The notes beneath the pieces were generated by a model, which was not told the DNA's origin, ran no database searches, and saw nothing but the letters and a program-made list of their open reading frames with translations. Of a DNA stretch of 64,000 nucleotides, positions 1-64,000 are shown piece after piece (position 1 is the first letter of the stretch; the number at the start of each line of letters is the position of its first letter). The stretch is taken from the NCBI GenBank assembly GCA_023473425.1, contig JAMCYG010000021.1:16839-80838 (forward strand), read 5' to 3'. The translations under genes were made by a program, and so were the position numbers. Source of the stretch: Candidatus Martarchaeota archaeon (GTDB taxonomy: Archaea > Micrarchaeota > Micrarchaeia > Micrarchaeales > Micrarchaeaceae).

Positions 1-57
1 ATAAATTGGCGGAGATTTTACTTATAAAACTATACTTATGCTGCATGCAAGAAAACG

Positions 58-1089
58 GTGTTTCGGATAGTTGGCAATAATATGAAGCGCAGAAGTGGGC
101 GCGGCAGCAAGCCCGCGCAGTCGTCGTTGCACAAGAGGCAATCGACAATAAAAGTGTGGCCTCTGTACATTGTTCTTGCTGCGCTTGTGGTTTTGTACAT
201 ACTATTTCAGGCGACTGCACTGTCGCTGGCCTTCGGGATAGCCGCGTTCGTGGTCATAGCCGCCATACTGTTACTTGAGATATCATTAGGCGTTAAGGAA
301 AGCGGCTACAGGAAAAGCATGCTGGAGTTCGCGGCTGTAATAATTGCAGTTGTAATATTCTGGCTCGCGCTAAGAATCGTGATGGGCACCAGTTCGCCGC
401 TTGATGTAGTGCCGAGTTGCAGCATGCTTCCAACTCTTTCAAGGGGGGACATGATACTGGTAAAAGGCGTGAACGCACAAGAGCTCAAGGCTCCGGTAGT
501 CGATGTGAGCAGCGCCCAGATGCAATCAATGCTGTCTAACATGGGCGCAGAGGACCTATCCTGCGTAGCATATAAGATAAACGGCGGCAGCGCGGTCGTA
601 TCACAGACCGTATATCCTGGATATTCAGTTGGACTTTACGACCCACAGTTCAATAAGATCGTCTCTGGACAGTCTGGCAACCTGATAAAGTATATATGCG
701 GTGAGAGGAACGTGACGTTCTCCAACGGCACAACTGAGCAGATCGCATACCTTACTGGAATAAGCATAGCTGGCACCAATATAACTGGCGACGCCGGCAA
801 CCCGATAATCGTGTACAAGACGCTGCTGCAGGACTCCTTCTACAAGGATGGCGACACATATGTCGTCCATAGGGTATATGCAGTGATAGACGCTAGCGGA
901 AACTACTATGTGCTTACGAAAGGAGACAACAACCCTGGTCTAGACATACAGTATGGCAATTATCCGATAGGTGAGGGCTACATAGAAGGCAGGGTGGTGG
1001 CTTCCATACCTTATTTAGGCTACCTGAAACTCATATTGAGCGGTGCCATAGCCCAGCCTGCCGGCTGCAACTACGTTATACAGCACTGA
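58..1089 (+). CDS. Signal peptidase I-like (S26 family) membrane protein
   Basis: N-terminal TM segments followed by VVPSCSMLPTLSRGDMILVKG (SxM catalytic Ser motif) and VLTKGDNNPGLD box. Confidence 0.8.
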   Translation: MFRIVGNNMKRRSGRGSKPAQSSLHKRQSTIKVWPLYIVLAALVVLYILFQATALSLAFGIAAFVVIAAILLLEISLGVKESGYRKSMLEFAAVIIAVVIFWLALRIVMGTSSPLDVVPSCSMLPTLSRGDMILVKGVNAQELKAPVVDVSSAQMQSMLSNMGAEDLSCVAYKINGGSAVVSQTVYPGYSVGLYDPQFNKIVSGQSGNLIKYICGERNVTFSNGTTEQIAYLTGISIAGTNITGDAGNPIIVYKTLLQDSFYKDGDTYVVHRVYAVIDASGNYYVLTKGDNNPGLDIQYGNYPIGEGYIEGRVVASIPYLGYLKLILSGAIAQPAGCNYVIQH

Positions 1090-1368
1090 ATGCACTGAGC
1101 ACTGCAGCGGGTACCATGACAGTAAATGTAGGAAAGAATGCAGTGCTTCTTATCTGATGGCAATGCGCTAGGCGATGTGCGGCTGCAGGGTTCGGCCTGC
1201 AGCATGCGGACTTCCCTAATTCACTCCTTATTCCATTTCTTCATCGTAAATGCAATAGATATTTATAGCTTTCCCGCTATAATTACTATGCCGGCCCGCT
1301 CCCTGTAAAGCAGGTCAGCATGAAGGCTTTTCGGGCTTTCTTTTATTCGGTAAATTAAGTGTTATTTA

Positions 1369-1677
1369 GTGAGCATTATGGCTAATCTTGCCAGCGATAT
1401 ACGTCTAGCTGTGGATAGCGGCGAAGTCGCGATTGGAATAAACAGCGTCATGGAGTCGATGGCCTCCGGCAAGGCGAAGCTAGTCATAGCATCATCGAAG
1501 AATAAGCCCGGGGCGCTCAGCGACATAGAACACGTCGCCAAGCTCGCTGAAGTCAAAGTCATAGTTTTCGATGGCGATCCCATACAGCTTGGAACAGTAT
1601 GCGGGAAGCCATACTCTGTGTCCGCGATATCTATAATAGACCAGGGCAACTCCAATATACTTGATGAGAATTACTGA
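1369..1677 (+). CDS. rpl30e: Ribosomal protein L30e
   Basis: L7Ae/L30e fold motif (KAKLVIASSKNKPGALSDIEHVAKLAEVKVIVFDG); position directly before S12-S7-EF2. Confidence 0.88.
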   Translation: MSIMANLASDIRLAVDSGEVAIGINSVMESMASGKAKLVIASSKNKPGALSDIEHVAKLAEVKVIVFDGDPIQLGTVCGKPYSVSAISIIDQGNSNILDENY

Positions 1678-1711
1678 ATTGCATTACTGAATCATAAATC
1701 ATGGTGATTTA

Positions 1712-2140
1712 TTGCCAAACGGCGAATTTGCTGCAAGAAAACTAGTAAGACAGAGGAAGCATCAGCGCATGCTAAAGAAGACCTTAAAGAGGAGGAAGCT
1801 AAAGCTGAAGCAGAAGTATGACGCAATCGGCACAGTGCCAAGGGCGAAGGGCCTTGTCCTACAGAAGATAATAGTCGAACAGAAGCAACCGAACTCTGGG
1901 CAGATAAAAGGTGTCAGGGTTCAACTGATAAAGAATGGCAAGATTGTGAGCGCCTTCTCGCCTGGAGACGGTACAATAAATCATATAGATGAGCACGATG
2001 AAGTCACTCTTGAGGGCCTTGGCGGCTCCCAGAGGGGTCAGATGGGCGCTATTCCGGGCTGGAAGTACAAGGTAATTGAAGTTAATGGTGCAAACCTGTG
2101 GCTCGTAAGGTGCGGCAAGAAAGAGAAGCCGAAGAGATGA
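1712..2140 (+). CDS. rpsL: Ribosomal protein S12 (uS12), TTG start
   Basis: QPNSGQIKGVRVQLIKNGKIVSAFSPGDG..NHIDEHDEVTLEG; GGTG-N5-TTG start. Confidence 0.95.
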   Translation: MPNGEFAARKLVRQRKHQRMLKKTLKRRKLKLKQKYDAIGTVPRAKGLVLQKIIVEQKQPNSGQIKGVRVQLIKNGKIVSAFSPGDGTINHIDEHDEVTLEGLGGSQRGQMGAIPGWKYKVIEVNGANLWLVRCGKKEKPKR

Positions 2141-2149
2141 CGTGATCAG

Positions 2150-2929
2150 ATGGATCAGGAGAATGTTCCAAAGAGTATTGAAAGCGCAAATGTTCAGGCG
2201 CCCGAGCCAAAGGCGGATGCAAAGCCGAAGAGAAAGAGCGTACCAAGAAAGAAGGCAAGCGTCCAGGCAGCTGAGAATGCAGGCGATGCAGAGTCCCAGA
2301 GCGAAGATTCTCGAGTTCATTCCAGGAACACAGTCCTTCTATTCGGCAAATACAGCTATGACGTTAAGATAAGCGACCCGAGCCTGAGAAACTACGTAAA
2401 CCTTACGCCTCAAGAGTATCCAATGTCGTTTAGAAGGGGTAGTCAGAAGCAGTTTTCAAAGGCAGACATAAACATCATAGAAAGGCTCGAAAATTCCCTA
2501 ATGCGCGGCGGAACAGGCAGTAAGATAGGCGGGCACGTGATAAGGACTGAGGGGCGGCTTCAGGGCAAGAAGCAGAAGGTGCTTAAGATAATAGAGTCCG
2601 CATTCGACAGGGTGAGCCAGAAGACAAACCAGAACCCGATAGAGATTCTCGTCAGGGCGCTAGAGAACAGCGCGCCGATAGAGGATACCACTAGGGTGAG
2701 GTATGGTGGCATAATATCAAACGTCGCGGTCGACGTGAGTGCCAGTCGCAGGCTCGACATTGCGCTCAGAAACATAGCAATTGCAGCCATAGTTGGCGCG
2801 TTCAAGAAAAAGAGGAAGATAGACGAAGCCCTGGCGGACGAGCTGATTCTTGCTGCGAACAATGATGTGAACAGCTACGCGACCAAGCGCAAGAACGAGA
2901 TAGAGCGCATGGCTAGGAGTGCGAAGTAG
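2150..2929 (+). CDS. rpsG: Ribosomal protein S7 (uS7) with long charged N-terminal extension
   Basis: C-terminal two thirds matches archaeal S7 (GKKQKVLKIIESAFDRVSQKTNQNPIEILVRALENSAPIEDTTRVRYGGI). Confidence 0.93.
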   Translation: MDQENVPKSIESANVQAPEPKADAKPKRKSVPRKKASVQAAENAGDAESQSEDSRVHSRNTVLLFGKYSYDVKISDPSLRNYVNLTPQEYPMSFRRGSQKQFSKADINIIERLENSLMRGGTGSKIGGHVIRTEGRLQGKKQKVLKIIESAFDRVSQKTNQNPIEILVRALENSAPIEDTTRVRYGGIISNVAVDVSASRRLDIALRNIAIAAIVGAFKKKRKIDEALADELILAANNDVNSYATKRKNEIERMARSAK

Positions 2930-2954
2930 CGCCAGAAATCACGAAGTGAGTAGT

Positions 2955-5147
2955 ATGGTAAGGAAAGAGTACATAGTAGAAGAAATAGCAAAGCTGATGA
3001 ACGACGTTGACAACATAAGAAACGTCGCAATCATCGCCCACGTACACCATGGGAAGACTACGCTTACCGATACCCTTCTGGTCAAGGTAGGCCTGATATC
3101 AAAAGCGGTATCTGGAGATGTACTCTACACGAACTTCGACGCAATCGAGAAGGAAAGGAAGATGACAATAAAGTCCGCCAACATCTCGCTCGGTTTTGAT
3201 TACAAAGGCAAGGATTACATAATTAATCTGATAGACACGCCAGGCCACGTCGACTTCGGTGGGCACGTTACCAGGTCAATGAGGGCTGTCGACGGAGTGG
3301 TAATAGTCATAGATCCTGTGGAAATGATAATGCCTCAGACCGAGACTGTGCTGAGGCAGGCCCTTCAGGAGCGCGCCAAGCCGGTCCTATTCATCAACAA
3401 GGTGGACAGGCTGCTCACAGAGCTCAGGTTGACACCGGAGCAAACGCAGGAAAGGATTGCGACGCTCATAAATGACGTAAACGATCTGGTAGACAAGTAT
3501 GCTCCAGAAGAGTATGTCGATGCTTGGAAAGTGAGCGTAGAGAAGGGAACGGTTGCCATGGGGTCCGCATATGAGCGGTGGGCAATGTCGAAGTACATCC
3601 TTCAAAGCAATAACGTTACATTCAAAGAGATATTCAAGTACACAGCTGAAGAGAACATACCAAAGCTGCAGGAGCTGGCGCCAATAGAAGACTCTATCCT
3701 TCCTATGATGATAGAGCACCTGCCTTCCCCGAAGGTGGCTCAGCAGTATAGGATACCTAGGATATGGCACGGGGACCTGAACAGCCCGGCTGGCAAGTCC
3801 ATGCTCGGCACCGACGCAAGCGCCAAGACCAACATGGTGGTTTTCGGCATAGTAGAGGACAGGCAGAGCGGAGAGGTAGCGGTAGGCCGCGTATTCTCTG
3901 GAGTGGCGAAGAAGGGTCTGGAAGTTCATATTTCTGGAAGCGAAAGCACTCAGAAGGTGCAGCAGGTCGGCATCTACATGGCCAAGGACAGGATAACTAT
4001 TGATGCAGTCCCGGCAGGCAACATAGCCGCGCTGGTCGGTCTGAAGAACGTTTCCGTTGGCGATACCCTGAGCGAAGAGCAGATCGAGCCCTTCGAGAGC
4101 ATAACCCACTACTCCAAGCCCGTGGTGACAAAGTCCATAGAGGCTAAGGATTCGAGGGACACTAGCAAGCTGATAGAGGCGCTGCACGATCTTTCGAAGG
4201 AGGACCCTACTATAAAGGTTGAAATAAACCAAGAGACAGGCGAGCACCTCGTCGCTGGAATGGGAGAACTGCACCTAGAGATAATAGAAACCAAGGTCAG
4301 GGACGAGTACAAGATACCAATAGTGTCCAGCGAGCCAATAGTTGTCTATCAAGAAACAATAGAGAAGAAGGTTGGTCCAATAGAAGGCAAGTCGCCGAAC
4401 AGGCACTCAAGGTTCTACATTACTGTAGAGCCGCTTAAGGAGTCGATACTCAAAGCCATAGACGAAGGCAAAGTCAGGGAAGGCAAGACCAAGGGCAAGT
4501 CCAACATAGAGGCGCTCATAGAGGCAGGCATGGAGAGGGACGTCGCAAAGGGTGTAGTCGACATCCGCAACGACTGCATACTGACTGATGTCACAAAAGG
4601 AGTCCAATACATGAATGAGGTAATGGAGCTGCTCATCGACGGCTTTGAGAGCGCTGTGAAAGATGGGCCGCTAGCAAGGGAGAAATGCACAGGCGTGCTT
4701 GTTAGCATAGTAGATGCCACTATACACGAAGATCCCGTGCATAGGGGTCCTGCGCAGATAATACCTGCCATAAGGAGGGCGATATATGCGGCAATGCTCA
4801 CGTCAGGCGTTGCATTGCTCGAGCCCAAGCAGAACTTCACGATAAGCATACCGCAGGACATGCTCTCCAGCGTGATAACAATGCTGCAGAGCAAGCGCGG
4901 CCAGGTAACAAACATAAGTCAGGAAAGGGAGGCCGCTACTATACAGGCCAAGATGCCTGTAGCAGAGGTCATAAAGGGATTTTCAAACGATCTCAGAGGC
5001 CTTACACAGGGAAGGGCGCTCTGGTCGCAGGAGTTCGCAGGCTATGAAAAGCTGCCAGCCCAGCTTCAGGACAAGATAGTCAGGGATATAAGGACGAGGA
5101 AAGGGCAGAATCCCGAACCGCCGAAGCCCGCTGACTTCACGGACTGA
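2955..5147 (+). CDS. fusA: Translation elongation factor EF-2
   Basis: MVRKEYIVEEIAKLM start; NLIDTPGHVDFGGHVTRSMRAVDG, INKVDRL, IHEDPVHRGPAQIIPAIRRA diphthamide region; ORF track start at 2919 appears too far upstream. Confidence 0.97.
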   Translation: MVRKEYIVEEIAKLMNDVDNIRNVAIIAHVHHGKTTLTDTLLVKVGLISKAVSGDVLYTNFDAIEKERKMTIKSANISLGFDYKGKDYIINLIDTPGHVDFGGHVTRSMRAVDGVVIVIDPVEMIMPQTETVLRQALQERAKPVLFINKVDRLLTELRLTPEQTQERIATLINDVNDLVDKYAPEEYVDAWKVSVEKGTVAMGSAYERWAMSKYILQSNNVTFKEIFKYTAEENIPKLQELAPIEDSILPMMIEHLPSPKVAQQYRIPRIWHGDLNSPAGKSMLGTDASAKTNMVVFGIVEDRQSGEVAVGRVFSGVAKKGLEVHISGSESTQKVQQVGIYMAKDRITIDAVPAGNIAALVGLKNVSVGDTLSEEQIEPFESITHYSKPVVTKSIEAKDSRDTSKLIEALHDLSKEDPTIKVEINQETGEHLVAGMGELHLEIIETKVRDEYKIPIVSSEPIVVYQETIEKKVGPIEGKSPNRHSRFYITVEPLKESILKAIDEGKVREGKTKGKSNIEALIEAGMERDVAKGVVDIRNDCILTDVTKGVQYMNEVMELLIDGFESAVKDGPLAREKCTGVLVSIVDATIHEDPVHRGPAQIIPAIRRAIYAAMLTSGVALLEPKQNFTISIPQDMLSSVITMLQSKRGQVTNISQEREAATIQAKMPVAEVIKGFSNDLRGLTQGRALWSQEFAGYEKLPAQLQDKIVRDIRTRKGQNPEPPKPADFTD

Positions 5148-5273
5148 CAGTCGCATCTGGCGGTTTGCAAGCATTTATATATGTTGAGCAGCATTAGATA
5201 TTCTGCTGATTGTCTTGGGTGCATCCTGCGCCCCTAGTATATCGGATGAAGTTCTAGGACAGACGGTGAAAAT

Positions 5274-5819
5274 ATGGCAACTTTCGCAAAGTTCGAAGTA
5301 TCAGATGAAGTCGTTCAGAAGACATACGAGGCCCTGCAGCAGGCAAGGCAGAAGGGCACCATAAGGAAGGGAGCCAATGAAGCCACAAAGAGCGTAGAAC
5401 GTGGAATGGCTAAGTTCGTAGTGGTCGCCACTGACGTTATACCACAAGAAGTTGTGATGCACATACCTATACTGTGCGAGCAGAAGGGCATACCGTTTAC
5501 ATATGTGCCGAGCAAGACTGATCTAGGCAAGTCGATAGGCATGAGCGTCTCCTGTGCTGCCGTAGCTGTGGAGAACGAGGGAGAGGCAAAAGCGAGCATA
5601 GCCGAGGTTGTTTCTAAAATAACCGGCATAGCTGCCCCCAAAAAGGAGGAGAAGAAATCCGAAGGCGCAGAGCAGAAGGCTGAGAAGAAAGAGAAGAAGC
5701 CGAAGAAGGCCAAAGCTGAGAAGGCTGAAGCTCCTGCTGCTCCTACTGTACCAGCAGAGGGTGCGAAGGCTGAAGCTCCGGCAGAAGCACATGCGGAAGC
5801 AGAGCCCAAGTCGGAATAA
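5274..5819 (+). CDS. rpl7ae: Ribosomal protein L7Ae with K/E/A/P-rich C-terminal tail
   Basis: GTIRKGANEATKSVERGMAKFVVVATDVIPQEVVMHIPILCEQKGIPFTYVPSK. Confidence 0.95.
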   Translation: MATFAKFEVSDEVVQKTYEALQQARQKGTIRKGANEATKSVERGMAKFVVVATDVIPQEVVMHIPILCEQKGIPFTYVPSKTDLGKSIGMSVSCAAVAVENEGEAKASIAEVVSKITGIAAPKKEEKKSEGAEQKAEKKEKKPKKAKAEKAEAPAAPTVPAEGAKAEAPAEAHAEAEPKSE

Positions 5820-5853
5820 ACAATAAATAATCTAGCGTTCATCGAGTGTTATT

Positions 5854-6144
5854 ATGGCTGATGCGAAACAACCGTCAAAACCGCAGGCGGCACCGCAGCC
5901 TGCGTCGCAGCCCGCACCTCAGCCTGCAGGATCGTTCAACGGCTTCCTCGCAGAAGTTATTGAGGTCAAGCAGAAGGTCAAGACTGGCATATATGGTGAA
6001 ATATACACGGTCTCATGCAGGATACTTGAAGGCAGGGACAGTGGAAGGATAATAAGGAGAAACCTCCTCGGCCCGATAAAGGCCGGCGACGTGATAAGGC
6101 TTCCAGACACAAGTAGGGAAGCCAAGGACATAAAAGTCAAGTGA
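5854..6144 (+). CDS. rps28e: Ribosomal protein S28e with Pro/Ala/Gln-rich N-terminal extension
   Basis: AEVIEVKQKVKTGIYGEIYTVSCRILEGRDSGRIIRRNLLGPIKAGDVIRL..SREA. Confidence 0.93.
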   Translation: MADAKQPSKPQAAPQPASQPAPQPAGSFNGFLAEVIEVKQKVKTGIYGEIYTVSCRILEGRDSGRIIRRNLLGPIKAGDVIRLPDTSREAKDIKVK

Positions 6145-6160
6145 CTCTGGGTGCTATGCT

Positions 6161-6325
6161 ATGAAATGCTCATATTGCTCAAAGGAAATACCAAAAGGCA
6201 CGGGCACGATGTATGTCACTAGAGCCGGTGCGATAAAGTACTACTGCTCAAGCAGGTGCTTTAAGAGTAACACTAAGATACACAGGAAGATAAATAAGAA
6301 GGAAGTTGCATCTCATAGCAAGTGA
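6161..6325 (+). CDS. rpl24e: Ribosomal protein L24e (54 aa, below ORF-track cutoff)
   Basis: Hand translation MKCSYCSKEIPKGTGTMYVTRAGAIKYYCSSRCFKSNTKIHRKINKKEVASHSK; CxxC..CxxxC zinc motif. Confidence 0.93.
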   Translation: MKCSYCSKEIPKGTGTMYVTRAGAIKYYCSSRCFKSNTKIHRKINKKEVASHSK

Positions 6326-6414
6326 GCCATAAGTGGTGCCGCTTCAAATCTATATCTGGTGCCTGGCCTAATCCTTATCATGATGTCTAGCGCATGCCGG
6401 CCAAGTCCGCTTAC

Positions 6415-6936
6415 TCAGTCTTTCTTGCTTTCCCCTTCAGAGCCGCCCTTCTTTTCTATGAGCTTCTTTCCAAGTTCTACCCTATTCTCTATCTGCTTCT
6501 CTATATTCTGCAGGTCTTCGGGCTTGAGCACACGCTCCAGCATGAACTTTGAATAGCCCAGGGAAAGCTGCGACAGGTCCATGAGCATGGACTGCAGGTC
6601 ATTCACGTTGAACTTCATGTCCTTCATAGGCTTGATTATCTCTATGCCTGCCGGCGCATAGTTGAAAGATATGCTGACTAGCGAAAAGAAACTCTTGACT
6701 AGCAAGGTCACCTCTGCACTTGACACGAATATGCCTTTATTCTCGAGGGGCTCCTCAACCGCCCCATAGCAGTAGACGACCCCCTTTTCCTTAAGAAGGT
6801 GCTTGTTTATAAGGTCGACAAGCAGTGGCTGCAACTTGTCCTTCTCATTGCTCTGCATATCAAAATACATCTTAACTAGAACGCCGCCCTTTGCTATCGT
6901 TTCCTCCGTTACCTCGTCTACCTGGGATTTAACCAT
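6415..6936 (-). CDS. Conserved hypothetical protein
   Basis: 173-aa ORF with GTG-N5-ATG start context; no family recognised. Confidence 0.65.
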   Translation of the reverse strand: MVKSQVDEVTEETIAKGGVLVKMYFDMQSNEKDKLQPLLVDLINKHLLKEKGVVYCYGAVEEPLENKGIFVSSAEVTLLVKSFFSLVSISFNYAPAGIEIIKPMKDMKFNVNDLQSMLMDLSQLSLGYSKFMLERVLKPEDLQNIEKQIENRVELGKKLIEKKGGSEGESKKD

Positions 6937-6966
6937 ACAATCACATACCTAACATTAACATCAGCG

Positions 6967-8256
6967 TCAAATTTGATTCTTTCCATCCTTAAGTCTTGCA
7001 GCCGCTTCCTCAGTCGTAAGCAGCTCCTCAGTTCCAGAAGATAAGTTCCTAAGTTTCACCTTCCCCAACTTCTCCTCCTCATCGCCTATTATTATCACGT
7101 AGCCGAAACGGAGCGCGTTCGCGTAGCCAAGCTGGTTGGCCAGGTTCTTTCCTGCCGTATTTATGTCCACGTTCAGCCCCATGGCCCTGAGCGCGTTCGC
7201 GGCTCCCAATGCATACTTAAAGTTGCTTTCCTTAACATGGGCCACGAAAACATCCGCATATGTATATACAGGCGCCATTTCGAAGCCCAGAGAATCCATG
7301 ACTCTGTCAACACCTATCGATATGCCGACGGCTGGCAGCTCCTTGCCCGCATACTTTCCTATGAGGTTGTCGTATCTCCCACCGCTGCCCATGGAATATC
7401 TCATTTCACCTTTCTTCTCCATCGTCTCGAAAACAACCCCGGTGTAGTAGTCGATGCCCCTTACAGTAGAGAAGTCTACTTCGATCTCGCCTCCAACCTT
7501 ATACATGCTCAGAAGGCTTAGCAGCTCACGCAGCTCTTTCACGGGCTCCTTGTCCTTCAGTATCCCTTCGACGTAGTCGAGGCGCTCTTCGTTAGTGCTG
7601 CCCTTAGCTATAAATTCCATTATGCCTTCGGCGCCTTCTCTTTCTAATCCCAGCTTAATGAGCTCAGCCGATACGCCGTCCTTGCCGAGCTTGTCGAGTT
7701 TGTCTATGGTGCGCATTACCTTTACCTGAAGCTTTTCAGGAATGCCGAACGCCGCAAGCGCGCCATTAAGTATCCTTCTGTCGCTTATCCTTATCATATA
7801 ATTTACTCCGAGCCTGTCATACGCGGTCATGGCTGCAGCTACGACTTCGGCATCGGTTACAATCCTCTTGCCGCCGACGATGTCCACGTCTGCCTGTGTT
7901 ATTTCCCTGTACCTGTTCTTCTGCGGCTCGTCAAGCCTCCATACCTTACCTATCTGATACCTCTTGAACGGCAGCGGAAGCTCCTGGTGCATGGCCATAA
8001 ACCTCGCAAGCGACATTGTCTGGTCATATCTGAAGCCGAGGTTCTCTACTGTAATCTCGAAAAGCTCTTTCTGGTTCTCTTCGCCCAGCGTCTTGTCACC
8101 TTTGAGGAGCGCGAGCGTTTCCACTGCGGGCGTGTCTATCTCATAGAACCCGAACGATTGGTATACCTTTTCTATAGTCCTGATAATACTACTCCTAAAT
8201 AGTGCCTCATTGGGCAGAAGGTCCCTTACGCCCCTTGGAAAAGGTACATCAGCCAT
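6967..8256 (-). CDS. hisS: Histidyl-tRNA synthetase
   Basis: FPRGVRDLLPNEA; class II motifs (RYQIGKVWRLDEPQKNRYREITQADVDIVG; GGRYDNLIG; GISIGVDRV); start set at MADVPFPRG. Confidence 0.95.
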   Translation of the reverse strand: MADVPFPRGVRDLLPNEALFRSSIIRTIEKVYQSFGFYEIDTPAVETLALLKGDKTLGEENQKELFEITVENLGFRYDQTMSLARFMAMHQELPLPFKRYQIGKVWRLDEPQKNRYREITQADVDIVGGKRIVTDAEVVAAAMTAYDRLGVNYMIRISDRRILNGALAAFGIPEKLQVKVMRTIDKLDKLGKDGVSAELIKLGLEREGAEGIMEFIAKGSTNEERLDYVEGILKDKEPVKELRELLSLLSMYKVGGEIEVDFSTVRGIDYYTGVVFETMEKKGEMRYSMGSGGRYDNLIGKYAGKELPAVGISIGVDRVMDSLGFEMAPVYTYADVFVAHVKESNFKYALGAANALRAMGLNVDINTAGKNLANQLGYANALRFGYVIIIGDEEEKLGKVKLRNLSSGTEELLTTEEAAARLKDGKNQI

Positions 8257-8371
8257 TGGATCAGCTATGGTAAGAGTGGTACGAGTATGGTACGAGAATA
8301 GATGTACTCTAATCATAATAAGCTTTCTCTGCGGCCTAGCCAAAATTGCCTAGTACTGGCCTGTGCACGCG

Positions 8372-8692
8372 TCAGATATTGCTCTTTATCCATTCAACGA
8401 GCATCTTCTTCGGTATAGCACCGACATTCTCGGCTTTGACGTTGCCTCCCTGAATTATCAGCGTGGTAGGTATGCTCATGATGTTGTACTTAGTGGCTAT
8501 GTTCTGGTTGTCATCCACGTTTATTTTCACGAACTTGGCTTTGCCTTCAAATTCCTTTGCCGCTTCTTCTATCTCAGGGGAATACATACGGCACGGACCG
8601 CACCATTCAGCCCACAGGTCTATTATCACAGGCAGTTTCGATTTCAGCACTTCCTTATCAAAATTCTCTTCATTTACATCAATCATGCTCAT
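8372..8692 (-). CDS. trxA: Thioredoxin
   Basis: DLWAEWCGPCRMYSPEIEE active site; MSIPTTLIIQGG. Confidence 0.95.
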   Translation of the reverse strand: MSMIDVNEENFDKEVLKSKLPVIIDLWAEWCGPCRMYSPEIEEAAKEFEGKAKFVKINVDDNQNIATKYNIMSIPTTLIIQGGNVKAENVGAIPKKMLVEWIKSNI

Positions 8693-8849
8693 TCGTCAGC
8701 ACCTTGTTTATGCATATTGCGCATCTGGCGCAATGCGTTATTATGTTATCGCTCACAAATATAAATATGACGCCCGCTCATGCGCTCTGCTGGTAAATCA
8801 TATGCAGCAAGAAGCACTATGAAAGGAATATAATTCTTTAAGGTAAAAT

Positions 8850-8914
8850 CACTTACAGTGATGACTAAAAGGTCCTGAGCAAGCGCTGTGATGAAGATCT
8901 TGAGTACTGATACT
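8850..8914 (+). ncRNA. Candidate archaeal C/D box sRNA (2'-O-methylation guide)
   Basis: Box C GTGATGA 8858-8864; 10-nt guide; box D' CTGA 8875-8878; box C' GTGATGA 8888-8894; 12-nt guide; box D CTGA 8907-8910; AT-rich TATA-like stretch about 25 nt upstream; gene ends are approximate. Confidence 0.78.
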
Positions 8915-8931
8915 AATGCCGAGGCATTCCA

Positions 8932-9141
8932 ATGTCGAAGATACCTAAAAATGCAGTAAAAAAGCTTGTAAGGAAGAAAGGAATAGTAGTCAGCGATGAG
9001 GCGGCCGGTGCCATTGCAAAGATACTGGAGGCAAAGGCAGCCGAAATAGCCAAGTATGCTGTAGCCAGGGCTAAAAAGAAGGGAAGGAGTGCCATACTAG
9101 GCGAAGACATCGATACCTACAGGATAAAGCACGGCGATTGA
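8932..9141 (+). CDS. Archaeal histone
   Basis: 69-aa histone fold: VVSDEAAGAIAKILEAKAAEIAKYAVARAKKKGRSAILGEDIDTYRI. Confidence 0.92.
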   Translation: MSKIPKNAVKKLVRKKGIVVSDEAAGAIAKILEAKAAEIAKYAVARAKKKGRSAILGEDIDTYRIKHGD

Positions 9142-9697
9142 TACGAAGGTATATGAGTCACGGGGCCCTGCTGGCGAAATAAGGCTGGACTACTCTGTAC
9201 GCGGCAAGGAATACACTGTCCTCCTTGAGCATATCGGCGAGGGCGTGCTCTATTCAAGGTTCGATCGTGACGGTATAATCCTTTCGCGTTCCCTGGAAAA
9301 GGCAGCCGGCACTTATCCAAGCATGATGAGTGCCAATGGTTTCATGCTACCTGATGCAGAAGGGGTCGTCGAGGCTGTCAATGTGGACTACGTTCCTGTA
9401 AAAATAAACAGGAAATGTCCATCGTGCGGTGCGCCATCCCTTGAGAGGCGCGTATCTATAGCTGAAGGGAGCAAGGAGATTGTGCCTGCTGTGCCTAGAT
9501 ACAAATGCGCATCCTGCGGGCAGGAGTGCTATCATATCAGCGACGAGTATCTGGCTGATCTGGTTAGTGATGGAAAAGAACTGTTCTCGGATGCCGAAAA
9601 GGAGCAGCTAAAGAAAAATCCCGAGGAGTTCATGAATGAGCTGAAGGAATATATTTCACGGATATTCGCCATGAAAAACATAAAAAGGATTATATAA
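9137..9697 (+). CDS. Zinc-ribbon hypothetical protein; start unclear
   Basis: Open frame with CPSCGAPS...CASCGQEC; frame is open back to the histone stop with no ATG/GTG/TTG before the internal GTG at 9245; possible ATT start overlapping the histone stop. Confidence 0.55.
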   Translation: MDTKVYESRGPAGEIRLDYSVRGKEYTVLLEHIGEGVLYSRFDRDGIILSRSLEKAAGTYPSMMSANGFMLPDAEGVVEAVNVDYVPVKINRKCPSCGAPSLERRVSIAEGSKEIVPAVPRYKCASCGQECYHISDEYLADLVSDGKELFSDAEKEQLKKNPEEFMNELKEYISRIFAMKNIKRII

Positions 9698-9749
9698 CTA
9701 TCAAATACTTGGTATAATCATAACCTAATTAAACAATTTGGTGTGGAAG

Positions 9750-9995
9750 ATGGCAATAATGCTCTCGGATCTGTACGGCAAGGACATAATAAGCAATACT
9801 GGCAAAAGGATGGGCAAAGTGGAGGACATAATACTCGATTTTGAGGAGGGAAAAATATCATCGCTCCTGTTAATGAAAGTCGACAACATAATAAGGAGCG
9901 AGAAGACCTCGTTGCAGTTAAAGAAGAACAGCGTCAGCTACTCCAGGGTAAAGAACGTCTCTGAGACCGTCATAGTCAGCGAAAGCGAAAAGTGA
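9750..9995 (+). CDS. PRC-barrel domain protein
   Basis: MAIMLSDLYGKDIISNTGKRMGKVEDIILDFEEGKISSLLL. Confidence 0.82.
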   Translation: MAIMLSDLYGKDIISNTGKRMGKVEDIILDFEEGKISSLLLMKVDNIIRSEKTSLQLKKNSVSYSRVKNVSETVIVSESEK

Positions 9996-10101
9996 TTCCT
10001 GACTGATCCTTACTGACTATCAAGCTGCATGTTAAAAAGTGCAAACTGATTACTGATAGCAACAGAAGAGAGGCGGCTATGCGCCGCCAAAAATAAAAAG
10101 C

Positions 10102-10233
10102 TCAATTTGTTGAGACTTCCCTGGCTATGCTGGAGCGCTCTTTGATAAGGATCTTGCCCCCGCAGTACTCGCACCTTACGAAGTTCTTCACTTCCTTTGT
10201 CTTCTTGCCGCATTTCTTGCATACGTAAGCCAT
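10102..10233 (-). CDS. rpo12: DNA-directed RNA polymerase subunit Rpo12 (RpoP), 43 aa
   Basis: Hand translation MAYVCKKCGKKTKEVKNFVRCEYCGGKILIKERSSIAREVSTN; CxxC..CxYCG..ILxKER. Confidence 0.88.
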   Translation of the reverse strand: MAYVCKKCGKKTKEVKNFVRCEYCGGKILIKERSSIAREVSTN

Positions 10234-10242
10234 GATATCGCC

Positions 10243-10677
10243 TTATTTCTTCCCATTCTTCTGGGCCGGACCTGATGCTGTTCCCATTGCAACGGTCCCG
10301 TTCTTGACATTGCCCTTAAGCCATCTTATGAAGCTTTTATGTACTGCATTGGTATCTGTGTTGACCACGCTGGTCTTTAGGTACTGCTCGTCGTTCGCTT
10401 CGACCTCTTTCTTGTAATCTTTCATTTCCGTGTACTGCACCTCCATCCAGTGTATGCACCCGTTCAGGTAATCCTTGATCACGTCCTTCGTGGGTGGCAG
10501 TGATGTGAATCCGAACAGTACTCCATCGCACCAGTACAGAGGCATGTTGCCCTGCGGCGTTGTTCTGCTCCTTATGAGCTCTTTCAAGTCGGTCTTTATT
10601 ACGTCGTGTACCACGAGCTCCTTTATAGGGGAGTATGTGACGCTGACATTAATGCCATTATCGTTGTTTGGTGCCAT
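10243..10677 (-). CDS. Hypothetical protein within the exosome/L37Ae operon
   Basis: ORF between rpl37ae and rpo12 on the same strand, start MAPNNDNG; no family recognised. Confidence 0.6.
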   Translation of the reverse strand: MAPNNDNGINVSVTYSPIKELVVHDVIKTDLKELIRSRTTPQGNMPLYWCDGVLFGFTSLPPTKDVIKDYLNGCIHWMEVQYTEMKDYKKEVEANDEQYLKTSVVNTDTNAVHKSFIRWLKGNVKNGTVAMGTASGPAQKNGKK

Positions 10678-10681
10678 CAAA

Positions 10682-10927
10682 TCATCTGCCCTGCTTTGCA
10701 AGGTCGCTTATAAGCCTTGCCGCGAGTTCGCCTGCCGGTGTCTTCATCATGTATGCTCCTCCAGCATATGTGGCATTGCAATGCCTGCACTTCCATATGC
10801 TAGTGCCCACCCTTCTAACGGTCAGCCTGCCGCAAACATCACATCTGTACTTTGCCCTCTTTTCGGCTATAACCGATGCGTTCCTCTTCCTGATGCTCCT
10901 GCCGTACCTTATGCTAGCGTTAGCCAT
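10682..10927 (-). CDS. rpl37ae: Ribosomal protein L37Ae
   Basis: YGRSIRKRNASVIAEKRAKYRCDVCGRLTVRRVGTSIWKCRHCNATYAGGAY. Confidence 0.94.
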   Translation of the reverse strand: MANASIRYGRSIRKRNASVIAEKRAKYRCDVCGRLTVRRVGTSIWKCRHCNATYAGGAYMMKTPAGELAARLISDLAKQGR

Positions 10928-10931
10928 TGCC

Positions 10932-11714
10932 TCACCTTTGCTCGCTGCCTATGATCTTCTTGAGCTCTGCATGTTTCTCAAGAGAGATCCTAGATAGTTC
11001 CTCTACTTCATCAATATTAAAGCTTCCGCTCTTGCCTTTCTGCATAGCGCGTATGAGCTTGCCATCATTTGCAACAGTCAGCCTTGCAGACATCGCGTTT
11101 TCCTCGTCCCCTGTCGGATCCAAGACTATCCTGTCTCCTATTTTTGCAAATGTCGTTGTTGCGACTACTCCATTGACCTTGAGCTTGTTAGTCCTGTCCT
11201 CCCTGTTCACGACTCCATTCTCGTACTTCGGCATCCTGGTGTCCATGAGTGCGGCCATGACTGCCATGCTGCTTGCATCGATAAGGTTGCCGTCATGGTT
11301 CAGCACATATACATCAACATAGACGTCCCAGCACTTGCCCTCCTCGAGGTAAAGACTTTCCAAGTTTATGCAGTTCGCAGCCCTTATCCCTCTGTCTACG
11401 ACCCTAGCCAGCTCTATTGCTTCTGGGCTCGGAGGCCCAGGCTCGAATTCCCTAGCTGCGCCAGGCCAGTACTCTGCTGACACTATCTGATTGCCCTGTT
11501 CTGGGGTGTCTTCCATAGGGCTCCCAAGCATGACCTTCACGCCTGCAAGTATCTTTGTGTCGCCGAGTTCCACCTGCGCCGAACCCTCAGCATTCTGTAT
11601 TATCCCTCTCTTTATGCTTATGTCCCTGAATGAGAGAAGGTCTCTCGAGTCTTGCCTCTGCCCCTTGTTTATGAGCTCCCTGATGTAATTGCTCTTAACT
11701 ATATCTATCGCTTC
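10932..11714 (-). CDS. rrp42: Exosome complex subunit Rrp42
   Basis: RNase PH fold (GDTKILAGVKVMLGSP, PPSPEAIELARVVDRGIRAA); adjacent to Rrp41; start set at MEAIDIVK. Confidence 0.93.
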   Translation of the reverse strand, partial: EAIDIVKSNYIRELINKGQRQDSRDLLSFRDISIKRGIIQNAEGSAQVELGDTKILAGVKVMLGSPMEDTPEQGNQIVSAEYWPGAAREFEPGPPSPEAIELARVVDRGIRAANCINLESLYLEEGKCWDVYVDVYVLNHDGNLIDASSMAVMAALMDTRMPKYENGVVNREDRTNKLKVNGVVATTTFAKIGDRIVLDPTGDEENAMSARLTVANDGKLIRAMQKGKSGSFNIDEVEELSRISLEKHAELKKIIGSEQR

Positions 11715-11721
11715 CATGGTA

Positions 11722-12504
11722 TCACCCTGTAGTCTCTGCCTCGCTGCGGCCCTCTCCACTCCCTGCCTGCTGTTTCTCTGTATAAAACCTCTTCAGCGCA
11801 TCTTGCTGTGCGGCACTTATGGTCTTGCCCGCATTTATCACTTGCTGTATCCCTGTTTTGAGCTCCTCCATAGTAAGGTTGCCATCCATCTGAAGCAGGA
11901 GTATGTCTCCGCTCTTAGGCGATATGGCCATAGGCATGTCGCAATCAGAGTAGTTGTCCTCCAGCATGTTCAGGTCAAGTATAAGCTTGTCGCCAATCTT
12001 ACCGAAGCTAACTGCGTAAATCATATCCTTCATTGGTATTCCTGCATTCGCCAGGGCTACGGATGCCGCTGTTATTCCAGCAGCCCTAGTCCCGCCGTCA
12101 CTCTGGAGTATCTCTATATAAACGTTTATTTCGGTACCTGGAAACTCATTCAGCAGCACTACATTCTCGAATGCTTCCCTTGTCACCTTTGATATCTCTG
12201 TTGCGCGCCTGTTCGGGCCGGTTCGCCCATGGTCTGCCAGTCCTGAGAATGGCGCCATCTGGTACCTGCATTTTATGACCGCCCTTGCCGGGTCGGCGCT
12301 GTGCTTCGGTTGTGCTTCCATGGGGCCGTACACTGCGGCTATTACGCGGTTATTGCCCCATTCGAGATACGCAGACCCATCTGCGTTTTTTATCACTCCC
12401 GCCTCTATTCTTATCGGCCTCAGCTCCATGAGGTCCCTTCCGTCAAGCCTCTTTCCGTTCTTCAGCAGTTCTGGTTTATTCTTAGCTGATGCCAAATTAC
12501 TCAC
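11722..12504 (-). CDS. rrp41: Exosome complex exonuclease Rrp41
   Basis: GRDLMELRPIRIEAGVIKNADGSAYLEWGNNRVIAAVYGP; IEILQSDGGTRAAGITAASVALA. Confidence 0.95.
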   Translation of the reverse strand: MSNLASAKNKPELLKNGKRLDGRDLMELRPIRIEAGVIKNADGSAYLEWGNNRVIAAVYGPMEAQPKHSADPARAVIKCRYQMAPFSGLADHGRTGPNRRATEISKVTREAFENVVLLNEFPGTEINVYIEILQSDGGTRAAGITAASVALANAGIPMKDMIYAVSFGKIGDKLILDLNMLEDNYSDCDMPMAISPKSGDILLLQMDGNLTMEELKTGIQQVINAGKTISAAQQDALKRFYTEKQQAGSGEGRSEAETTG

Positions 12505-13096
12505 CGTTTAACATTTTTTTAATCTTCTCCGTGAGCCCTGATGTATGGGCTTCCCTCTCTATCCTCCTTAGCGCGCTAACTGCGAGCCGCAGGTCGCCGT
12601 CATTGAGCCACACTAGGCCGTTCATCCCGACAGATATCCTGCACTTCGTCAGGTTCGCTATCTGGTCGATCATCGTGTTTCCCTTACCAATTACCCTTGG
12701 CACTTTGGTTGGCTTTATCTCAATTATCATGCCGTCTCCTAGCGGTTTCGGCCTTTCCAATACCACGCTGCTCTCACTCTCTACACGTGCTATCGATGCT
12801 TCTATCACGTCGCCTACCTTGAACCTGAATCTCTCGTACCTGCCTGATATTATTATTCCTTCGGTGTTGGTTGAGAGCACGACCTTATAAGTGTCCTTTC
12901 TGCCTATTTCAGATACGACTCCGACTACCTTTTCCCCCATCCTTGGCCTCCACGCACCCTCAAGGGATATGATGTTTCCGTTGCTGTCATCGTAAAGGCC
13001 GATTATCTTGGAGTATACTTTGCCGCCCTCCATATACGTGCCTTCCCTGCTGGCGGTTCTTTCAACACTTTGTCCTGGAAAAATTATTTCTCTCAT
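12497..13096 (-). CDS. rrp4: Exosome RNA-binding subunit Rrp4 (S1/KH)
   Basis: GKVYSKIIGLYDDSNGNIISLEGAWRPRMGEKVVGVV..KPTKVPRVIGKGNTMIDQI KH motif. Confidence 0.93.
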   Translation of the reverse strand: MREIIFPGQSVERTASREGTYMEGGKVYSKIIGLYDDSNGNIISLEGAWRPRMGEKVVGVVSEIGRKDTYKVVLSTNTEGIIISGRYERFRFKVGDVIEASIARVESESSVVLERPKPLGDGMIIEIKPTKVPRVIGKGNTMIDQIANLTKCRISVGMNGLVWLNDGDLRLAVSALRRIEREAHTSGLTEKIKKMLNGE

Positions 13097-13138
13097 AATA
13101 TCACGTCATATCGATTTTGTACCATCTGCATTCTATCT

Positions 13139-13822
13139 CTAGCTCGTTATCTTTACTTGTGCCTTGCCCTGCGTTAAGGCGTTTATCTTGTCGAAGAACT
13201 CGTCTCTGAGTCCAGCTGGGAACTCCAGACTGACCTGGAGCGAGCCATCAGACAGCCACTTCTCGGATTTTATGTTGTAATGCTTCAGCGTGCCGAAGCA
13301 CCTGTTCGCAAACTCAGGAGGCACTGTAACATCCATGCTGACGTTTGTAAATTTTATCGGCAGTATGGTGCTTAGCTTCTTCACTATCTCCTCTATCTGG
13401 TCGCTGGCGCTCCTCATCGGATCTATGTATATTTTCGCCTGCTCTATCGCATTCGCGACCCTCAGCGGCGGATTGGGCGTATTTGTCCTTGGATCTATCG
13501 AGTTCCTGGAAATTATGTCTATGACCTGCTTCTTCTTCTCCTCAGCCAGCTTCTTCTGTTGGTCGGAAGTTATCGGCACGTGCCCTTTCTTGAGTATTGC
13601 GTCTACGACCTTGGCCAAGTCGCTCGTCCCGAATGCTGCTGCAATCTTGCTGTCGCTCTGCTTCTCGCCCTTTTTTGCATCCTTGAACACCTCTTCGGTC
13701 TCAAGTACGCTCAGCGGATCGCTGCGCACGCCGGTTATATACTCGTACGCCAAGTCGGCGTCTACAAGTATCTCAAAATCGTCGTTTCCGCGGCTGTATT
13801 TCGCAATAACAACCTTTGACAT
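13139..13822 (-). CDS. sdo1: Ribosome maturation protein SBDS/Sdo1 homolog
   Basis: FEILVDADLAYEY.. VFKDAKKGEKQS..FGTSDLAKVVDAILKKGHVPITSDQQKKLAEEKKKQVIDIISRNSIDP. Confidence 0.94.
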   Translation of the reverse strand: MSKVVIAKYSRGNDDFEILVDADLAYEYITGVRSDPLSVLETEEVFKDAKKGEKQSDSKIAAAFGTSDLAKVVDAILKKGHVPITSDQQKKLAEEKKKQVIDIISRNSIDPRTNTPNPPLRVANAIEQAKIYIDPMRSASDQIEEIVKKLSTILPIKFTNVSMDVTVPPEFANRCFGTLKHYNIKSEKWLSDGSLQVSLEFPAGLRDEFFDKINALTQGKAQVKITS

Positions 13823-13851
13823 TGCATCACATACTGTAAAAGGAGGCAAAA

Positions 13852-14550
13852 TTAGAGATATGTAGCTATCTTCTCAGGTCCGAACGCTTCGAACCCGTTG
13901 CTCCTAGTTATTATAGAAACATCAAGGTTATTCTCCTTTATCTTACTATCTGCACTCTTTTTTATGGCCTCTATCCCTAGTGCTATGGCATTGTCTATGC
14001 TCATGCCATCCTTATAGCCACCAGCTAGTATATCGCCTGCCTGCTTCTTTCCCATGCCTATCGCATCGGCTTTGTACCCCATTGGCGTTGCAGACGGGTC
14101 GACCTCAAACAGCATTGGAGAGGCGTTTATACCCCCTATGAGTAGCGAGACAGCATACGGCCTTACTCCGCCATACTGCGTGGCTACCTGCATGTCATCG
14201 GATATCTCCCTTGCAAGCGTCTCTACAGATTCTGTCTCGTTGTAGACCATCCTGTGGGTCTGCGTCTTGTTCCTCATGCTGCTTATCAGGTGCAGGCCGT
14301 CGGATACTATGCCGCTGTAAGTGGAGCCAATGTGCGAGTCCACTCTGAATATCTTCTGGAACGTTTGCGGTACTACCAGCGGTTCTGTTATATTTTTGTG
14401 GGCCGCAAGTACTATTGAGTCCTTCGCAACTATTCCGACAGCAGTTGCTCCCTTCCTGACAGCTGCCTTGGCATATTCCACCTGGAACAGCTGCCCGTCT
14501 GGGCTGAACATCATGCCTCTGTCATAAGCCTGTACGTTTGGATACATCAT
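13852..14550 (-). CDS. psmA: 20S proteasome alpha subunit
   Basis: AYDRGMMFSPDGQLFQVEYAKAAVRKGATAVGI. Confidence 0.96.
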   Translation of the reverse strand: MMYPNVQAYDRGMMFSPDGQLFQVEYAKAAVRKGATAVGIVAKDSIVLAAHKNITEPLVVPQTFQKIFRVDSHIGSTYSGIVSDGLHLISSMRNKTQTHRMVYNETESVETLAREISDDMQVATQYGGVRPYAVSLLIGGINASPMLFEVDPSATPMGYKADAIGMGKKQAGDILAGGYKDGMSIDNAIALGIEAIKKSADSKIKENNLDVSIITRSNGFEAFGPEKIATYL

Positions 14551-14696
14551 TTCACCATGTGATAAATGCCAGTTTTATGCTGCAAGAATCGAATTATAGT
14601 TTACTTTCTTATGAATATTTATAATGTTTTGCATGCTTTGAGGGAGGAGGGGAGATAGGAATAAAATGGCAGCAAAGACTATCTCCACGCTCGTTC

Positions 14697-15230
14697 TCAC
14701 TTTTTGACCTTGAGGGTCTCCTCCCCCGGCTTCCAGTTTACTGGACATAGCCCTCCTGATTGGAGCGCAAGCAATACCCTGAGCGTCTCATCAGTGCTCC
14801 TCCCGACGTTGTCGTCGGTGACTACCATATATTTTATTACGCCTTCAGGGTCTATTATGAACAGGCCTCTCAATGCGTTGCCTGTAGAAGCGTTCAGCAC
14901 GCCATACTTCGCTGCAATCTCGCCTTTCCTATCAGCAACCATCGGGTACTTTATGCCCTTAAGCCTCGGGTCGGCCTCGATCCATGCCTTATGCACGTAT
15001 TCGGTGTCGCAGCTAACCGATATTACCTCTGCGTTCTTGCTCTTGAATTCAGCATAATCCTTTGCGAACCCTTCCAATTCGGTCGGGCAGACGAAAGTGA
15101 AGTCGGCAGGATAGAAGAAAAGGACTACCCACTTGCCCTTGTAATCGGCAAGCCTCACTTTGGCAAAGTTATTGTCTTTGTAAGCCATAGCCTCGAAATC
15201 CGGTGCACGTATCCCTATCATCATATCCAC
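14697..15230 (-). CDS. Peroxiredoxin (AhpC/TSA)
   Basis: FFYPADFTFVCPTELEGFAKDYAEF; VSCDTEYVHKAWIE; C-terminal SGGLCPVNWKPG. Confidence 0.95.
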   Translation of the reverse strand: MDMMIGIRAPDFEAMAYKDNNFAKVRLADYKGKWVVLFFYPADFTFVCPTELEGFAKDYAEFKSKNAEVISVSCDTEYVHKAWIEADPRLKGIKYPMVADRKGEIAAKYGVLNASTGNALRGLFIIDPEGVIKYMVVTDDNVGRSTDETLRVLLALQSGGLCPVNWKPGEETLKVKK

Positions 15231-15479
15231 CTATTTTAGTTGTTATTTGTATCATTCTTCTAGCATTCTTCTAGTATTGTAATTGCCGCTGTTGCGCGCG
15301 CCTGCACGTCGAGCGGTTAGTCAGCTAAAATGAGCCAATAGTATTTACAGCAGTCTTAATTTTTAAGCTTTGCGTAGCGCCCGTTTAGCCAGATACAAAT
15401 TCTGACCGGATAGCATTTTTAAGTATGCAAGAGAATTAGCTATGGTGGTAGGAATGGGGAAACGAAATACAGGGCAAGG

Positions 15480-15806
15480 ATGTCTGAGCTAATAGCCAGG
15501 TTCCTGCGCAGCCACAGCGATGACCAGTCGTATGCTGCATGGGCTGCAGACCCAGAGAAGGCGCTCCTCGATCTCGTGGAATCTGACCATGAAGTAGCGG
15601 AAGCGGCCGCCTCAAATCCATCCATAGCGTGCATAAGGGTGCGCAAGAACGGCACATCGGTTGCCCATATAATAGCGAGGCACGGGGATCCGGAGGCTAA
15701 GATGCAGCTCTCTGCGCTGCCTAGGCGCATATTGGATATGAAGGACGAGAACGGGAACACGGTCTGGGATCTGCTCAGCATGAGCATAAGCTCGTCGTAC
15801 GTGTGA
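15480..15806 (+). CDS. Small ankyrin-repeat-like protein
   Basis: KNGTSVAHIIARHGDPEAK...LDMKDENGNTVWDLL resembles ankyrin repeats. Confidence 0.55.
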   Translation: MSELIARFLRSHSDDQSYAAWAADPEKALLDLVESDHEVAEAAASNPSIACIRVRKNGTSVAHIIARHGDPEAKMQLSALPRRILDMKDENGNTVWDLLSMSISSSYV

Positions 15807-15972
15807 GCATGGTACAAAATTACCAATACAAAATGCTTACTGCAACGTAGGTAGCAGGTGCAGTAGCTTCCGCAGTACATTCAAGCAAACTATTTCTTCG
15901 TCCTTATCTACAGCTGCAAAGAAATAATAATACTCACAACGCAGTTTATGAAGAATTTAAGCTGCATATTCG

Positions 15973-16824
15973 GTGCGTACAATAATAGAGATAAAAGACC
16001 TAAAGAAGCGCTATGGAGACGGGACTGTCGCGCTGAAGGGCGTGAACCTTAACCTTACCAAGCGCTTGACGACTGTCATAGGCAGGAACGGCGCAGGCAA
16101 AACTACCATGATGCGCATACTCTCAACCCAGCTGATGCCATCATCAGGCAAGGCAGTAGTTGACGGCCTAGACGTAGTCAGAGATGCCTGGATGCTCAGG
16201 AAGAAGCTGGTAAGCATACCGCAAGAAGCAAGCCCTATGGGATTCCTCACGCCGATGGAGCACCTAAAAACATATTTGATAGCAAGGGGCTCGACAATGG
16301 GCCAGGCGGCCAAGGACGCCGAGAACGCCCTGCGCACGCTTGAGCTTTGGGATGCCAGGAATACTCCTGCCGATGAGCTGTCTGGCGGCATGAAAAGAAA
16401 GATATTTGTGGCAATGGCGTTGGCGGCTAACGCTGAAGTGGTCTTCCTAGACGAGCCAACAACCGGCCTTGACCCCCTGTCAAGGCTAGAGGTATGGAGC
16501 GCAGTCAAGATGCTCAAAGGAACGGTCGTGCTTACTACGCACTACATGGAGGAGGCCCAGGAGCTCTCAGAAGAGATAGCCATGGTAGACCACGGCGAGT
16601 GCATAGGATTCGGTACCGTGCAGAGCCTGCTGAAGAAGTTCAGAGGCATGGTAAGGGCGGAGACCGGAGCGGATGGGGCAAAAGGCAGATATACAATTGG
16701 CAATACAAAGATAAGGTATGTGAAGTTGCGCGACGCCGAGCACTATGTGGACGAGGGCTACACAATAAAGCCGATAACATTAGAAGACCTTTTCGTAATA
16801 AGGGGTGTGGAGCTTGAATCTTAG
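15973..16824 (+). CDS. ABC transporter ATP-binding protein
   Basis: Walker A GRNGAGKTT, LSGGMKRK, VVFLDEPTTGLDP; start may be ATA at 15982. Confidence 0.94.
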   Translation: MRTIIEIKDLKKRYGDGTVALKGVNLNLTKRLTTVIGRNGAGKTTMMRILSTQLMPSSGKAVVDGLDVVRDAWMLRKKLVSIPQEASPMGFLTPMEHLKTYLIARGSTMGQAAKDAENALRTLELWDARNTPADELSGGMKRKIFVAMALAANAEVVFLDEPTTGLDPLSRLEVWSAVKMLKGTVVLTTHYMEEAQELSEEIAMVDHGECIGFGTVQSLLKKFRGMVRAETGADGAKGRYTIGNTKIRYVKLRDAEHYVDEGYTIKPITLEDLFVIRGVELES

Positions 16825-17536
16825 GTTCATCGGCGCGTTCACGTGGTACTATGGCATAAACTCCATTTCCAGGGGCCCATCGTACGTCCTGTCGGCAATG
16901 CTCTACCCGCTTGTATTCCTGTTTCTTATAACAATCTTTTCAGCAGGTAAGTTGATAGATTTTGCAGTTCTTGGGGGCTTCCTGTCGATTATAGCCACCA
17001 ATGCCATATACGGAAGTGCAGACGCTGCGTTCCAGCGCATACAGCTGAAGATACAGGATCTGTTTGTGGCCACGAGCCTGACTCCTTTCGACTATACTTT
17101 TGGCCTGACGTTCAGCTACCTTGCAACTGCGCTGCCAGGGCTATTGATATATGGAATCATAGGGGCATTGTTGGGTATATTTTCCGCCCTGCCTCTCCTT
17201 GCATTCGTCGGAATAATGCTATTGCTTCTGGTAGCGGCCATGTCGATAGCTGTTATAATAACTGGGCTCATAAAGCACGTGCGCAACCTATGGGGAGTCA
17301 TATCGATAGTGAGCGTCGTGCTGACAATGGTGCCACCGAGCTTCTATCCTTATGTAATACTGCCCAAATGGGCGCTCTACCTTCTGATGATATCCCCTGT
17401 GACTCCTGCCGCTATGCTGAGCCAGGGCCTCTTCGGTCTGGAAAAGATGCCGCTGTACGCGCTGCCGGTCCTTCTATTCGAGACAGCCGCATATTTTGCT
17501 ATAGCAATGCGCATGTCGGGCTGGCGCGAGAAGTGA
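16805..17536 (+). CDS. ABC-2 type transporter permease
   Basis: Polytopic membrane protein overlapping the ABC ATPase. Confidence 0.88.
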   Translation: MWSLNLRFIGAFTWYYGINSISRGPSYVLSAMLYPLVFLFLITIFSAGKLIDFAVLGGFLSIIATNAIYGSADAAFQRIQLKIQDLFVATSLTPFDYTFGLTFSYLATALPGLLIYGIIGALLGIFSALPLLAFVGIMLLLLVAAMSIAVIITGLIKHVRNLWGVISIVSVVLTMVPPSFYPYVILPKWALYLLMISPVTPAAMLSQGLFGLEKMPLYALPVLLFETAAYFAIAMRMSGWREK

Positions 17537-17664
17537 TAGGCATGCTGTGCAGCTGTTGGTGCAGCCGCGAGATGCATTCGTCACTGCATTCTCAATTCCA
17601 AATATCTGGCTCCTCCGATAAGGAATAAATATATGAACTAATACAGAAGGATGAAGGTGATACA

Positions 17665-18048
17665 TTGCTGAAGGTGAGAACTGTAGAATGCGATATAACC
17701 GACATACTTAGGAACAGGGATGGCAAAGTGACTATCCGCTTTAATCCGGAGGACATTGCTATCTTGCCTTCACAGTTAAACTATTCTGGCGAAGGAGAGC
17801 TGCGTCCTGTATATTCTGCCAAATTACTCAGAAGGGTTGAGGCTCTTGATGGCGATTCATGGAAGTCTTATCCTAGCGCCTCCTGGATAGGAGACAAGAA
17901 TACCATGGAGGCGTATACTGTGGCGCTGATTAAGCTTAGCGATGATAGTGTAGGAGTGATGGAATCACCTATCGGAATGCCGGATGCAAGGCTCATACTA
18001 GAGGCTGAGAAGGCAGGCATCCCTGCTGCAAGGATAGCGCAAAGGTAA
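17665..18048 (+). CDS. Hypothetical protein (TTG start)
   Basis: GGTG-N5-TTG start context; no family recognised. Confidence 0.6.
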   Translation: MLKVRTVECDITDILRNRDGKVTIRFNPEDIAILPSQLNYSGEGELRPVYSAKLLRRVEALDGDSWKSYPSASWIGDKNTMEAYTVALIKLSDDSVGVMESPIGMPDARLILEAEKAGIPAARIAQR

Positions 18049-18052
18049 TCCA

Positions 18053-18556
18053 ATGCCAACAGATCAAACCGTAAATGTAGCGTCGAAAGTTAGCGTTTCA
18101 GCCGGAATCATTATGGTAATTAAGTCTCCTTCCGGTCCGAAAGTTGTGCTCATGAAGCAGAACAATGCGCACTATGAAAGGCCATGGGATTACGGGGAAG
18201 TGATAGATATAGGGCCAAAAGGCGGCATCGAGGACGGCGAAACACCTACCGATACTGCGCTCAGGGAAGCGAAGGAAGAGACCGGCCTTGCGGACTTGAA
18301 GCTCGATAAGGAATTCAGGGCCGAAGTAGAATACGAATTCGACCAGCCGACTAGTAATGGCAGTAAATTTCACATTAAGAAGAAGGCGATTTACTACCTT
18401 GCATACATAACCGAAGAAGACGTCAAGCGCATAAGGCTGTCTGATGAGCACGAGTCGCTCGAGATACTTCCAATAAATCAGGCGATGGGTCGCATAGAGC
18501 AGACCGCAGTCACGAAAATCAACGTTCTGAAGAAGCTAAAAGAGTATATCCATTAG
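18053..18556 (+). CDS. NUDIX hydrolase
   Basis: NUDIX box GGIEDGETPTDTALREAKEETGL. Confidence 0.93.
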   Translation: MPTDQTVNVASKVSVSAGIIMVIKSPSGPKVVLMKQNNAHYERPWDYGEVIDIGPKGGIEDGETPTDTALREAKEETGLADLKLDKEFRAEVEYEFDQPTSNGSKFHIKKKAIYYLAYITEEDVKRIRLSDEHESLEILPINQAMGRIEQTAVTKINVLKKLKEYIH

Positions 18557-18701
18557 CCAGATGAAGTTCCACCAATCATACCATCACTTTTTAAGTGAAA
18601 TAACTCCAATCTATGGATGCTCAGTGTTTCCGCCCATCATACCATCGCCATTTCCCATTTTCAGTGTACCTTTTTAATGCTTGCCTATCGAAACTAGGGG
18701 G

Positions 18702-19025
18702 CTAGCTTTCAGGAGCGCCGCTCATTAGCCCTGTAACCGTGCCGGACCTCTTCAACGTGAACATCGCCATTCCTATGCCGTTGACTTTTTTGATCATTGC
18801 AAGCGCCACAATGAGCTTGCTCATGCCCTCTACTGTGCCGCTTATTATGAATCTGCTGCTCCCTTCACTCCTCTCATATTTGGGATTTACTACATGATAA
18901 TCTATCTCGCCTATGCACCTGAGCAGTTCGTCCTGCAGCGCGCTTCCAAAGTCGCGCCCAGCATTCGCATTTATGCTCTTGGTGCACTCCACAAGCAGGT
19001 AATGCCTCTTCTCCTTAATCATCAT
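18702..19025 (-). CDS. rnp2: RNase P protein component 2 (Pop5)
   Basis: KEKRHYLLVEC...ALAMIKKVNGIGMAMFTLKRSGTV; next to Rpp30. Confidence 0.75.
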   Translation of the reverse strand: MMIKEKRHYLLVECTKSINANAGRDFGSALQDELLRCIGEIDYHVVNPKYERSEGSSRFIISGTVEGMSKLIVALAMIKKVNGIGMAMFTLKRSGTVTGLMSGAPES

Positions 19026-19551
19026 TGCCCACCAAATATCCGTTTATCTCGCTTATGCTGTAGCGCGCATACTGCTCGTCAGCACCTATAAGCTTGGCGA
19101 TCTCGATAATCTGTATCTTTGAGAGCATTTCATCGACTGAAGCGGCCATAGTCGCAAATGACACCCTTATCTTCCTCTTCTTCGCGAGCTTGAACAGCCG
19201 CGAAGCCCTGTAGAGCGCCTTGGTCCGCCTGGTGCCGTAGGAATTAGTTATGCTTTTCGTATCAATGCAGAGTATGCAGTCGTTCGCAGCAATCTCCTCC
19301 ATGAGCTTCCTGTCTATCTTGTAGCCGTCTATGTGCACGGCTGCCACGCCTTTCCTGACTAAGGCCGACAGCTTTCCTTCATCGGATCCAAAGGCGATTG
19401 CTTTGCCAATACTCTCCTTTATCACATGCTGCGCATTAGCGTCGATTATGCCTATATCCGAGCCGGCACGACCTACGCTTGTGAAGCCTAGCTTGGCTGT
19501 GAGATCTTTGCTCACATCGCACGAGTTAAGGACTATGTCATAGAAGTGCAA
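19015..19551 (-). CDS. rnp3: RNase P protein component 3 (Rpp30)
   Basis: FYDIVLN..., IDTKSITNSYGTRRTKALYRASRLFKLAKKRKIRVSFATMA; PHP-like fold. Confidence 0.85.
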   Translation of the reverse strand: MHFYDIVLNSCDVSKDLTAKLGFTSVGRAGSDIGIIDANAQHVIKESIGKAIAFGSDEGKLSALVRKGVAAVHIDGYKIDRKLMEEIAANDCILCIDTKSITNSYGTRRTKALYRASRLFKLAKKRKIRVSFATMAASVDEMLSKIQIIEIAKLIGADEQYARYSISEINGYLVGNDD

Positions 19552-19592
19552 TTATACACCTTGTGCAGCGCTACCTCTGAATGCGGCCTGTG

Positions 19593-20840
19593 CTACGCCT
19601 CTTCCCCCTCCACTTGCCCGTCGGCGTCGGATGAATGCTCTGCATTGCCGGTGCTAACGCCGAACAGCTCCCTATCCAAGGCATTCTTAGTCTTCTCGGG
19701 AGGGTATCTAAGCTTTATGAGCTTTGTATGGCCGCGTATGCCTGTGCTCGAATCGAACGAGTCTATTATACCCTGCATGACAAGTTCTGAGAGATACTTT
19801 CTGTACCATCTCTCGCTCTTCGGGCTCTTGTGCAGGCCAGCGGATATGCCTTTGTATCTGTTGTATATCTCACCGCTGAATATGTACGTGTCCACTCCAT
19901 CGACCAGCTTTTTGTAGGTGCCACCGCTCTGCGTCAGTTGTGCTATAGCGTATAGCACAAGCTTCTGGTGCTCCGGCAGCGTAGCTATTACATCGTATAC
20001 TATGTCGCTCTCGGACAGCTTTATTGCATCCTCCGCTTCCTTCTGGGTTATCTTGGTGAGCCCTCTCTCCTCCGCCATCTCCCCCGATCTTGTAAGTATC
20101 TTGAGCGAGAAGCGCGCGTCACCTCCCTCCTTGTAAGCCTTTGATGCTATTATGTGCAGCAGGTCATCAGATATGACATTCTCCTTGAAGCCCTTCATGA
20201 CCCTATCTTTTAGTATCATGTATATCTCGTCAGCATTGTACGGTGGGAAGACGAGCTCGGTTTCGTAGAGTGCTGAAAGGCTTCGTGGGTCAAGTTCCTC
20301 CTTGAATGACACTCTGTTTGATATCCCAATTATCGTCACGCCACCTGCTCTTATATCCGCATTCATCCTGGTTAGCGTGTATACGAGGTCATCCAGGTCC
20401 CTGACTACGTCTATCTCATCGAGCACAATAACCAGTATCTTATTGTCTTCTTCGACCCAGCTGGCTATCCTTTCATATAAGTCAACAGCCCCATAACCTC
20501 TCCTCGAATAAGTGGGGAGGTGGTCAGATATCACCTTGCTTAATACTCTGAACCTGGAATTGTATATCCTACAGTTCACGTATGATATCTTTGCCTTGCC
20601 GTTCGGTATCTCACTTACCTCTTTGAGCACATACTGTGCGCAAGAGGTCTTACCCGTGCCGGTCTTGCCGTATATAAATAGATTCCTGCCCCTCTCACCC
20701 TTGAGCGCCGGGGCTATTGCACGCTCGATGTTGTTTATCTCTTTCTCCCTGTACCTGAGCTTCTTAGGTATGTAGTGTGGCGAAAGGACTTCGCGATCGG
20801 CGAATATTGCAGACTCCCCAAGCATGTCTGTAAGTTGCAT
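19593..20840 (-). CDS. cdc6: Orc1/Cdc6 replication initiator
   Basis: LFIYGKTGTGKTS Walker A, VIVLDEIDVV Walker B, C-terminal winged helix. Confidence 0.95.
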   Translation of the reverse strand: MQLTDMLGESAIFADREVLSPHYIPKKLRYREKEINNIERAIAPALKGERGRNLFIYGKTGTGKTSCAQYVLKEVSEIPNGKAKISYVNCRIYNSRFRVLSKVISDHLPTYSRRGYGAVDLYERIASWVEEDNKILVIVLDEIDVVRDLDDLVYTLTRMNADIRAGGVTIIGISNRVSFKEELDPRSLSALYETELVFPPYNADEIYMILKDRVMKGFKENVISDDLLHIIASKAYKEGGDARFSLKILTRSGEMAEERGLTKITQKEAEDAIKLSESDIVYDVIATLPEHQKLVLYAIAQLTQSGGTYKKLVDGVDTYIFSGEIYNRYKGISAGLHKSPKSERWYRKYLSELVMQGIIDSFDSSTGIRGHTKLIKLRYPPEKTKNALDRELFGVSTGNAEHSSDADGQVEGEEA

Positions 20841-20943
20841 ACCCCCAACTCTTGGAAACTTTAAACATTACCGGCTAACGAAGAGTAATATGCATCACAG
20901 CTATAAATTATTTACTAATCTGCGCATGCCGCTTATATGCGCA

Positions 20944-21261
20944 TCATATCATCTTCGCTGCCTTGAGCTTTCCGATGTCCATCTGGCTGTATCTCCACAT
21001 TATGTCGCCGCGCTCATCGCCTTCTACCACCCACGGCTTCACTATAACGACATCACCTTCCTTTATCCAGAACCTCCTCCTCAGCCTGCCTGGTATCGAG
21101 CATAACCTGTCCTTTCCGTCGGTGCAGCGCACAAGGAACCTGGCAGCGCCAGCTATCTTCGAAACAGTGCCAAGTACCTCTCCTTCTTTCGGCCTTTTGA
21201 GCCTCTGCGACTCATCGTTTTCCGGTGCGCCTCTCCTCTTATCAAAATTGCTCTTCCTTAT
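20944..21261 (-). CDS. eif1a: Translation initiation factor aIF1A with apparent ATA start
   Basis: Hand translation (I/M)RKSNFDKRRGAPENDESQRLKRPKEGEVLGTVSKIAGAARFLVRCTDGKDRLCSIPGRLRRRFWIKEGDVVIVKPW...; no ATG/GTG/TTG between the upstream in-frame stop and the conserved EGEVLGTV; AGGTG-N5-ATA. Confidence 0.85.
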   Translation of the reverse strand: MRKSNFDKRRGAPENDESQRLKRPKEGEVLGTVSKIAGAARFLVRCTDGKDRLCSIPGRLRRRFWIKEGDVVIVKPWVVEGDERGDIMWRYSQMDIGKLKAAKMI

Positions 21262-21284
21262 CGAAACACCTGGTCAACATCACA

Positions 21285-21707
21285 TCAGTAGCTCTTTACT
21301 CCATATCGCGCACCGCACGCTTCGCATACCAGCTGCAACATGCCTCTGCCTCCAGATTCCAAATGCGTGTCTGGTTTGTGGCATTCCCTGCATATCACGT
21401 ACGTTTCAAAATATGTGTGCATGCGCTTGTTTAGCTCATCGTTCTGGAACTTCCCGTTTATTATCAGCCTCTGGTCCTCGAAGCTGGTGGGCACAGCAAG
21501 CTCCTTGCTAAGGAATTTACCTATCTCCTGTGGCGTCCTTCTCGCCCTATCCGCTATGACCCCTATATTCCTTATTATCGTCTTCGTGCCCTGTATAATA
21601 GATTCCACATCAGGTATTTTGAAGTCTATAGACTCGGCACTCAGATGAGGCATGCGTTCGAATGCCCTGTCAAGAAGTTTTAAATAATCATCATTCTCTT
21701 CGCTCAA
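21285..21707 (-). CDS. eif2b: Translation initiation factor aIF2 beta subunit
   Basis: LSKELAVPTSFEDQRLIINGKF..; CRECHKPDTHLESGGRGMLQLVCEACGA zinc ribbon. Confidence 0.95.
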   Translation of the reverse strand: MSEENDDYLKLLDRAFERMPHLSAESIDFKIPDVESIIQGTKTIIRNIGVIADRARRTPQEIGKFLSKELAVPTSFEDQRLIINGKFQNDELNKRMHTYFETYVICRECHKPDTHLESGGRGMLQLVCEACGARYGVKSY

Positions 21708-21835
21708 CGCTACACCTTGCTTTTTATGATAGTAATACTATTCATTGTAGCATATAATATTAATGCTTGCGCACACGCTCCTAATGAAACCTATTTAAAC
21801 CAGAGACTGCTTTTATTATATGTGGCAGATAGGCG

Positions 21836-22102
21836 GGAAGCTAAGGGTTTTCCGTACCGCAAATCCCTTCGGGCGGGCCAATGCTGGCTGAGTGCCATGC
21901 CGTGCCTGCGGGCTTGCATGGAAATGCTGACGCCCTGCCTCTGATGATAGTGTGACATGTGAATCGGGCCAGGCCGGAAGGAGCAACCTTAAGCGTGTCG
22001 TCGCTATGCTTCCGAGATACAGGGCCGAGTGGAAATGCAAACAACCCTCTTCCAGGGCATGGTGCAAGGCGGCTTCTGCCACACCTCGTGTTCTGGCATA
22101 AG
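21836..22102 (+). ncRNA. Signal recognition particle (7S) RNA
   Basis: S-domain helix 8 signature GTGAATCGGGCCAGGCCGGAAGGAGCAACCTTAAGC near 21958-21995; TTATTATA promoter about 20-25 nt upstream; ends approximate. Confidence 0.85.
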
Positions 22103-22152
22103 TGCACGGAACGTTAATATATATTACATCGGTAAATGAAATGCTGTTATGT

Positions 22153-22251
22153 GCTGGGATCGCCTAGTGGAACCATAAGGCACTAAAGGGCGGCAGCCTG
22201 CTAAGCTGTTTGGCCGTTTGGCCTACGCGGGTTCGATTCCCGCTCCCAGCG
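22153..22251 (+). tRNA. tRNA-Ser(GCT), expanded D-loop
   Basis: Acceptor GCTGGGA/TCCCAGC, anticodon loop CTGCTAA, type II variable arm GGCC-GTTT-GGCC, T arm GCGGG-TTCGATT-CCCGC. Confidence 0.92.
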
Positions 22252-22289
22252 TATCCTTATCGCGTGGAGCCGGCGCTATCGGATTCCGG

Positions 22290-23573
22290 TCAGATGCCCG
22301 CAGCTGCCCCCATGCGCTGGCTCTCGATAAACGACGACATGGCGTTCAGCATCTCGCCGTACGACCACGCGAGCCACTCTATCGAGCCGTCGGCCTTGAC
22401 CTCTTCTGGAGTCTCGACATTGACCATGTCCTGCTCCGGCAACTCTTTTGCGAACTTGCTAGCCACGTAATCGATAATCCTCGTGCCTTTCTCCGTCTGG
22501 CCTTTCGATATCGCATAGTCAGCATACCTGAGGCCGAGGAGCAGCCACCTGCCACCACCGCGGTACGAATCGTGCTTGTATCTCACGGGCAGCACGTTGC
22601 CCGCGAACAGGTCTTCCTCTATTTTCCTTATTGTTTCTTCTTCTATTTTTGGGTCGCTGAGCGCCTTGCCTATGCCGAACTGCGAGAACAAGTAAATCTC
22701 AGAGCCGTCTACCCCAAAGTTAGTATCCGGCGAATCGGAAAACGGCTGCCTCTGGCTGTAAATTACACTGTCATGCACGAACATCTGTTTCAGGAAGGCA
22801 AGCCCGCCTCCGTCAAGCATGCTTTCGTCGATCCGCCAGCCTTTGCCCCTGAGCATCGTCTCCGGTCGCGTGTTCAGCGAATCGGAAATTTTCTTTATTG
22901 CTGCATATATCGCGCCGACGTCATATGCATGCAGCATCGTGCTCCTCTCTTCCCATGCGTCGGAGCATTCTGTCTTGATTATCTTTACCAGATACGCGAG
23001 CAGCACTTCCTTGTTTTCGTCAAGGAACGCAGACGTGTCTTGATATCCCTTAACGTTCATTTCATCGTAGAGGGAGCACACCAGCAACGGCACGGAGTCG
23101 TGCTGCAGCAGCCAGCTATGTGTTGCAGTTTCCTGCGCGCTGTCGTACTCGTGCAGGTTGCCATCCGCGGCAATCCTTGCAGGAACGTGATTGCTCAGCC
23201 TGAAGAACTCCCCATGGTTGGATAGATCGGTATTCAGCGCGTTGCGTATGCTCTTCATCCTCTTCTCGACAACGCCCATGTTGAATGAATTTATCCTGTG
23301 AGCCGCGTCTATCATCCGCTCCGCGAGTTCCTCATTGTCCTCGGCTATTATCCTGGATGATCTGAGGAGCGACATAGCAACGAAAGAGGAGTCCCTGAAC
23401 CAGTGCATGCTGTACCAGTCGAAGGTCTTTGAGGCCTTCATGAAGCCGCTTTCGGAAACCTGGGAGATAAGGTATTCAGCATAATGCTGCATTTCCTTCC
23501 TGTAAGAAAGAGCGAGCGTGGTGCTATCCGCAAGTGCGGCAGTGTCCGAAGACAGCGTCCGGCTCGCGAGCAT
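22290..23573 (-). CDS. Glucoamylase-like (GH15-type) glycoside hydrolase
   Basis: FDWYSMHWFRDSSFVAMSLL, DAWEERSTMLHAYDVGAIYAAI; six-hairpin glycosidase look. Confidence 0.8.
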   Translation of the reverse strand: MLASRTLSSDTAALADSTTLALSYRKEMQHYAEYLISQVSESGFMKASKTFDWYSMHWFRDSSFVAMSLLRSSRIIAEDNEELAERMIDAAHRINSFNMGVVEKRMKSIRNALNTDLSNHGEFFRLSNHVPARIAADGNLHEYDSAQETATHSWLLQHDSVPLLVCSLYDEMNVKGYQDTSAFLDENKEVLLAYLVKIIKTECSDAWEERSTMLHAYDVGAIYAAIKKISDSLNTRPETMLRGKGWRIDESMLDGGGLAFLKQMFVHDSVIYSQRQPFSDSPDTNFGVDGSEIYLFSQFGIGKALSDPKIEEETIRKIEEDLFAGNVLPVRYKHDSYRGGGRWLLLGLRYADYAISKGQTEKGTRIIDYVASKFAKELPEQDMVNVETPEEVKADGSIEWLAWSYGEMLNAMSSFIESQRMGAAAGI

Positions 23574-23714
23574 CCTTCCACCGACCGAGGTCAGATAGGT
23601 TAGTGATGAGAAAAGGAATAAATACCTTCAGCAAAGGGATTTACGATTGCAGTAAAAGCAGGATACGAAAAAAGGAAAGAAAAAGAGAAAAAGAAAAAGG
23701 AAACTGGAACCAAG

Positions 23715-24980
23715 TCAATACCAGCCTCTCGTTTTCATGGCGCTAGCAACCCTCCCAACAGCTATTATATATGCCGCGGTCCTGGGAGTTACCTTCTTGC
23801 CTTTTCCATCATACTCCTTCTTGGTTGCCATCATGTCAGCATACGACTTAGTTATTATCTTGTCGAGTTTGCTGTATACCTCATCTGCGGTCCAGTAGTA
23901 GTGCTGTGTGTTCTGCACCCACTCGAAGTACGAGCCTATAACTCCGCCAGAGTTGACTAGGAAGTCCGGCGCATCGAAGATACCGCGTTCATGCAGTATC
24001 CTGTCTGCTTCAGGGGTCACAGGGCCATTGGCAAGCTCGAGGACGAGTTTAGCCTTTATCTTGTCTGCGTTCGCTCCTGTGATCTGGTTCTCTATTGCAG
24101 CTGGTATCAATATATCTACATCTGATTCGAGGAGCTGCTCGTTGGTCAACTTCTGGCCGCCTTCATAGCCAGATACGCTGCCTGTTTCTTCTTTCGCCTT
24201 TTCGAGCTTTGCGAGATCAAGCCCTGCAGGGTCATATACTGCGCCAGTTGAGTCGCTTATTGCGACAACGTTGGAGCCGAACAGCTGCTTTGAAAGTGTG
24301 TATGCAAACTTACCTGCATTACCAAATCCCTGCACTGCTATCTTGGCTTTCTTGAGATCTATGCCAAGGTTCTTTGCTGCTTCGCGCATTACGTACATAC
24401 CTCCCATTGCAGTGGAATCGTTCCTGCCTTCGGATCCCCAGACATCGAGCGGCTTGCCAGTTATGACATCGAACGCGCCATGTCTGACTATGTTGCTGTA
24501 CTCATCCATCATCCATGCCATTATCTGTGGGGTGGTGTATACATCAGGCGCAGGCACATCAATTTCTGGCCCGATGTATTTTCCTATTGCCCTTATGTAA
24601 CCGCGCGACAGCGCCTCTAACTCTGTGTCATTCATCTGTTTCGTGTCGCAGATTATTCCGCCCTTGGCTCCTCCGAACGGGATGTTGGCCAATGCTGTCT
24701 TCCAGGTCATCCATGCGGCAAGCGCCTTAACCGTATCAAGGTTCTCTGCTGGATGGAACCTTATTCCACCCTTCGAAGGACCCCTAGCATCGTTGTATTG
24801 CACCCTAAAGCCTTGGAAAACCTTTGCCTTTCCATCGCGCATCTTAACAGGAATGTTGACTACGAGTGTTCTCATAGGTTCCCTAAGCATCTGGTGTGCT
24901 TCCTCTTCTAGCTCCATGACTTTCGCAGCTTCATCTAGCTGCTGCTGTGCAATCTTGAATGGGTTTAGCTCTTCAGCCAT
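23715..24980 (-). CDS. gdhA: Glutamate dehydrogenase (Glu/Leu/Phe/Val family)
   Basis: [42 protein letters not shown]. Confidence 0.96.
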
Positions 24981-25219
24981 TTTATCACTCTAATATAGCT
25001 CTCAACATCTTTTAATAAAATATCAAGATAAAAAATTACTTCACTACAAAACCTCATTACAAAATATATACCATATTCGCGCAGCCTATTGCGTTGCTGA
25101 TACCTATATTCATCACACCATACTATCGCATGAAATGCATCGCCGATAGCCGGAAAATGGCGAGAGTGCAGCATAAGATTTAAATAATATACTTTGATAT
25201 AGTTTCATAAGGTGGAGTT

Positions 25220-25690
25220 ATGATGAACTCTAAAATGACCGGTAAAAGAGCGCAAAGCGCTATGGAATACCTCATGACATATGGTTGGGCCATATTGATC
25301 ATCGCGGTTGTCCTCGGAGCACTGTATGTGCTTGGAGTGTTCAGCGGCACAACGTTCCTCGGAACATCATGCGTAGCTGGTGCTGGATATCAGTGCACGA
25401 ATCTGCTGCTTCACAACAATGCCCTGACATTCACGTTTGGCCAGGCCACTGGCAATACATGGGGCAATGTCATACTATATGCAGTGCCGAGCGGTTCAAC
25501 TTTCAGCACGTCTGATGCCAACACTGTAACAACTGCTACACTAGTCTCTGGGGGTACGATGTCTGCTAACATACCTGAAACCGTTACTACTGGTAGCAGT
25601 TGGTCTGGCTACATATATGCAGTATACTCTCAGGGATCCGTTTCGGGCCTAGAAGCTCAGGTAGCAACAGTGACGGCGAAGGCAACATAA
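25220..25690 (+). CDS. Class III signal peptide pilin-like protein
   Basis: KRAQSAMEYLMTYGWAILIIAVVLGALY (archaeal QSAMEYLMTYGWAIL N-terminus), Thr/Ser-rich body. Confidence 0.85.
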   Translation: MMNSKMTGKRAQSAMEYLMTYGWAILIIAVVLGALYVLGVFSGTTFLGTSCVAGAGYQCTNLLLHNNALTFTFGQATGNTWGNVILYAVPSGSTFSTSDANTVTTATLVSGGTMSANIPETVTTGSSWSGYIYAVYSQGSVSGLEAQVATVTAKAT

Positions 25691-25806
25691 CCGTTGCCTT
25701 CCTTTCTTTTCCTTTCTTTTTGAATTCTTTTTAATTCTCATACTTAGCGCACAAGCCAGGCATTCTAATATGTAAAACTAGTTTGAGCTGTGCCTTTCAG
25801 CCAGAA

Positions 25807-26733
25807 TCAGTATCCGGGAACTTCCTTCAGCTCTCCCTTCATCCTTATCACTTCCATCAATTCGTTCGCGCTGAGCAGTGGCGCCGCAGTCCTGTCTATA
25901 TCATCTATCGCTATTCTGGGGCATGCGGTGTTTACGAATGCGTCGAACTCCCTCATGTTGTTTAGGGACTCGAAATCAAAAGTATTACTGACAAGTATCT
26001 GCGCGTCGAGGCCTGCATCCTCAATCTTCCTTTTCAGCACCTTTCCTAGAGCCATATTGTGCTGGCCGTTCTTGGTGCTCACAAGTATGCCGAAGCGCCT
26101 AGATTTGAGGGCCGCAAGCACTTTGCCTCTGCTCCTCTTTGCATGCTTTTCCCTGTAAGAGTCCATGCTCTCTATTTTACTGTTGAACGGGTCAATTGCA
26201 AAAAACGGCTTGGTCGTTGCGAGCGCGGCTCCAAGCGGATGGAATATGCCCCCGCCAAAATACACGAACGCATCTACGTCTCTATCTATCGATGCGGCGC
26301 TGCCTATGTCGCAGCCCAATATCTGCCCTGGTTTCTTCGCGAATCCGTACGGCTTTCCTATCACTACCTTCTTGCCATTCTTCTCGAAGAATTCCTTGAT
26401 CTCTGACAGCTGGTGCACCTGCTGTATGGTCACGACTATACCTATGGTGCCGAAGTCCTTGAGCTGTGGCAGCGCCTTTTCAAGCATATTCATCGGCGCA
26501 TCTATGCTGTACTCCACGTATTCTACGTTGAATTCAACCTTGTTGAACTCTGCATGCCCGAAATGTATTATCTTGTCAGCGCATATGTTCTTTGCCTCGT
26601 CGATTGCCAAGTCGCAAGCACCGTAGGTCGGCGAGGCGGATATGAATACCTCATTTCCTTCACTCTCCAGCTCCTTGGCATGCCTGAGTGCTTCCTGTTT
26701 CAGCCCTTCAGGGAACTGAAGTAATATACGCAT
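25807..26733 (-). CDS. dph2: Diphthamide biosynthesis enzyme Dph2
   Basis: RILLQFPEGLKQEA...SASPTYGACDLAIDEA...IIHFGHAEF...GCDIGSA; NTACPRIAIDD. Confidence 0.92.
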   Translation of the reverse strand: MRILLQFPEGLKQEALRHAKELESEGNEVFISASPTYGACDLAIDEAKNICADKIIHFGHAEFNKVEFNVEYVEYSIDAPMNMLEKALPQLKDFGTIGIVVTIQQVHQLSEIKEFFEKNGKKVVIGKPYGFAKKPGQILGCDIGSAASIDRDVDAFVYFGGGIFHPLGAALATTKPFFAIDPFNSKIESMDSYREKHAKRSRGKVLAALKSRRFGILVSTKNGQHNMALGKVLKRKIEDAGLDAQILVSNTFDFESLNNMREFDAFVNTACPRIAIDDIDRTAAPLLSANELMEVIRMKGELKEVPGY

Positions 26734-26814
26734 GCATAGCACCTACTGCCGGGACCACCGGCGTATTTAGAAAGCAGAATATAAATCAGAAGACAAAGCA
26801 GAAAACAATGGTAG

Positions 26815-27333
26815 TCAGATTACCCTTATCTTGCACTTGCCTGACAGCTTCGTCGAAGCTTTCCTTAGCGCTTCATGGGCTGCTGCCCTATTGGCGGATG
26901 TCGTCTTTACCAGCATTATCGGCTGGTCTTTCTTTATCCTCGCGGCTACAGCTATCGGCTTGCCGAAGGCCATACTCATGCCCCTCGAAGTTCTGTCCGC
27001 ACCTGCGAACCCTCCGAGTTTGTGCTCCCTTATGACATTATGCGGATATATGAGTACCCTGAGAAGATAGTTCTCCGGCAGCAGCGATGCAAGATACTTG
27101 TTAGCGGCCTCTCTTGCCGACTCTATGGAATTTGATCTAAGCTGCATGTATCTATCGGCATTGAGCGTCATTGACAGATCGAACGAACTTTTGTCTGTGC
27201 CTGTCTTGAACACCTGTATGTGGTTTCTTGGCATTGCTTTTATGTAATTCTTCCTCGGTTTCCTGAGAGAATATCTTGCCCATGCCTGTGAATTGGAATC
27301 CCTGAAGGTCCTTGCTGGTCTTAGTCTTGCCAT
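26815..27333 (-). CDS. rpl10e: Ribosomal protein L10e (uL16)
   Basis: MARLRPARTFR..., VLIYPHNVIREHKLGGFAGADRTSRGMSMAFGKPIAVAARIKKDQPI. Confidence 0.95.
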   Translation of the reverse strand: MARLRPARTFRDSNSQAWARYSLRKPRKNYIKAMPRNHIQVFKTGTDKSSFDLSMTLNADRYMQLRSNSIESAREAANKYLASLLPENYLLRVLIYPHNVIREHKLGGFAGADRTSRGMSMAFGKPIAVAARIKKDQPIMLVKTTSANRAAAHEALRKASTKLSGKCKIRVI

Positions 27334-27496
27334 TGTAAACACTCGAGCATTGTTTAAGCTTAGAACAGAAAAGTTCGGTTCAGCGCTTATACTTTTGGAC
27401 AAAAAACTATAAAAAGGCAGTTGTTCCGGCTGCGTTTTCATGTGCAATGTTTTAAATAAATGAATTGAGATAAATCTACAACAATAGGGTGGTATA

Positions 27497-28537
27497 ATGG
27501 ATATAATAGACGCTGCTGCGGCAAAGCAGGATGAGGATTACACGCTCTTCCACGCAAAGATAGGCGTCTGCGGCGTGGGCGGAGGCGGCAGCAACACAGT
27601 GCAGAGGCTCACCAGAATGAATATTCAGGGCGCAGCTCTTATCGCGGTTAATACAGAGCAGAGGCACCTCAGCGGCATAGACTCCTCAGTCAGGAAGATT
27701 CTGATAGGCGGGCCGCTCACTCGAGGCATGGGCGCAGGCGGATTTCCTGAGATGGGCGCCAAGGCTGCTGAGTATTCCAAGGATGAGCTGGAGGATGCCC
27801 TGAAAGACTTCAATCTTGTATTCATAACTGCTGGAATGGGCGGCGGAACAGGCACTGGCGCAGCTCCGGTTATAGCAAACATATGCAAGAAGAACGGTGC
27901 CATAGTGATAGGTATAGTTACAGTACCATTCTCACTTGAAAGGGTAAGGTTGAACGTGGCGAAGCGCGGCATAGAGGAGCTAAAGAAGAACGTCGATACT
28001 TTAGTTGTGATAGATAATCAGAAGCTGGTCGAAGTGTATAAGAACCTGGCACTGGATCAGGCGTTCAGGATCGCAGACGAGATAACCTCAAGGGCGGTGC
28101 GCGGCATAACAGAAACAATTACTACGAGTAGTCTGATAAACCTGGACTTTGCCGATGTCAGGAACCTGATGCATGGCGGCGGCTTGGCTATGATAAGTGT
28201 CGGCGAGGCGCATGGTGCGAACAGGGTAGAAGAGGTAGTGAAGAATGCGCTTGACAACAGGCTCCTGGATGTTGACTATGAGACTGCAACCAGCGTGCTA
28301 ATGCACATAACAGGAGGGGATAACCTCACTCTCGGCGAGGCGAACAGCATAGGCAATCTTCTTACTGAAAGATTGCCGAAGAATGCAAATGTCACATGGG
28401 GCGCAAGGTTGGATCCCACATATGGCGACAAGATAGAGCTAATCGCGATATTCATGGGAGTGACCGGCAGCTCGGTGCTCGGAAGCGCCAGCGATAACGA
28501 AAGCAAGGGAGACCTGCTGGGCATCGGCGAGCTGTGA
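27497..28537 (+). CDS. ftsZ: Cell division protein FtsZ (paralog 1)
   Basis: GVGGGGSNTVQRL; GMGGGTGTGAAPV tubulin signature; SLINLDFADVRNLM T7 loop. Confidence 0.96.
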   Translation: MDIIDAAAAKQDEDYTLFHAKIGVCGVGGGGSNTVQRLTRMNIQGAALIAVNTEQRHLSGIDSSVRKILIGGPLTRGMGAGGFPEMGAKAAEYSKDELEDALKDFNLVFITAGMGGGTGTGAAPVIANICKKNGAIVIGIVTVPFSLERVRLNVAKRGIEELKKNVDTLVVIDNQKLVEVYKNLALDQAFRIADEITSRAVRGITETITTSSLINLDFADVRNLMHGGGLAMISVGEAHGANRVEEVVKNALDNRLLDVDYETATSVLMHITGGDNLTLGEANSIGNLLTERLPKNANVTWGARLDPTYGDKIELIAIFMGVTGSSVLGSASDNESKGDLLGIGEL

Positions 28538-28603
28538 CCTATTTTTTCCTATTGTTGCATTGTTGCAGAGATAAGCTAAAATGGCGCATCCGCGCCATGC
28601 TCG

Positions 28604-30943
28604 CTATATTTCTGACACTATAGTAGACCCATTAGCCTTCTTGTCCCTGTCGAACAGGTAAACCTTGGCAAGCCCTATCTGCTTCAGCGCTTCGTCATGT
28701 GTTATGACGAATATCTGCTCTACTATGTTGGGCAGGGTCTCAGTCAGCACGGATATCATCTTGTCCATTCCCGCAGAGTCTATGTTGTGCGTCGGCTCAT
28801 CTAGCATCAGTATCCTCAGGTTCGGTACTATCACCATTGACATCGCTATCCTTAAGGCTAAGCTGGCGATGCTCCTTTCGCCGCCGCTCGCTATCGTGTC
28901 TATAGGTATCCATTCGCTGTTGGAGTTTCCGCTCCGTCTCGCCTCCAGCACATAGTCATCCTTCATGGCGTCTAGCCTTACTCCATCATAGTCGCCATAC
29001 GGATACAGCTCAGGCCACAGTCCATACATCATCTCGTTTATCGAACCAACAAGCATGCTTCTGAGCTCAGCCTCTGTCTCAACTAGCGCGTTCTTGAACT
29101 TGTTCAGCTCGCCTAAGAGCTCTCTCCTTTTCTCAATCCTCTCCCTGGCCCTGCTTATCTCATTGAGTTGGGCCGTCTTGTCTGCTATCTGGCTTTCGAT
29201 ACTTGAAAGATACTTCTCGTTCCCGTCTGCTTTCGCGCCTAGTTCGGCGCTGTGGGTGCTGAGCTTCCTTAGCTTCTCCTGCGCCTCCGCCAGAAGTTCA
29301 TCGCTCGCTACTAGAGTGGCGATGCTTTTTCTCGCATTGGCTATCTTTTGCTGTGCATCCGACACTTCCGCCTCGTATTCGCTGCGCCTCGTTGCGCTCT
29401 CCTTCTTTGCTTTCAGTTCCATGGCCCTTTCAGCTACGTCCCTGAGCCTCTTGTTCGCCTCATCAAGTTTTGCCGAGAGGGTTTCCCTATCCTTTGCAAG
29501 CCTATCTGCCTCTGATCTTGCCTTCTTCGCTTTCTCATCGATACCATCGTACTCTTTCAGCTTGGTTTCCAGTGCCAAGGCATCGTTTTCCTCCTTCCTC
29601 AGCCTTTCGCGCTCTGCCTCCATGGCCTTTATGTCTGCAGATACTTTGCTTATTTCATTCTTTGACTCTGCTACTGCGCTTTCCTTCTCGGATATCAGCT
29701 TTTCCTTCATCTCCTTGTTAAGGGTATTGCCGCAGAGAGGGCACGTGCTGAAATGCTTCTTCAGTTCAGCGGCCCATTTCTCAGCTTCAGCCTTGGCGTT
29801 CCTCAGTGATGCCAGCTTCGCGTTCATATCGTTTATGCTGTTTGTCGAGGATTCGATGCCCTTTCTCAGTGCCTCAATGGTTCTTCCGCTGAGCAGCACT
29901 TTGAGCTTGTCGGCTGCTTCGTCACGCAACTTGATGCTCCTCTCCGCGCTATTGCTCTCTTCCCTTGCAGCCGCGAGTTCCCTCTCGAGATTCCTGGACT
30001 CAGAATTCAGCCGCTTTGCTTCCTCTTCGGCAATCCGCTGCTCCTCATACGCCTTTCCGAGGCCGATCTCTACCGCCTTTGCATCTATGCCCAGCTTCCT
30101 TATCTTTTCTATCTCTGCTTCTAGAGTCTTGGTCCTGCTTGAGAGGCCTGCTATCTCCTCCTCAAGCCTCTTCTTCTTCGAATAATCCTCCCTTACCCTG
30201 CTGAGCCTGTCCTCCGCAGATGCGACCTCTTTTCTTGCCATATCTGCCTCTGCCTTTAGCTTCCTCTGCACCTCCAGTAGCTCCGTCTTTTCCTTTACCA
30301 GTGAAGCTAGCTGTCCCTTTATCGCTGCTGAATCAGACTGTGCAAGCCCTTGCTCTTCACCACTTATCAATGCCCGTATGTTGTTCAGCACGCTGGTCGT
30401 GTGCTCTTCCGCAGTCGCGAAATGGTCCAAGCCAAGCATTCCATCTATTTGCTTTTTCCTGTCTCCCTTCATCAGGTCAAGGAAGTAGCTCATGTTGTTC
30501 TGCTCCGAGTATATGGCTCTAGAGAAAGTGTCATAATCAATTTTCAATATGCCCTCTATCTCTTCTGTGACCTTTGTAGGCTGTGTCTGGAACGGTTTGC
30601 CATTCTTCTCTAGCCTCGCGCTGGCAGTGCCGCTTTTCGGTATTCTCCTGCTTACTACATACCTGTCGCCTTCAGAGTCAAAACCCAGGGTCACTGCAGC
30701 ATAATCATGCTCATCCGGCACATTCCTTATGATGTCGCTCGTCTTGACCCTTTTGTGCTTCAGCGCTGGGAACGTCCCGAAGAGGGCGAAGGATATCGCG
30801 TCCATGACTGAGCTTTTGCCGGCGCCCATTAGGCCTATAAGCACGTTAACTCCCTTCTGGAATTTCAGCGTGCTGCTGCCATGGGTCTTCCAGTTGGTGA
30901 GCTCTATGTACTCAAGCATGCTACCACGAAGAAGCAAAAGCAA
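28604..30943 (-). CDS. rad50: Rad50-like SMC ATPase with zinc hook
   Basis: GLMGAGKSSVMDAISFALFG Walker A; STCPLCGNTL zinc hook; ASGGERSIASLALRIAMS; LDEPTHNID. Confidence 0.93.
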   Translation of the reverse strand: MLLLLRGSMLEYIELTNWKTHGSSTLKFQKGVNVLIGLMGAGKSSVMDAISFALFGTFPALKHKRVKTSDIIRNVPDEHDYAAVTLGFDSEGDRYVVSRRIPKSGTASARLEKNGKPFQTQPTKVTEEIEGILKIDYDTFSRAIYSEQNNMSYFLDLMKGDRKKQIDGMLGLDHFATAEEHTTSVLNNIRALISGEEQGLAQSDSAAIKGQLASLVKEKTELLEVQRKLKAEADMARKEVASAEDRLSRVREDYSKKKRLEEEIAGLSSRTKTLEAEIEKIRKLGIDAKAVEIGLGKAYEEQRIAEEEAKRLNSESRNLERELAAAREESNSAERSIKLRDEAADKLKVLLSGRTIEALRKGIESSTNSINDMNAKLASLRNAKAEAEKWAAELKKHFSTCPLCGNTLNKEMKEKLISEKESAVAESKNEISKVSADIKAMEAERERLRKEENDALALETKLKEYDGIDEKAKKARSEADRLAKDRETLSAKLDEANKRLRDVAERAMELKAKKESATRRSEYEAEVSDAQQKIANARKSIATLVASDELLAEAQEKLRKLSTHSAELGAKADGNEKYLSSIESQIADKTAQLNEISRARERIEKRRELLGELNKFKNALVETEAELRSMLVGSINEMMYGLWPELYPYGDYDGVRLDAMKDDYVLEARRSGNSNSEWIPIDTIASGGERSIASLALRIAMSMVIVPNLRILMLDEPTHNIDSAGMDKMISVLTETLPNIVEQIFVITHDEALKQIGLAKVYLFDRDKKANGSTIVSEI

Positions 30944-31016
30944 CAGATAGAATACTCAAAAAAAGTATTTAATGCTGCGTTGTGAAGCGCGGCAATCCCA
31001 AACCTATGAGCCGAAG

Positions 31017-31262
31017 TCAGAGGAGCGTCTCCTCAGCGACCTCCACTTCGCTTATACTCTCAAGCTTCTTGAGCCTGTCTTCTATGTCTGAAGATCCGCC
31101 TGCCGAATCCTCATAGATGAACGAGACTTTTATTACCTTGATGCCAAAGCCTATATCCTCGCTCTTTATGTCGTTGGGGCCCATACCCTTTATTTCCTCT
31201 ACCGCCTTGTCGAACGCATCGTCTTTCGGGTACACTTTGAAAACAACAACTACCTTTGACAT
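31017..31262 (-). CDS. ef1b: Elongation factor 1-beta (aEF1B)
   Basis: VVFKVYPKDD..DIGFGIKVIKVSFIYEDSAGGSSDIEDRLKKLESISEVEV. Confidence 0.92.
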   Translation of the reverse strand: MSKVVVVFKVYPKDDAFDKAVEEIKGMGPNDIKSEDIGFGIKVIKVSFIYEDSAGGSSDIEDRLKKLESISEVEVAEETLL

Positions 31263-31263
31263 T

Positions 31264-31434
31264 TTATGGCCCCTCGAATCCGCACTCCTTGCAGATATAT
31301 ACGTTTCCTATCTCCCTGCAGTGCAGGCACCTTATTATGGTGGCTTTGCCGCACTTCGGGCACTTGAACTCTGTGTAGTCGCTCGTCAGCTTGCCGCATG
31401 AAACGCATGTTTTGCCTGGTAATACATCAGCTAT
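31264..31434 (-). CDS. Small zinc-ribbon protein (56 aa) with apparent ATA start
   Basis: Hand translation (I/M)ADVLPGKTCVSCGKLTSDYTEFKCPKCGKATIIRCLHCREIGNVYICKECGFEGP; matches the small archaeal zinc-finger family (PGKTCxSCG...CGFEGP); no ATG/GTG/TTG after the in-frame TAG; GGGTG-N5-ATA. Confidence 0.85.
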   Translation of the reverse strand: MADVLPGKTCVSCGKLTSDYTEFKCPKCGKATIIRCLHCREIGNVYICKECGFEGP

Positions 31435-31492
31435 CTAATCACCCTACAGAAAAATTCAACGTCTCTATAAATTCCCGTAAAGCTATTTAGCA

Positions 31493-33316
31493 CTATCTGT
31501 TCTTTCGACCGGCTTTTGGAGGCCTGCCCCTTCTCGGCTTCGCCATGCTGTGGGCGTGCATCGCTGCATACAATGCTATCAGAGATATTATGAGCGCAAT
31601 TATTGCAATGGCCGCCACTGCGCCTATCAGAGCGCTATTGCCTGTGTAGGATGGTTGTGGCGCTGCAGGTGCAGGTATCATACTGGAGCTTATCGCTGCC
31701 GTTGCTGCACTGACCTCATGTGCCAACATTGCTGTGGTATATGCTGAGTATGCATAGCCCAGCGCAGAACTCTGGTTGTTAGACATTTGGACCTCGCTGA
31801 TGTAGAACTTTGCCTCATTGGAATACTGCGTTGCCCATACGCCGTAGTTGGATGAGTCCAGCAGCGCTGAAGCTTCGCTAGCTATGCTTGATGCACTTGC
31901 ATTGCTCTGCGGAACGCTGTCCAGCCCTATAGCGTATGCCGCATCCATTGTCGCAAGCGCGTAATTGCCTTCACTATAAGCATTGTTGGCTGTGATGTAA
32001 TACATGCTGCTACTGTAGTTCTTAGCTGCGCTCAGGTACTTGTACGCTATCGGCTTCAGCTCTGTGCTGTTGAATGCCATTGCTGGTCCTGTGCTATTAG
32101 ATGCCGCATCATACATGTACTGTGCAGCAGTGCACCATCCGCTTGCTTCGCCTGCCAGACCGACGTCTGAGAGCACCTGGTCGCTGTCAAGCGTGGAATT
32201 ATAGAACGACAGTGTGCTGTTAGCCGTGTATTCACCCCACGTCTGCCTCAGTTCGCCTCCGAGAATATACTCATAGTTGCCCGAAGTAAGTTGTGGCTGT
32301 ATTATGCTCGTGCAGTAGTTCGAGACGTTCTGTATCACTGCTTTGCCCGAGCTCCTGCTCACTGAATTGTGGTTGAAGTAATATGCATTTATGTACGTCA
32401 GGAACGCAATGTCATCCCCAAGGTACTTGTATCCCTTGCCGGCAATCTGCTTGCTCTGATTCAGCATAGCCATCATATTGTTCGCAAGGCTGCTGAACCT
32501 GCTGTCCTGCGAGAGCGTGCCTATCTCAGCCTTGCTCAGAGCTATTGTCTGGTTTGTAAGGTAATTGAAGCCCTGCGTGTTGCAGTCGTTGCTGCACGAT
32601 ATACTAGCATTCTGTATGCTGCCTACATGGTAATCTGTGTACACGCTGTAATTCGTCATTCTGGTGTATGGATTAAATGACTGATTGAGCGCGTATGCCT
32701 CTAGCTGTGACATGTTCTGCACCTGCACCAATGGCAGTGCGAACCTCTGCTGGACTAGGTAATAAAGCTCATTCTCGCTCGTGCCATTCGGAACGTAGGG
32801 CACGAAAGCATACTTAATGCCGAGTGCCGCAGCAGCGCCCATCTTATCATACACTCCGCCTATCGGGCCCACAGTGCCATTCGGCGATATTGTGCCGGTG
32901 AGTGTTATATTGCTGTTTATCTGTCTGTGCGTAAGAGCAGATACGGCTAGCAGCGTCATGGCCGCGCCTGCGCTTGGTCCAGACACACTGGTGTTGAAAT
33001 CTGCTATCTCATATGTGAAGTTGTAGTTGCTCTGGTTTACGCCTAGCGATCCTGTTGCATACTGCACTGCTGTCTTTGCCGAGTCCAGCGTCGACGATGC
33101 TACACTCGATGGCCCTATGACGCTTACATTTCCAGTTCCGCGCGTTACGGTTAGGGTTATAGTGGTCAGTGTGCCGCTGTTGTTCAGCACTATCACTGCA
33201 GGCGCATGCACGCTTGCAGTGCCTATCACTGCGCCTGCTGCTCCTACAACCGGGACCATATAAGCGGCTGCGAGAACCGCCGACATTACTAGTAATATAA
33301 TATTTGCCTTCATCAC
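31493..33316 (-). CDS. Secreted or membrane-anchored Lon-type (S16) serine protease without ATPase domain
   Basis: Signal peptide; SVSGPSAGAAMTLLAVSALT and GTISPNGTVGPIGGVYDKMGAAAALGI Ser-Lys dyad regions; C-terminal TM and basic tail. Confidence 0.88.
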   Translation of the reverse strand: MMKANIILLVMSAVLAAAYMVPVVGAAGAVIGTASVHAPAVIVLNNSGTLTTITLTVTRGTGNVSVIGPSSVASSTLDSAKTAVQYATGSLGVNQSNYNFTYEIADFNTSVSGPSAGAAMTLLAVSALTHRQINSNITLTGTISPNGTVGPIGGVYDKMGAAAALGIKYAFVPYVPNGTSENELYYLVQQRFALPLVQVQNMSQLEAYALNQSFNPYTRMTNYSVYTDYHVGSIQNASISCSNDCNTQGFNYLTNQTIALSKAEIGTLSQDSRFSSLANNMMAMLNQSKQIAGKGYKYLGDDIAFLTYINAYYFNHNSVSRSSGKAVIQNVSNYCTSIIQPQLTSGNYEYILGGELRQTWGEYTANSTLSFYNSTLDSDQVLSDVGLAGEASGWCTAAQYMYDAASNSTGPAMAFNSTELKPIAYKYLSAAKNYSSSMYYITANNAYSEGNYALATMDAAYAIGLDSVPQSNASASSIASEASALLDSSNYGVWATQYSNEAKFYISEVQMSNNQSSALGYAYSAYTTAMLAHEVSAATAAISSSMIPAPAAPQPSYTGNSALIGAVAAIAIIALIISLIALYAAMHAHSMAKPRRGRPPKAGRKNR

Positions 33317-33380
33317 ACCACAGTATCTTACCTTTAGGCAACCTCAGGTATTTATGTATTGTTTGGCATTCCATATTTTG

Positions 33381-34391
33381 CTATTCCTGCTTTGTTCGCG
33401 CCTTGTTTCCGCTGTTGCCCTTTCCGAAGTTCTCGAGTTTCGTTGCCCTATTCCACAGCTTGTCGAAGTGCTCGGCTGCCTGCCTGTAGTTCACCGAGAC
33501 AATATGCTCGCTCTTTCTGTTTATTATGTTAATTGGCGGTATCTTGTACGCTTTGCTGTCGTCGAGTATGAGCCTTTCGTGCTGGGCAGCTATATCTTCA
33601 TCATTCATTATCCTTATCTCAAATCCTATGCCCGAGTTTGCAAGTTCTGCCTTGAATTCTGTGTAGTCGCGCCTCAGCGAGTCGCCTACTCTGTCGGTCG
33701 AGGCGAGAATCAGTATGCTCTTGAATTTCGGGCTGCTCCTGCTCACCAGCATCGATAGGTTCTGTACCGCTTTCGAATCGAAATGCATATCCAGTATCTT
33801 AACGTCCCCAGAGAAGCTGCTAAACAGCCTTTTAGCTATGAGCTCCATGTTGCTGTACGGTTTTGTCGGGTCTATCTCGAGGGACCTAATCGCCCTGCTG
33901 TGCGGAGCGGCTGATTTAGCATAGCCATCGTATAGCAGATACCCTCCAGAAAATATGCAGATGAGCGCGCCGACGTATGCAGCTAGCAGCATGTCGAGCG
34001 GCCCTGAGAAGTGGAAGTTCTCTGTTATGAGCGTCACCATAAGGAGAAATACTATCCCTATCGTTACCATTATTATCTGCAGTGTGCGCCCCTTGCTGGA
34101 CCCGAACATCCAGAATGCGCCTATGCCAAGCATTATTATGGGCAGGAACAGCATTGCATATACTATGTGGAGGCCCAGCCTGAACGTGCTGATTGTTGCA
34201 GCTAGTGCCGGCACCACCGTGTTTGCGGCGCTGGATATGTTATACACACCCACTGCATCTATCACGCCGCTGTCATAGCCTAAAGAGTACGAGAAGCTCT
34301 CTACGAAATAGAATACGCTAAGCAGTGCTATGAGCCCGCCAATCACGGCGAGTATAGGCAAGTAGAAACCCGACTCCCTCTTCATGAGCAT
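33381..34391 (-). CDS. Polytopic membrane protein with cytosolic PLD/TrmB-C-like domain
   Basis: Several TM helices, then HERLILDDSKAYKIPPINIINRK...FDKLWNRA reminiscent of HxR-type PLD-like sensor domains. Confidence 0.55.
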   Translation of the reverse strand: MLMKRESGFYLPILAVIGGLIALLSVFYFVESFSYSLGYDSGVIDAVGVYNISSAANTVVPALAATISTFRLGLHIVYAMLFLPIIMLGIGAFWMFGSSKGRTLQIIMVTIGIVFLLMVTLITENFHFSGPLDMLLAAYVGALICIFSGGYLLYDGYAKSAAPHSRAIRSLEIDPTKPYSNMELIAKRLFSSFSGDVKILDMHFDSKAVQNLSMLVSRSSPKFKSILILASTDRVGDSLRRDYTEFKAELANSGIGFEIRIMNDEDIAAQHERLILDDSKAYKIPPINIINRKSEHIVSVNYRQAAEHFDKLWNRATKLENFGKGNSGNKARTKQE

Positions 34392-34503
34392 ATTTCTCTA
34401 TCAAGTTATTTAAATTGAACCAAACATTTCGCACAGCACTGCAGCCTTTGCGGCACTGTATATCCTATACATGCTATTTATTCTTTGCAAGATATATCAT
34501 ATT

Positions 34504-36553
34504 ATGAAATACCCTTTCAGGTTCGAGAATGTCCGGCCGTTCCAGAAGGAGATGATGGACGATATATTTTCTGCCATGAAGTCCAGGAACGACATACTGC
34601 TCAATGCACCTACAGGGGTCGGCAAGACTGATGCATCGATCAGCGCCGCGCTTGCATTCGCAATAGAAAACGGGCTCGACGTGCTTTTCCTGACCCCGAA
34701 GATATCCCAACACAGGATAGCCCTCGAGGCTCTTTCCGGGATAAAGAGCCAGTTCTACAAGGATCTTAAATTCGTCGACATAGTGGGCAAGCAGAAGTTG
34801 TGCACAAACCCTGCAGTAAACCTGCTGGAGGGAGAGATGTTTTACAAGAGGTGCGAGAGCCTAGTAAAGCAGGGCAAGTGCAGCTACTACAAGCGGTTCA
34901 AGGAATACACGAAGGGCGACAGCGTACCAGAAGAAATATCATCCAGCGCCTTCCAGGGGCACAACAGCATGCTCGCCGCGGCATACGATATTGGAGCATG
35001 CGCCTACGAGATGTCCATGCACCTTGCAAAGAGCGCTAATGTGATTGTGGCGGATTATTCGCATATTCTTAATCCGGGCGTGAAGGTCCCATTCCTTAAG
35101 AAAGTATCACACTCGCTGCATGATTGCATCATAATATGGGATGAGGCCCACAATATAATAGAAGCCGCGAGTTCGTACTTTAACAACTCTATAACAACAA
35201 GGACAATAGATTTAGCCGCTAGAGAATTAGCGGCGACGGGTAGCAGCATAGACCTGGACTATCTCGGATTTTCGCTTAATTCTATGGCGCAGAAGCTACT
35301 ATCTGCTAAGGGCTCGGCGTTCGTTGAGGTCGGTATGCTTCCCGAAAGCATAACATCTAATCCGGAAATACCTAAGAGCCTGGAGAAGGCAGGCTTAGAG
35401 TATCTCGAAAAGACTGGCATGAAGCGCTCTGCCGTGCTGCGCATTGCCCGGTTCATAGAATCGTGGGGCGACGCTGACGAATCCCTTGTTAGGATAATCT
35501 CCAAGAAGGGCGGTGTGCTGAGGCTTTCGATAAACTGCCTGTATCCATCTAAGGCCCTTAATGTGTTCGATGATGCATACGCCAACGTGTTCATGAGCGC
35601 CACGCTCGCGCCGCTGCGCATGTACTCTGACATGTTTGGCATACCGGAAGCGTCTGCGAAGCACTATGCGTCTCCGTTCTCGCCATCCAACAGGCTTGCC
35701 ATAATAGATGACAGCGTTACGACAAAGTACACGAGCAGGTCTGTTGATGAGTACAAGCGCATAGCTGAAAGGGTCGAGAAGGCTGCAAGTAGGATACCTG
35801 GCAATGTTGCTGTATTCTTCCCTAGCTTTGCGATACTTGAAAACGTGAGAAGATACATGACGATCAAGTCGAGCGTGCAAAGAAGAGAGATGCGCAGTAT
35901 TGAGACCGAGCGCATGAATAGATGACAGCGTTACGACAAAGTACACGAGCAGGTCTGTTGATGAGTACAAGCGCATAGCTGAAAGGGTCGAGAAGGCTGC
36001 AAGTAGGATACCCGGCAATGTTGCTGTATTCTTCCCTAGCTTTGCGATACTTGAAAACGTGAGAAGATACATGACGATCAAGTCGAGCGTGCAAAGAAGA
36101 GAGATGCGCAGTATTGAGGCCGAGCGCATGATAGAGTCCCTGCGGAAGGAGCACAACGGCATCATGCTTGGCGTTATGGGCGGCAGCCTTAGCGAAGGGG
36201 TCGACTATTCTGGCAACATGATAAAGGGAATAATAATAGTTGGCATACCTCTTGCGCCTCCGGACCTGGAGCTCTCCGCAAGAATATCATACCTGGACAA
36301 GAGATTCGGGGGCAAGGGGAGCGAGTACGGCTACACAATACCTGCCATGAGAAGAGTCATACAGGCTGCTGGCAGGGCCATAAGGAGCGAGAGCGACCGC
36401 GCCACTATAGTATTCATGGACAGAAGGTACAAATGGCACACATATTCTTCAATGATAAAATCATCGTTCGGTCTATCAAGCCCAGCAGACTATCTTGCCG
36501 TGATAGAGGATTTCTGGAAGGCTGAAAAAGCTAAGGTTAGAAGAAGGGCATAA
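34504..36553 (+). pseudogene. XPD/DinG-like DEAH helicase interrupted by a 214-bp tandem duplication (ORFs 34471-35925 and 36059-36553)
   Basis: N-terminal ORF has NAPTGVGKTDA and WDEAHNI; second ORF carries GSLSEGVDYSG and RRVIQAAGRAIRS; joined in frame if one duplicate copy is removed. Confidence 0.88.
35703..36130 (+). repeat. Direct tandem duplication, 214-bp unit (35703-35916 and 35917-36130)
   Basis: Near-identical copies differing at aggataccTggc/Cggc and ttgagAccgag/Gccgag. Confidence 0.95.
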
Positions 36554-37523
36554 GCAGCATGTATACTCCTATTGATATGAGTATGCCGAATAGCAAAGGC
36601 GGTATGGCAGGCAATGCCCTCCTATAGTTGCGCAGTATCATCATGGTTATGAACAAGCCAAGCACTGCGCCGAGTATTATGAATATACTGAATGTGAAGC
36701 TCAGGTAGACTTTGTATGCAGATACGGCAAGCATCAATGGCATTGCAAGATCTCCGGTTCCGAGCCCTACGCTCGCGCTCACAGGTGCGTACTTGCTTAT
36801 GTTGAATCGCTTCGCGATTCTGCCCCACGCCTTATCTCCCTTCGCTGCTTTGATGTACGTGCTGTACTCTTCCTTGCTGAGCATGCCGAACGGTACTGCT
36901 TCTATGTCGTTCGCCGTAACCATGAATGAGAGGTTCATGCTTATCGCTGCATTTGCTATTGTTATCATGTGCTTAGTTATGAACACCGCTATGAAGTCGT
37001 ACACCGCAAGTATTATCATGAATATCAGTGCGGCAGTAAAGCTGAAAGTTATGCCAAGTATCGTGCCGACGCCTATGCTGGCTATCATTGCAGTTGTGTT
37101 TCTGAGCCTGGGGATCTTGTTCTTTGCGAAGACCAGTAAAACCCCAATGGCTGCTCCTGCAGCATACTCCCACACACTGCCACTGCCGTACAAGAACCGC
37201 ATGACTCCGCCGCCAGGTATGCTGAGCAGCATGCCGAACATGTAGAGCGACGCTATGAATATTATGTAAGCCTCGAGGAAAAGAAACAGCTTGTTGCCCT
37301 TATATATCCTGCTTATTATCACGAACATGGCGCTGAATGCGACTATGTAAATTATCAGCAGCGCAGCGCTGGAACCACTGCTTACTGCTTGCACCTGCGT
37401 TATCTCAGAATAAGTCACTCCTGAGTATGCGCTGACAGCGAGGAAAAGCCCGCCGAACTGGACGATTGCAAATATCGCCATTATCTGGACAAGTTGCCTG
37501 TGCTCTATCCTCTTGAGTTCCAA
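36537..37523 (-). CDS. Presenilin/signal peptide peptidase-like intramembrane aspartyl protease
   Basis: AVYDFIAV (YD) and GLGTGDLAMP (GxGD) plus ALPAIPPLL near C-terminus, multiple TM helices. Confidence 0.88.
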   Translation of the reverse strand: MELKRIEHRQLVQIMAIFAIVQFGGLFLAVSAYSGVTYSEITQVQAVSSGSSAALLIIYIVAFSAMFVIISRIYKGNKLFLFLEAYIIFIASLYMFGMLLSIPGGGVMRFLYGSGSVWEYAAGAAIGVLLVFAKNKIPRLRNTTAMIASIGVGTILGITFSFTAALIFMIILAVYDFIAVFITKHMITIANAAISMNLSFMVTANDIEAVPFGMLSKEEYSTYIKAAKGDKAWGRIAKRFNISKYAPVSASVGLGTGDLAMPLMLAVSAYKVYLSFTFSIFIILGAVLGLFITMMILRNYRRALPAIPPLLFGILISIGVYMLLMPFF

Positions 37524-37559
37524 TCTACCGACCTGACTTCCGCAGCACTTCGCAGCCCA

Positions 37560-39623
37560 TCATTCAGCTTCGTGCTTCACGGTCTTATACATGCCTGCCT
37601 TTGGCATGTAGATATCTCCACTCCTTTCCAGTTCCTTAACATATTTATTAACTAGGTCTGAAGTCATGCCTGCTTTCTCCGCCTCTTCATACAGCTGCTT
37701 GTTGCTGGCATACCCCTCCTTCTCTTCAAGGTCTTTTATTATATTGAGCAGTATATTGAGCTTGTCTACCTTCTCCTTCGGCATTCCTGTTAGTATTACG
37801 TCTATGTCTCTCCTACCAGAGCTGTCCATCGACAGAGTCTTGAACATGAATTCGGTCAGGGCTATGGCCCTCTCGGCATCAGAGAGCTCCACTGTGTCTG
37901 CGAGCCTGCTCTTCGCGCTGGCCTCCGCGAGCCTTATCAAGCCTTCTATTTGCCTGGGGGTTATCGGTGTGGCACCCTGTCTCTTGCCCATCTTCCTAAG
38001 TTCGACGTAGTACTCTTGTATCCTATTCGCGGCTTCCTTACCTAGCCTCGGATGTATGTTCGTCTTCGCGTACGCGATGTATTTCCTGAGCAGCTCCTTA
38101 TCTATAGGCGGTTTCTCGACCTGCTCATATTCGCTTAGCTGCGCAAGTTTGGCGCCGGCTGCCTCATGCTGTATCAATATGTGCCTTGCGATGTTCGTAT
38201 CTAGGTCCTCATCCATTATATCCTTCACTGGGAATATAAGGTCGAACCTGGAAAGCAGGGTCGGCGGTATGTCGAACTGGTCGGCAGGGTACATATTCGG
38301 ATCGAACCTGCCAAACTTCGGATTTGCCGCGGCGAGCACTGCTGTCCTGGCGTTGAACGTTGCTATTATGCCTGCCTTCGCGACACTTATAGTCTGCGAC
38401 TCTAATGCCTCGTGGAGAGCCGCCCTGTCTTCATCACCGAGCTTGTCAAACTCGTCGATGCAAACGACGCCGCCATTTCCCAGAACCATCGCTCCGGCTT
38501 TCAGGGTCCAACCTCCCTCTGAAAAGTCATCCCTCTCAGCAACCGCGGTCATTCCGCCGCCTGTCACTGATTTGCCGCTGACATATATCCCCTTTGGCAC
38601 CATTGTTGCTACAGACTGGAGCACCCTTGTTTTCGCGCTTCCGGGGTCACCTATGAGCAGCATATGGATATCGCTCCTTATTAGGCCACCATCCACTAAC
38701 AGCTTGCCAGGCGTGCCGCCAAATAGTTGCAGCACTACCGCCTGCTTTATCTCATCATAGCCATATATCGAAGGCACGATAGACGCTGATATCTTCTCGA
38801 ACGCTCTAGGATCCTTCGAAAGCTCCATTATCTGCCTTTCCTCCTCTTCGTTTATCTCTATCTCGGCAAATTCCTTCTGCCTTGGAACTATCGACACAGT
38901 ATCCAAGTACATCGTGTACATCGATATCTCTTCCTTGCCGCGCTTGTTCCTTCTAGGCCTTATTCGCAGCACTCCTGTTATCTGTATCCTGTCTCCTGGT
39001 ATGATGGTGTTGACCAGGTCGTCTTCGAGCCACACCTCCAGCTGCCATGTCGGCGTGCTGCCCCTAAGCTTCTCGAGAGGATCTTGCACTGCTATCTTCT
39101 GCAGGTTTATGAACTCCGATTCTGCCGGATCCTGCTTCATAGACCTTCTCTTGCACTGGCTGCATATCTCGCTCACAGGGTCAGTGCCTATCCTTACCTT
39201 CAGCACGTTACCACAGTAGGTGCACTTGTAAGTGCCTATCTTGACCTTTGGTATTATCTCTGACCTCTTCACACTGAGGGTGTCCAGCGACACCATCTTT
39301 CCTATGTACTCTGCCCCGACATCTTGAACTAGCGGGTTGTTTATGCTGAGGTTATGGAACCTGACGTGGACCTCGTTGCCTGCCGTAACTATGTCGCCGA
39401 GTTTGTCCTTTAGTGACATGTTCGCTGCTTCCAGCACCTGGTCTGGCCTCTCCACCAGCTCGCTTGCGAGCTCCGGGTCGAACTTCTGCAAGTCAGTTAT
39501 ATCGACCTTGAGGCTCCTCGTCTCAGGAAATGCTATGACTATGTCGCCTATCTGCTCTTTGTAGTAGCTCTCGAGGAAATCATCGAATTTCTGCTTCAGC
39601 GCATCGATGACTGCATCTGCCAT
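37560..39623 (-). CDS. mcm: MCM replicative helicase
   Basis: MLLIGDPGSAKTRVLQ, GVVCIDEFDKLGDEDRAALHEALESQTISVAKAGI, SRFDLIF; zinc motif CTYCG..CSQCK. Confidence 0.96.
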   Translation of the reverse strand: MADAVIDALKQKFDDFLESYYKEQIGDIVIAFPETRSLKVDITDLQKFDPELASELVERPDQVLEAANMSLKDKLGDIVTAGNEVHVRFHNLSINNPLVQDVGAEYIGKMVSLDTLSVKRSEIIPKVKIGTYKCTYCGNVLKVRIGTDPVSEICSQCKRRSMKQDPAESEFINLQKIAVQDPLEKLRGSTPTWQLEVWLEDDLVNTIIPGDRIQITGVLRIRPRRNKRGKEEISMYTMYLDTVSIVPRQKEFAEIEINEEEERQIMELSKDPRAFEKISASIVPSIYGYDEIKQAVVLQLFGGTPGKLLVDGGLIRSDIHMLLIGDPGSAKTRVLQSVATMVPKGIYVSGKSVTGGGMTAVAERDDFSEGGWTLKAGAMVLGNGGVVCIDEFDKLGDEDRAALHEALESQTISVAKAGIIATFNARTAVLAAANPKFGRFDPNMYPADQFDIPPTLLSRFDLIFPVKDIMDEDLDTNIARHILIQHEAAGAKLAQLSEYEQVEKPPIDKELLRKYIAYAKTNIHPRLGKEAANRIQEYYVELRKMGKRQGATPITPRQIEGLIRLAEASAKSRLADTVELSDAERAIALTEFMFKTLSMDSSGRRDIDVILTGMPKEKVDKLNILLNIIKDLEEKEGYASNKQLYEEAEKAGMTSDLVNKYVKELERSGDIYMPKAGMYKTVKHEAE

Positions 39624-39760
39624 GAGCACCCCTCATATAATATTAGTACAACTAATTAAAGTATTCGCAGTAAAGAAGTTGTAAAAGAGGTTTGCGGGGA
39701 AATAATAATAAGGTATATACAATAACTTTGTAGCGGAAGGTGTCGGTACAGGATGGTTAA

Positions 39761-41425
39761 ATGGCTAAGAAAATTATTACGTCTGCATTGCCCTATTCAT
39801 ATGCTATCCCCCACCTGGGCAATTTTGTGGGATCTGTGCTCCCTGCGGATGTGTATTTTAAGTACCTGAAGATGAAAGATGAGGATGCTATATTTATATG
39901 CGGGTCGGACCAGCACGGCACGGCTATAGAACTGCAAGCGCTAAAAGATAAAGTTGATCCAGAAGTACTATCAAATAGTTTTCATGAAAAAATCAAGTCC
40001 CTTTTCGAAAGCATGGGGTGCACTTTCACATATTATGGCAAGACCCACACAGCAGAAAACAAAACAGTCGTGTATGAAATATTTAAGGCGCTGGAAGCCA
40101 ATGGCTTTATAGGTGAAATAGAAAGCATACAAGCGTACTGTAATATAGACAAACATTTTCTTGCAGACAGGTTCATCGAAGGGGAATGCCCTTTCTGTCA
40201 CGGGCTAAAAGCAAGAGGCGATCAGTGCGATACGTGCGGCAGACTGCTGGAGCCTGACCAAATAATAAACCCGCATTGCACAATATGCGGTAATTCAGAT
40301 ATAACTTTCAAGAAAACAAAGAATCTCGCGCTCTTACTAGACAAACTTCAAAACAGAATAAAAGAGTTCATTGAGACTACAGGTGAAAAGAGTGAGAACA
40401 ACTGGAGCAAAAATGCAATTAACGAGTCACTCGGCCTCATAAAAGTCGGCTTAAAACCTAGAGATATAACTAGAAACATGAAGTGGGGGTTTCCGGTAAA
40501 TGATGAAAGGTTCGGGGATCTAGTTTTCTATGTTTGGTTTGATGCGGTAATAGGATACATAGGGATTACAAAGGAGTGGGACCCAAGTAGGTGGGAAGAG
40601 TATTGGAAAAGTAGCGACACGGAACTTATACAGTTCATGGGCAAAGATAACATAGAGTTCCATACAGTCGTATTTCCAGCCATACTTATAGGCTCAAACT
40701 TAGGGTATATAATGCCAAGCAGCATAAAAGCGTATGAATACCTCACTTCAAAAACCGTGAAATTTTCTAAGAGCAGCAAGATAGGATTGAATATTGAAAA
40801 TGCACTCGCAATACTACCTTCTGACTATTGGAGGTTCTCATTAATGTACATGTGCCCTGAGAATTCTGATAGTGAATTTTCTATCGATTTGCTCAGCGAG
40901 ATAATTAACAAGATAATGAATGATAAAATAGGAAATCTCGTTAATAGAGTTCTGGTTTTATACAAAAATAACTTAAGCCTCCTCAGAAGTAGGATCGGTA
41001 ACAGCATGCTAAATCCAGAAATAAAAAAGTATAAGGAGCAGTATGACAGCCACTTCTCTAAACTGAACATAAGAAATGCGCTTTTGACCATAGTGGAGCT
41101 TGCAACGTTCGGTAATGCACTACTGAATACAAGTGAACCGTGGGCCCTTGCGAAAATGTCAGGTTCTGACCAAAGCAAAAAGGACGCATTTGTAAATGTC
41201 ATGAGCGATTTGTTAAAAGTAGTATACAGCATTGGTATACTGCTCTGGCCTTTCGCACCAAGGGCATCTTCAAGCATACTTTCATACTTCGGCATAGAGA
41301 ACGAACCGAATTTCAGCATGTTAGAAGACGATATAAATCTGATAGCAGGCAAGGAAGTAGCTCCTATATTCCAGAAAATAAGCGATGATCAATTAGCCGA
41401 GCTAGGCAAATTTTCTACACTATAA
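39761..41425 (+). CDS. metG: Methionyl-tRNA synthetase, catalytic subunit
   Basis: SALPYSYAIPHLGNFVGSVLPADVYFKYLK; CPFCHGLKARGDQCDTCGRLLEP; KFSKSSKIGL (KMSKS). Confidence 0.95.
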   Translation: MAKKIITSALPYSYAIPHLGNFVGSVLPADVYFKYLKMKDEDAIFICGSDQHGTAIELQALKDKVDPEVLSNSFHEKIKSLFESMGCTFTYYGKTHTAENKTVVYEIFKALEANGFIGEIESIQAYCNIDKHFLADRFIEGECPFCHGLKARGDQCDTCGRLLEPDQIINPHCTICGNSDITFKKTKNLALLLDKLQNRIKEFIETTGEKSENNWSKNAINESLGLIKVGLKPRDITRNMKWGFPVNDERFGDLVFYVWFDAVIGYIGITKEWDPSRWEEYWKSSDTELIQFMGKDNIEFHTVVFPAILIGSNLGYIMPSSIKAYEYLTSKTVKFSKSSKIGLNIENALAILPSDYWRFSLMYMCPENSDSEFSIDLLSEIINKIMNDKIGNLVNRVLVLYKNNLSLLRSRIGNSMLNPEIKKYKEQYDSHFSKLNIRNALLTIVELATFGNALLNTSEPWALAKMSGSDQSKKDAFVNVMSDLLKVVYSIGILLWPFAPRASSSILSYFGIENEPNFSMLEDDINLIAGKEVAPIFQKISDDQLAELGKFSTL

Positions 41426-41507
41426 TTTAGTTTTGCTATCTGTTTTATCCAATATATGAGCAAAGTTAGCAAGAATGGGTTTCTGTTCCAGACGGCAGCA
41501 TGAAGCG

Positions 41508-41801
41508 CTATCCCACTACTGCAAAATCGCCGCCAGCCTCTGTTTTATGATTCGAATGCTCCGGCCTTTCGTTGGTGAACTCTATCTTGAACACGCTGGG
41601 GCCGCCGCTATGGTCCACCGTTATCTCGCTGAAGAACCTATCTAGGCGCTTCTCATCCCCAACAGCTATTATACTTACGCTGCCGTCGATCTCGTTCTTT
41701 ACGCTCCCAGATATGCCTAGCCTCGTTGCGGCTTCCTTTACAAGATGTCTATAACCAACACCTTGAACAATGCCATGAACCCTCGCGTACATGGTCTTCA
41801 T
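41508..41801 (-). CDS. acyP: Acylphosphatase
   Basis: ARVHGIVQGVGYRHLVKEAATRLGISGSVKNEIDGSVSIIAVG. Confidence 0.9.
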   Translation of the reverse strand: MKTMYARVHGIVQGVGYRHLVKEAATRLGISGSVKNEIDGSVSIIAVGDEKRLDRFFSEITVDHSGGPSVFKIEFTNERPEHSNHKTEAGGDFAVVG

Positions 41802-42376
41802 GCTATCTCCAATATATTCAATTTCCCAGTATCTATGTCGTATAGCCCTATTGCTACCTCGACCATACCCTCTTCAGCAGCTTTCTTTATTATGCTGCTC
41901 TGCATGAGGGCGGTCTTCTGCGCTCTTGCATTATCTAGTATGGCGTTTGTGAGGTCTGTAGCGTTCTCCTGGTTGCTGGAAATGTTGTCGTATATGCTGC
42001 GCACTAGCCTGCCTAGTGCATTATCCTCGTCTGCGGATTCAGCGGACCCCGCCGCAAGCATCTTCTGCGCCTCCGTTACCGCGCCGCACTTGGTGTGCGC
42101 CATTATCAATATCTTTTTAGCCTCGAGGTGCGCCACCGCATACTCTATCGATGCAAGCGCTGCATCGTCTATAACTCCGCCTGCAAGCCTTATTTCAAAT
42201 ATATCTCCGAGTTTCGAGTCCGCCACTATGGTCGGGGCAGTCCTCGAATCCGAGCACCCTACAACCACATATTCCGGATGCTGCCCTCTGCTTAGCACCT
42301 TGAAGTCCTCATTAGTCCTGAGGAATCTCCCATTCCTCTCGATTAGGTTTGCAAAATCTTTCTCTATCTTAACCAT
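41798..42376 (-). CDS. Beta-type carbonic anhydrase
   Basis: VVVGCSDSRTAPTIV; IMAHTKCGAV zinc ligands. Confidence 0.92.
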   Translation of the reverse strand: MVKIEKDFANLIERNGRFLRTNEDFKVLSRGQHPEYVVVGCSDSRTAPTIVADSKLGDIFEIRLAGGVIDDAALASIEYAVAHLEAKKILIMAHTKCGAVTEAQKMLAAGSAESADEDNALGRLVRSIYDNISSNQENATDLTNAILDNARAQKTALMQSSIIKKAAEEGMVEVAIGLYDIDTGKLNILEIA

Positions 42377-42417
42377 AAAAGCACCCATTAGCAACAGAAT
42401 TCATGCAGCACGTGTGA

Positions 42418-42744
42418 TTAGTGTATCTTTGATCCTGGAGCTATATCCTTATCTGTTGTTAGCAGTGCTAGGTCGCTTTCAGTTTCAGCCGCAAGAAGCA
42501 TGCCGTTGGAGGGAAAGTTGGCCACACGCTTTGGCTCTAGGTTTGCAACCACTATTATGCGCCTGCCGATTAATTCTTCCTTCGCATATCTATCGGCTAT
42601 GCCTGCCACTATCTCCCTCGGATTCTCCTCGCCTATGTCTACCTTTAGGACGTACATGGGCTTCCTTGCGCCCTCAAGGTCCCTGGCTTCGAGTATCTTG
42701 CCTACCTTGAGTTCGACCTTCTGGAAATCCAATATATTTATCAT
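42418..42744 (-). CDS. tRNA-binding (MetRS beta/CsaA-like OB-fold) protein
   Basis: FQKVELKVGKILEARDLEGARKPMYVLKVDIGEENPREIVAGIA...GRRIIVVANLEPKRV. Confidence 0.9.
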   Translation of the reverse strand: MINILDFQKVELKVGKILEARDLEGARKPMYVLKVDIGEENPREIVAGIADRYAKEELIGRRIIVVANLEPKRVANFPSNGMLLAAETESDLALLTTDKDIAPGSKIH

Positions 42745-42853
42745 TTCAGCACCTGAATCAACAGCAAGAGATATAACGCATAGTAAGGAATAAATAATGG
42801 ACGGGATAAACTAATAATGCTGTTTTTATCAGTATTTCATCAGCGTGATTAAG

Positions 42854-43246
42854 ATGAGCGGAAGAATGCATGGAAGGTCAAGAACCAAGAGCTCTGGCAA
42901 TGGCAAGAGAGTGTCCAAGTTCAGGGATAAGAGGAGGAGCGAGATAGGAAATTTTCCCGCAGAGACGAAGATGGGAGCAAGCAAGGGGATTTCCAGCATA
43001 AGGAGGCGCGGAGGTAGCATTACCGCAAAGCTCAAGAGGGCTGCAGAGGTCAACCTTCTGACGAAGGATGGCTACAAGAAGATGGCAATAAAGGGAGTGC
43101 TCGAGTCCAAGGACAACAAGAACTTCGCTAGGCTTAACATAATAACTAAGGGCACAATCATAAATACAGATCTTGGCAAAGCAGTTGTGCTGAACAGGGT
43201 AGGAAGGGACGGCACGATAAATGCCCGGCTGCTGGAACAGCAGTAA
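42854..43246 (+). CDS. rps8e: Ribosomal protein S8e
   Basis: MHGRSRTKSSGNGKRVSKFRDKRRSEIGNFPAETKMG...NIITKGTIINTDLGKAVVLNRVGRDG. Confidence 0.93.
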   Translation: MSGRMHGRSRTKSSGNGKRVSKFRDKRRSEIGNFPAETKMGASKGISSIRRRGGSITAKLKRAAEVNLLTKDGYKKMAIKGVLESKDNKNFARLNIITKGTIINTDLGKAVVLNRVGRDGTINARLLEQQ

Positions 43247-43270
43247 GACTGATTCGCAAAGCGTGATCCA

Positions 43271-43723
43271 ATGGCGGAAAGGGTCTATGTCTGTGATAAT
43301 TCTGAGCTCAATTCGCTTAAGTCCAGACTAGAGTTTGATCCAGCATTGAGTCCGGACATCGTATCTAGTGGGCCCGACAAGCCAGACAGCAAGATGAGCG
43401 AAGAGGAGAAGAGGGCAAATGCCGAAGGCGCGGCAAGGAGGGAAGAATTCCTCAAGAAGCTCTCAGAAGACAAATATGCCGATCTCATCTTCGTAAGGCA
43501 GGAATACTCCATAAGGGATGGTGCAATTTCGGGTCTCGACAAGGATAAGTCCTATATCTACATAAGCGCTTCAGAAGAATTCTTGGACAAGGCGGAGAAG
43601 ATGTTTGCCGAAAGGTTCAAGAGCGTCAGAAGGGCTCCGAAGGAGCAGGAGGATAAGCTGCTCGCAACTATAAAAGATGAAAAAGACAAGGGCAATGCAG
43701 GCTTCGGCGCCATATTCGGATAA
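43271..43723 (+). CDS. Hypothetical charged protein
   Basis: ORF immediately downstream of S8e; no family recognised. Confidence 0.6.
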   Translation: MAERVYVCDNSELNSLKSRLEFDPALSPDIVSSGPDKPDSKMSEEEKRANAEGAARREEFLKKLSEDKYADLIFVRQEYSIRDGAISGLDKDKSYIYISASEEFLDKAEKMFAERFKSVRRAPKEQEDKLLATIKDEKDKGNAGFGAIFG

Positions 43724-43750
43724 TCCTTACATCTATCGCCAATCGCCAAG

Positions 43751-44656
43751 TCACTCAATTTCATTCTCTGATAGATATAAGAGTATTGCTTCTTCGATAA
43801 GCATCTTGTTCTTGGCCTGATCCCATACCACACTTCTCGGCCCGTCGAGCACCTCTGAAGTTATCTCCTCGCCGCGGTGCGCAGGCAGGCAATGCATGAC
43901 TATCGCGTCATCATTCGCATACTTCAGCATGCCTGCATTGACTTGGTACGGCGCGAATAGCGCTTCCCTCTGCTTTGCTTCGGACTCCTGCCCCATGCTT
44001 ACGAAGGTATCGGTATATATCACATCCACGTCGCTAAGTCCCTCTTTTGGGTCGCTGTATACATCTACGCTCCCGTACTCTTTCGCCTTCGTATAATATA
44101 CAGGGTTTGGCGGGTATTCCTTCGGGCCTATCAGCGATATGTCAACGCCCATCTTAGTGCCTGCCAGCATGAGAGAGTTTGCTGTGTTTGCTGCTATGTC
44201 TCCTACGAATGCTAGCCTGACGCCCTTGAGCGCCTTTTTCGCATCCCTTACAGTGTAAAGGTCGCTAAGCGACTGGCACGGATGCTCGAGGTCAGTGAGC
44301 GCATTTATAACCGGTATGGTTGCATTTGTTGCCAGCTCTACTATGTCCGAATGCTTCTTCAGCCTCGCGACAAGGTAGTTAGCATACCCGCTTATAACCT
44401 TTGCCGTGTCGGAAAGGCTCTCGCCACGAGAGAGCTGAGTAGTTAGGCTATCCAGATATATCGATTTCCCGCCGAGGTGCGCCATAGCCGCCTCAAACGA
44501 GATTCTTGTCCTTGTAGAAGGCTTCTCGAAAAGCAGCACCATAACCGAGTTCGATTCGACGGATACCTCCATCTTACCTGCTTTTATCCTGTCAGCTATG
44601 TCGAAAATCTTCTGTATCTGCTCCGCAGAAACATCATCTATGCTTATGAAATTCAT
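43751..44656 (-). CDS. argF: Ornithine carbamoyltransferase
   Basis: FEKPSTRTRISFE, DLEHPCQSLSDLYT, MHCLPAHRGEEI. Confidence 0.93.
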   Translation of the reverse strand: MNFISIDDVSAEQIQKIFDIADRIKAGKMEVSVESNSVMVLLFEKPSTRTRISFEAAMAHLGGKSIYLDSLTTQLSRGESLSDTAKVISGYANYLVARLKKHSDIVELATNATIPVINALTDLEHPCQSLSDLYTVRDAKKALKGVRLAFVGDIAANTANSLMLAGTKMGVDISLIGPKEYPPNPVYYTKAKEYGSVDVYSDPKEGLSDVDVIYTDTFVSMGQESEAKQREALFAPYQVNAGMLKYANDDAIVMHCLPAHRGEEITSEVLDGPRSVVWDQAKNKMLIEEAILLYLSENEIE

Positions 44657-44751
44657 CAGGTACCACCAACCATAGCGCTCGTGCGCTCTGCCTTATTATG
44701 TGCCAATAAAGAGTTAAAATGTTTGCTGTCAATATACCATGACGTGAAAAA

Positions 44752-45390
44752 ATGGATTTGTTTGCTAAAGTAGTAATCGCAGCAGTCATAATGGGCGTTA
44801 TACTCGGCGCTTTCTTCCTGCTCAAGTACACATACAGTGCGCCGCTAACTCAGGCACAGGCAGAGCAGGTGGTGCTCAACGACCTCAAAGCGCACTCACC
44901 TGGAGCAATAATCAACGTCATAAATGTAAGCAGCTCTAATCTGAGGAACGACAGCTGGAATATAGTAGTGAACATGGTATACAATTCGACGCGCCCATGC
45001 CCGACAATATTGACTGAGAGCTTTGATTATCCTGCACTCGGGCTCTCACCAACGGTGTACAGTGTGTACTCTGACAATTGCAACGTGTACGGCGGAGGCA
45101 GCCTTCCCGGAAGCTACAATTATGTGATAGGATCGCCATACATCGCCATAGCGCAGTCTTACGCGCAGAACTACACTCAGGTAAAAGATTATGTGTCAAC
45201 TTATGGCTACAATGCGACCAGCGTCCATGCGAAATTCTATGACACTATACCTGCGAACTTCACCCCACTCAACAAGAACTTCTCCAATTCATGGCTAATA
45301 AACTACACGGCGAGCGGCGCGACACAGAGCCTTTTCGTTATAATGTCCGCGAATGGCATAATAACCAACAGCTATACAGAAAACAGCTGA
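44752..45390 (+). CDS. Single-TM extracytoplasmic protein, Asn/Thr-rich
   Basis: N-terminal TM anchor KVVIAAVIMGVILGAFFLLKY; many NxT/S sequons. Confidence 0.65.
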   Translation: MDLFAKVVIAAVIMGVILGAFFLLKYTYSAPLTQAQAEQVVLNDLKAHSPGAIINVINVSSSNLRNDSWNIVVNMVYNSTRPCPTILTESFDYPALGLSPTVYSVYSDNCNVYGGGSLPGSYNYVIGSPYIAIAQSYAQNYTQVKDYVSTYGYNATSVHAKFYDTIPANFTPLNKNFSNSWLINYTASGATQSLFVIMSANGIITNSYTENS

Positions 45391-45682
45391 ATAAATCGCT
45401 AAGCCCCTGTGCAATTTTACACTATACCTAGTTTTCCTCGCAGTTCGCGGCATACATCAATCATTTCGACGTCAATACGGTAAAAATCACGGCGCTCGGG
45501 GTGTAGAGCGCTGTGAATTCAGGTATCTGCTCATTTATCTTGGTATAATAAATTTATTTTGGTAAATAGAATTATACCTTTTGAAATAGTGTGAAATCCC
45601 ATACAAGCCTTGAGTATCTCTATTGGAGAGAGCCAACAAAGATTTTTAAATATTCCTTAATCATTTATAACAGGCGATTGGT

Positions 45683-46738
45683 ATGAGCGATCTCATGAGC
45701 GACGTATTGGGGCAGAGTAAGGACGACATCGGGCAGTATGGTTCCGACCATGTGAAGATTGTCACAGTTGGAGCTGGCGGCGCCGGATGCAATATGGTAA
45801 ACAGGCTTGTCAAAGCCGGGGTTAAGGGCACCGAATTTATCGGCGTTAACACTGATGCACAGCAGTTTAAGATTATAGATGATCGCGTCAAGAAGGTTCT
45901 GATTGGAAAAAGCATAACGAAAGGGCTCGGCGCCGGAGGCGAACCTGCAGTGGGTCAGAGGGCAGCAGAAGCCGACAGGCAGCTCATAGAGCAGGAGCTC
46001 GCAACAGCGCAGCTCGTGTTCCTGTGCGTTGGGGAAGGAGGCGGAACTGGTACGGGTTCGGCGCCGGTCATCGCTCAGATCGCAAAGGAGCAGGGCGCAA
46101 TAGTGGTCGCAATGGCGACTTACCCGTTCAACCTCGAAAGGGTTAGGAAGGTAAAGGCAGAAGAAGGCATACAGAAACTCAGGAAGCACTGCGACAGCGT
46201 CATACTTCTTGATAACAACAGGCTAGTGCAGCTTGCACCAAACCTGCCGATGGACCAGGCATTCGGCCTCGCAGATGAGATACTTGCAAAGGCAATAGGC
46301 GGACTCGTCTGGACCATAACACAGCCAAGCCTGATAACAATAGACTTCGCAGACGTGAGATCTATCATGGGCAACGGCGATGTCGGCTTCATATCAGTTG
46401 GAACCGGCAAGGGCAATGACAAGGTTGCAGCTGCAGCTGATGGTGTCCTGAAGAACAGGCTGCTCGATGTCTCATTCGAAGGCGCTTCCGGAGCGCTGAT
46501 ACACATAACTGGCGGATCATCGCTTTCGATAGGCGACGCGATATCTGCCGGAGACATGATAACTGACCAGATGGACCCCAAGGCGAACGTGAAGTGGGGA
46601 GCTAGGATCATACAGGGCTACGAGGACAAGATAGAAATCGTGGCGATAGTGACTGGAGTCAAGGGAGCCAGTATAGTTGGCAGGCTTGAGGAAAAGTCAT
46701 CCAATGCCCCGTATAACGACCTTGAGCTGATAGGCTGA
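45683..46738 (+). CDS. ftsZ: Cell division protein FtsZ (paralog 2)
   Basis: VGAGGAGCNMVNRL; GEGGGTGTGSAPV; SLITIDFADVRSIM. Confidence 0.96.
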   Translation: MSDLMSDVLGQSKDDIGQYGSDHVKIVTVGAGGAGCNMVNRLVKAGVKGTEFIGVNTDAQQFKIIDDRVKKVLIGKSITKGLGAGGEPAVGQRAAEADRQLIEQELATAQLVFLCVGEGGGTGTGSAPVIAQIAKEQGAIVVAMATYPFNLERVRKVKAEEGIQKLRKHCDSVILLDNNRLVQLAPNLPMDQAFGLADEILAKAIGGLVWTITQPSLITIDFADVRSIMGNGDVGFISVGTGKGNDKVAAAADGVLKNRLLDVSFEGASGALIHITGGSSLSIGDAISAGDMITDQMDPKANVKWGARIIQGYEDKIEIVAIVTGVKGASIVGRLEEKSSNAPYNDLELIG

Positions 46739-46792
46739 AAAGCCTTTCAGCATTTTATCCCTTTCATTATTTTCTGTTAAAAGGGTGGCAAG

Positions 46793-47815
46793 ATGGAGAA
46801 CTACGCAGATTATGAAGACTTTTCAGTCAGAGCGGCAGTGGTAGGGGTAGGCGGAGCGGGCAGCAACCTGGTCAACAGAATGCACTCTCAGGGTATCAAG
46901 AGTGCTTCTACGATTGCGATAAATACCGATGCCAAGCACCTAAGTATGATAGGTGCGGACAAAAAGCTGCTGATCGGCAAGGACGTGACTCGAGGCATGG
47001 GCGCCGGAGGATTCCCGGAAGTCGCAGCCAAGGCTGCGGACGTGAGCCGGGTCGACATCGCAGATGCGATCAAGGACTACAACTTGATATTCATGGCTGT
47101 AGGATTGGGAGGCGGCACAGGCGGGGGTGCAGGTCCGATTGTGGCGGAGATGGCCAAGGAGAATGGTGCGCTGGTTATAGCTTTTGCCACGTACCCATTC
47201 TCTTTGGAAAGAAGCAGGAAGGCCAAGGCGGATTGGAGCCTTGAGAGGCTATCCAGGAGCGCGGACAGCGTCATACTAATAGAAAATGACCGCTTACTCA
47301 CATATGCGCCGAACCTGTCGATAGACAAATCGTTCGAGCTGGTTGACAACATTGCGTCGAATGCGGTGAAGGGCATAGCAGATGCGATTAAGTTTCCGAG
47401 CCTGATAAACATAGATTTCTCAGACCTAGGGTCAGTTGTCAGGGATTCAGGCATAGCTATGATAAACATAGGCTTCGGCACTGGCAGCGACAAGATAAAC
47501 GGTGTCATAAATTCGACACTGAAGCACCCGCTGCTCAATGTAGACATGTCTGGCGCGAAGAGCGCGCTGGTCCACATAGCAGGCGGCACATCGCTCACCA
47601 TAGACGAGGTGACTCGCGTAGGCGCCGGAGTGACCCAAAACCTTGATGACAACGCCAATGTAATATTCGGCGCCAGGCTGAACTCTGAAATGCAAGACCA
47701 GATAAGAGTGATGTCTGTTGTCACCGGTGTCAAGCCCCAGTTCGACTATCCTGTCAAGATGTCGAGGAGTACCGAAACAGACTACAGCTTCCTTGAAGGG
47801 CTCGAGAGCATTTGA
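46793..47815 (+). CDS. FtsZ-like protein (paralog 3) with altered tubulin signature
   Basis: VGVGGAGSNLVNRM; GLGGGTGGGAGPIV; SLINIDFSDLGSVV; tandem with paralog 2. Confidence 0.93.
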   Translation: MENYADYEDFSVRAAVVGVGGAGSNLVNRMHSQGIKSASTIAINTDAKHLSMIGADKKLLIGKDVTRGMGAGGFPEVAAKAADVSRVDIADAIKDYNLIFMAVGLGGGTGGGAGPIVAEMAKENGALVIAFATYPFSLERSRKAKADWSLERLSRSADSVILIENDRLLTYAPNLSIDKSFELVDNIASNAVKGIADAIKFPSLINIDFSDLGSVVRDSGIAMINIGFGTGSDKINGVINSTLKHPLLNVDMSGAKSALVHIAGGTSLTIDEVTRVGAGVTQNLDDNANVIFGARLNSEMQDQIRVMSVVTGVKPQFDYPVKMSRSTETDYSFLEGLESI

Positions 47816-47936
47816 GCCTGTCTTTTCCTATTTCTTTTTTAGCTAAATATACATCATTGGGCTCTCGACCGTCAAGCTATATATACTTTCCTAGCAAATG
47901 ATTCATGTTCTATTCTAAAGTCTGAACGGTTGTATT

Positions 47937-48329
47937 ATGGAAGGCGAGATAAGACACATTTCGATGAAGGAGCTGAAGCGCGGCAGCTACGTGCTTATAG
48001 ACGAGGAGCCCTGCAGAGTGGTAGAAATAGAGACCAGCGCGCCCGGCAAGCACGGTGCGGCGAAGATGAGGGTCACTGCGATAAATATATTCACTACCAG
48101 CAAGAAAACGCTGATAAAGCCGAGCGACGCATCTATTGATGCGCCTGTGATAAACAAGAAAAAGGTTCAAGTGGTCTCCATAACTGGCAGCAATGCGCAG
48201 CTCATGGACATGGAGTCATATGAGGTGTTCGAACTTCCAATGGATGACGACATGAAGGACAAGCTCCAGCCGGGCTCTGAAGTAGAAATAATAGAGACGA
48301 TGGGGAAAAGGGCGTTCTACAAATCGTAA
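47937..48329 (+). CDS. eif5a: Translation initiation factor aIF5A
   Basis: SYVLIDEEPCRVVEIETSAPGKHGAAKMRV hypusination loop. Confidence 0.95.
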   Translation: MEGEIRHISMKELKRGSYVLIDEEPCRVVEIETSAPGKHGAAKMRVTAINIFTTSKKTLIKPSDASIDAPVINKKKVQVVSITGSNAQLMDMESYEVFELPMDDDMKDKLQPGSEVEIIETMGKRAFYKS

Positions 48330-48342
48330 ATGTGACAGATTA

Positions 48343-48687
48343 GTGATGAGCATGGACATAAAAATAATAAGCCAGGGCGAGAACAAACTGCTTCATAGGA
48401 AGGAGATAGAGTTCACGATAACAGGATTTGAGTCGACTCCTTCAAAGGCGGAGGTCCACAAGGAGCTCTGCAAGAAGCTCAACCTTCTTCCAGACAGCAC
48501 AATCATAACGAACCTCAAGCAGGCGTTCGGGATGAAAGAGTGCTCCGGGACCGCGCATTCGTACGAAAACAAGGAGCAGATGGCAGCAGAGCCTAACTAC
48601 TCCAAGAAGAGGATGGAGAAGTCACTCGGAGCCAAGAAGGAGGGTGCGGCAGAAGCCGAGCAGAAGGCAGAAGACAAGGCAGAGTGA
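48343..48687 (+). CDS. rps24e: Ribosomal protein S24e with acidic tail
   Basis: [34 protein letters not shown].. [25 protein letters not shown]. Confidence 0.93.
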
Positions 48688-48707
48688 TAATAAAAAAGTG
48701 CATTCAC

Positions 48708-48851
48708 ATGGCCGACAAGAAGGAAAAGGAGAAGAAGCCAAAGGAGTACAAGCCCGGGAAGATGTGCCCGAAGTGCGGGAGCAAGATGGCGGACCACAAG
48801 AACAGGCTGAGCTGCGGCAAGTGCGGTTATACTGAGTTCAAGCATGATTAA
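48708..48851 (+). CDS. rps27ae: Ribosomal protein S27ae (47 aa, below ORF-track cutoff)
   Basis: Hand translation [47 protein letters not shown]. Confidence 0.92.
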
Positions 48852-48859
48852 GGTGTATT

Positions 48860-49597
48860 GTGCTGGCGGCATCACGCAGTACCAAAATGCGTAAATCAGG
48901 TCGTGTGCATAAGCGTGCCCCGCGCGGCCGCATGGCTGCTGCAGCTGTATCCTCGCCTGAGAAGCCCATAGTAAAGTACATGTTCTATGCGGCGCTTTCT
49001 GTTTCAGTAATAGCATTGCTCATGACATATTACATGTATGCCATAGGCACTGTCAGTTTGACTGATGCAAACACATACTCGACAATATATCTTGAGATAT
49101 CATTCTTCCTCGTAGTATTCTCGTACATGCTGGCAAGAGGGAACACCCTTCGCAGCATAGTATCGCAGCTCGGTCTTTCGAAGGGCAAGGCCCGCGGCAG
49201 GTTTCTGCTGATCGGACTTCTGCTCTTCGCGGCTATGTTTGGGCTGGAAGTAGGGATTGGGCTGTTTTCCACATACACCCACATAACGCTCCCGACTAAC
49301 GTAATGAAAGTACTTGGCGGCATGCCGATGTACTTCTATGTGTTTTCATTCCTAGTAGTGCCTTTTACAGAGGAAACGCTATTTAGGGGATTCCTAGTGC
49401 CGCGAATAGGCATAATACCTGCGGCTCTGCTGTTTGCGATTCTCCATTCAGGTTACGCCTCAATATCAGAATTCGCTGCTGCGTTAGTGTTTGGGCTGCT
49501 CGCCGGATACATATTCAAGAAGACCAAATCTCTCTATCCCTCAGTGCTCGCGCATGCCCTTGTAAACCTGCTTACCGTAGCCGTGCTTTTCTTCTGA
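48860..49597 (+). CDS. CPBP-family (CAAX protease-like) intramembrane metalloprotease
   Basis: PFTEETLFRGFLVPR...LLFAILHSGYA...SLYPSVLAHALVNLL. Confidence 0.9.
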   Translation: MLAASRSTKMRKSGRVHKRAPRGRMAAAAVSSPEKPIVKYMFYAALSVSVIALLMTYYMYAIGTVSLTDANTYSTIYLEISFFLVVFSYMLARGNTLRSIVSQLGLSKGKARGRFLLIGLLLFAAMFGLEVGIGLFSTYTHITLPTNVMKVLGGMPMYFYVFSFLVVPFTEETLFRGFLVPRIGIIPAALLFAILHSGYASISEFAAALVFGLLAGYIFKKTKSLYPSVLAHALVNLLTVAVLFF

Positions 49598-49620
49598 ACT
49601 ATGTTATACGTGGTGATCAT

Positions 49621-50403
49621 GTGCTGAAGACCATAGTGGTCGTCGTTGAGCCGGAATACCAGATAAACCTCGGCCACATCGCAAGGACCGCAAAGAACTT
49701 CTGGGTAAGCGAGCTGAGGCTAGTCAATCCGAAGTGCAAGTATAATGGAAAGCGCGCGCTACAGTATTCCAAGCATGCGCGTGATCTGATAGAGAAGGCC
49801 AAGTTATACAGCAGCATGGAAAGCGCGACAAAGAATACGCTATGCATAGGCACCACCGGCATATGGCACAAGTCTAACGCATCCTTCTACAATGTGTATG
49901 GCATGGAAGAGTTCACAAATAGCTTCTCGAAGCAGCTGCGCACTGCCAGAAGCCTGGCAGTGGTGCTAGGGAGGGAGGGGACGGGCCTGAGTAGGGAAGA
50001 ACTGAAGTTATGCGATGCTACGATAAGCATAGAGGCAAATCCGAAGTATCCGATACTGAACATATCACACGCGCTCTCGATAGTACTTTATGAAATATCC
50101 AAGATAAGGATGCAGGATAAGGCTGCCGAGATCGACAGATCGCTAGCAACTAGCCGCGAAATAGATGCCGCTGTTGAGATATTCCGCAAGCTTGTCGGCA
50201 CGAAGAGCCACATAAGGGATAAGGATGCCGTCGTAGCCGGCTTTAGGCACATGCTAGAGAGATCCGTGCCAACAAGGAAAGAGCTGAAGGCGCTCTCGGT
50301 AGGTCTTGCAGAGCGCGGGGCAGCGCCGAATTCCGGGAAATCAGCAAACAAAAATAGCAGCAGAATCAATGATAAAAAGAATAACAAAAGGAATAGGAAA
50401 TAA
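49621..50403 (+). CDS. SPOUT RNA 2'-O-methyltransferase (TrmJ/TrmH-like)
   Basis: VVVEPEYQINLGHIARTAKNF; VVLGREGTGLSREEL; PKYPILNISHALSIVLYE. Confidence 0.92.
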   Translation: MLKTIVVVVEPEYQINLGHIARTAKNFWVSELRLVNPKCKYNGKRALQYSKHARDLIEKAKLYSSMESATKNTLCIGTTGIWHKSNASFYNVYGMEEFTNSFSKQLRTARSLAVVLGREGTGLSREELKLCDATISIEANPKYPILNISHALSIVLYEISKIRMQDKAAEIDRSLATSREIDAAVEIFRKLVGTKSHIRDKDAVVAGFRHMLERSVPTRKELKALSVGLAERGAAPNSGKSANKNSSRINDKKNNKRNRK

Positions 50404-50463
50404 GAAGGGTAGACAACCCTAATACCTTAAAATACCTTAATATAGTGTATCAGCAGAACAAGG

Positions 50464-50853
50464 TCAGATCGGCCTTGCCTGGGTCGATGCCGGCTTCCTG
50501 CTCTTTATTATCTTGACTCTGGCAGGAGTGACGAGCAGCTTTTCCGGGTCTATCTTGGCAATGTCGCCGTTTATCTTTCCAAGATGCTCCCTCAGCTTGT
50601 CTATTATCCCCTTGAGCGTCTGCGGCCTCTTCGCTATGTCGGATATGTTGAGCAGTATTATGTTCTTCTTGCCGAGCTCCTCCTCAATTACCTGAAGGTC
50701 GGATTCCTGCTGGAGATTTATCGGTTTCACGTAGAAGTCCGCAGGCTCATTCATGACGTCGACGTCCTCCATTTCGGCTGAACCCATGTACTCCTCTATG
50801 TCAAGGTCTTTGCCCGTACCGAGAGACTTGCCTAATCTATCGAAAATGCCCAT
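50464..50853 (-). CDS. sepF: SepF-like FtsZ membrane anchor
   Basis: N-terminal MGIFDRLGKSLG amphipathic helix; FYVKPINLQQESDLQVIEEELGKKNIILLNIS SepF/DUF552 core. Confidence 0.87.
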   Translation of the reverse strand: MGIFDRLGKSLGTGKDLDIEEYMGSAEMEDVDVMNEPADFYVKPINLQQESDLQVIEEELGKKNIILLNISDIAKRPQTLKGIIDKLREHLGKINGDIAKIDPEKLLVTPARVKIIKSRKPASTQARPI

Positions 50854-51013
50854 AATTTCACCTATGTCGCCCTTAGCTGTTTATCAGATGCGCATTATTA
50901 GTTTTTAATACTTTCCTTGAAATGCGAATTGGGGACGCGTAGCCGTTTATCGGCGTAAATATCCGGCATGCAAATGAAAGGTTAAAAATGGTTTCTACCA
51001 TTATATAAATGCA

Positions 51014-51382
51014 ATGGAGGTAAAAATCAAGCGCGTCTACGAGAAATACGACGTAATAGACGGCATGAGAATACTCATTGACCGGCTCTGGCCAAGAGGG
51101 GTTAGGCATGACGGTTCTAAGGTCGATCTCTGGCTTAAGGACGTTGCCCCTAGTACTGAACTCAGAAAATGGTTTTCCCACGATCCGAAGAAGTGGGTCG
51201 AATTTCAGAAAAGATACATAAAAGAGCTGGATGGCAATCCTGCTCTCGACAAGCTAATTGGTATAGCTAGGCAGAACGACACAATAACGCTATTGTACGC
51301 CACTACAGATACGGCGCATAACAGCGCCATAATACTGAAGCAGGTGCTCGAGAGCAGGCTGAGCCGTTCGGATAATGACTGA
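51014..51382 (+). CDS. DUF488 family protein
   Basis: IKRVYEKYDVIDGMRILIDRLWPRGVRHDGSKVDLWLKDVAPSTELRKWFSHDPKKW. Confidence 0.92.
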   Translation: MEVKIKRVYEKYDVIDGMRILIDRLWPRGVRHDGSKVDLWLKDVAPSTELRKWFSHDPKKWVEFQKRYIKELDGNPALDKLIGIARQNDTITLLYATTDTAHNSAIILKQVLESRLSRSDND

Positions 51383-51408
51383 TATCCATAAAACAAAACG
51401 GTGCGGGC

Positions 51409-51780
51409 TTGCATTACATAATCCTGGACACGAGCTCAATACTATTCGCTGCTGCCAACAAGAAAGATGCGTTCAAGGCCATAGAGGCCAAGTTTCCGAA
51501 CTGCAAGATAATGATATCCACCGGCGTGCTGCGTGAGCTGCGCGGCATATCTTCCAACGCTGGCAGGAGAGGCGCGGCCGCTAAGTTATCGCTGGAGATG
51601 TTAGGATATAAAAAGGTTAATGTAGATAATGTATCTGGCAATGTTGACAGCTGGATTTCAAGGAAGGCATCTTCTCCAGGCGTTCGCGCCATCGTCACAA
51701 ACGACGATCAACTTGCCAGGAAGCTTAGGGGAGGCGGGGCTGCCGTCTTCAAGATTTCGAGGGAAGGATTCCTGAGATGA
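51409..51780 (+). CDS. PIN-domain protein (TTG start)
   Basis: YIILDTSSILFAA; STGVLRELRG; VRAIVTNDDQLARKLR; GGTG-N5-TTG. Confidence 0.85.
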   Translation: MHYIILDTSSILFAAANKKDAFKAIEAKFPNCKIMISTGVLRELRGISSNAGRRGAAAKLSLEMLGYKKVNVDNVSGNVDSWISRKASSPGVRAIVTNDDQLARKLRGGGAAVFKISREGFLR

Positions 51781-51800
51781 GCTGAAAATAGAGGGATAAC

Positions 51801-52397
51801 ATGTATATGGTGCACACGATAAAGGACACGTTCAAGATGAGTCCGGAGTATTTCGACCAGAACATAGAGGAAGTAGCCGTCAAGATACTGAGGGGGAAGT
51901 ATGAGGGCACCATAGACAAGGATCTAGGCGTTATAGTGGTCATATTTAATGTGAGAAATATAAGCGACGGTGCAATATTGCCCGGGGATCCTGCCACCCA
52001 CCATGATGTGGAGTTCGATGCTCTGACCTACATGCCGCAGGTCGATGAAGTCGTAGAGGGCAAGGTAACCGACCTGGTGGACTTCGGTGCATTCGTGCGC
52101 ATAGGGCCGATGGAAGGCCTCGTCCATGTTTCGCAGATAGCCGGCGAGTACATATCGCTCAACAGGAAGATACCTGCGTTCGTTTCAAAGCAGGGCAGCA
52201 GATCGCTCAAGAAAGGAGACTTGGTATATGCGAAAGTGTCCACAGTCAGCATGAAGAACTCAATAAAAGACTCCAAGATCGCCCTCACCATGAAGCCGGA
52301 AGGGCTCGGCAAGGTCGATTGGATAGGCATGCCTGCGCCGAAGCAGCGCATGGTCAGGAAGGGCTCTGGCTCTAAGAGGAACCAGAGAAGGATGTAA
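51801..52397 (+). CDS. rpo7: RNA polymerase subunit Rpo7 (RpoE')
   Basis: TIKDTFKMSPEYF..., EVVEGKVTDLVDFGAFVRIGPMEGLVHVSQIAGEY S1 domain. Confidence 0.94.
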   Translation: MYMVHTIKDTFKMSPEYFDQNIEEVAVKILRGKYEGTIDKDLGVIVVIFNVRNISDGAILPGDPATHHDVEFDALTYMPQVDEVVEGKVTDLVDFGAFVRIGPMEGLVHVSQIAGEYISLNRKIPAFVSKQGSRSLKKGDLVYAKVSTVSMKNSIKDSKIALTMKPEGLGKVDWIGMPAPKQRMVRKGSGSKRNQRRM

Positions 52398-52412
52398 GGA
52401 TAGGTGATATGA

Positions 52413-52607
52413 ATGCCAGAGGAAAAAGCCTGCAAGGCATGTAGGATGATAATAAGCCACGGGGACGTGTGCCCGCTGTGCGGCTCCACAGACCTGACTA
52501 ACAAGTGGAACGGTTACATAATACTGTTTAACCCTGAGAAGTCCTACGTCGCCAAGAAGCTCGGATTAAAAGTTAACAGTGTCTTCGCGCTGAACATAAA
52601 GGAATGA
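52413..52607 (+). CDS. spt4: Transcription elongation factor Spt4 (RpoE'')
   Basis: EKACKACRMIISHGDVCPLCGSTDLTNKWNGYIILFNPEKSYVAKKLGL. Confidence 0.93.
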   Translation: MPEEKACKACRMIISHGDVCPLCGSTDLTNKWNGYIILFNPEKSYVAKKLGLKVNSVFALNIKE

Positions 52608-52649
52608 AATGCGAAAGATAAAAGGGTGAGCGGCTCATACCGCCCGCAC

Positions 52650-53363
52650 TCATTTTTCTTCTTTTCCTTCTTTCTCTTCCGTCTTTTCTACAGCCTTCTC
52701 GTATTCCTCCTTCACATTTACCTTGCTTATTCCATCTATGTAGGAGAACGATGCAGCAATCACATTTGCCCTGCCTATAAAGTAGTCTATGTTCTTGCTG
52801 ACCTTTGCGCCATACTCTAGAGTGGCGCTGCTGCCAGATACGCTAATGCCCGTCGGCTCTGCTGCATACGTCCTGCCAAGAGCTGCTATCTTGTCCTCAG
52901 GTTTGTCAAGCTTGCGAACCACCTTTACCTCATACTCTACTGTATGGCCTGCAAGCTCGTGGTTCAAGTCTACTACCACTCTGCCAGAATTGACACTCTT
53001 GACTATCGCATGGGCATCTTCTAGGTCGACATGCATGCCCGGATACGGGTTTATATTCCTTGCCTTGAACTCAGAAAGCGGCATAACTCGTACAAGATCC
53101 TCCTGCCTGACTCCGAACGCATCCTCGGGGCCGAATGTGAATCTCTTTGTCGAGTTGAGCTCCATCTTGCGAAGTTCACGGTCGAGGCCGCTTATTATGC
53201 TGTGCGTCCCGAGTATGACCAAGGCGGGCCCATACCTTATATCCTTGTTGTAGGCGCCTGCATCCTTGGCATGCTGCTCTGACGTTGTGGATATGAGGGA
53301 ATCGCCCTCCTTATCCCATGTATCATACTCTATTTCCAAAAAGTCCCTATCGTTGAAAGGCAT
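52650..53363 (-). CDS. FKBP-type peptidyl-prolyl isomerase (SlyD-like)
   Basis: GPALVILGTHSIISGLDRELRKM; RFTFGPEDAFGVRQEDLVRVMPLSEF; VVDLNHELAGHTVEYEVKV. Confidence 0.92.
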   Translation of the reverse strand: MPFNDRDFLEIEYDTWDKEGDSLISTTSEQHAKDAGAYNKDIRYGPALVILGTHSIISGLDRELRKMELNSTKRFTFGPEDAFGVRQEDLVRVMPLSEFKARNINPYPGMHVDLEDAHAIVKSVNSGRVVVDLNHELAGHTVEYEVKVVRKLDKPEDKIAALGRTYAAEPTGISVSGSSATLEYGAKVSKNIDYFIGRANVIAASFSYIDGISKVNVKEEYEKAVEKTEEKEGKEEK

Positions 53364-53467
53364 TGTATCACTCTATATGCTGTTCCTCTGCCTGATGACC
53401 AGAAACAGAATAGAATTAAAAATGGGAGGCAATAAATATATATTGCTTGCATTATGCATTGCCTCCA

Positions 53468-53485
53468 AGCGGCCTGCAGGCCGCT
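53468..53485. promoter_or_regulatory. 18-bp perfect palindrome, candidate operator
   Basis: AGCGGCCTGCAGGCCGCT is its own reverse complement; lies just downstream of an AATAAATATATATT TATA-like box and upstream of the 53508 start. Confidence 0.5.
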
Positions 53486-53507
53486 GCAGAGCAAGTCAGT
53501 GCTTTAT

Positions 53508-54125
53508 ATGGAAAACTCAAAGAAAAAAAGGATCATACTGCTCGGCGGGTCGCTCTTCGTAGCATTCATGTTCATAACTTCGATAGGCGGATTCGGAAAC
53601 AACAACTCGGGCACGCAGTCTACCACAACAATATCTGCGTCTTCCGGCACATATCACGTGCAGGGCTATGTCAATGCAACAATATCTGGATATTCGCAGG
53701 ATGTATATCTGAACACCACGAATCTCTCGTCAGCAGGCAATACCACAGTCGAATCGCTTCTGCAGTCGATGGAGAACAATGGCACGATATCAAACTATAT
53801 AACAGAGCCAGGCGGCTTCTACGCATACATGTCTACGGCTACCCCATATACACTGCAGGAATACCTGAATAAGATTAATGAGACTAGGAACGCTACTGTG
53901 GTGGCACAGGCGATGGTAAAGCTGCCCACCGCGATGAATCTCACATATTACTCCAACAGGCTTTACGTTGTGTCACCTTCGGCCCTTCAGCCAGTCGCGC
54001 TTTCGCCGCTGCCGCCGCCGAATTCTTCAATAAGGCTATTCGTTTCTGCATTGGTTGTACCTGGTAGCACCGGATTCCTGGTGTACAATAACGGCACATA
54101 CCAGATGGAGCTGCAGAAGGCATGA
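53508..54125 (+). CDS. Single-TM extracytoplasmic hypothetical protein
   Basis: MENSKKKRIILLGGSLFVAFMFITS anchor, NxT/S-rich ectodomain; upstream codons in ORF track likely untranslated. Confidence 0.65.
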   Translation: MENSKKKRIILLGGSLFVAFMFITSIGGFGNNNSGTQSTTTISASSGTYHVQGYVNATISGYSQDVYLNTTNLSSAGNTTVESLLQSMENNGTISNYITEPGGFYAYMSTATPYTLQEYLNKINETRNATVVAQAMVKLPTAMNLTYYSNRLYVVSPSALQPVALSPLPPPNSSIRLFVSALVVPGSTGFLVYNNGTYQMELQKA

Positions 54126-54162
54126 CACTCAAGTTTACCAATATATTGCAGCATTCGATTAA

Positions 54163-55407
54163 ATGGCGTTGAATATGTCGGAAGCCGAAGACAAGATTGC
54201 CGAAGCCGCAAAGAAGTTTGCGCTGAAGAACGCACGCGATTACGGTACAGCACAAGCATCTATAGTAATAAACAAGATATTCGCGGAGATACCGGATGCA
54301 AAGAAGCTCGGCTTTAAAGCCCTGAAAGCCATAGTCGACAGGGTGGTGGGCGAGGTGAACTCCCTCTCGAAGGAAGAGATAGAGGCTGAGGCTGGCAAGT
54401 ATGTCTTTCCAGAGAAGGAGCAAAGGGAGGGCCTTCCGGACCTCCCATGGGCTGATGCCGGCACCTCTGCCAACACTAGATTTGCGCCCAACCCGAGCGG
54501 CTACCTGACTATCGGCCATTCCAAGATTGCCATCCTGTGCGACGAGTATTCAAAGAAATATCCGGGCAAATTCTTCGTCAGGTTTGAGGATACGGATCCG
54601 AAGACTAAGGAGCCGAAGATCGAGGCATATAAGGCCATCGTAGATGATCTCGAATGGCTCGGATGCAAGATAGCCGGCATATTCAAGCAGAGCGACCGCC
54701 TCGAAATATATTACAAGTATGCGAAGCAGCTCCTCGAATCCGGCAAGGCATATGTATGCACCTGCACAAGAGAAGAGATGCAGAGAAATAGGAAAGAAGG
54801 GATAAGCTGCGCATGCCGCAGTGCTAGCGCGGAGGAGAATCTCAGTAGATGGGAGAAGATGCAGTCCGTTTTTAAGGAGGGCGAAGCTGTGGTAAGGATG
54901 AAGACAGACATGCAGCACCCGAATCCATCTGTAAGAGATTGGCTGATGCTCAGGATTATAGACAAGAGCCATCCGCTCACTGGCAACAAGTATAGGATAT
55001 GGCCCCTCTACAACTTCTCTGTTGTGATAGACGACCACGACATGGGAATAAATCTAGTGATAAGGGGCAAGGAGCACGAGATGAATAGCACGAAGCAGAA
55101 GTACCTCTACGACGCTTTGGGCTGGGAGCAGCCACATACCCTTGACATTGGAATACTCAAACCCTCAAAGGATATATCGCACAAGTCGGACATAAAGAAA
55201 GCCATACAAGAGGGGAGGCTGACTGGATGGGACGACCCACGCGCTCCGACCGTTGCGGGATTCAGGAAGAGGGGCATATTGCCCGGTGCGATAAGGGAGT
55301 ACGTAATTAGTTCTGGGATAGGCAAGAACGATTCCTATCTCGACATAAAGAAGCTCGAAGCAATAAACAGAAAGCTGAGAGCCGATGCAGGTGTGGACGC
55401 TAAATAA
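54163..55407 (+). CDS. gltX: Glutamyl-tRNA synthetase, archaeal type, lacking C-terminal anticodon-binding domain
   Basis: NTRFAPNPSGYLTIGHSKIAILCDEYSKKYPGKFFVRFEDTDPKTKEP; LYNFSVVIDDHDMGINLVIRGKEHEMNSTKQ; TGWDDPRAPTVAGFRKRGILPGAIREYVISSGI; stop soon after. Confidence 0.93.
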   Translation: MALNMSEAEDKIAEAAKKFALKNARDYGTAQASIVINKIFAEIPDAKKLGFKALKAIVDRVVGEVNSLSKEEIEAEAGKYVFPEKEQREGLPDLPWADAGTSANTRFAPNPSGYLTIGHSKIAILCDEYSKKYPGKFFVRFEDTDPKTKEPKIEAYKAIVDDLEWLGCKIAGIFKQSDRLEIYYKYAKQLLESGKAYVCTCTREEMQRNRKEGISCACRSASAEENLSRWEKMQSVFKEGEAVVRMKTDMQHPNPSVRDWLMLRIIDKSHPLTGNKYRIWPLYNFSVVIDDHDMGINLVIRGKEHEMNSTKQKYLYDALGWEQPHTLDIGILKPSKDISHKSDIKKAIQEGRLTGWDDPRAPTVAGFRKRGILPGAIREYVISSGIGKNDSYLDIKKLEAINRKLRADAGVDAK

Positions 55408-56233
55408 AGCTCTTTTCGAACTTCTCAAGCTCATCCTGCAGCAGATCTATGCTGCCTATATGCACGACTTTACTTACTTCACTAATTATATGCTTTGTGC
55501 CTTCCATGTCGCCTCTCTTTAGCGTTGCAAGCGCATAGTAAAACATAGCGTTGGCAGAGAAGTTCTCCATTACCAGCATTTCCGTAGCGTCCTTATCGAG
55601 CGCCATATAGTCGCGGGTGGCCGCATCATGCATCATCTTCGCGTACGCGGCAAGATATGCATTGCCAGACTTGCCCACTAGAGTCAATGCACTTTTTGCG
55701 GCCCTCTGGTTACCCATCTTGGTATAGCACAGAAATAGAAGGTATGCTGTACCTGGGGTAAGTCCGGATGCTATTGCAGCGTTGCATACATTTATGGCTT
55801 TGGAGAGAAGCAGTTTCGCATTGCTGACCAGTAAGGCGCCTTTGCTCCTGTATGCGATGTTCTCTTCCATGAATCCCTCCCTATCATACCTTATCTGCGC
55901 AATTGCGGCGTTCGATTGCTTTATACGCACAAGGCTTTCCGCATATAGGAATCCAGGGTCATGGTATTTTGCGAATGCATCCTCATACAACTTCGCAGCT
56001 CCATCAAAATCGCCTTTTCCCATGGAGCCCTTGATCGACATGATAGTCTGGAACAGCTCTGCATTCCTCTCAGAGAAGGTAGCCTTATCCTGCTCTATCG
56101 GCATCTCGCATGTCGAGCATATGCCTCTTCTGTTGATCGTGATGGTCTCAGTGCCGCAGTATCCGCAAAACAGGTTCACACCGGAAGACTTCGCGGACTT
56201 TAGCGCGGATGTCAATCCTCCAAGTTTGGCCAT
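55400..56233 (-). CDS. Zinc-ribbon plus helical-repeat hypothetical protein
   Basis: FCGYCGTETITINRRGICSTCEMP followed by TPR-like helices. Confidence 0.6.
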   Translation of the reverse strand: MAKLGGLTSALKSAKSSGVNLFCGYCGTETITINRRGICSTCEMPIEQDKATFSERNAELFQTIMSIKGSMGKGDFDGAAKLYEDAFAKYHDPGFLYAESLVRIKQSNAAIAQIRYDREGFMEENIAYRSKGALLVSNAKLLLSKAINVCNAAIASGLTPGTAYLLFLCYTKMGNQRAAKSALTLVGKSGNAYLAAYAKMMHDAATRDYMALDKDATEMLVMENFSANAMFYYALATLKRGDMEGTKHIISEVSKVVHIGSIDLLQDELEKFEKSFI

Positions 56234-56286
56234 ATCAATCAGTTTTAAGCTTCACTCTAAATCCTTTTCTATCCTATTTGGGACCG

Positions 56287-56946
56287 TCATTTCTTCCTCA
56301 TTACCATGAAGAGGTGCATCTCGTCATATGGCTCGAGCCTGATGGTCTCTACCACTTCAAACGTGTCCGACACCTCTGCCTTTACTTCGTCGAAGACGTC
56401 CTCTGGCTTCCTAGATATATCTATGCTCTGCGACTTTATTGCGAAGTATGCATAGCCTCCTTCCTTCAGGAATGCCGCGTTCTTCTTTATTATTCCTGCT
56501 TGCTCCTTTGCAGACACATCCTGATACAATACGTCGCATTGATGCACCATGTCTCTGTAATTTTCTATGTATCTTGCATCGGCGAGTATAGGCAGCATGT
56601 TCTTCCTGATTGAGCACACTTCTATTAGGCTTCTCATGTTCCTCTCCGAGAGCTCCACACAGTACACTCTCCCCTCATTTCCTACTATATCGCTTACGTG
56701 GCTAGATGTCGTTCCTGTTGCCGCGCCGAGATATAGGACAGAATCTCCGCTCCTGATGTGCATATTCTTCATTCCGTTGAGGATAGCCGCAGACAGCTTG
56801 CTCCTGTAGGGATTCCATGACCTGTACTCAACACCTTCCATCTCGAAGAGCTCCTCGCCATATACCTTGTGCCTTTTGGCTAGGTTTACAGTCAGCACTT
56901 TCCCATCATAGATGTATACCCCGTCGAATAGCTTTTTCGGCTGCAT
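56287..56946 (-). CDS. flpA: Fibrillarin (C/D box sRNP 2'-O-methyltransferase)
   Basis: MQPKKLFDGVYIYDGKVLTVNLAKRHKVYGEELF...EYRSWNPYRSKLSAAILNG...VLYLGAATGTTSSHVSDIVG. Confidence 0.95.
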   Translation of the reverse strand: MQPKKLFDGVYIYDGKVLTVNLAKRHKVYGEELFEMEGVEYRSWNPYRSKLSAAILNGMKNMHIRSGDSVLYLGAATGTTSSHVSDIVGNEGRVYCVELSERNMRSLIEVCSIRKNMLPILADARYIENYRDMVHQCDVLYQDVSAKEQAGIIKKNAAFLKEGGYAYFAIKSQSIDISRKPEDVFDEVKAEVSDTFEVVETIRLEPYDEMHLFMVMRKK

Positions 56947-57056
56947 GTTACCTCCAATTGTGCATGGATTATCCAGAACGGTTCCGAATACTACAGAGAT
57001 ATTAATAGATTTCCGAATATAAATATATCTAGTCGAATATAATTCCGGCGGTGTAC

Positions 57057-59294
57057 ATGGCTGACAATCTAGTGCTGCAGAAGCTCTTTGACGAGTTGCT
57101 TCCGATAGCCAACAGTGGTTCCGACAAGGTAGACATTTCAGCCAGGTTCTCATTGCTGATAAAAGACTTCTTTGGGCTTGACCACGCAGCTATGGGTGCA
57201 GTCAGCGGCTCAACCACAAGCACGCTTACTAACTACCTGGTGAACACCAAGAAACCATATATTGACAACCAGCTGAGCGAGTACTCCTCTTTTCCGGAGC
57301 TAATAAACAGGCACGCGCAGGGCTATGGCAGCTGCGCCATGGTTCCAGTAATGGCGAATGGAAGGGTGACGCATACCCTTGAGCTATGCTCAAAGATGCA
57401 GGACAGGTTCAGCCAGGACATGGTTGATAGCATATACATCGCGGCGCATCTAGTCGGCTACGCAATAAACTACAAGTCGGAAGCAGCTAGGAACCTCAGC
57501 TTAGCGGAGTACTTCAATGCATCATTTGACGGCGCAGGAATGCAGGTTCTTGCATCTCAGGCCAACAAGGTAGTGAAGGCGAACGCCAGAGCCCGCAAAG
57601 ACTTCCCGGAGCTGAATAATGGCTTCTCCGACGTGAAGAAGATATTTGGAATAGATTTTCAGGAGGTTGAGGCTGAGAAGAGGAAGGCATATGCACTGAG
57701 CATCGAAGTGCTCGGAAGGATGCGGAAGTACTCGGCCATAGCTACCCTGGTCAACAAATCGCTTATGCACATAAGCATAGCAGATATAACTGACACTGAA
57801 ACCCTGAGAAGCCTGCAGAGGCTGATAGGCAGCAGCAACGACGTAACAATCGCATCAATCAACAGCAGCATGTCAATCACCGGCGCATCGGACAATTTCG
57901 AGCACATTTTCGGATACACACCGCAGATGCTTGAAGGGATAAACTTCGTGAACCTGGTCAAAGAGCCTGATCGTGCCAGAGTGAAAGCAGCCCTGAAGGA
58001 GCTGCTCGCTAATGACTCAGGAAGCACATCGCTATACGCTGAAATAGTGTCAAACAGCACTATGCCAATCTACTCTAAGCTAATAGTTATGAGATCCGAG
58101 GGCGGAGCCATGCTGCTGATAGCCAGGGCCGACAGCGAAAAGTACCTCGAAGCGGTCACTGATGGCCTGTATGGCTTTCTGGAGAGCACTTCAGACATAG
58201 CAATAATATCCACCGACATCGGCTATATAGACAGCTGCAACATGCCTGCAGAGAGCGTTTTGGGATATGCGAAGGAGGATCTGGTCGGCAAGGAGCTGAG
58301 GACAATATATGAGGACGAAAAGGTGCTTGACAGAGACCTGTCATATGCAAAACGCTTCGGGAAGGTCGACAACTCTTATGTGAACGTAAAGAGGAAAGAT
58401 GGAGAGAGTGTCCCGGCCACGCACTCGATAAGGCTGTTCAAGAAAGCCGACGGCAGTGTCAGCTACATAATACTTGTTAAGGAGCTTCTCACGAAAAGGA
58501 TGCTTAGCGACCTAGAGATGAAGCTGAAGAACAGTCAGAATGAGCTTGCAAAGCTGAAGAGCGTAGGAGACCTCAAGTCACAATTCATCTATAACATATC
58601 GCACGAGCTCAAGACTCCTCTTACCAACATAGAGGGATTTGCAAAGCTGATACGGAACGGGGAATTCGGAGAGCTGAGCTCGGAGCAGAAGGAGTACCTG
58701 AGCACGATAATAGATGAGTCTGCTAGGTTGATGCTCATAATACAGCAGGTCCTGGACGCCGCAAAACTGGAGTCGAACAAGGTGAAGCTCGACATACGCG
58801 AGATTAATCTCCGTGACTTGTACGAAAACCCAACCATAAAGTCGTTAGAGGAAGCCGCTATCAACAAGGGGCTTGAATTCAAATGGAACGTTGACTACGA
58901 TGTGCCGCCGATCATGGCTGACCCGAACAGGCTCATACAGGTGTTTGTAAACCTGATAGGGAACTCCATAAAATTTACAGACAAGGGCGGCATAACGGTA
59001 CACATATTCAGGAAGACGAGAAAGAGCATAGAGTTTGATGTTATCGATACTGGCATAGGCATCAGCCCTGAAGACAAGAGAAGGCTGTTCAGGGAATTCT
59101 ACCAAGCCCCAAAGAAGGAGCTGGTCATGCAGCCTGGGGCAGGCACGGGTCTGGGGCTCTCGATAACAAGGGAGATACTCTCATTGCACCACGGCAAGAT
59201 AAGGGTCGATTCAGAGCCGGGCAAGGGGAGCAAGTTCTACTTCATACTGCCTGTTGCATACAAGCAGAGGAGATCAAAAGCCGCAGCAAAATGA
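57057..59294 (+). CDS. GAF/PAS sensor histidine kinase
   Basis: PAS-like repeats; NISHELKTPLTNIEGFAKLI HisKA; FVNLIGNSIKFTDKGG, DTGIGISPEDKRRLF, GAGTGLGLSITREI HATPase. Confidence 0.94.
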   Translation: MADNLVLQKLFDELLPIANSGSDKVDISARFSLLIKDFFGLDHAAMGAVSGSTTSTLTNYLVNTKKPYIDNQLSEYSSFPELINRHAQGYGSCAMVPVMANGRVTHTLELCSKMQDRFSQDMVDSIYIAAHLVGYAINYKSEAARNLSLAEYFNASFDGAGMQVLASQANKVVKANARARKDFPELNNGFSDVKKIFGIDFQEVEAEKRKAYALSIEVLGRMRKYSAIATLVNKSLMHISIADITDTETLRSLQRLIGSSNDVTIASINSSMSITGASDNFEHIFGYTPQMLEGINFVNLVKEPDRARVKAALKELLANDSGSTSLYAEIVSNSTMPIYSKLIVMRSEGGAMLLIARADSEKYLEAVTDGLYGFLESTSDIAIISTDIGYIDSCNMPAESVLGYAKEDLVGKELRTIYEDEKVLDRDLSYAKRFGKVDNSYVNVKRKDGESVPATHSIRLFKKADGSVSYIILVKELLTKRMLSDLEMKLKNSQNELAKLKSVGDLKSQFIYNISHELKTPLTNIEGFAKLIRNGEFGELSSEQKEYLSTIIDESARLMLIIQQVLDAAKLESNKVKLDIREINLRDLYENPTIKSLEEAAINKGLEFKWNVDYDVPPIMADPNRLIQVFVNLIGNSIKFTDKGGITVHIFRKTRKSIEFDVIDTGIGISPEDKRRLFREFYQAPKKELVMQPGAGTGLGLSITREILSLHHGKIRVDSEPGKGSKFYFILPVAYKQRRSKAAAK

Positions 59295-59356
59295 GCCGAT
59301 CGGAAGCCTCTGCAAAAGCATATTATTCTTCTTTCACAAATAGGTCTGGTGACCAA

Positions 59357-60619
59357 ATGCCCGAGACCAGCGGTGAACTGAAGAACGACCTCCTTTCAAA
59401 GATAAACGAGAGACAGCAGATTTCCTACAATGAACTGAGGGATGACGCCTTCTCGAACGGCGTACCTGAAGCAAACTTGAAGGCCACGCTCGCTGAGCTG
59501 GAGAAGGAGAAGGCCATAGCCTCTAGGTCGGCAGGCGGAATGATGACATACTACATACTGGCTGATGGGACGGATAAGCTGCGCAAGGTCCTGATAGTTG
59601 AGGACGATCCAAACATTAACAAGCTGATGGCGCTCTCCATAGGCAAGGAATACGATATATCGCAGCTGTACGATGGGGGCCAGGCACTGCCGTTCATCAG
59701 GAAAGAGCATCCAGACCTGGTTGTCCTTGACCTAATGCTGCCGAACCGCGACGGCCTGGACATATGCCAGACTATAAAGAGCGACCCTGACCTCAAGGGC
59801 ACGATAGTCATAATAGTTAGCGCAATGGACCCTACCAGCAACAGGTTCAAAGGCATACAGTACGGAGCCGACTACTACATAAAGAAGCCCTTTGACCCAA
59901 TAGAAGTAAGGAGCCTGGTTACTCTGTTCCTCAGGAAGAAGGGCAAGCGCTTCGACCCACTGATAGACCTGCCTGATGAGGAGAGGATATCTGAAGAGGT
60001 TGAAAAGGCCATAAAGGCAGGGGCCGACAATGTCATGGGCGTAATAAAAATAAACAATCTCGCGCAGTACGTCCAGCAATTCGGCGAGAAGTCGGGCATA
60101 GTGATACTCAGGCTGATATCCCAGCTGCTGCAGGACATGGTGAAAGACGACAACCAGAATGCGTTCGTCGGATTCCTGAACAACGAATCTTTCGTCATAG
60201 GCGGCGCGCGCGGGATGGTCTCAAGCATAGTGAGCAAGATAAAGGAGGAGTTTTCGGCGGTCCTGCCGTTCATACTCCAAGACGAGGGGTACAAGCCGAT
60301 AGACGTCGACATAGAAAGCCTGTTCGAAGCGAAGGAGATACCGAAGCTCTCGCTCTCGTATTCGGAGCTGGACAAGGAAAGCATAATGGAGAAGAGAAAT
60401 AGCATACTCAGCGAGAGGGGTGCATCATCTAGGGACATAGGGTCTTACACTTACGAGGAACTGCAGAGGCTTCTCGAGAGCGGTGAGTACAAAGACAAGG
60501 AGTTCGACATAAAGATAACCAGGGACGACAACGGTGTCAAGATAAACGTTGGCACGCAGCCGAAGCAGCCCCTGCAGCCTCAGCCACGCGACGCTAATAA
60601 CGATGATTTCACGCTGTAG
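59357..60619 (+). CDS. Response regulator: winged-helix-like N-terminus, receiver, degenerate GGDEF-like C-terminus
   Basis: KVLIVEDDPNINKLM..DLVVLDLMLPNRDGLD..IVSAMD..YIKKPFDP receiver; start set by GGTG-N5-ATG. Confidence 0.88.
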   Translation: MPETSGELKNDLLSKINERQQISYNELRDDAFSNGVPEANLKATLAELEKEKAIASRSAGGMMTYYILADGTDKLRKVLIVEDDPNINKLMALSIGKEYDISQLYDGGQALPFIRKEHPDLVVLDLMLPNRDGLDICQTIKSDPDLKGTIVIIVSAMDPTSNRFKGIQYGADYYIKKPFDPIEVRSLVTLFLRKKGKRFDPLIDLPDEERISEEVEKAIKAGADNVMGVIKINNLAQYVQQFGEKSGIVILRLISQLLQDMVKDDNQNAFVGFLNNESFVIGGARGMVSSIVSKIKEEFSAVLPFILQDEGYKPIDVDIESLFEAKEIPKLSLSYSELDKESIMEKRNSILSERGASSRDIGSYTYEELQRLLESGEYKDKEFDIKITRDDNGVKINVGTQPKQPLQPQPRDANNDDFTL

Positions 60620-60629
60620 ATGACTCACT

Positions 60630-61172
60630 ATGGCACCAAACCGAAGAGCGCAGGCTGCGCTCGACTTCCTGATTTCATACGGCATAGCCATAGTGATAAT
60701 AACAGCAGCACTATTCATAATTGCAAATCTCGGCGCATTCAATGCTACTATATCCCCGGAGAGCTGCACACCTGCACCTTCGTTCAGCTGCGTCTCCTAC
60801 AGCCTAAATACGACCGGTGCCCTTAGTGTGGTATTGCTCCAGGCGACTGGCGGCACGATAACGATAAGTGGAGTAGCATGTTCGGCTGGAGTTAATTCTA
60901 CGGGCAACGCTCCGGCCACTGGTAACGTGCATGTCCTACCGGATAGCGGAGCAAGTGTCGTGTACTACCCTGCTAACGCTATACAGAATCCATCGCTTCC
61001 CACGAGCAATGCTACATTAGTATCGGCATACTGCTATAGAGCCGGAGGGGCCAAGGCTTCTGGCGCTCTTGGTAACACCTTTACTGGTTATATCTGGCTC
61101 AATTACAGCTATTCCAACCTGCCCGGCTACACTGTGGAGCAGGTTGCATCGTTCAGCGTGAAATATACGTGA
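60630..61172 (+). CDS. Class III signal peptide pilin-like protein
   Basis: NRRAQAALDFLISYGIAIVIITAALFII N-terminus. Confidence 0.83.
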   Translation: MAPNRRAQAALDFLISYGIAIVIITAALFIIANLGAFNATISPESCTPAPSFSCVSYSLNTTGALSVVLLQATGGTITISGVACSAGVNSTGNAPATGNVHVLPDSGASVVYYPANAIQNPSLPTSNATLVSAYCYRAGGAKASGALGNTFTGYIWLNYSYSNLPGYTVEQVASFSVKYT

Positions 61173-61176
61173 TTGC

Positions 61177-61746
61177 ATGATATTATGCATGACAGGGATG
61201 CCTGGCTCTGGTAAGACAACTGCTGCACGCATTCTAAAGGCTCACGGCTTCACGGTAATAGAAATGGGCGCCTTTGTACGACGGCTCATGGTAAAGGAGC
61301 ACGTTCCTGTAAATTCAGTAAGCCTGCGCAGATTTTCTTCCGAACTGAGGGCTAAGCACGGGCCGGCGGCTGTGGCAAAGCTTGCAGGGAGAGTCGCGCA
61401 GAGCGCGAAAGGAGACGTTGCTATAATAGGCATACGGAGCCCGTCTGAAATACGCAGCCTTAAGGAGCAGCTTGGCCAAAAGGTCTCGATTCTTGCCATA
61501 TCCACTCCGACAAAAGAAAGGTATGAGAGGCTGGAGGAGCGGGCTCGCAGTGATGATGCTGCAATGAAGAGCGGGCTCGTCAAGCGCGACCGCATAGAGG
61601 CCAAATGGGGTATAAGGAACGCTATATCAATGGCAGATATGATAATATCAAACGAGGGCTCCAAAAAGGAGTTCGAGAGGAACATAGTTGAACTGGTGGA
61701 ATTGGTAAGGCGTGCAGGGTCCCATAAAAGGCGGCGCTCCGTCTGA
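61177..61746 (+). CDS. P-loop nucleotide kinase (dephospho-CoA kinase/adenylate kinase-like)
   Basis: MTGMPGSGKTTAARILKAHGFTVIEMGAFVRR; start ILCMTG overlaps GTG/TTG options. Confidence 0.82.
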   Translation: MILCMTGMPGSGKTTAARILKAHGFTVIEMGAFVRRLMVKEHVPVNSVSLRRFSSELRAKHGPAAVAKLAGRVAQSAKGDVAIIGIRSPSEIRSLKEQLGQKVSILAISTPTKERYERLEERARSDDAAMKSGLVKRDRIEAKWGIRNAISMADMIISNEGSKKEFERNIVELVELVRRAGSHKRRRSV

Positions 61747-61782
61747 TTTTTAACCTTTGCCTGACAACAGATAATCAAGGCG

Positions 61783-62616
61783 TTGAATATGAGATACATG
61801 TCTGCTGCTATTCTTGCTGTCATGGTGCTGCTATCATCGACAGCTGCAGCTACAGCGTATGTTAGTGTTATAGAACCCTACAACCTCACGGTGCACAACA
61901 ATGGTACTGTATATCTTGGCAAGGTCGGGCCTGGCCAGACATTCAATATAACCATATCATCTGCAACGAAGAGCGCAAACGGCACACTTTACGAATATGG
62001 TTGGAATGAGCTCAGCGTATCCGGAACGCCAAGCGGCTGGGTTACTGAAAATTCTGCACTTAACACAAAGTACCTTACTGCTCAGATAACGCCATCTAGC
62101 GTCGCCGCTAACGGGACGTACAGCTTTAACCTCTCTGCAATAAACACTGGCAACTATTCTAAGCTTGGTAGTGTCAGATTCAAGGCGTATGTTAATGTCA
62201 CGCCGGATGTGTTTAGCATCAATGTAAGCCCCACCGAGCTGATAGTGGGGCCTGGCCAGCCTGCAACTATATACGTTACGATAAACAATACAGGAGTGTC
62301 GGACAGCCCGTTCAGTGTAAGCATGGCTGGACTGTCTTCGTGGAACCTCACCGAGAGCGTAATAGCACTTCACCATACGCAGAAGCGCTTCACATATGCA
62401 GTTTACGAGTCTGTGCCCGGTACATACCACACGATACTTCACGTCAGCTCCGCGCAGAGCCCTGCGATAAGCAAGGACGCTAAAATAACTATAGTGGTCA
62501 GGGCAGGCATAGCCAACGACTATATTGCCCTAGGCGGGGGCCCTGTCGCATTCCCAATAATCTACGAGCCGATATATGCGATTCAGTACCTGATAAGCCT
62601 GGCATTAAGGCACTGA
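61783..62616 (+). CDS. Secreted/membrane CARDB-like (Ig-like) protein
   Basis: Signal peptide; FSINVSPTELIVGPGQPATIYVTINNTGVSDSPFSVSM. Confidence 0.7.
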   Translation: MNMRYMSAAILAVMVLLSSTAAATAYVSVIEPYNLTVHNNGTVYLGKVGPGQTFNITISSATKSANGTLYEYGWNELSVSGTPSGWVTENSALNTKYLTAQITPSSVAANGTYSFNLSAINTGNYSKLGSVRFKAYVNVTPDVFSINVSPTELIVGPGQPATIYVTINNTGVSDSPFSVSMAGLSSWNLTESVIALHHTQKRFTYAVYESVPGTYHTILHVSSAQSPAISKDAKITIVVRAGIANDYIALGGGPVAFPIIYEPIYAIQYLISLALRH

Positions 62617-62682
62617 ATTGCCACTAATAAATATCTTTGTATGCAAAATAAGTGCATGGCGCATATTACGCCAGCTTCTCAT

Positions 62683-62754
62683 GCCCGCTTAGCTCAGTGG
62701 TAGAGCGACTGGCTGTTAACCAGTAGGTCGCAGGTCCGATCCCTGCAGCGGGCG
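62683..62754 (+). tRNA. tRNA-Asn(GTT)
   Basis: Acceptor GCCCGCT/AGCGGGC, D arm GCTC-AGTGGTAGA-GAGC region, anticodon loop TGTTAAC, T arm GCAGG-TCCGATC-CCTGC. Confidence 0.95.
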
Positions 62755-62821
62755 ATGGCCTTCAAGTACGACCCCTACGGGACAAGATATAAATATCCAT
62801 CTATGGCACAATGTCACCCCG

Positions 62822-64000
62822 ATGACAAACGACATCGACTATTGGCAAAGGATGGCGAACCGCCTCTATGACAGGGTTTTAGCGGACGTGCGCATAATTG
62901 CGCAAAATCGGCGCTATATCGAAGACCACGTAACATTGCTAAAGGCCAAGAATATGCACGCACGTAGCGTTATACGGCATATCTACGGCATTCTAAAGCT
63001 GATGGAGGCCCTGGGTTATGATAAAGATCTCAAGGAGGCGACAAAAAGGGATATGGAAAAGGCCGCTGCGTTCATAAACTCCTATGATCCGCCATATAGC
63101 ATGGAATCCAGGCTCCATTTCCAGGCGGTCTGGAAGGTTTTCTACAAGGAGCTGTTGGGAGAAGGAGTCTATCAACCTCCATGCGTAGCCTGGATGAAGA
63201 TAACGAACAAGACCAGAAAGAACCTTATGCCAGACAACATACTCACGGAACAGGAAATCGTTAAGATGCTGGATGCGGCCACCAACCTGAGGGACAAGTT
63301 CTTCCTGAGCCTGTTATACGAAACAGGCTGCAGGATTGGGGAGATAATGGGAGTCAGGAAGAAGGACTTAGACCTGACAACCCAGCCAGCAAAGCTCACA
63401 ATAACAGGCAAGACTGGCTGGAGGAAGGTACCGTTGCTCATGTCAGTATCGCTGGCTGTAACCTACCTGAACACCATAAAAGGCCTAAGGGACGACCAGA
63501 TAATCTGGAGGCAGATAGGCAGCAGCAAGGGCAAGGATAAGCCTATGACTGATGACTCCGCAAGGAAGCTCCTAAGAGTTATAGGCCACAGGGCAGGCAT
63601 TACAAAGCCCATCAACCCACATGCCTTCAGAAAGGCAAGGGCATCTCATCTTGCTAACAAGCTTTCAGACCAGCAGCTCAGGGCCTACTTCGGCTGGGTG
63701 CCAAGCAGCAATATGGCAGATTACTACATCAGGGTAAGCAACACGGCCCTGGACAACGCCTATCTGGAGATAAACGGCATAGAAGTAAAGAAGGAGGCAT
63801 ATCAGGCAATGCTGAAGCCAAAGATGTGCATCCGCTGCAGCTTCTCGAACAGCCCTGACATGCAGTTCTGTGGAAGATGCGGCTCTGCGCTTGACACTCA
63901 AACGGCTATCCAGATGGACGAAGACAGGAAGAACATAGACAATGCGCTCAATGCCTACATAAAGAGTTCAGATCCCAAGGCACTGAAAGAGGAGCTTTCG
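62822..64000 (+). CDS. Tyrosine recombinase/integrase with C-terminal zinc ribbon, partial (runs off the window)
   Basis: Hand translation: LYETGCRIGEIMGVRKKDLDL, HAFRKARASHLANKL, FGWVPSSNMADYYIRV; CIRCSFSNSPDMQFCGRCG; frame open to base 64000. Confidence 0.93.
   Translation, partial: MTNDIDYWQRMANRLYDRVLADVRIIAQNRRYIEDHVTLLKAKNMHARSVIRHIYGILKLMEALGYDKDLKEATKRDMEKAAAFINSYDPPYSMESRLHFQAVWKVFYKELLGEGVYQPPCVAWMKITNKTRKNLMPDNILTEQEIVKMLDAATNLRDKFFLSLLYETGCRIGEIMGVRKKDLDLTTQPAKLTITGKTGWRKVPLLMSVSLAVTYLNTIKGLRDDQIIWRQIGSSKGKDKPMTDDSARKLLRVIGHRAGITKPINPHAFRKARASHLANKLSDQQLRAYFGWVPSSNMADYYIRVSNTALDNAYLEINGIEVKKEAYQAMLKPKMCIRCSFSNSPDMQFCGRCGSALDTQTAIQMDEDRKNIDNALNAYIKSSDPKALKEELS

Follow-up and report, generated by a model that had tools for sequence, protein, structure and literature searches.

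A putative AUA start codon behind an optimally spaced Shine-Dalgarno motif in the aIF1A gene of Micrarchaeota

The gene for translation initiation factor aIF1A in the Micrarchaeota assembly studied here (G000; 734,731 bases, 27 contigs) has no canonical start codon ahead of its conserved core. The best reading of the locus, which we consider probable, is a genuine but weak AUA start that is driven by a Shine-Dalgarno (SD) motif and limits the amount of aIF1A. The features are collected in Table 1, where the window is the whole stretch of 64,000 nucleotides that was analysed.

Table 1. Features of the aIF1A locus, with positions in the window, and other conserved genes of G000 with near-cognate starts
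Feature	Position	Strand	Start codon	Remarks
aIF1A coding sequence	20944..21261	-	ATA (proposed)	105 codons from ATA plus stop; PF01176 and NF003084 matches
Proposed AUA start codon	21259..21261	-	ATA	Aligned with ATG/ATA/ATT of relatives; 25 codons 3′ of ATA under selection
Shine-Dalgarno motif AGGTG	21267..21271	-		5 nt 5′ of ATA; GGTG-N5 is the peak spacing in two whole genomes
TCG codon 5′ of ATA	21262..21264	-		TTG at the same codon in G001, a genome of the same genus
In-frame upstream stop TGA	21274..21276	-		Shuts the aIF1A frame 4 codons 5′ of ATA
aIF2beta gene, directly upstream	21285..21707	-	TTG	Start after GGTG-TAGCG; stop 23 nt 5′ of ATA
Downstream AAA+ ATPase frame, reads like Orc1/Cdc6	19593..20840	-		Frame only; outside the feature; start approximate
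Lhr-like helicase, G000			ATA	Name by alignment resemblance
Threonine-synthase-like gene, G000			ACG	Name by alignment resemblance
DUF763-like gene, G000			CTG	Name by alignment resemblance
Mrp/NBP35-like gene, G000			CTG	Name by alignment resemblance
Pilin-like gene, G000			ATT	Name by alignment resemblance
TBP gene (second paralogue, TBP-B), G000			ACG	PF00352 match

On the minus strand, the aIF1A frame reads TGA CCA GGT GTT TCG ATA AGG AAG AGC AAT TTT GAT AAG AGG AGA GGC GCA. As the original prediction had claimed, no ATG, GTG or TTG was found between this TGA and the OB fold, and the first canonical codon, a GTG at index 47 when the frame is counted from stop to stop, already belongs to the fold. 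The stop-to-stop frame comprises 109 amino acids, or 105 when counted from the ATA. The product matches PF01176 (eIF-1A, OB fold; 76.9 bits, cut-off 30.2) and NF003084 (NCBIfam 'translation initiation factor IF-1A'; 112 bits, cut-off 91), and its score of 95.9 against TIGR00523 is slightly below the cut-off of 102.9. A basic N-terminal tail, IRKSNFDKRRGAP...RLKRPKEGEV, precedes the fold, is kept in relatives and is under purifying selection, in agreement with the predicted 105-residue aIF1A with a basic N-terminus. The gene is adjacent to aIF2beta in 89 of 89 loci checked. The two mostly lie no more than some 30 nt apart, and the frame of aIF1A reaches into the 3′ end of aIF2beta in some relatives.

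The distance between GGTG and gene starts was surveyed in G000 and in Candidatus Micrarchaeum A_DKE, whose complete genome was used with 72 kb masked. In these genomes GGTG shows a sharp peak at 5 nt before ATG, TTG and GTG, with 87 cases observed against 4.7 expected for ATG in G000, 30 against 1.5 for TTG and 10 against 2.0 for GTG. As a measure of chance, about 0.45% of in-frame codons inside genes are preceded by GGTG at exactly this distance. The AGGTG-TTTCG-ATA geometry claimed for aIF1A is indeed present, and its GGTG-N5 spacing is the one favoured genome-wide by canonical starts. The 3′ end of the 16S rRNA was sought in the fetched contigs and not found; therefore, the anti-SD sequence was inferred from the GGTG signal itself. 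The genome-wide excess of ATA at GGTG-N5 (14 against 5.3 expected) was considered as a sign of widespread AUA starts and rejected, since ATA is equally common at other in-frame spacings. This indicates that AUA is a rare start rather than a general one.

Subsequently, aIF1A was compared across the Micrarchaeota family of G000 (78 genomes) and its sister family (about 73 genomes). In most of the 78 the gene starts with an ATG that is aligned with the ATA of G000 (N-termini IRKSNFDKRRGAP in this genome and MRKSGVDERRGAP in G028). The ortholog alignment, named beforehand as a possible refutation of the ATA start, placed the relatives' ATG at the ATA position and none further upstream. At least 11 of the 78 genomes, from six genera, have no usable canonical aIF1A start, with AUA in five genera and AUU in one. 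GGTG-N5 before the ATA recurs in five genera. Besides G000, the ATA group contains G012 (AGGTG-TTTGA-ATA), G005/G030/G097 (GGTG-ATTGC-ATA), G020/G094 (GGTTG-N5-ATA) and G096 (GGTG-TTTGT-ATA), while G015/G074/G076 share GGTG-GTAAT-ATT. In G012 an in-frame TGA stop lies immediately 5′ of the ATA, which excludes an upstream start there. In G096 an ATG first appears 9 codons past the aligned position, at which its own relatives have an ATG start. Three further genomes (G008, G091 and G075) are likely near-cognate cases, though each retains a poorly spaced TTG or GTG in the frame. Since the same pattern is seen in independent genomes, the aIF1A start cannot be put down to an indel or substitution confined to this assembly. 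Near-cognate aIF1A starts numbered zero in the sister family (about 73 genomes). On a tree built on aIF2beta and the aIF1A fold, the start-codon state changed at least 7 times when the three likely cases are counted, with gain and loss indistinguishable by count.

Four genomes of the same family read TTG-ATA at this place. In G001, the sequence is GGTG-TTTTG-ATA, and the TTG is situated only 2 nt after GGTG. At this distance TTG shows only a weak enrichment (4 observed against 1.5 expected), which suggests that ATA is the better start even in the relatives that keep the TTG, and that the change of TTG to TCG in G000 would matter little.

The codons following the ATA are conserved as coding sequence. 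Between G000 and G001, the 25 codons 3′ of the ATA differ by 12 synonymous changes (14.5 sites) and 5 nonsynonymous ones (60.5 sites), corresponding to a dN of 0.09 with saturated dS. A dN below dS was also observed in genera g5, g15, g18 and g20, with a weaker effect in g15. This strong purifying selection indicates that the 25 codons are translated, and it argues against a start inside the OB fold, which would leave them unselected. The central claim of the original prediction, that aIF1A starts at the ATA, is thus supported by the alignment with the relatives' ATG, the optimal SD distance, the selection 3′ of the ATA and the recurrence of AUA or AUU in other genera.

The tRNAs were examined in one strain. 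G000 encodes an initiator-type tRNA-Met(CAU) with A1:U72 and a GGG:CCC stem, and also an elongator tRNA-Ile(UAU) (L134 4641-4715 (-), contig C8). A dedicated AUA initiator was considered and rejected because the tRNA-Ile(UAU) lacks initiator features and the initiator-like tRNA carries CAU. The simplest decoding is therefore that Met-tRNAi reads the AUA start with a mismatch at the third position. ATA is by far the commonest Ile codon in G000 (9829 occurrences, compared with 1531 for ATT and 1877 for ATC). In archaea AUA is usually read by a modified CAU tRNA, from which the tRNA-Ile(UAU) found here differs.

Near-cognate starts are not confined to aIF1A. With conserved genes defined as reciprocal best hits between G000 and A_DKE, such starts were observed in about 1% of the conserved genes of these two whole genomes, with the same SD geometry and in genes of mixed functions, suggesting that the machinery tolerates these codons generally. 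In G000 there are 7 such genes among 522, aIF1A included, and in each an SD-like motif precedes, by 5 nt, a near-cognate codon with one mismatch (Table 1). About five of 526 were found in A_DKE: ACG in TBP (TBP-B), an Rrp42-like and a cobalamin adenosyltransferase-like gene, one CTG and perhaps one ATC (names other than TBP by resemblance). A first list of 41 startless G000 genes was set aside, as most entries arose where the alignment ran past the gene into non-coding sequence upstream. Under a stricter rule 9 genes remained, from which aIF1A and four others were accepted; inspection of the first list contributed two more, TBP-B and the pilin-like gene. Where gene finders accept only ATG, GTG and TTG, aIF1A will be missed or shortened in these genomes, as will roughly 1% of their other conserved genes.

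Some additional observations were made alongside this survey. A conserved frame at 9128-9697 (+) of the window has no canonical start near the start of homology, and a possible ACG lies at 9143, 6 nt after GGCG. Three more G000 genes, which resemble a glycosyltransferase, DXR and HIT, have a possible ATA start 5 nt after GGTG (C10 9879 (-), C16 8546 (-) and C1 400 (+), respectively); in all three, a TTG or GTG that lacks a good SD is also present in frame further upstream. Most genomes of the family encode TBP in two separate genes of about 105-130 codons, each with one TBP repeat, instead of one two-repeat protein. The single-repeat matches in G000 are at C4:13040-13285 (-) and C5:12030-12275 (+), the second paralogue has an ACG start in both G000 and A_DKE, and G011 has an additional two-repeat TBP of 185 codons.

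Five control genes were compared with aIF1A, using the 30 best-scoring genomes for each except aIF2beta. Near-cognate starts were absent from aIF1 (0/30, all 30 relatives having ATG where it was expected), TBP (0/30, mostly the first paralogue), aIF2alpha (0/29) and aIF6 (0/30). In the same family, 2 of 88 aIF2beta genes have an apparent near-cognate start, CTG in L077 (G100; GGTG-TTACG-CTG) and ATT in L021 (G006; GGTG-ATTTA-ATT). The difference between aIF1A (11/78) and the pooled controls (2/196) gives p = 3e-5 when related genomes are counted as independent; by genus, 6/27 for aIF1A against 2/27 for aIF2beta is not significant (p = 0.25). Among near-cognate aIF1A genes, 9 of 13 have a GGTG close to the start, compared with 7 of 56 AUG ones (p = 9e-5, kinship not corrected), an association that is partly circular because the SD had helped to place some of the near-cognate starts. 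It is consistent with compensation of a weak codon by a strong SD.

Combined, these results suggest how initiation may proceed. After aIF2beta terminates 23 nt upstream, or upon direct recruitment of the 30S subunit, AGGUG would pair with the 3′ end of the 16S rRNA and hold the subunit so that AUA is placed in the P site. The initiator tRNA-Met would then read AUA despite the mismatch at the third base, giving Met at position 1. The strong SD would offset the weak codon, and initiation would happen at a reduced rate, by which aIF1A may be kept low relative to aIF2beta translated from the same mRNA. The purpose could be to limit dosage, and feedback through the stringency of start-codon selection may be involved as well.

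It may also be that the weak codon has no regulatory meaning, and that a strong SD simply lets a lineage tolerate the decay of AUG to AUA, ACG, CUG or AUU. This neutral drift is a serious contender, though somewhat short of an even chance, and it is in line with the mixed functions of the roughly 1% of conserved genes concerned in G000 and A_DKE and with the two aIF2beta cases among 88. However, aIF1A is affected more often than the five control genes, and the codon persists in g5, g15 and g20, with several pairs at dS ≥ 1, even though AUA is only one substitution away from AUG.

Regulation of the gene by its own product is possible but more tentative. Here, aIF1A would raise the stringency of start selection and thereby repress its own AUA, forming a feedback loop like that of bacterial infC, in which IF3 controls its own gene via AUU or AUC (PMC5472188). 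Start-codon selection on the archaeal 30S subunit involves aIF1, aIF1A and aIF2 (PMC7531240), and the repeated changes of the near-cognate state in aIF1A, together with its excess over the pooled controls, are consistent with such a loop. In contrast, AUG suffices in most relatives, and the start type is shared with genes that have no role in fidelity, such as the Lhr-like helicase, the Mrp/NBP35-like, DUF763-like and pilin-like genes and TBP. Furthermore, the main discriminator against non-AUG starts in Pyrococcus and Sulfolobus is aIF1 (PMC6237735), which starts with ATG here. An extension of this idea, in which the whole near-cognate set (AUA, AUU, ACG and CUG with optimally spaced SDs) is tuned by aIF1A as a feedback sensor whose level sets the stringency and thus the output of the set, itself included, seems rather unlikely.

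A sequencing or assembly error that masks a TTG start in G000 as TCG is very improbable. The TTG of G001 at that codon speaks for it, but the restored TTG would follow GGTG at 2 nt, a spacing with weak enrichment compared with the 30 against 1.5 at N5, and in five other genera the start is near-cognate and TTG is absent from that place. Synthesis of aIF1A without a start of its own, by frameshifting or readthrough from aIF2beta into a fusion protein, is suggested by the closeness of the two genes and their overlapping frames in some relatives, but it can hardly be right, because stops close the aIF1A frame just upstream here and in G012, so that both a shift and readthrough would be required, and the conserved SD at N5 would have no purpose.

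Returning to the preferred reading, a weak SD-driven AUA start, several known systems can be compared. Archaeal SD-led initiation, described for AUG, GUG and UUG (PMC7531240), shares the GGTG-type SD and its spacing with the genes found here, whereas AUA, AUU, ACG and CUG are outside that set, and the literature searched yielded no account of archaeal genes that start at AUA or AUU. In eukaryotes, BZW1 and BZW2 (PMC5823381, also eIF1 and eIF5) are likewise stringency-setting factors made from suboptimal starts, but there the weakness lies in the AUG context during scanning, in contrast to the SD-led near-cognate codon of aIF1A. The GTC start of sigR in the sigR-rsrA operon of Streptomyces (PMC5472188) is also a rare start in a two-gene operon with a product scarcer than that of its neighbour. 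That case concerns a regulator pair and was shown experimentally, whereas aIF1A and aIF2beta are initiation factors and the scarcity is inferred; even so, its stoichiometry may be as close a precedent as infC. Like aIF1A, infC is an initiation-factor gene with a near-cognate start and a third-base mismatch to the initiator anticodon (PMC5472188), and AUU itself is used by one genus here. Unlike infC, aIF1A is not homologous to IF3, its start is mostly AUA, the near-cognate codon occurs in some lineages only, other genes share such starts, and feedback is only plausible. An archaeal initiation-factor gene with recurrent near-cognate starts would represent an independent counterpart of infC and, if true, would make self-adjusted start-codon stringency in archaea testable.
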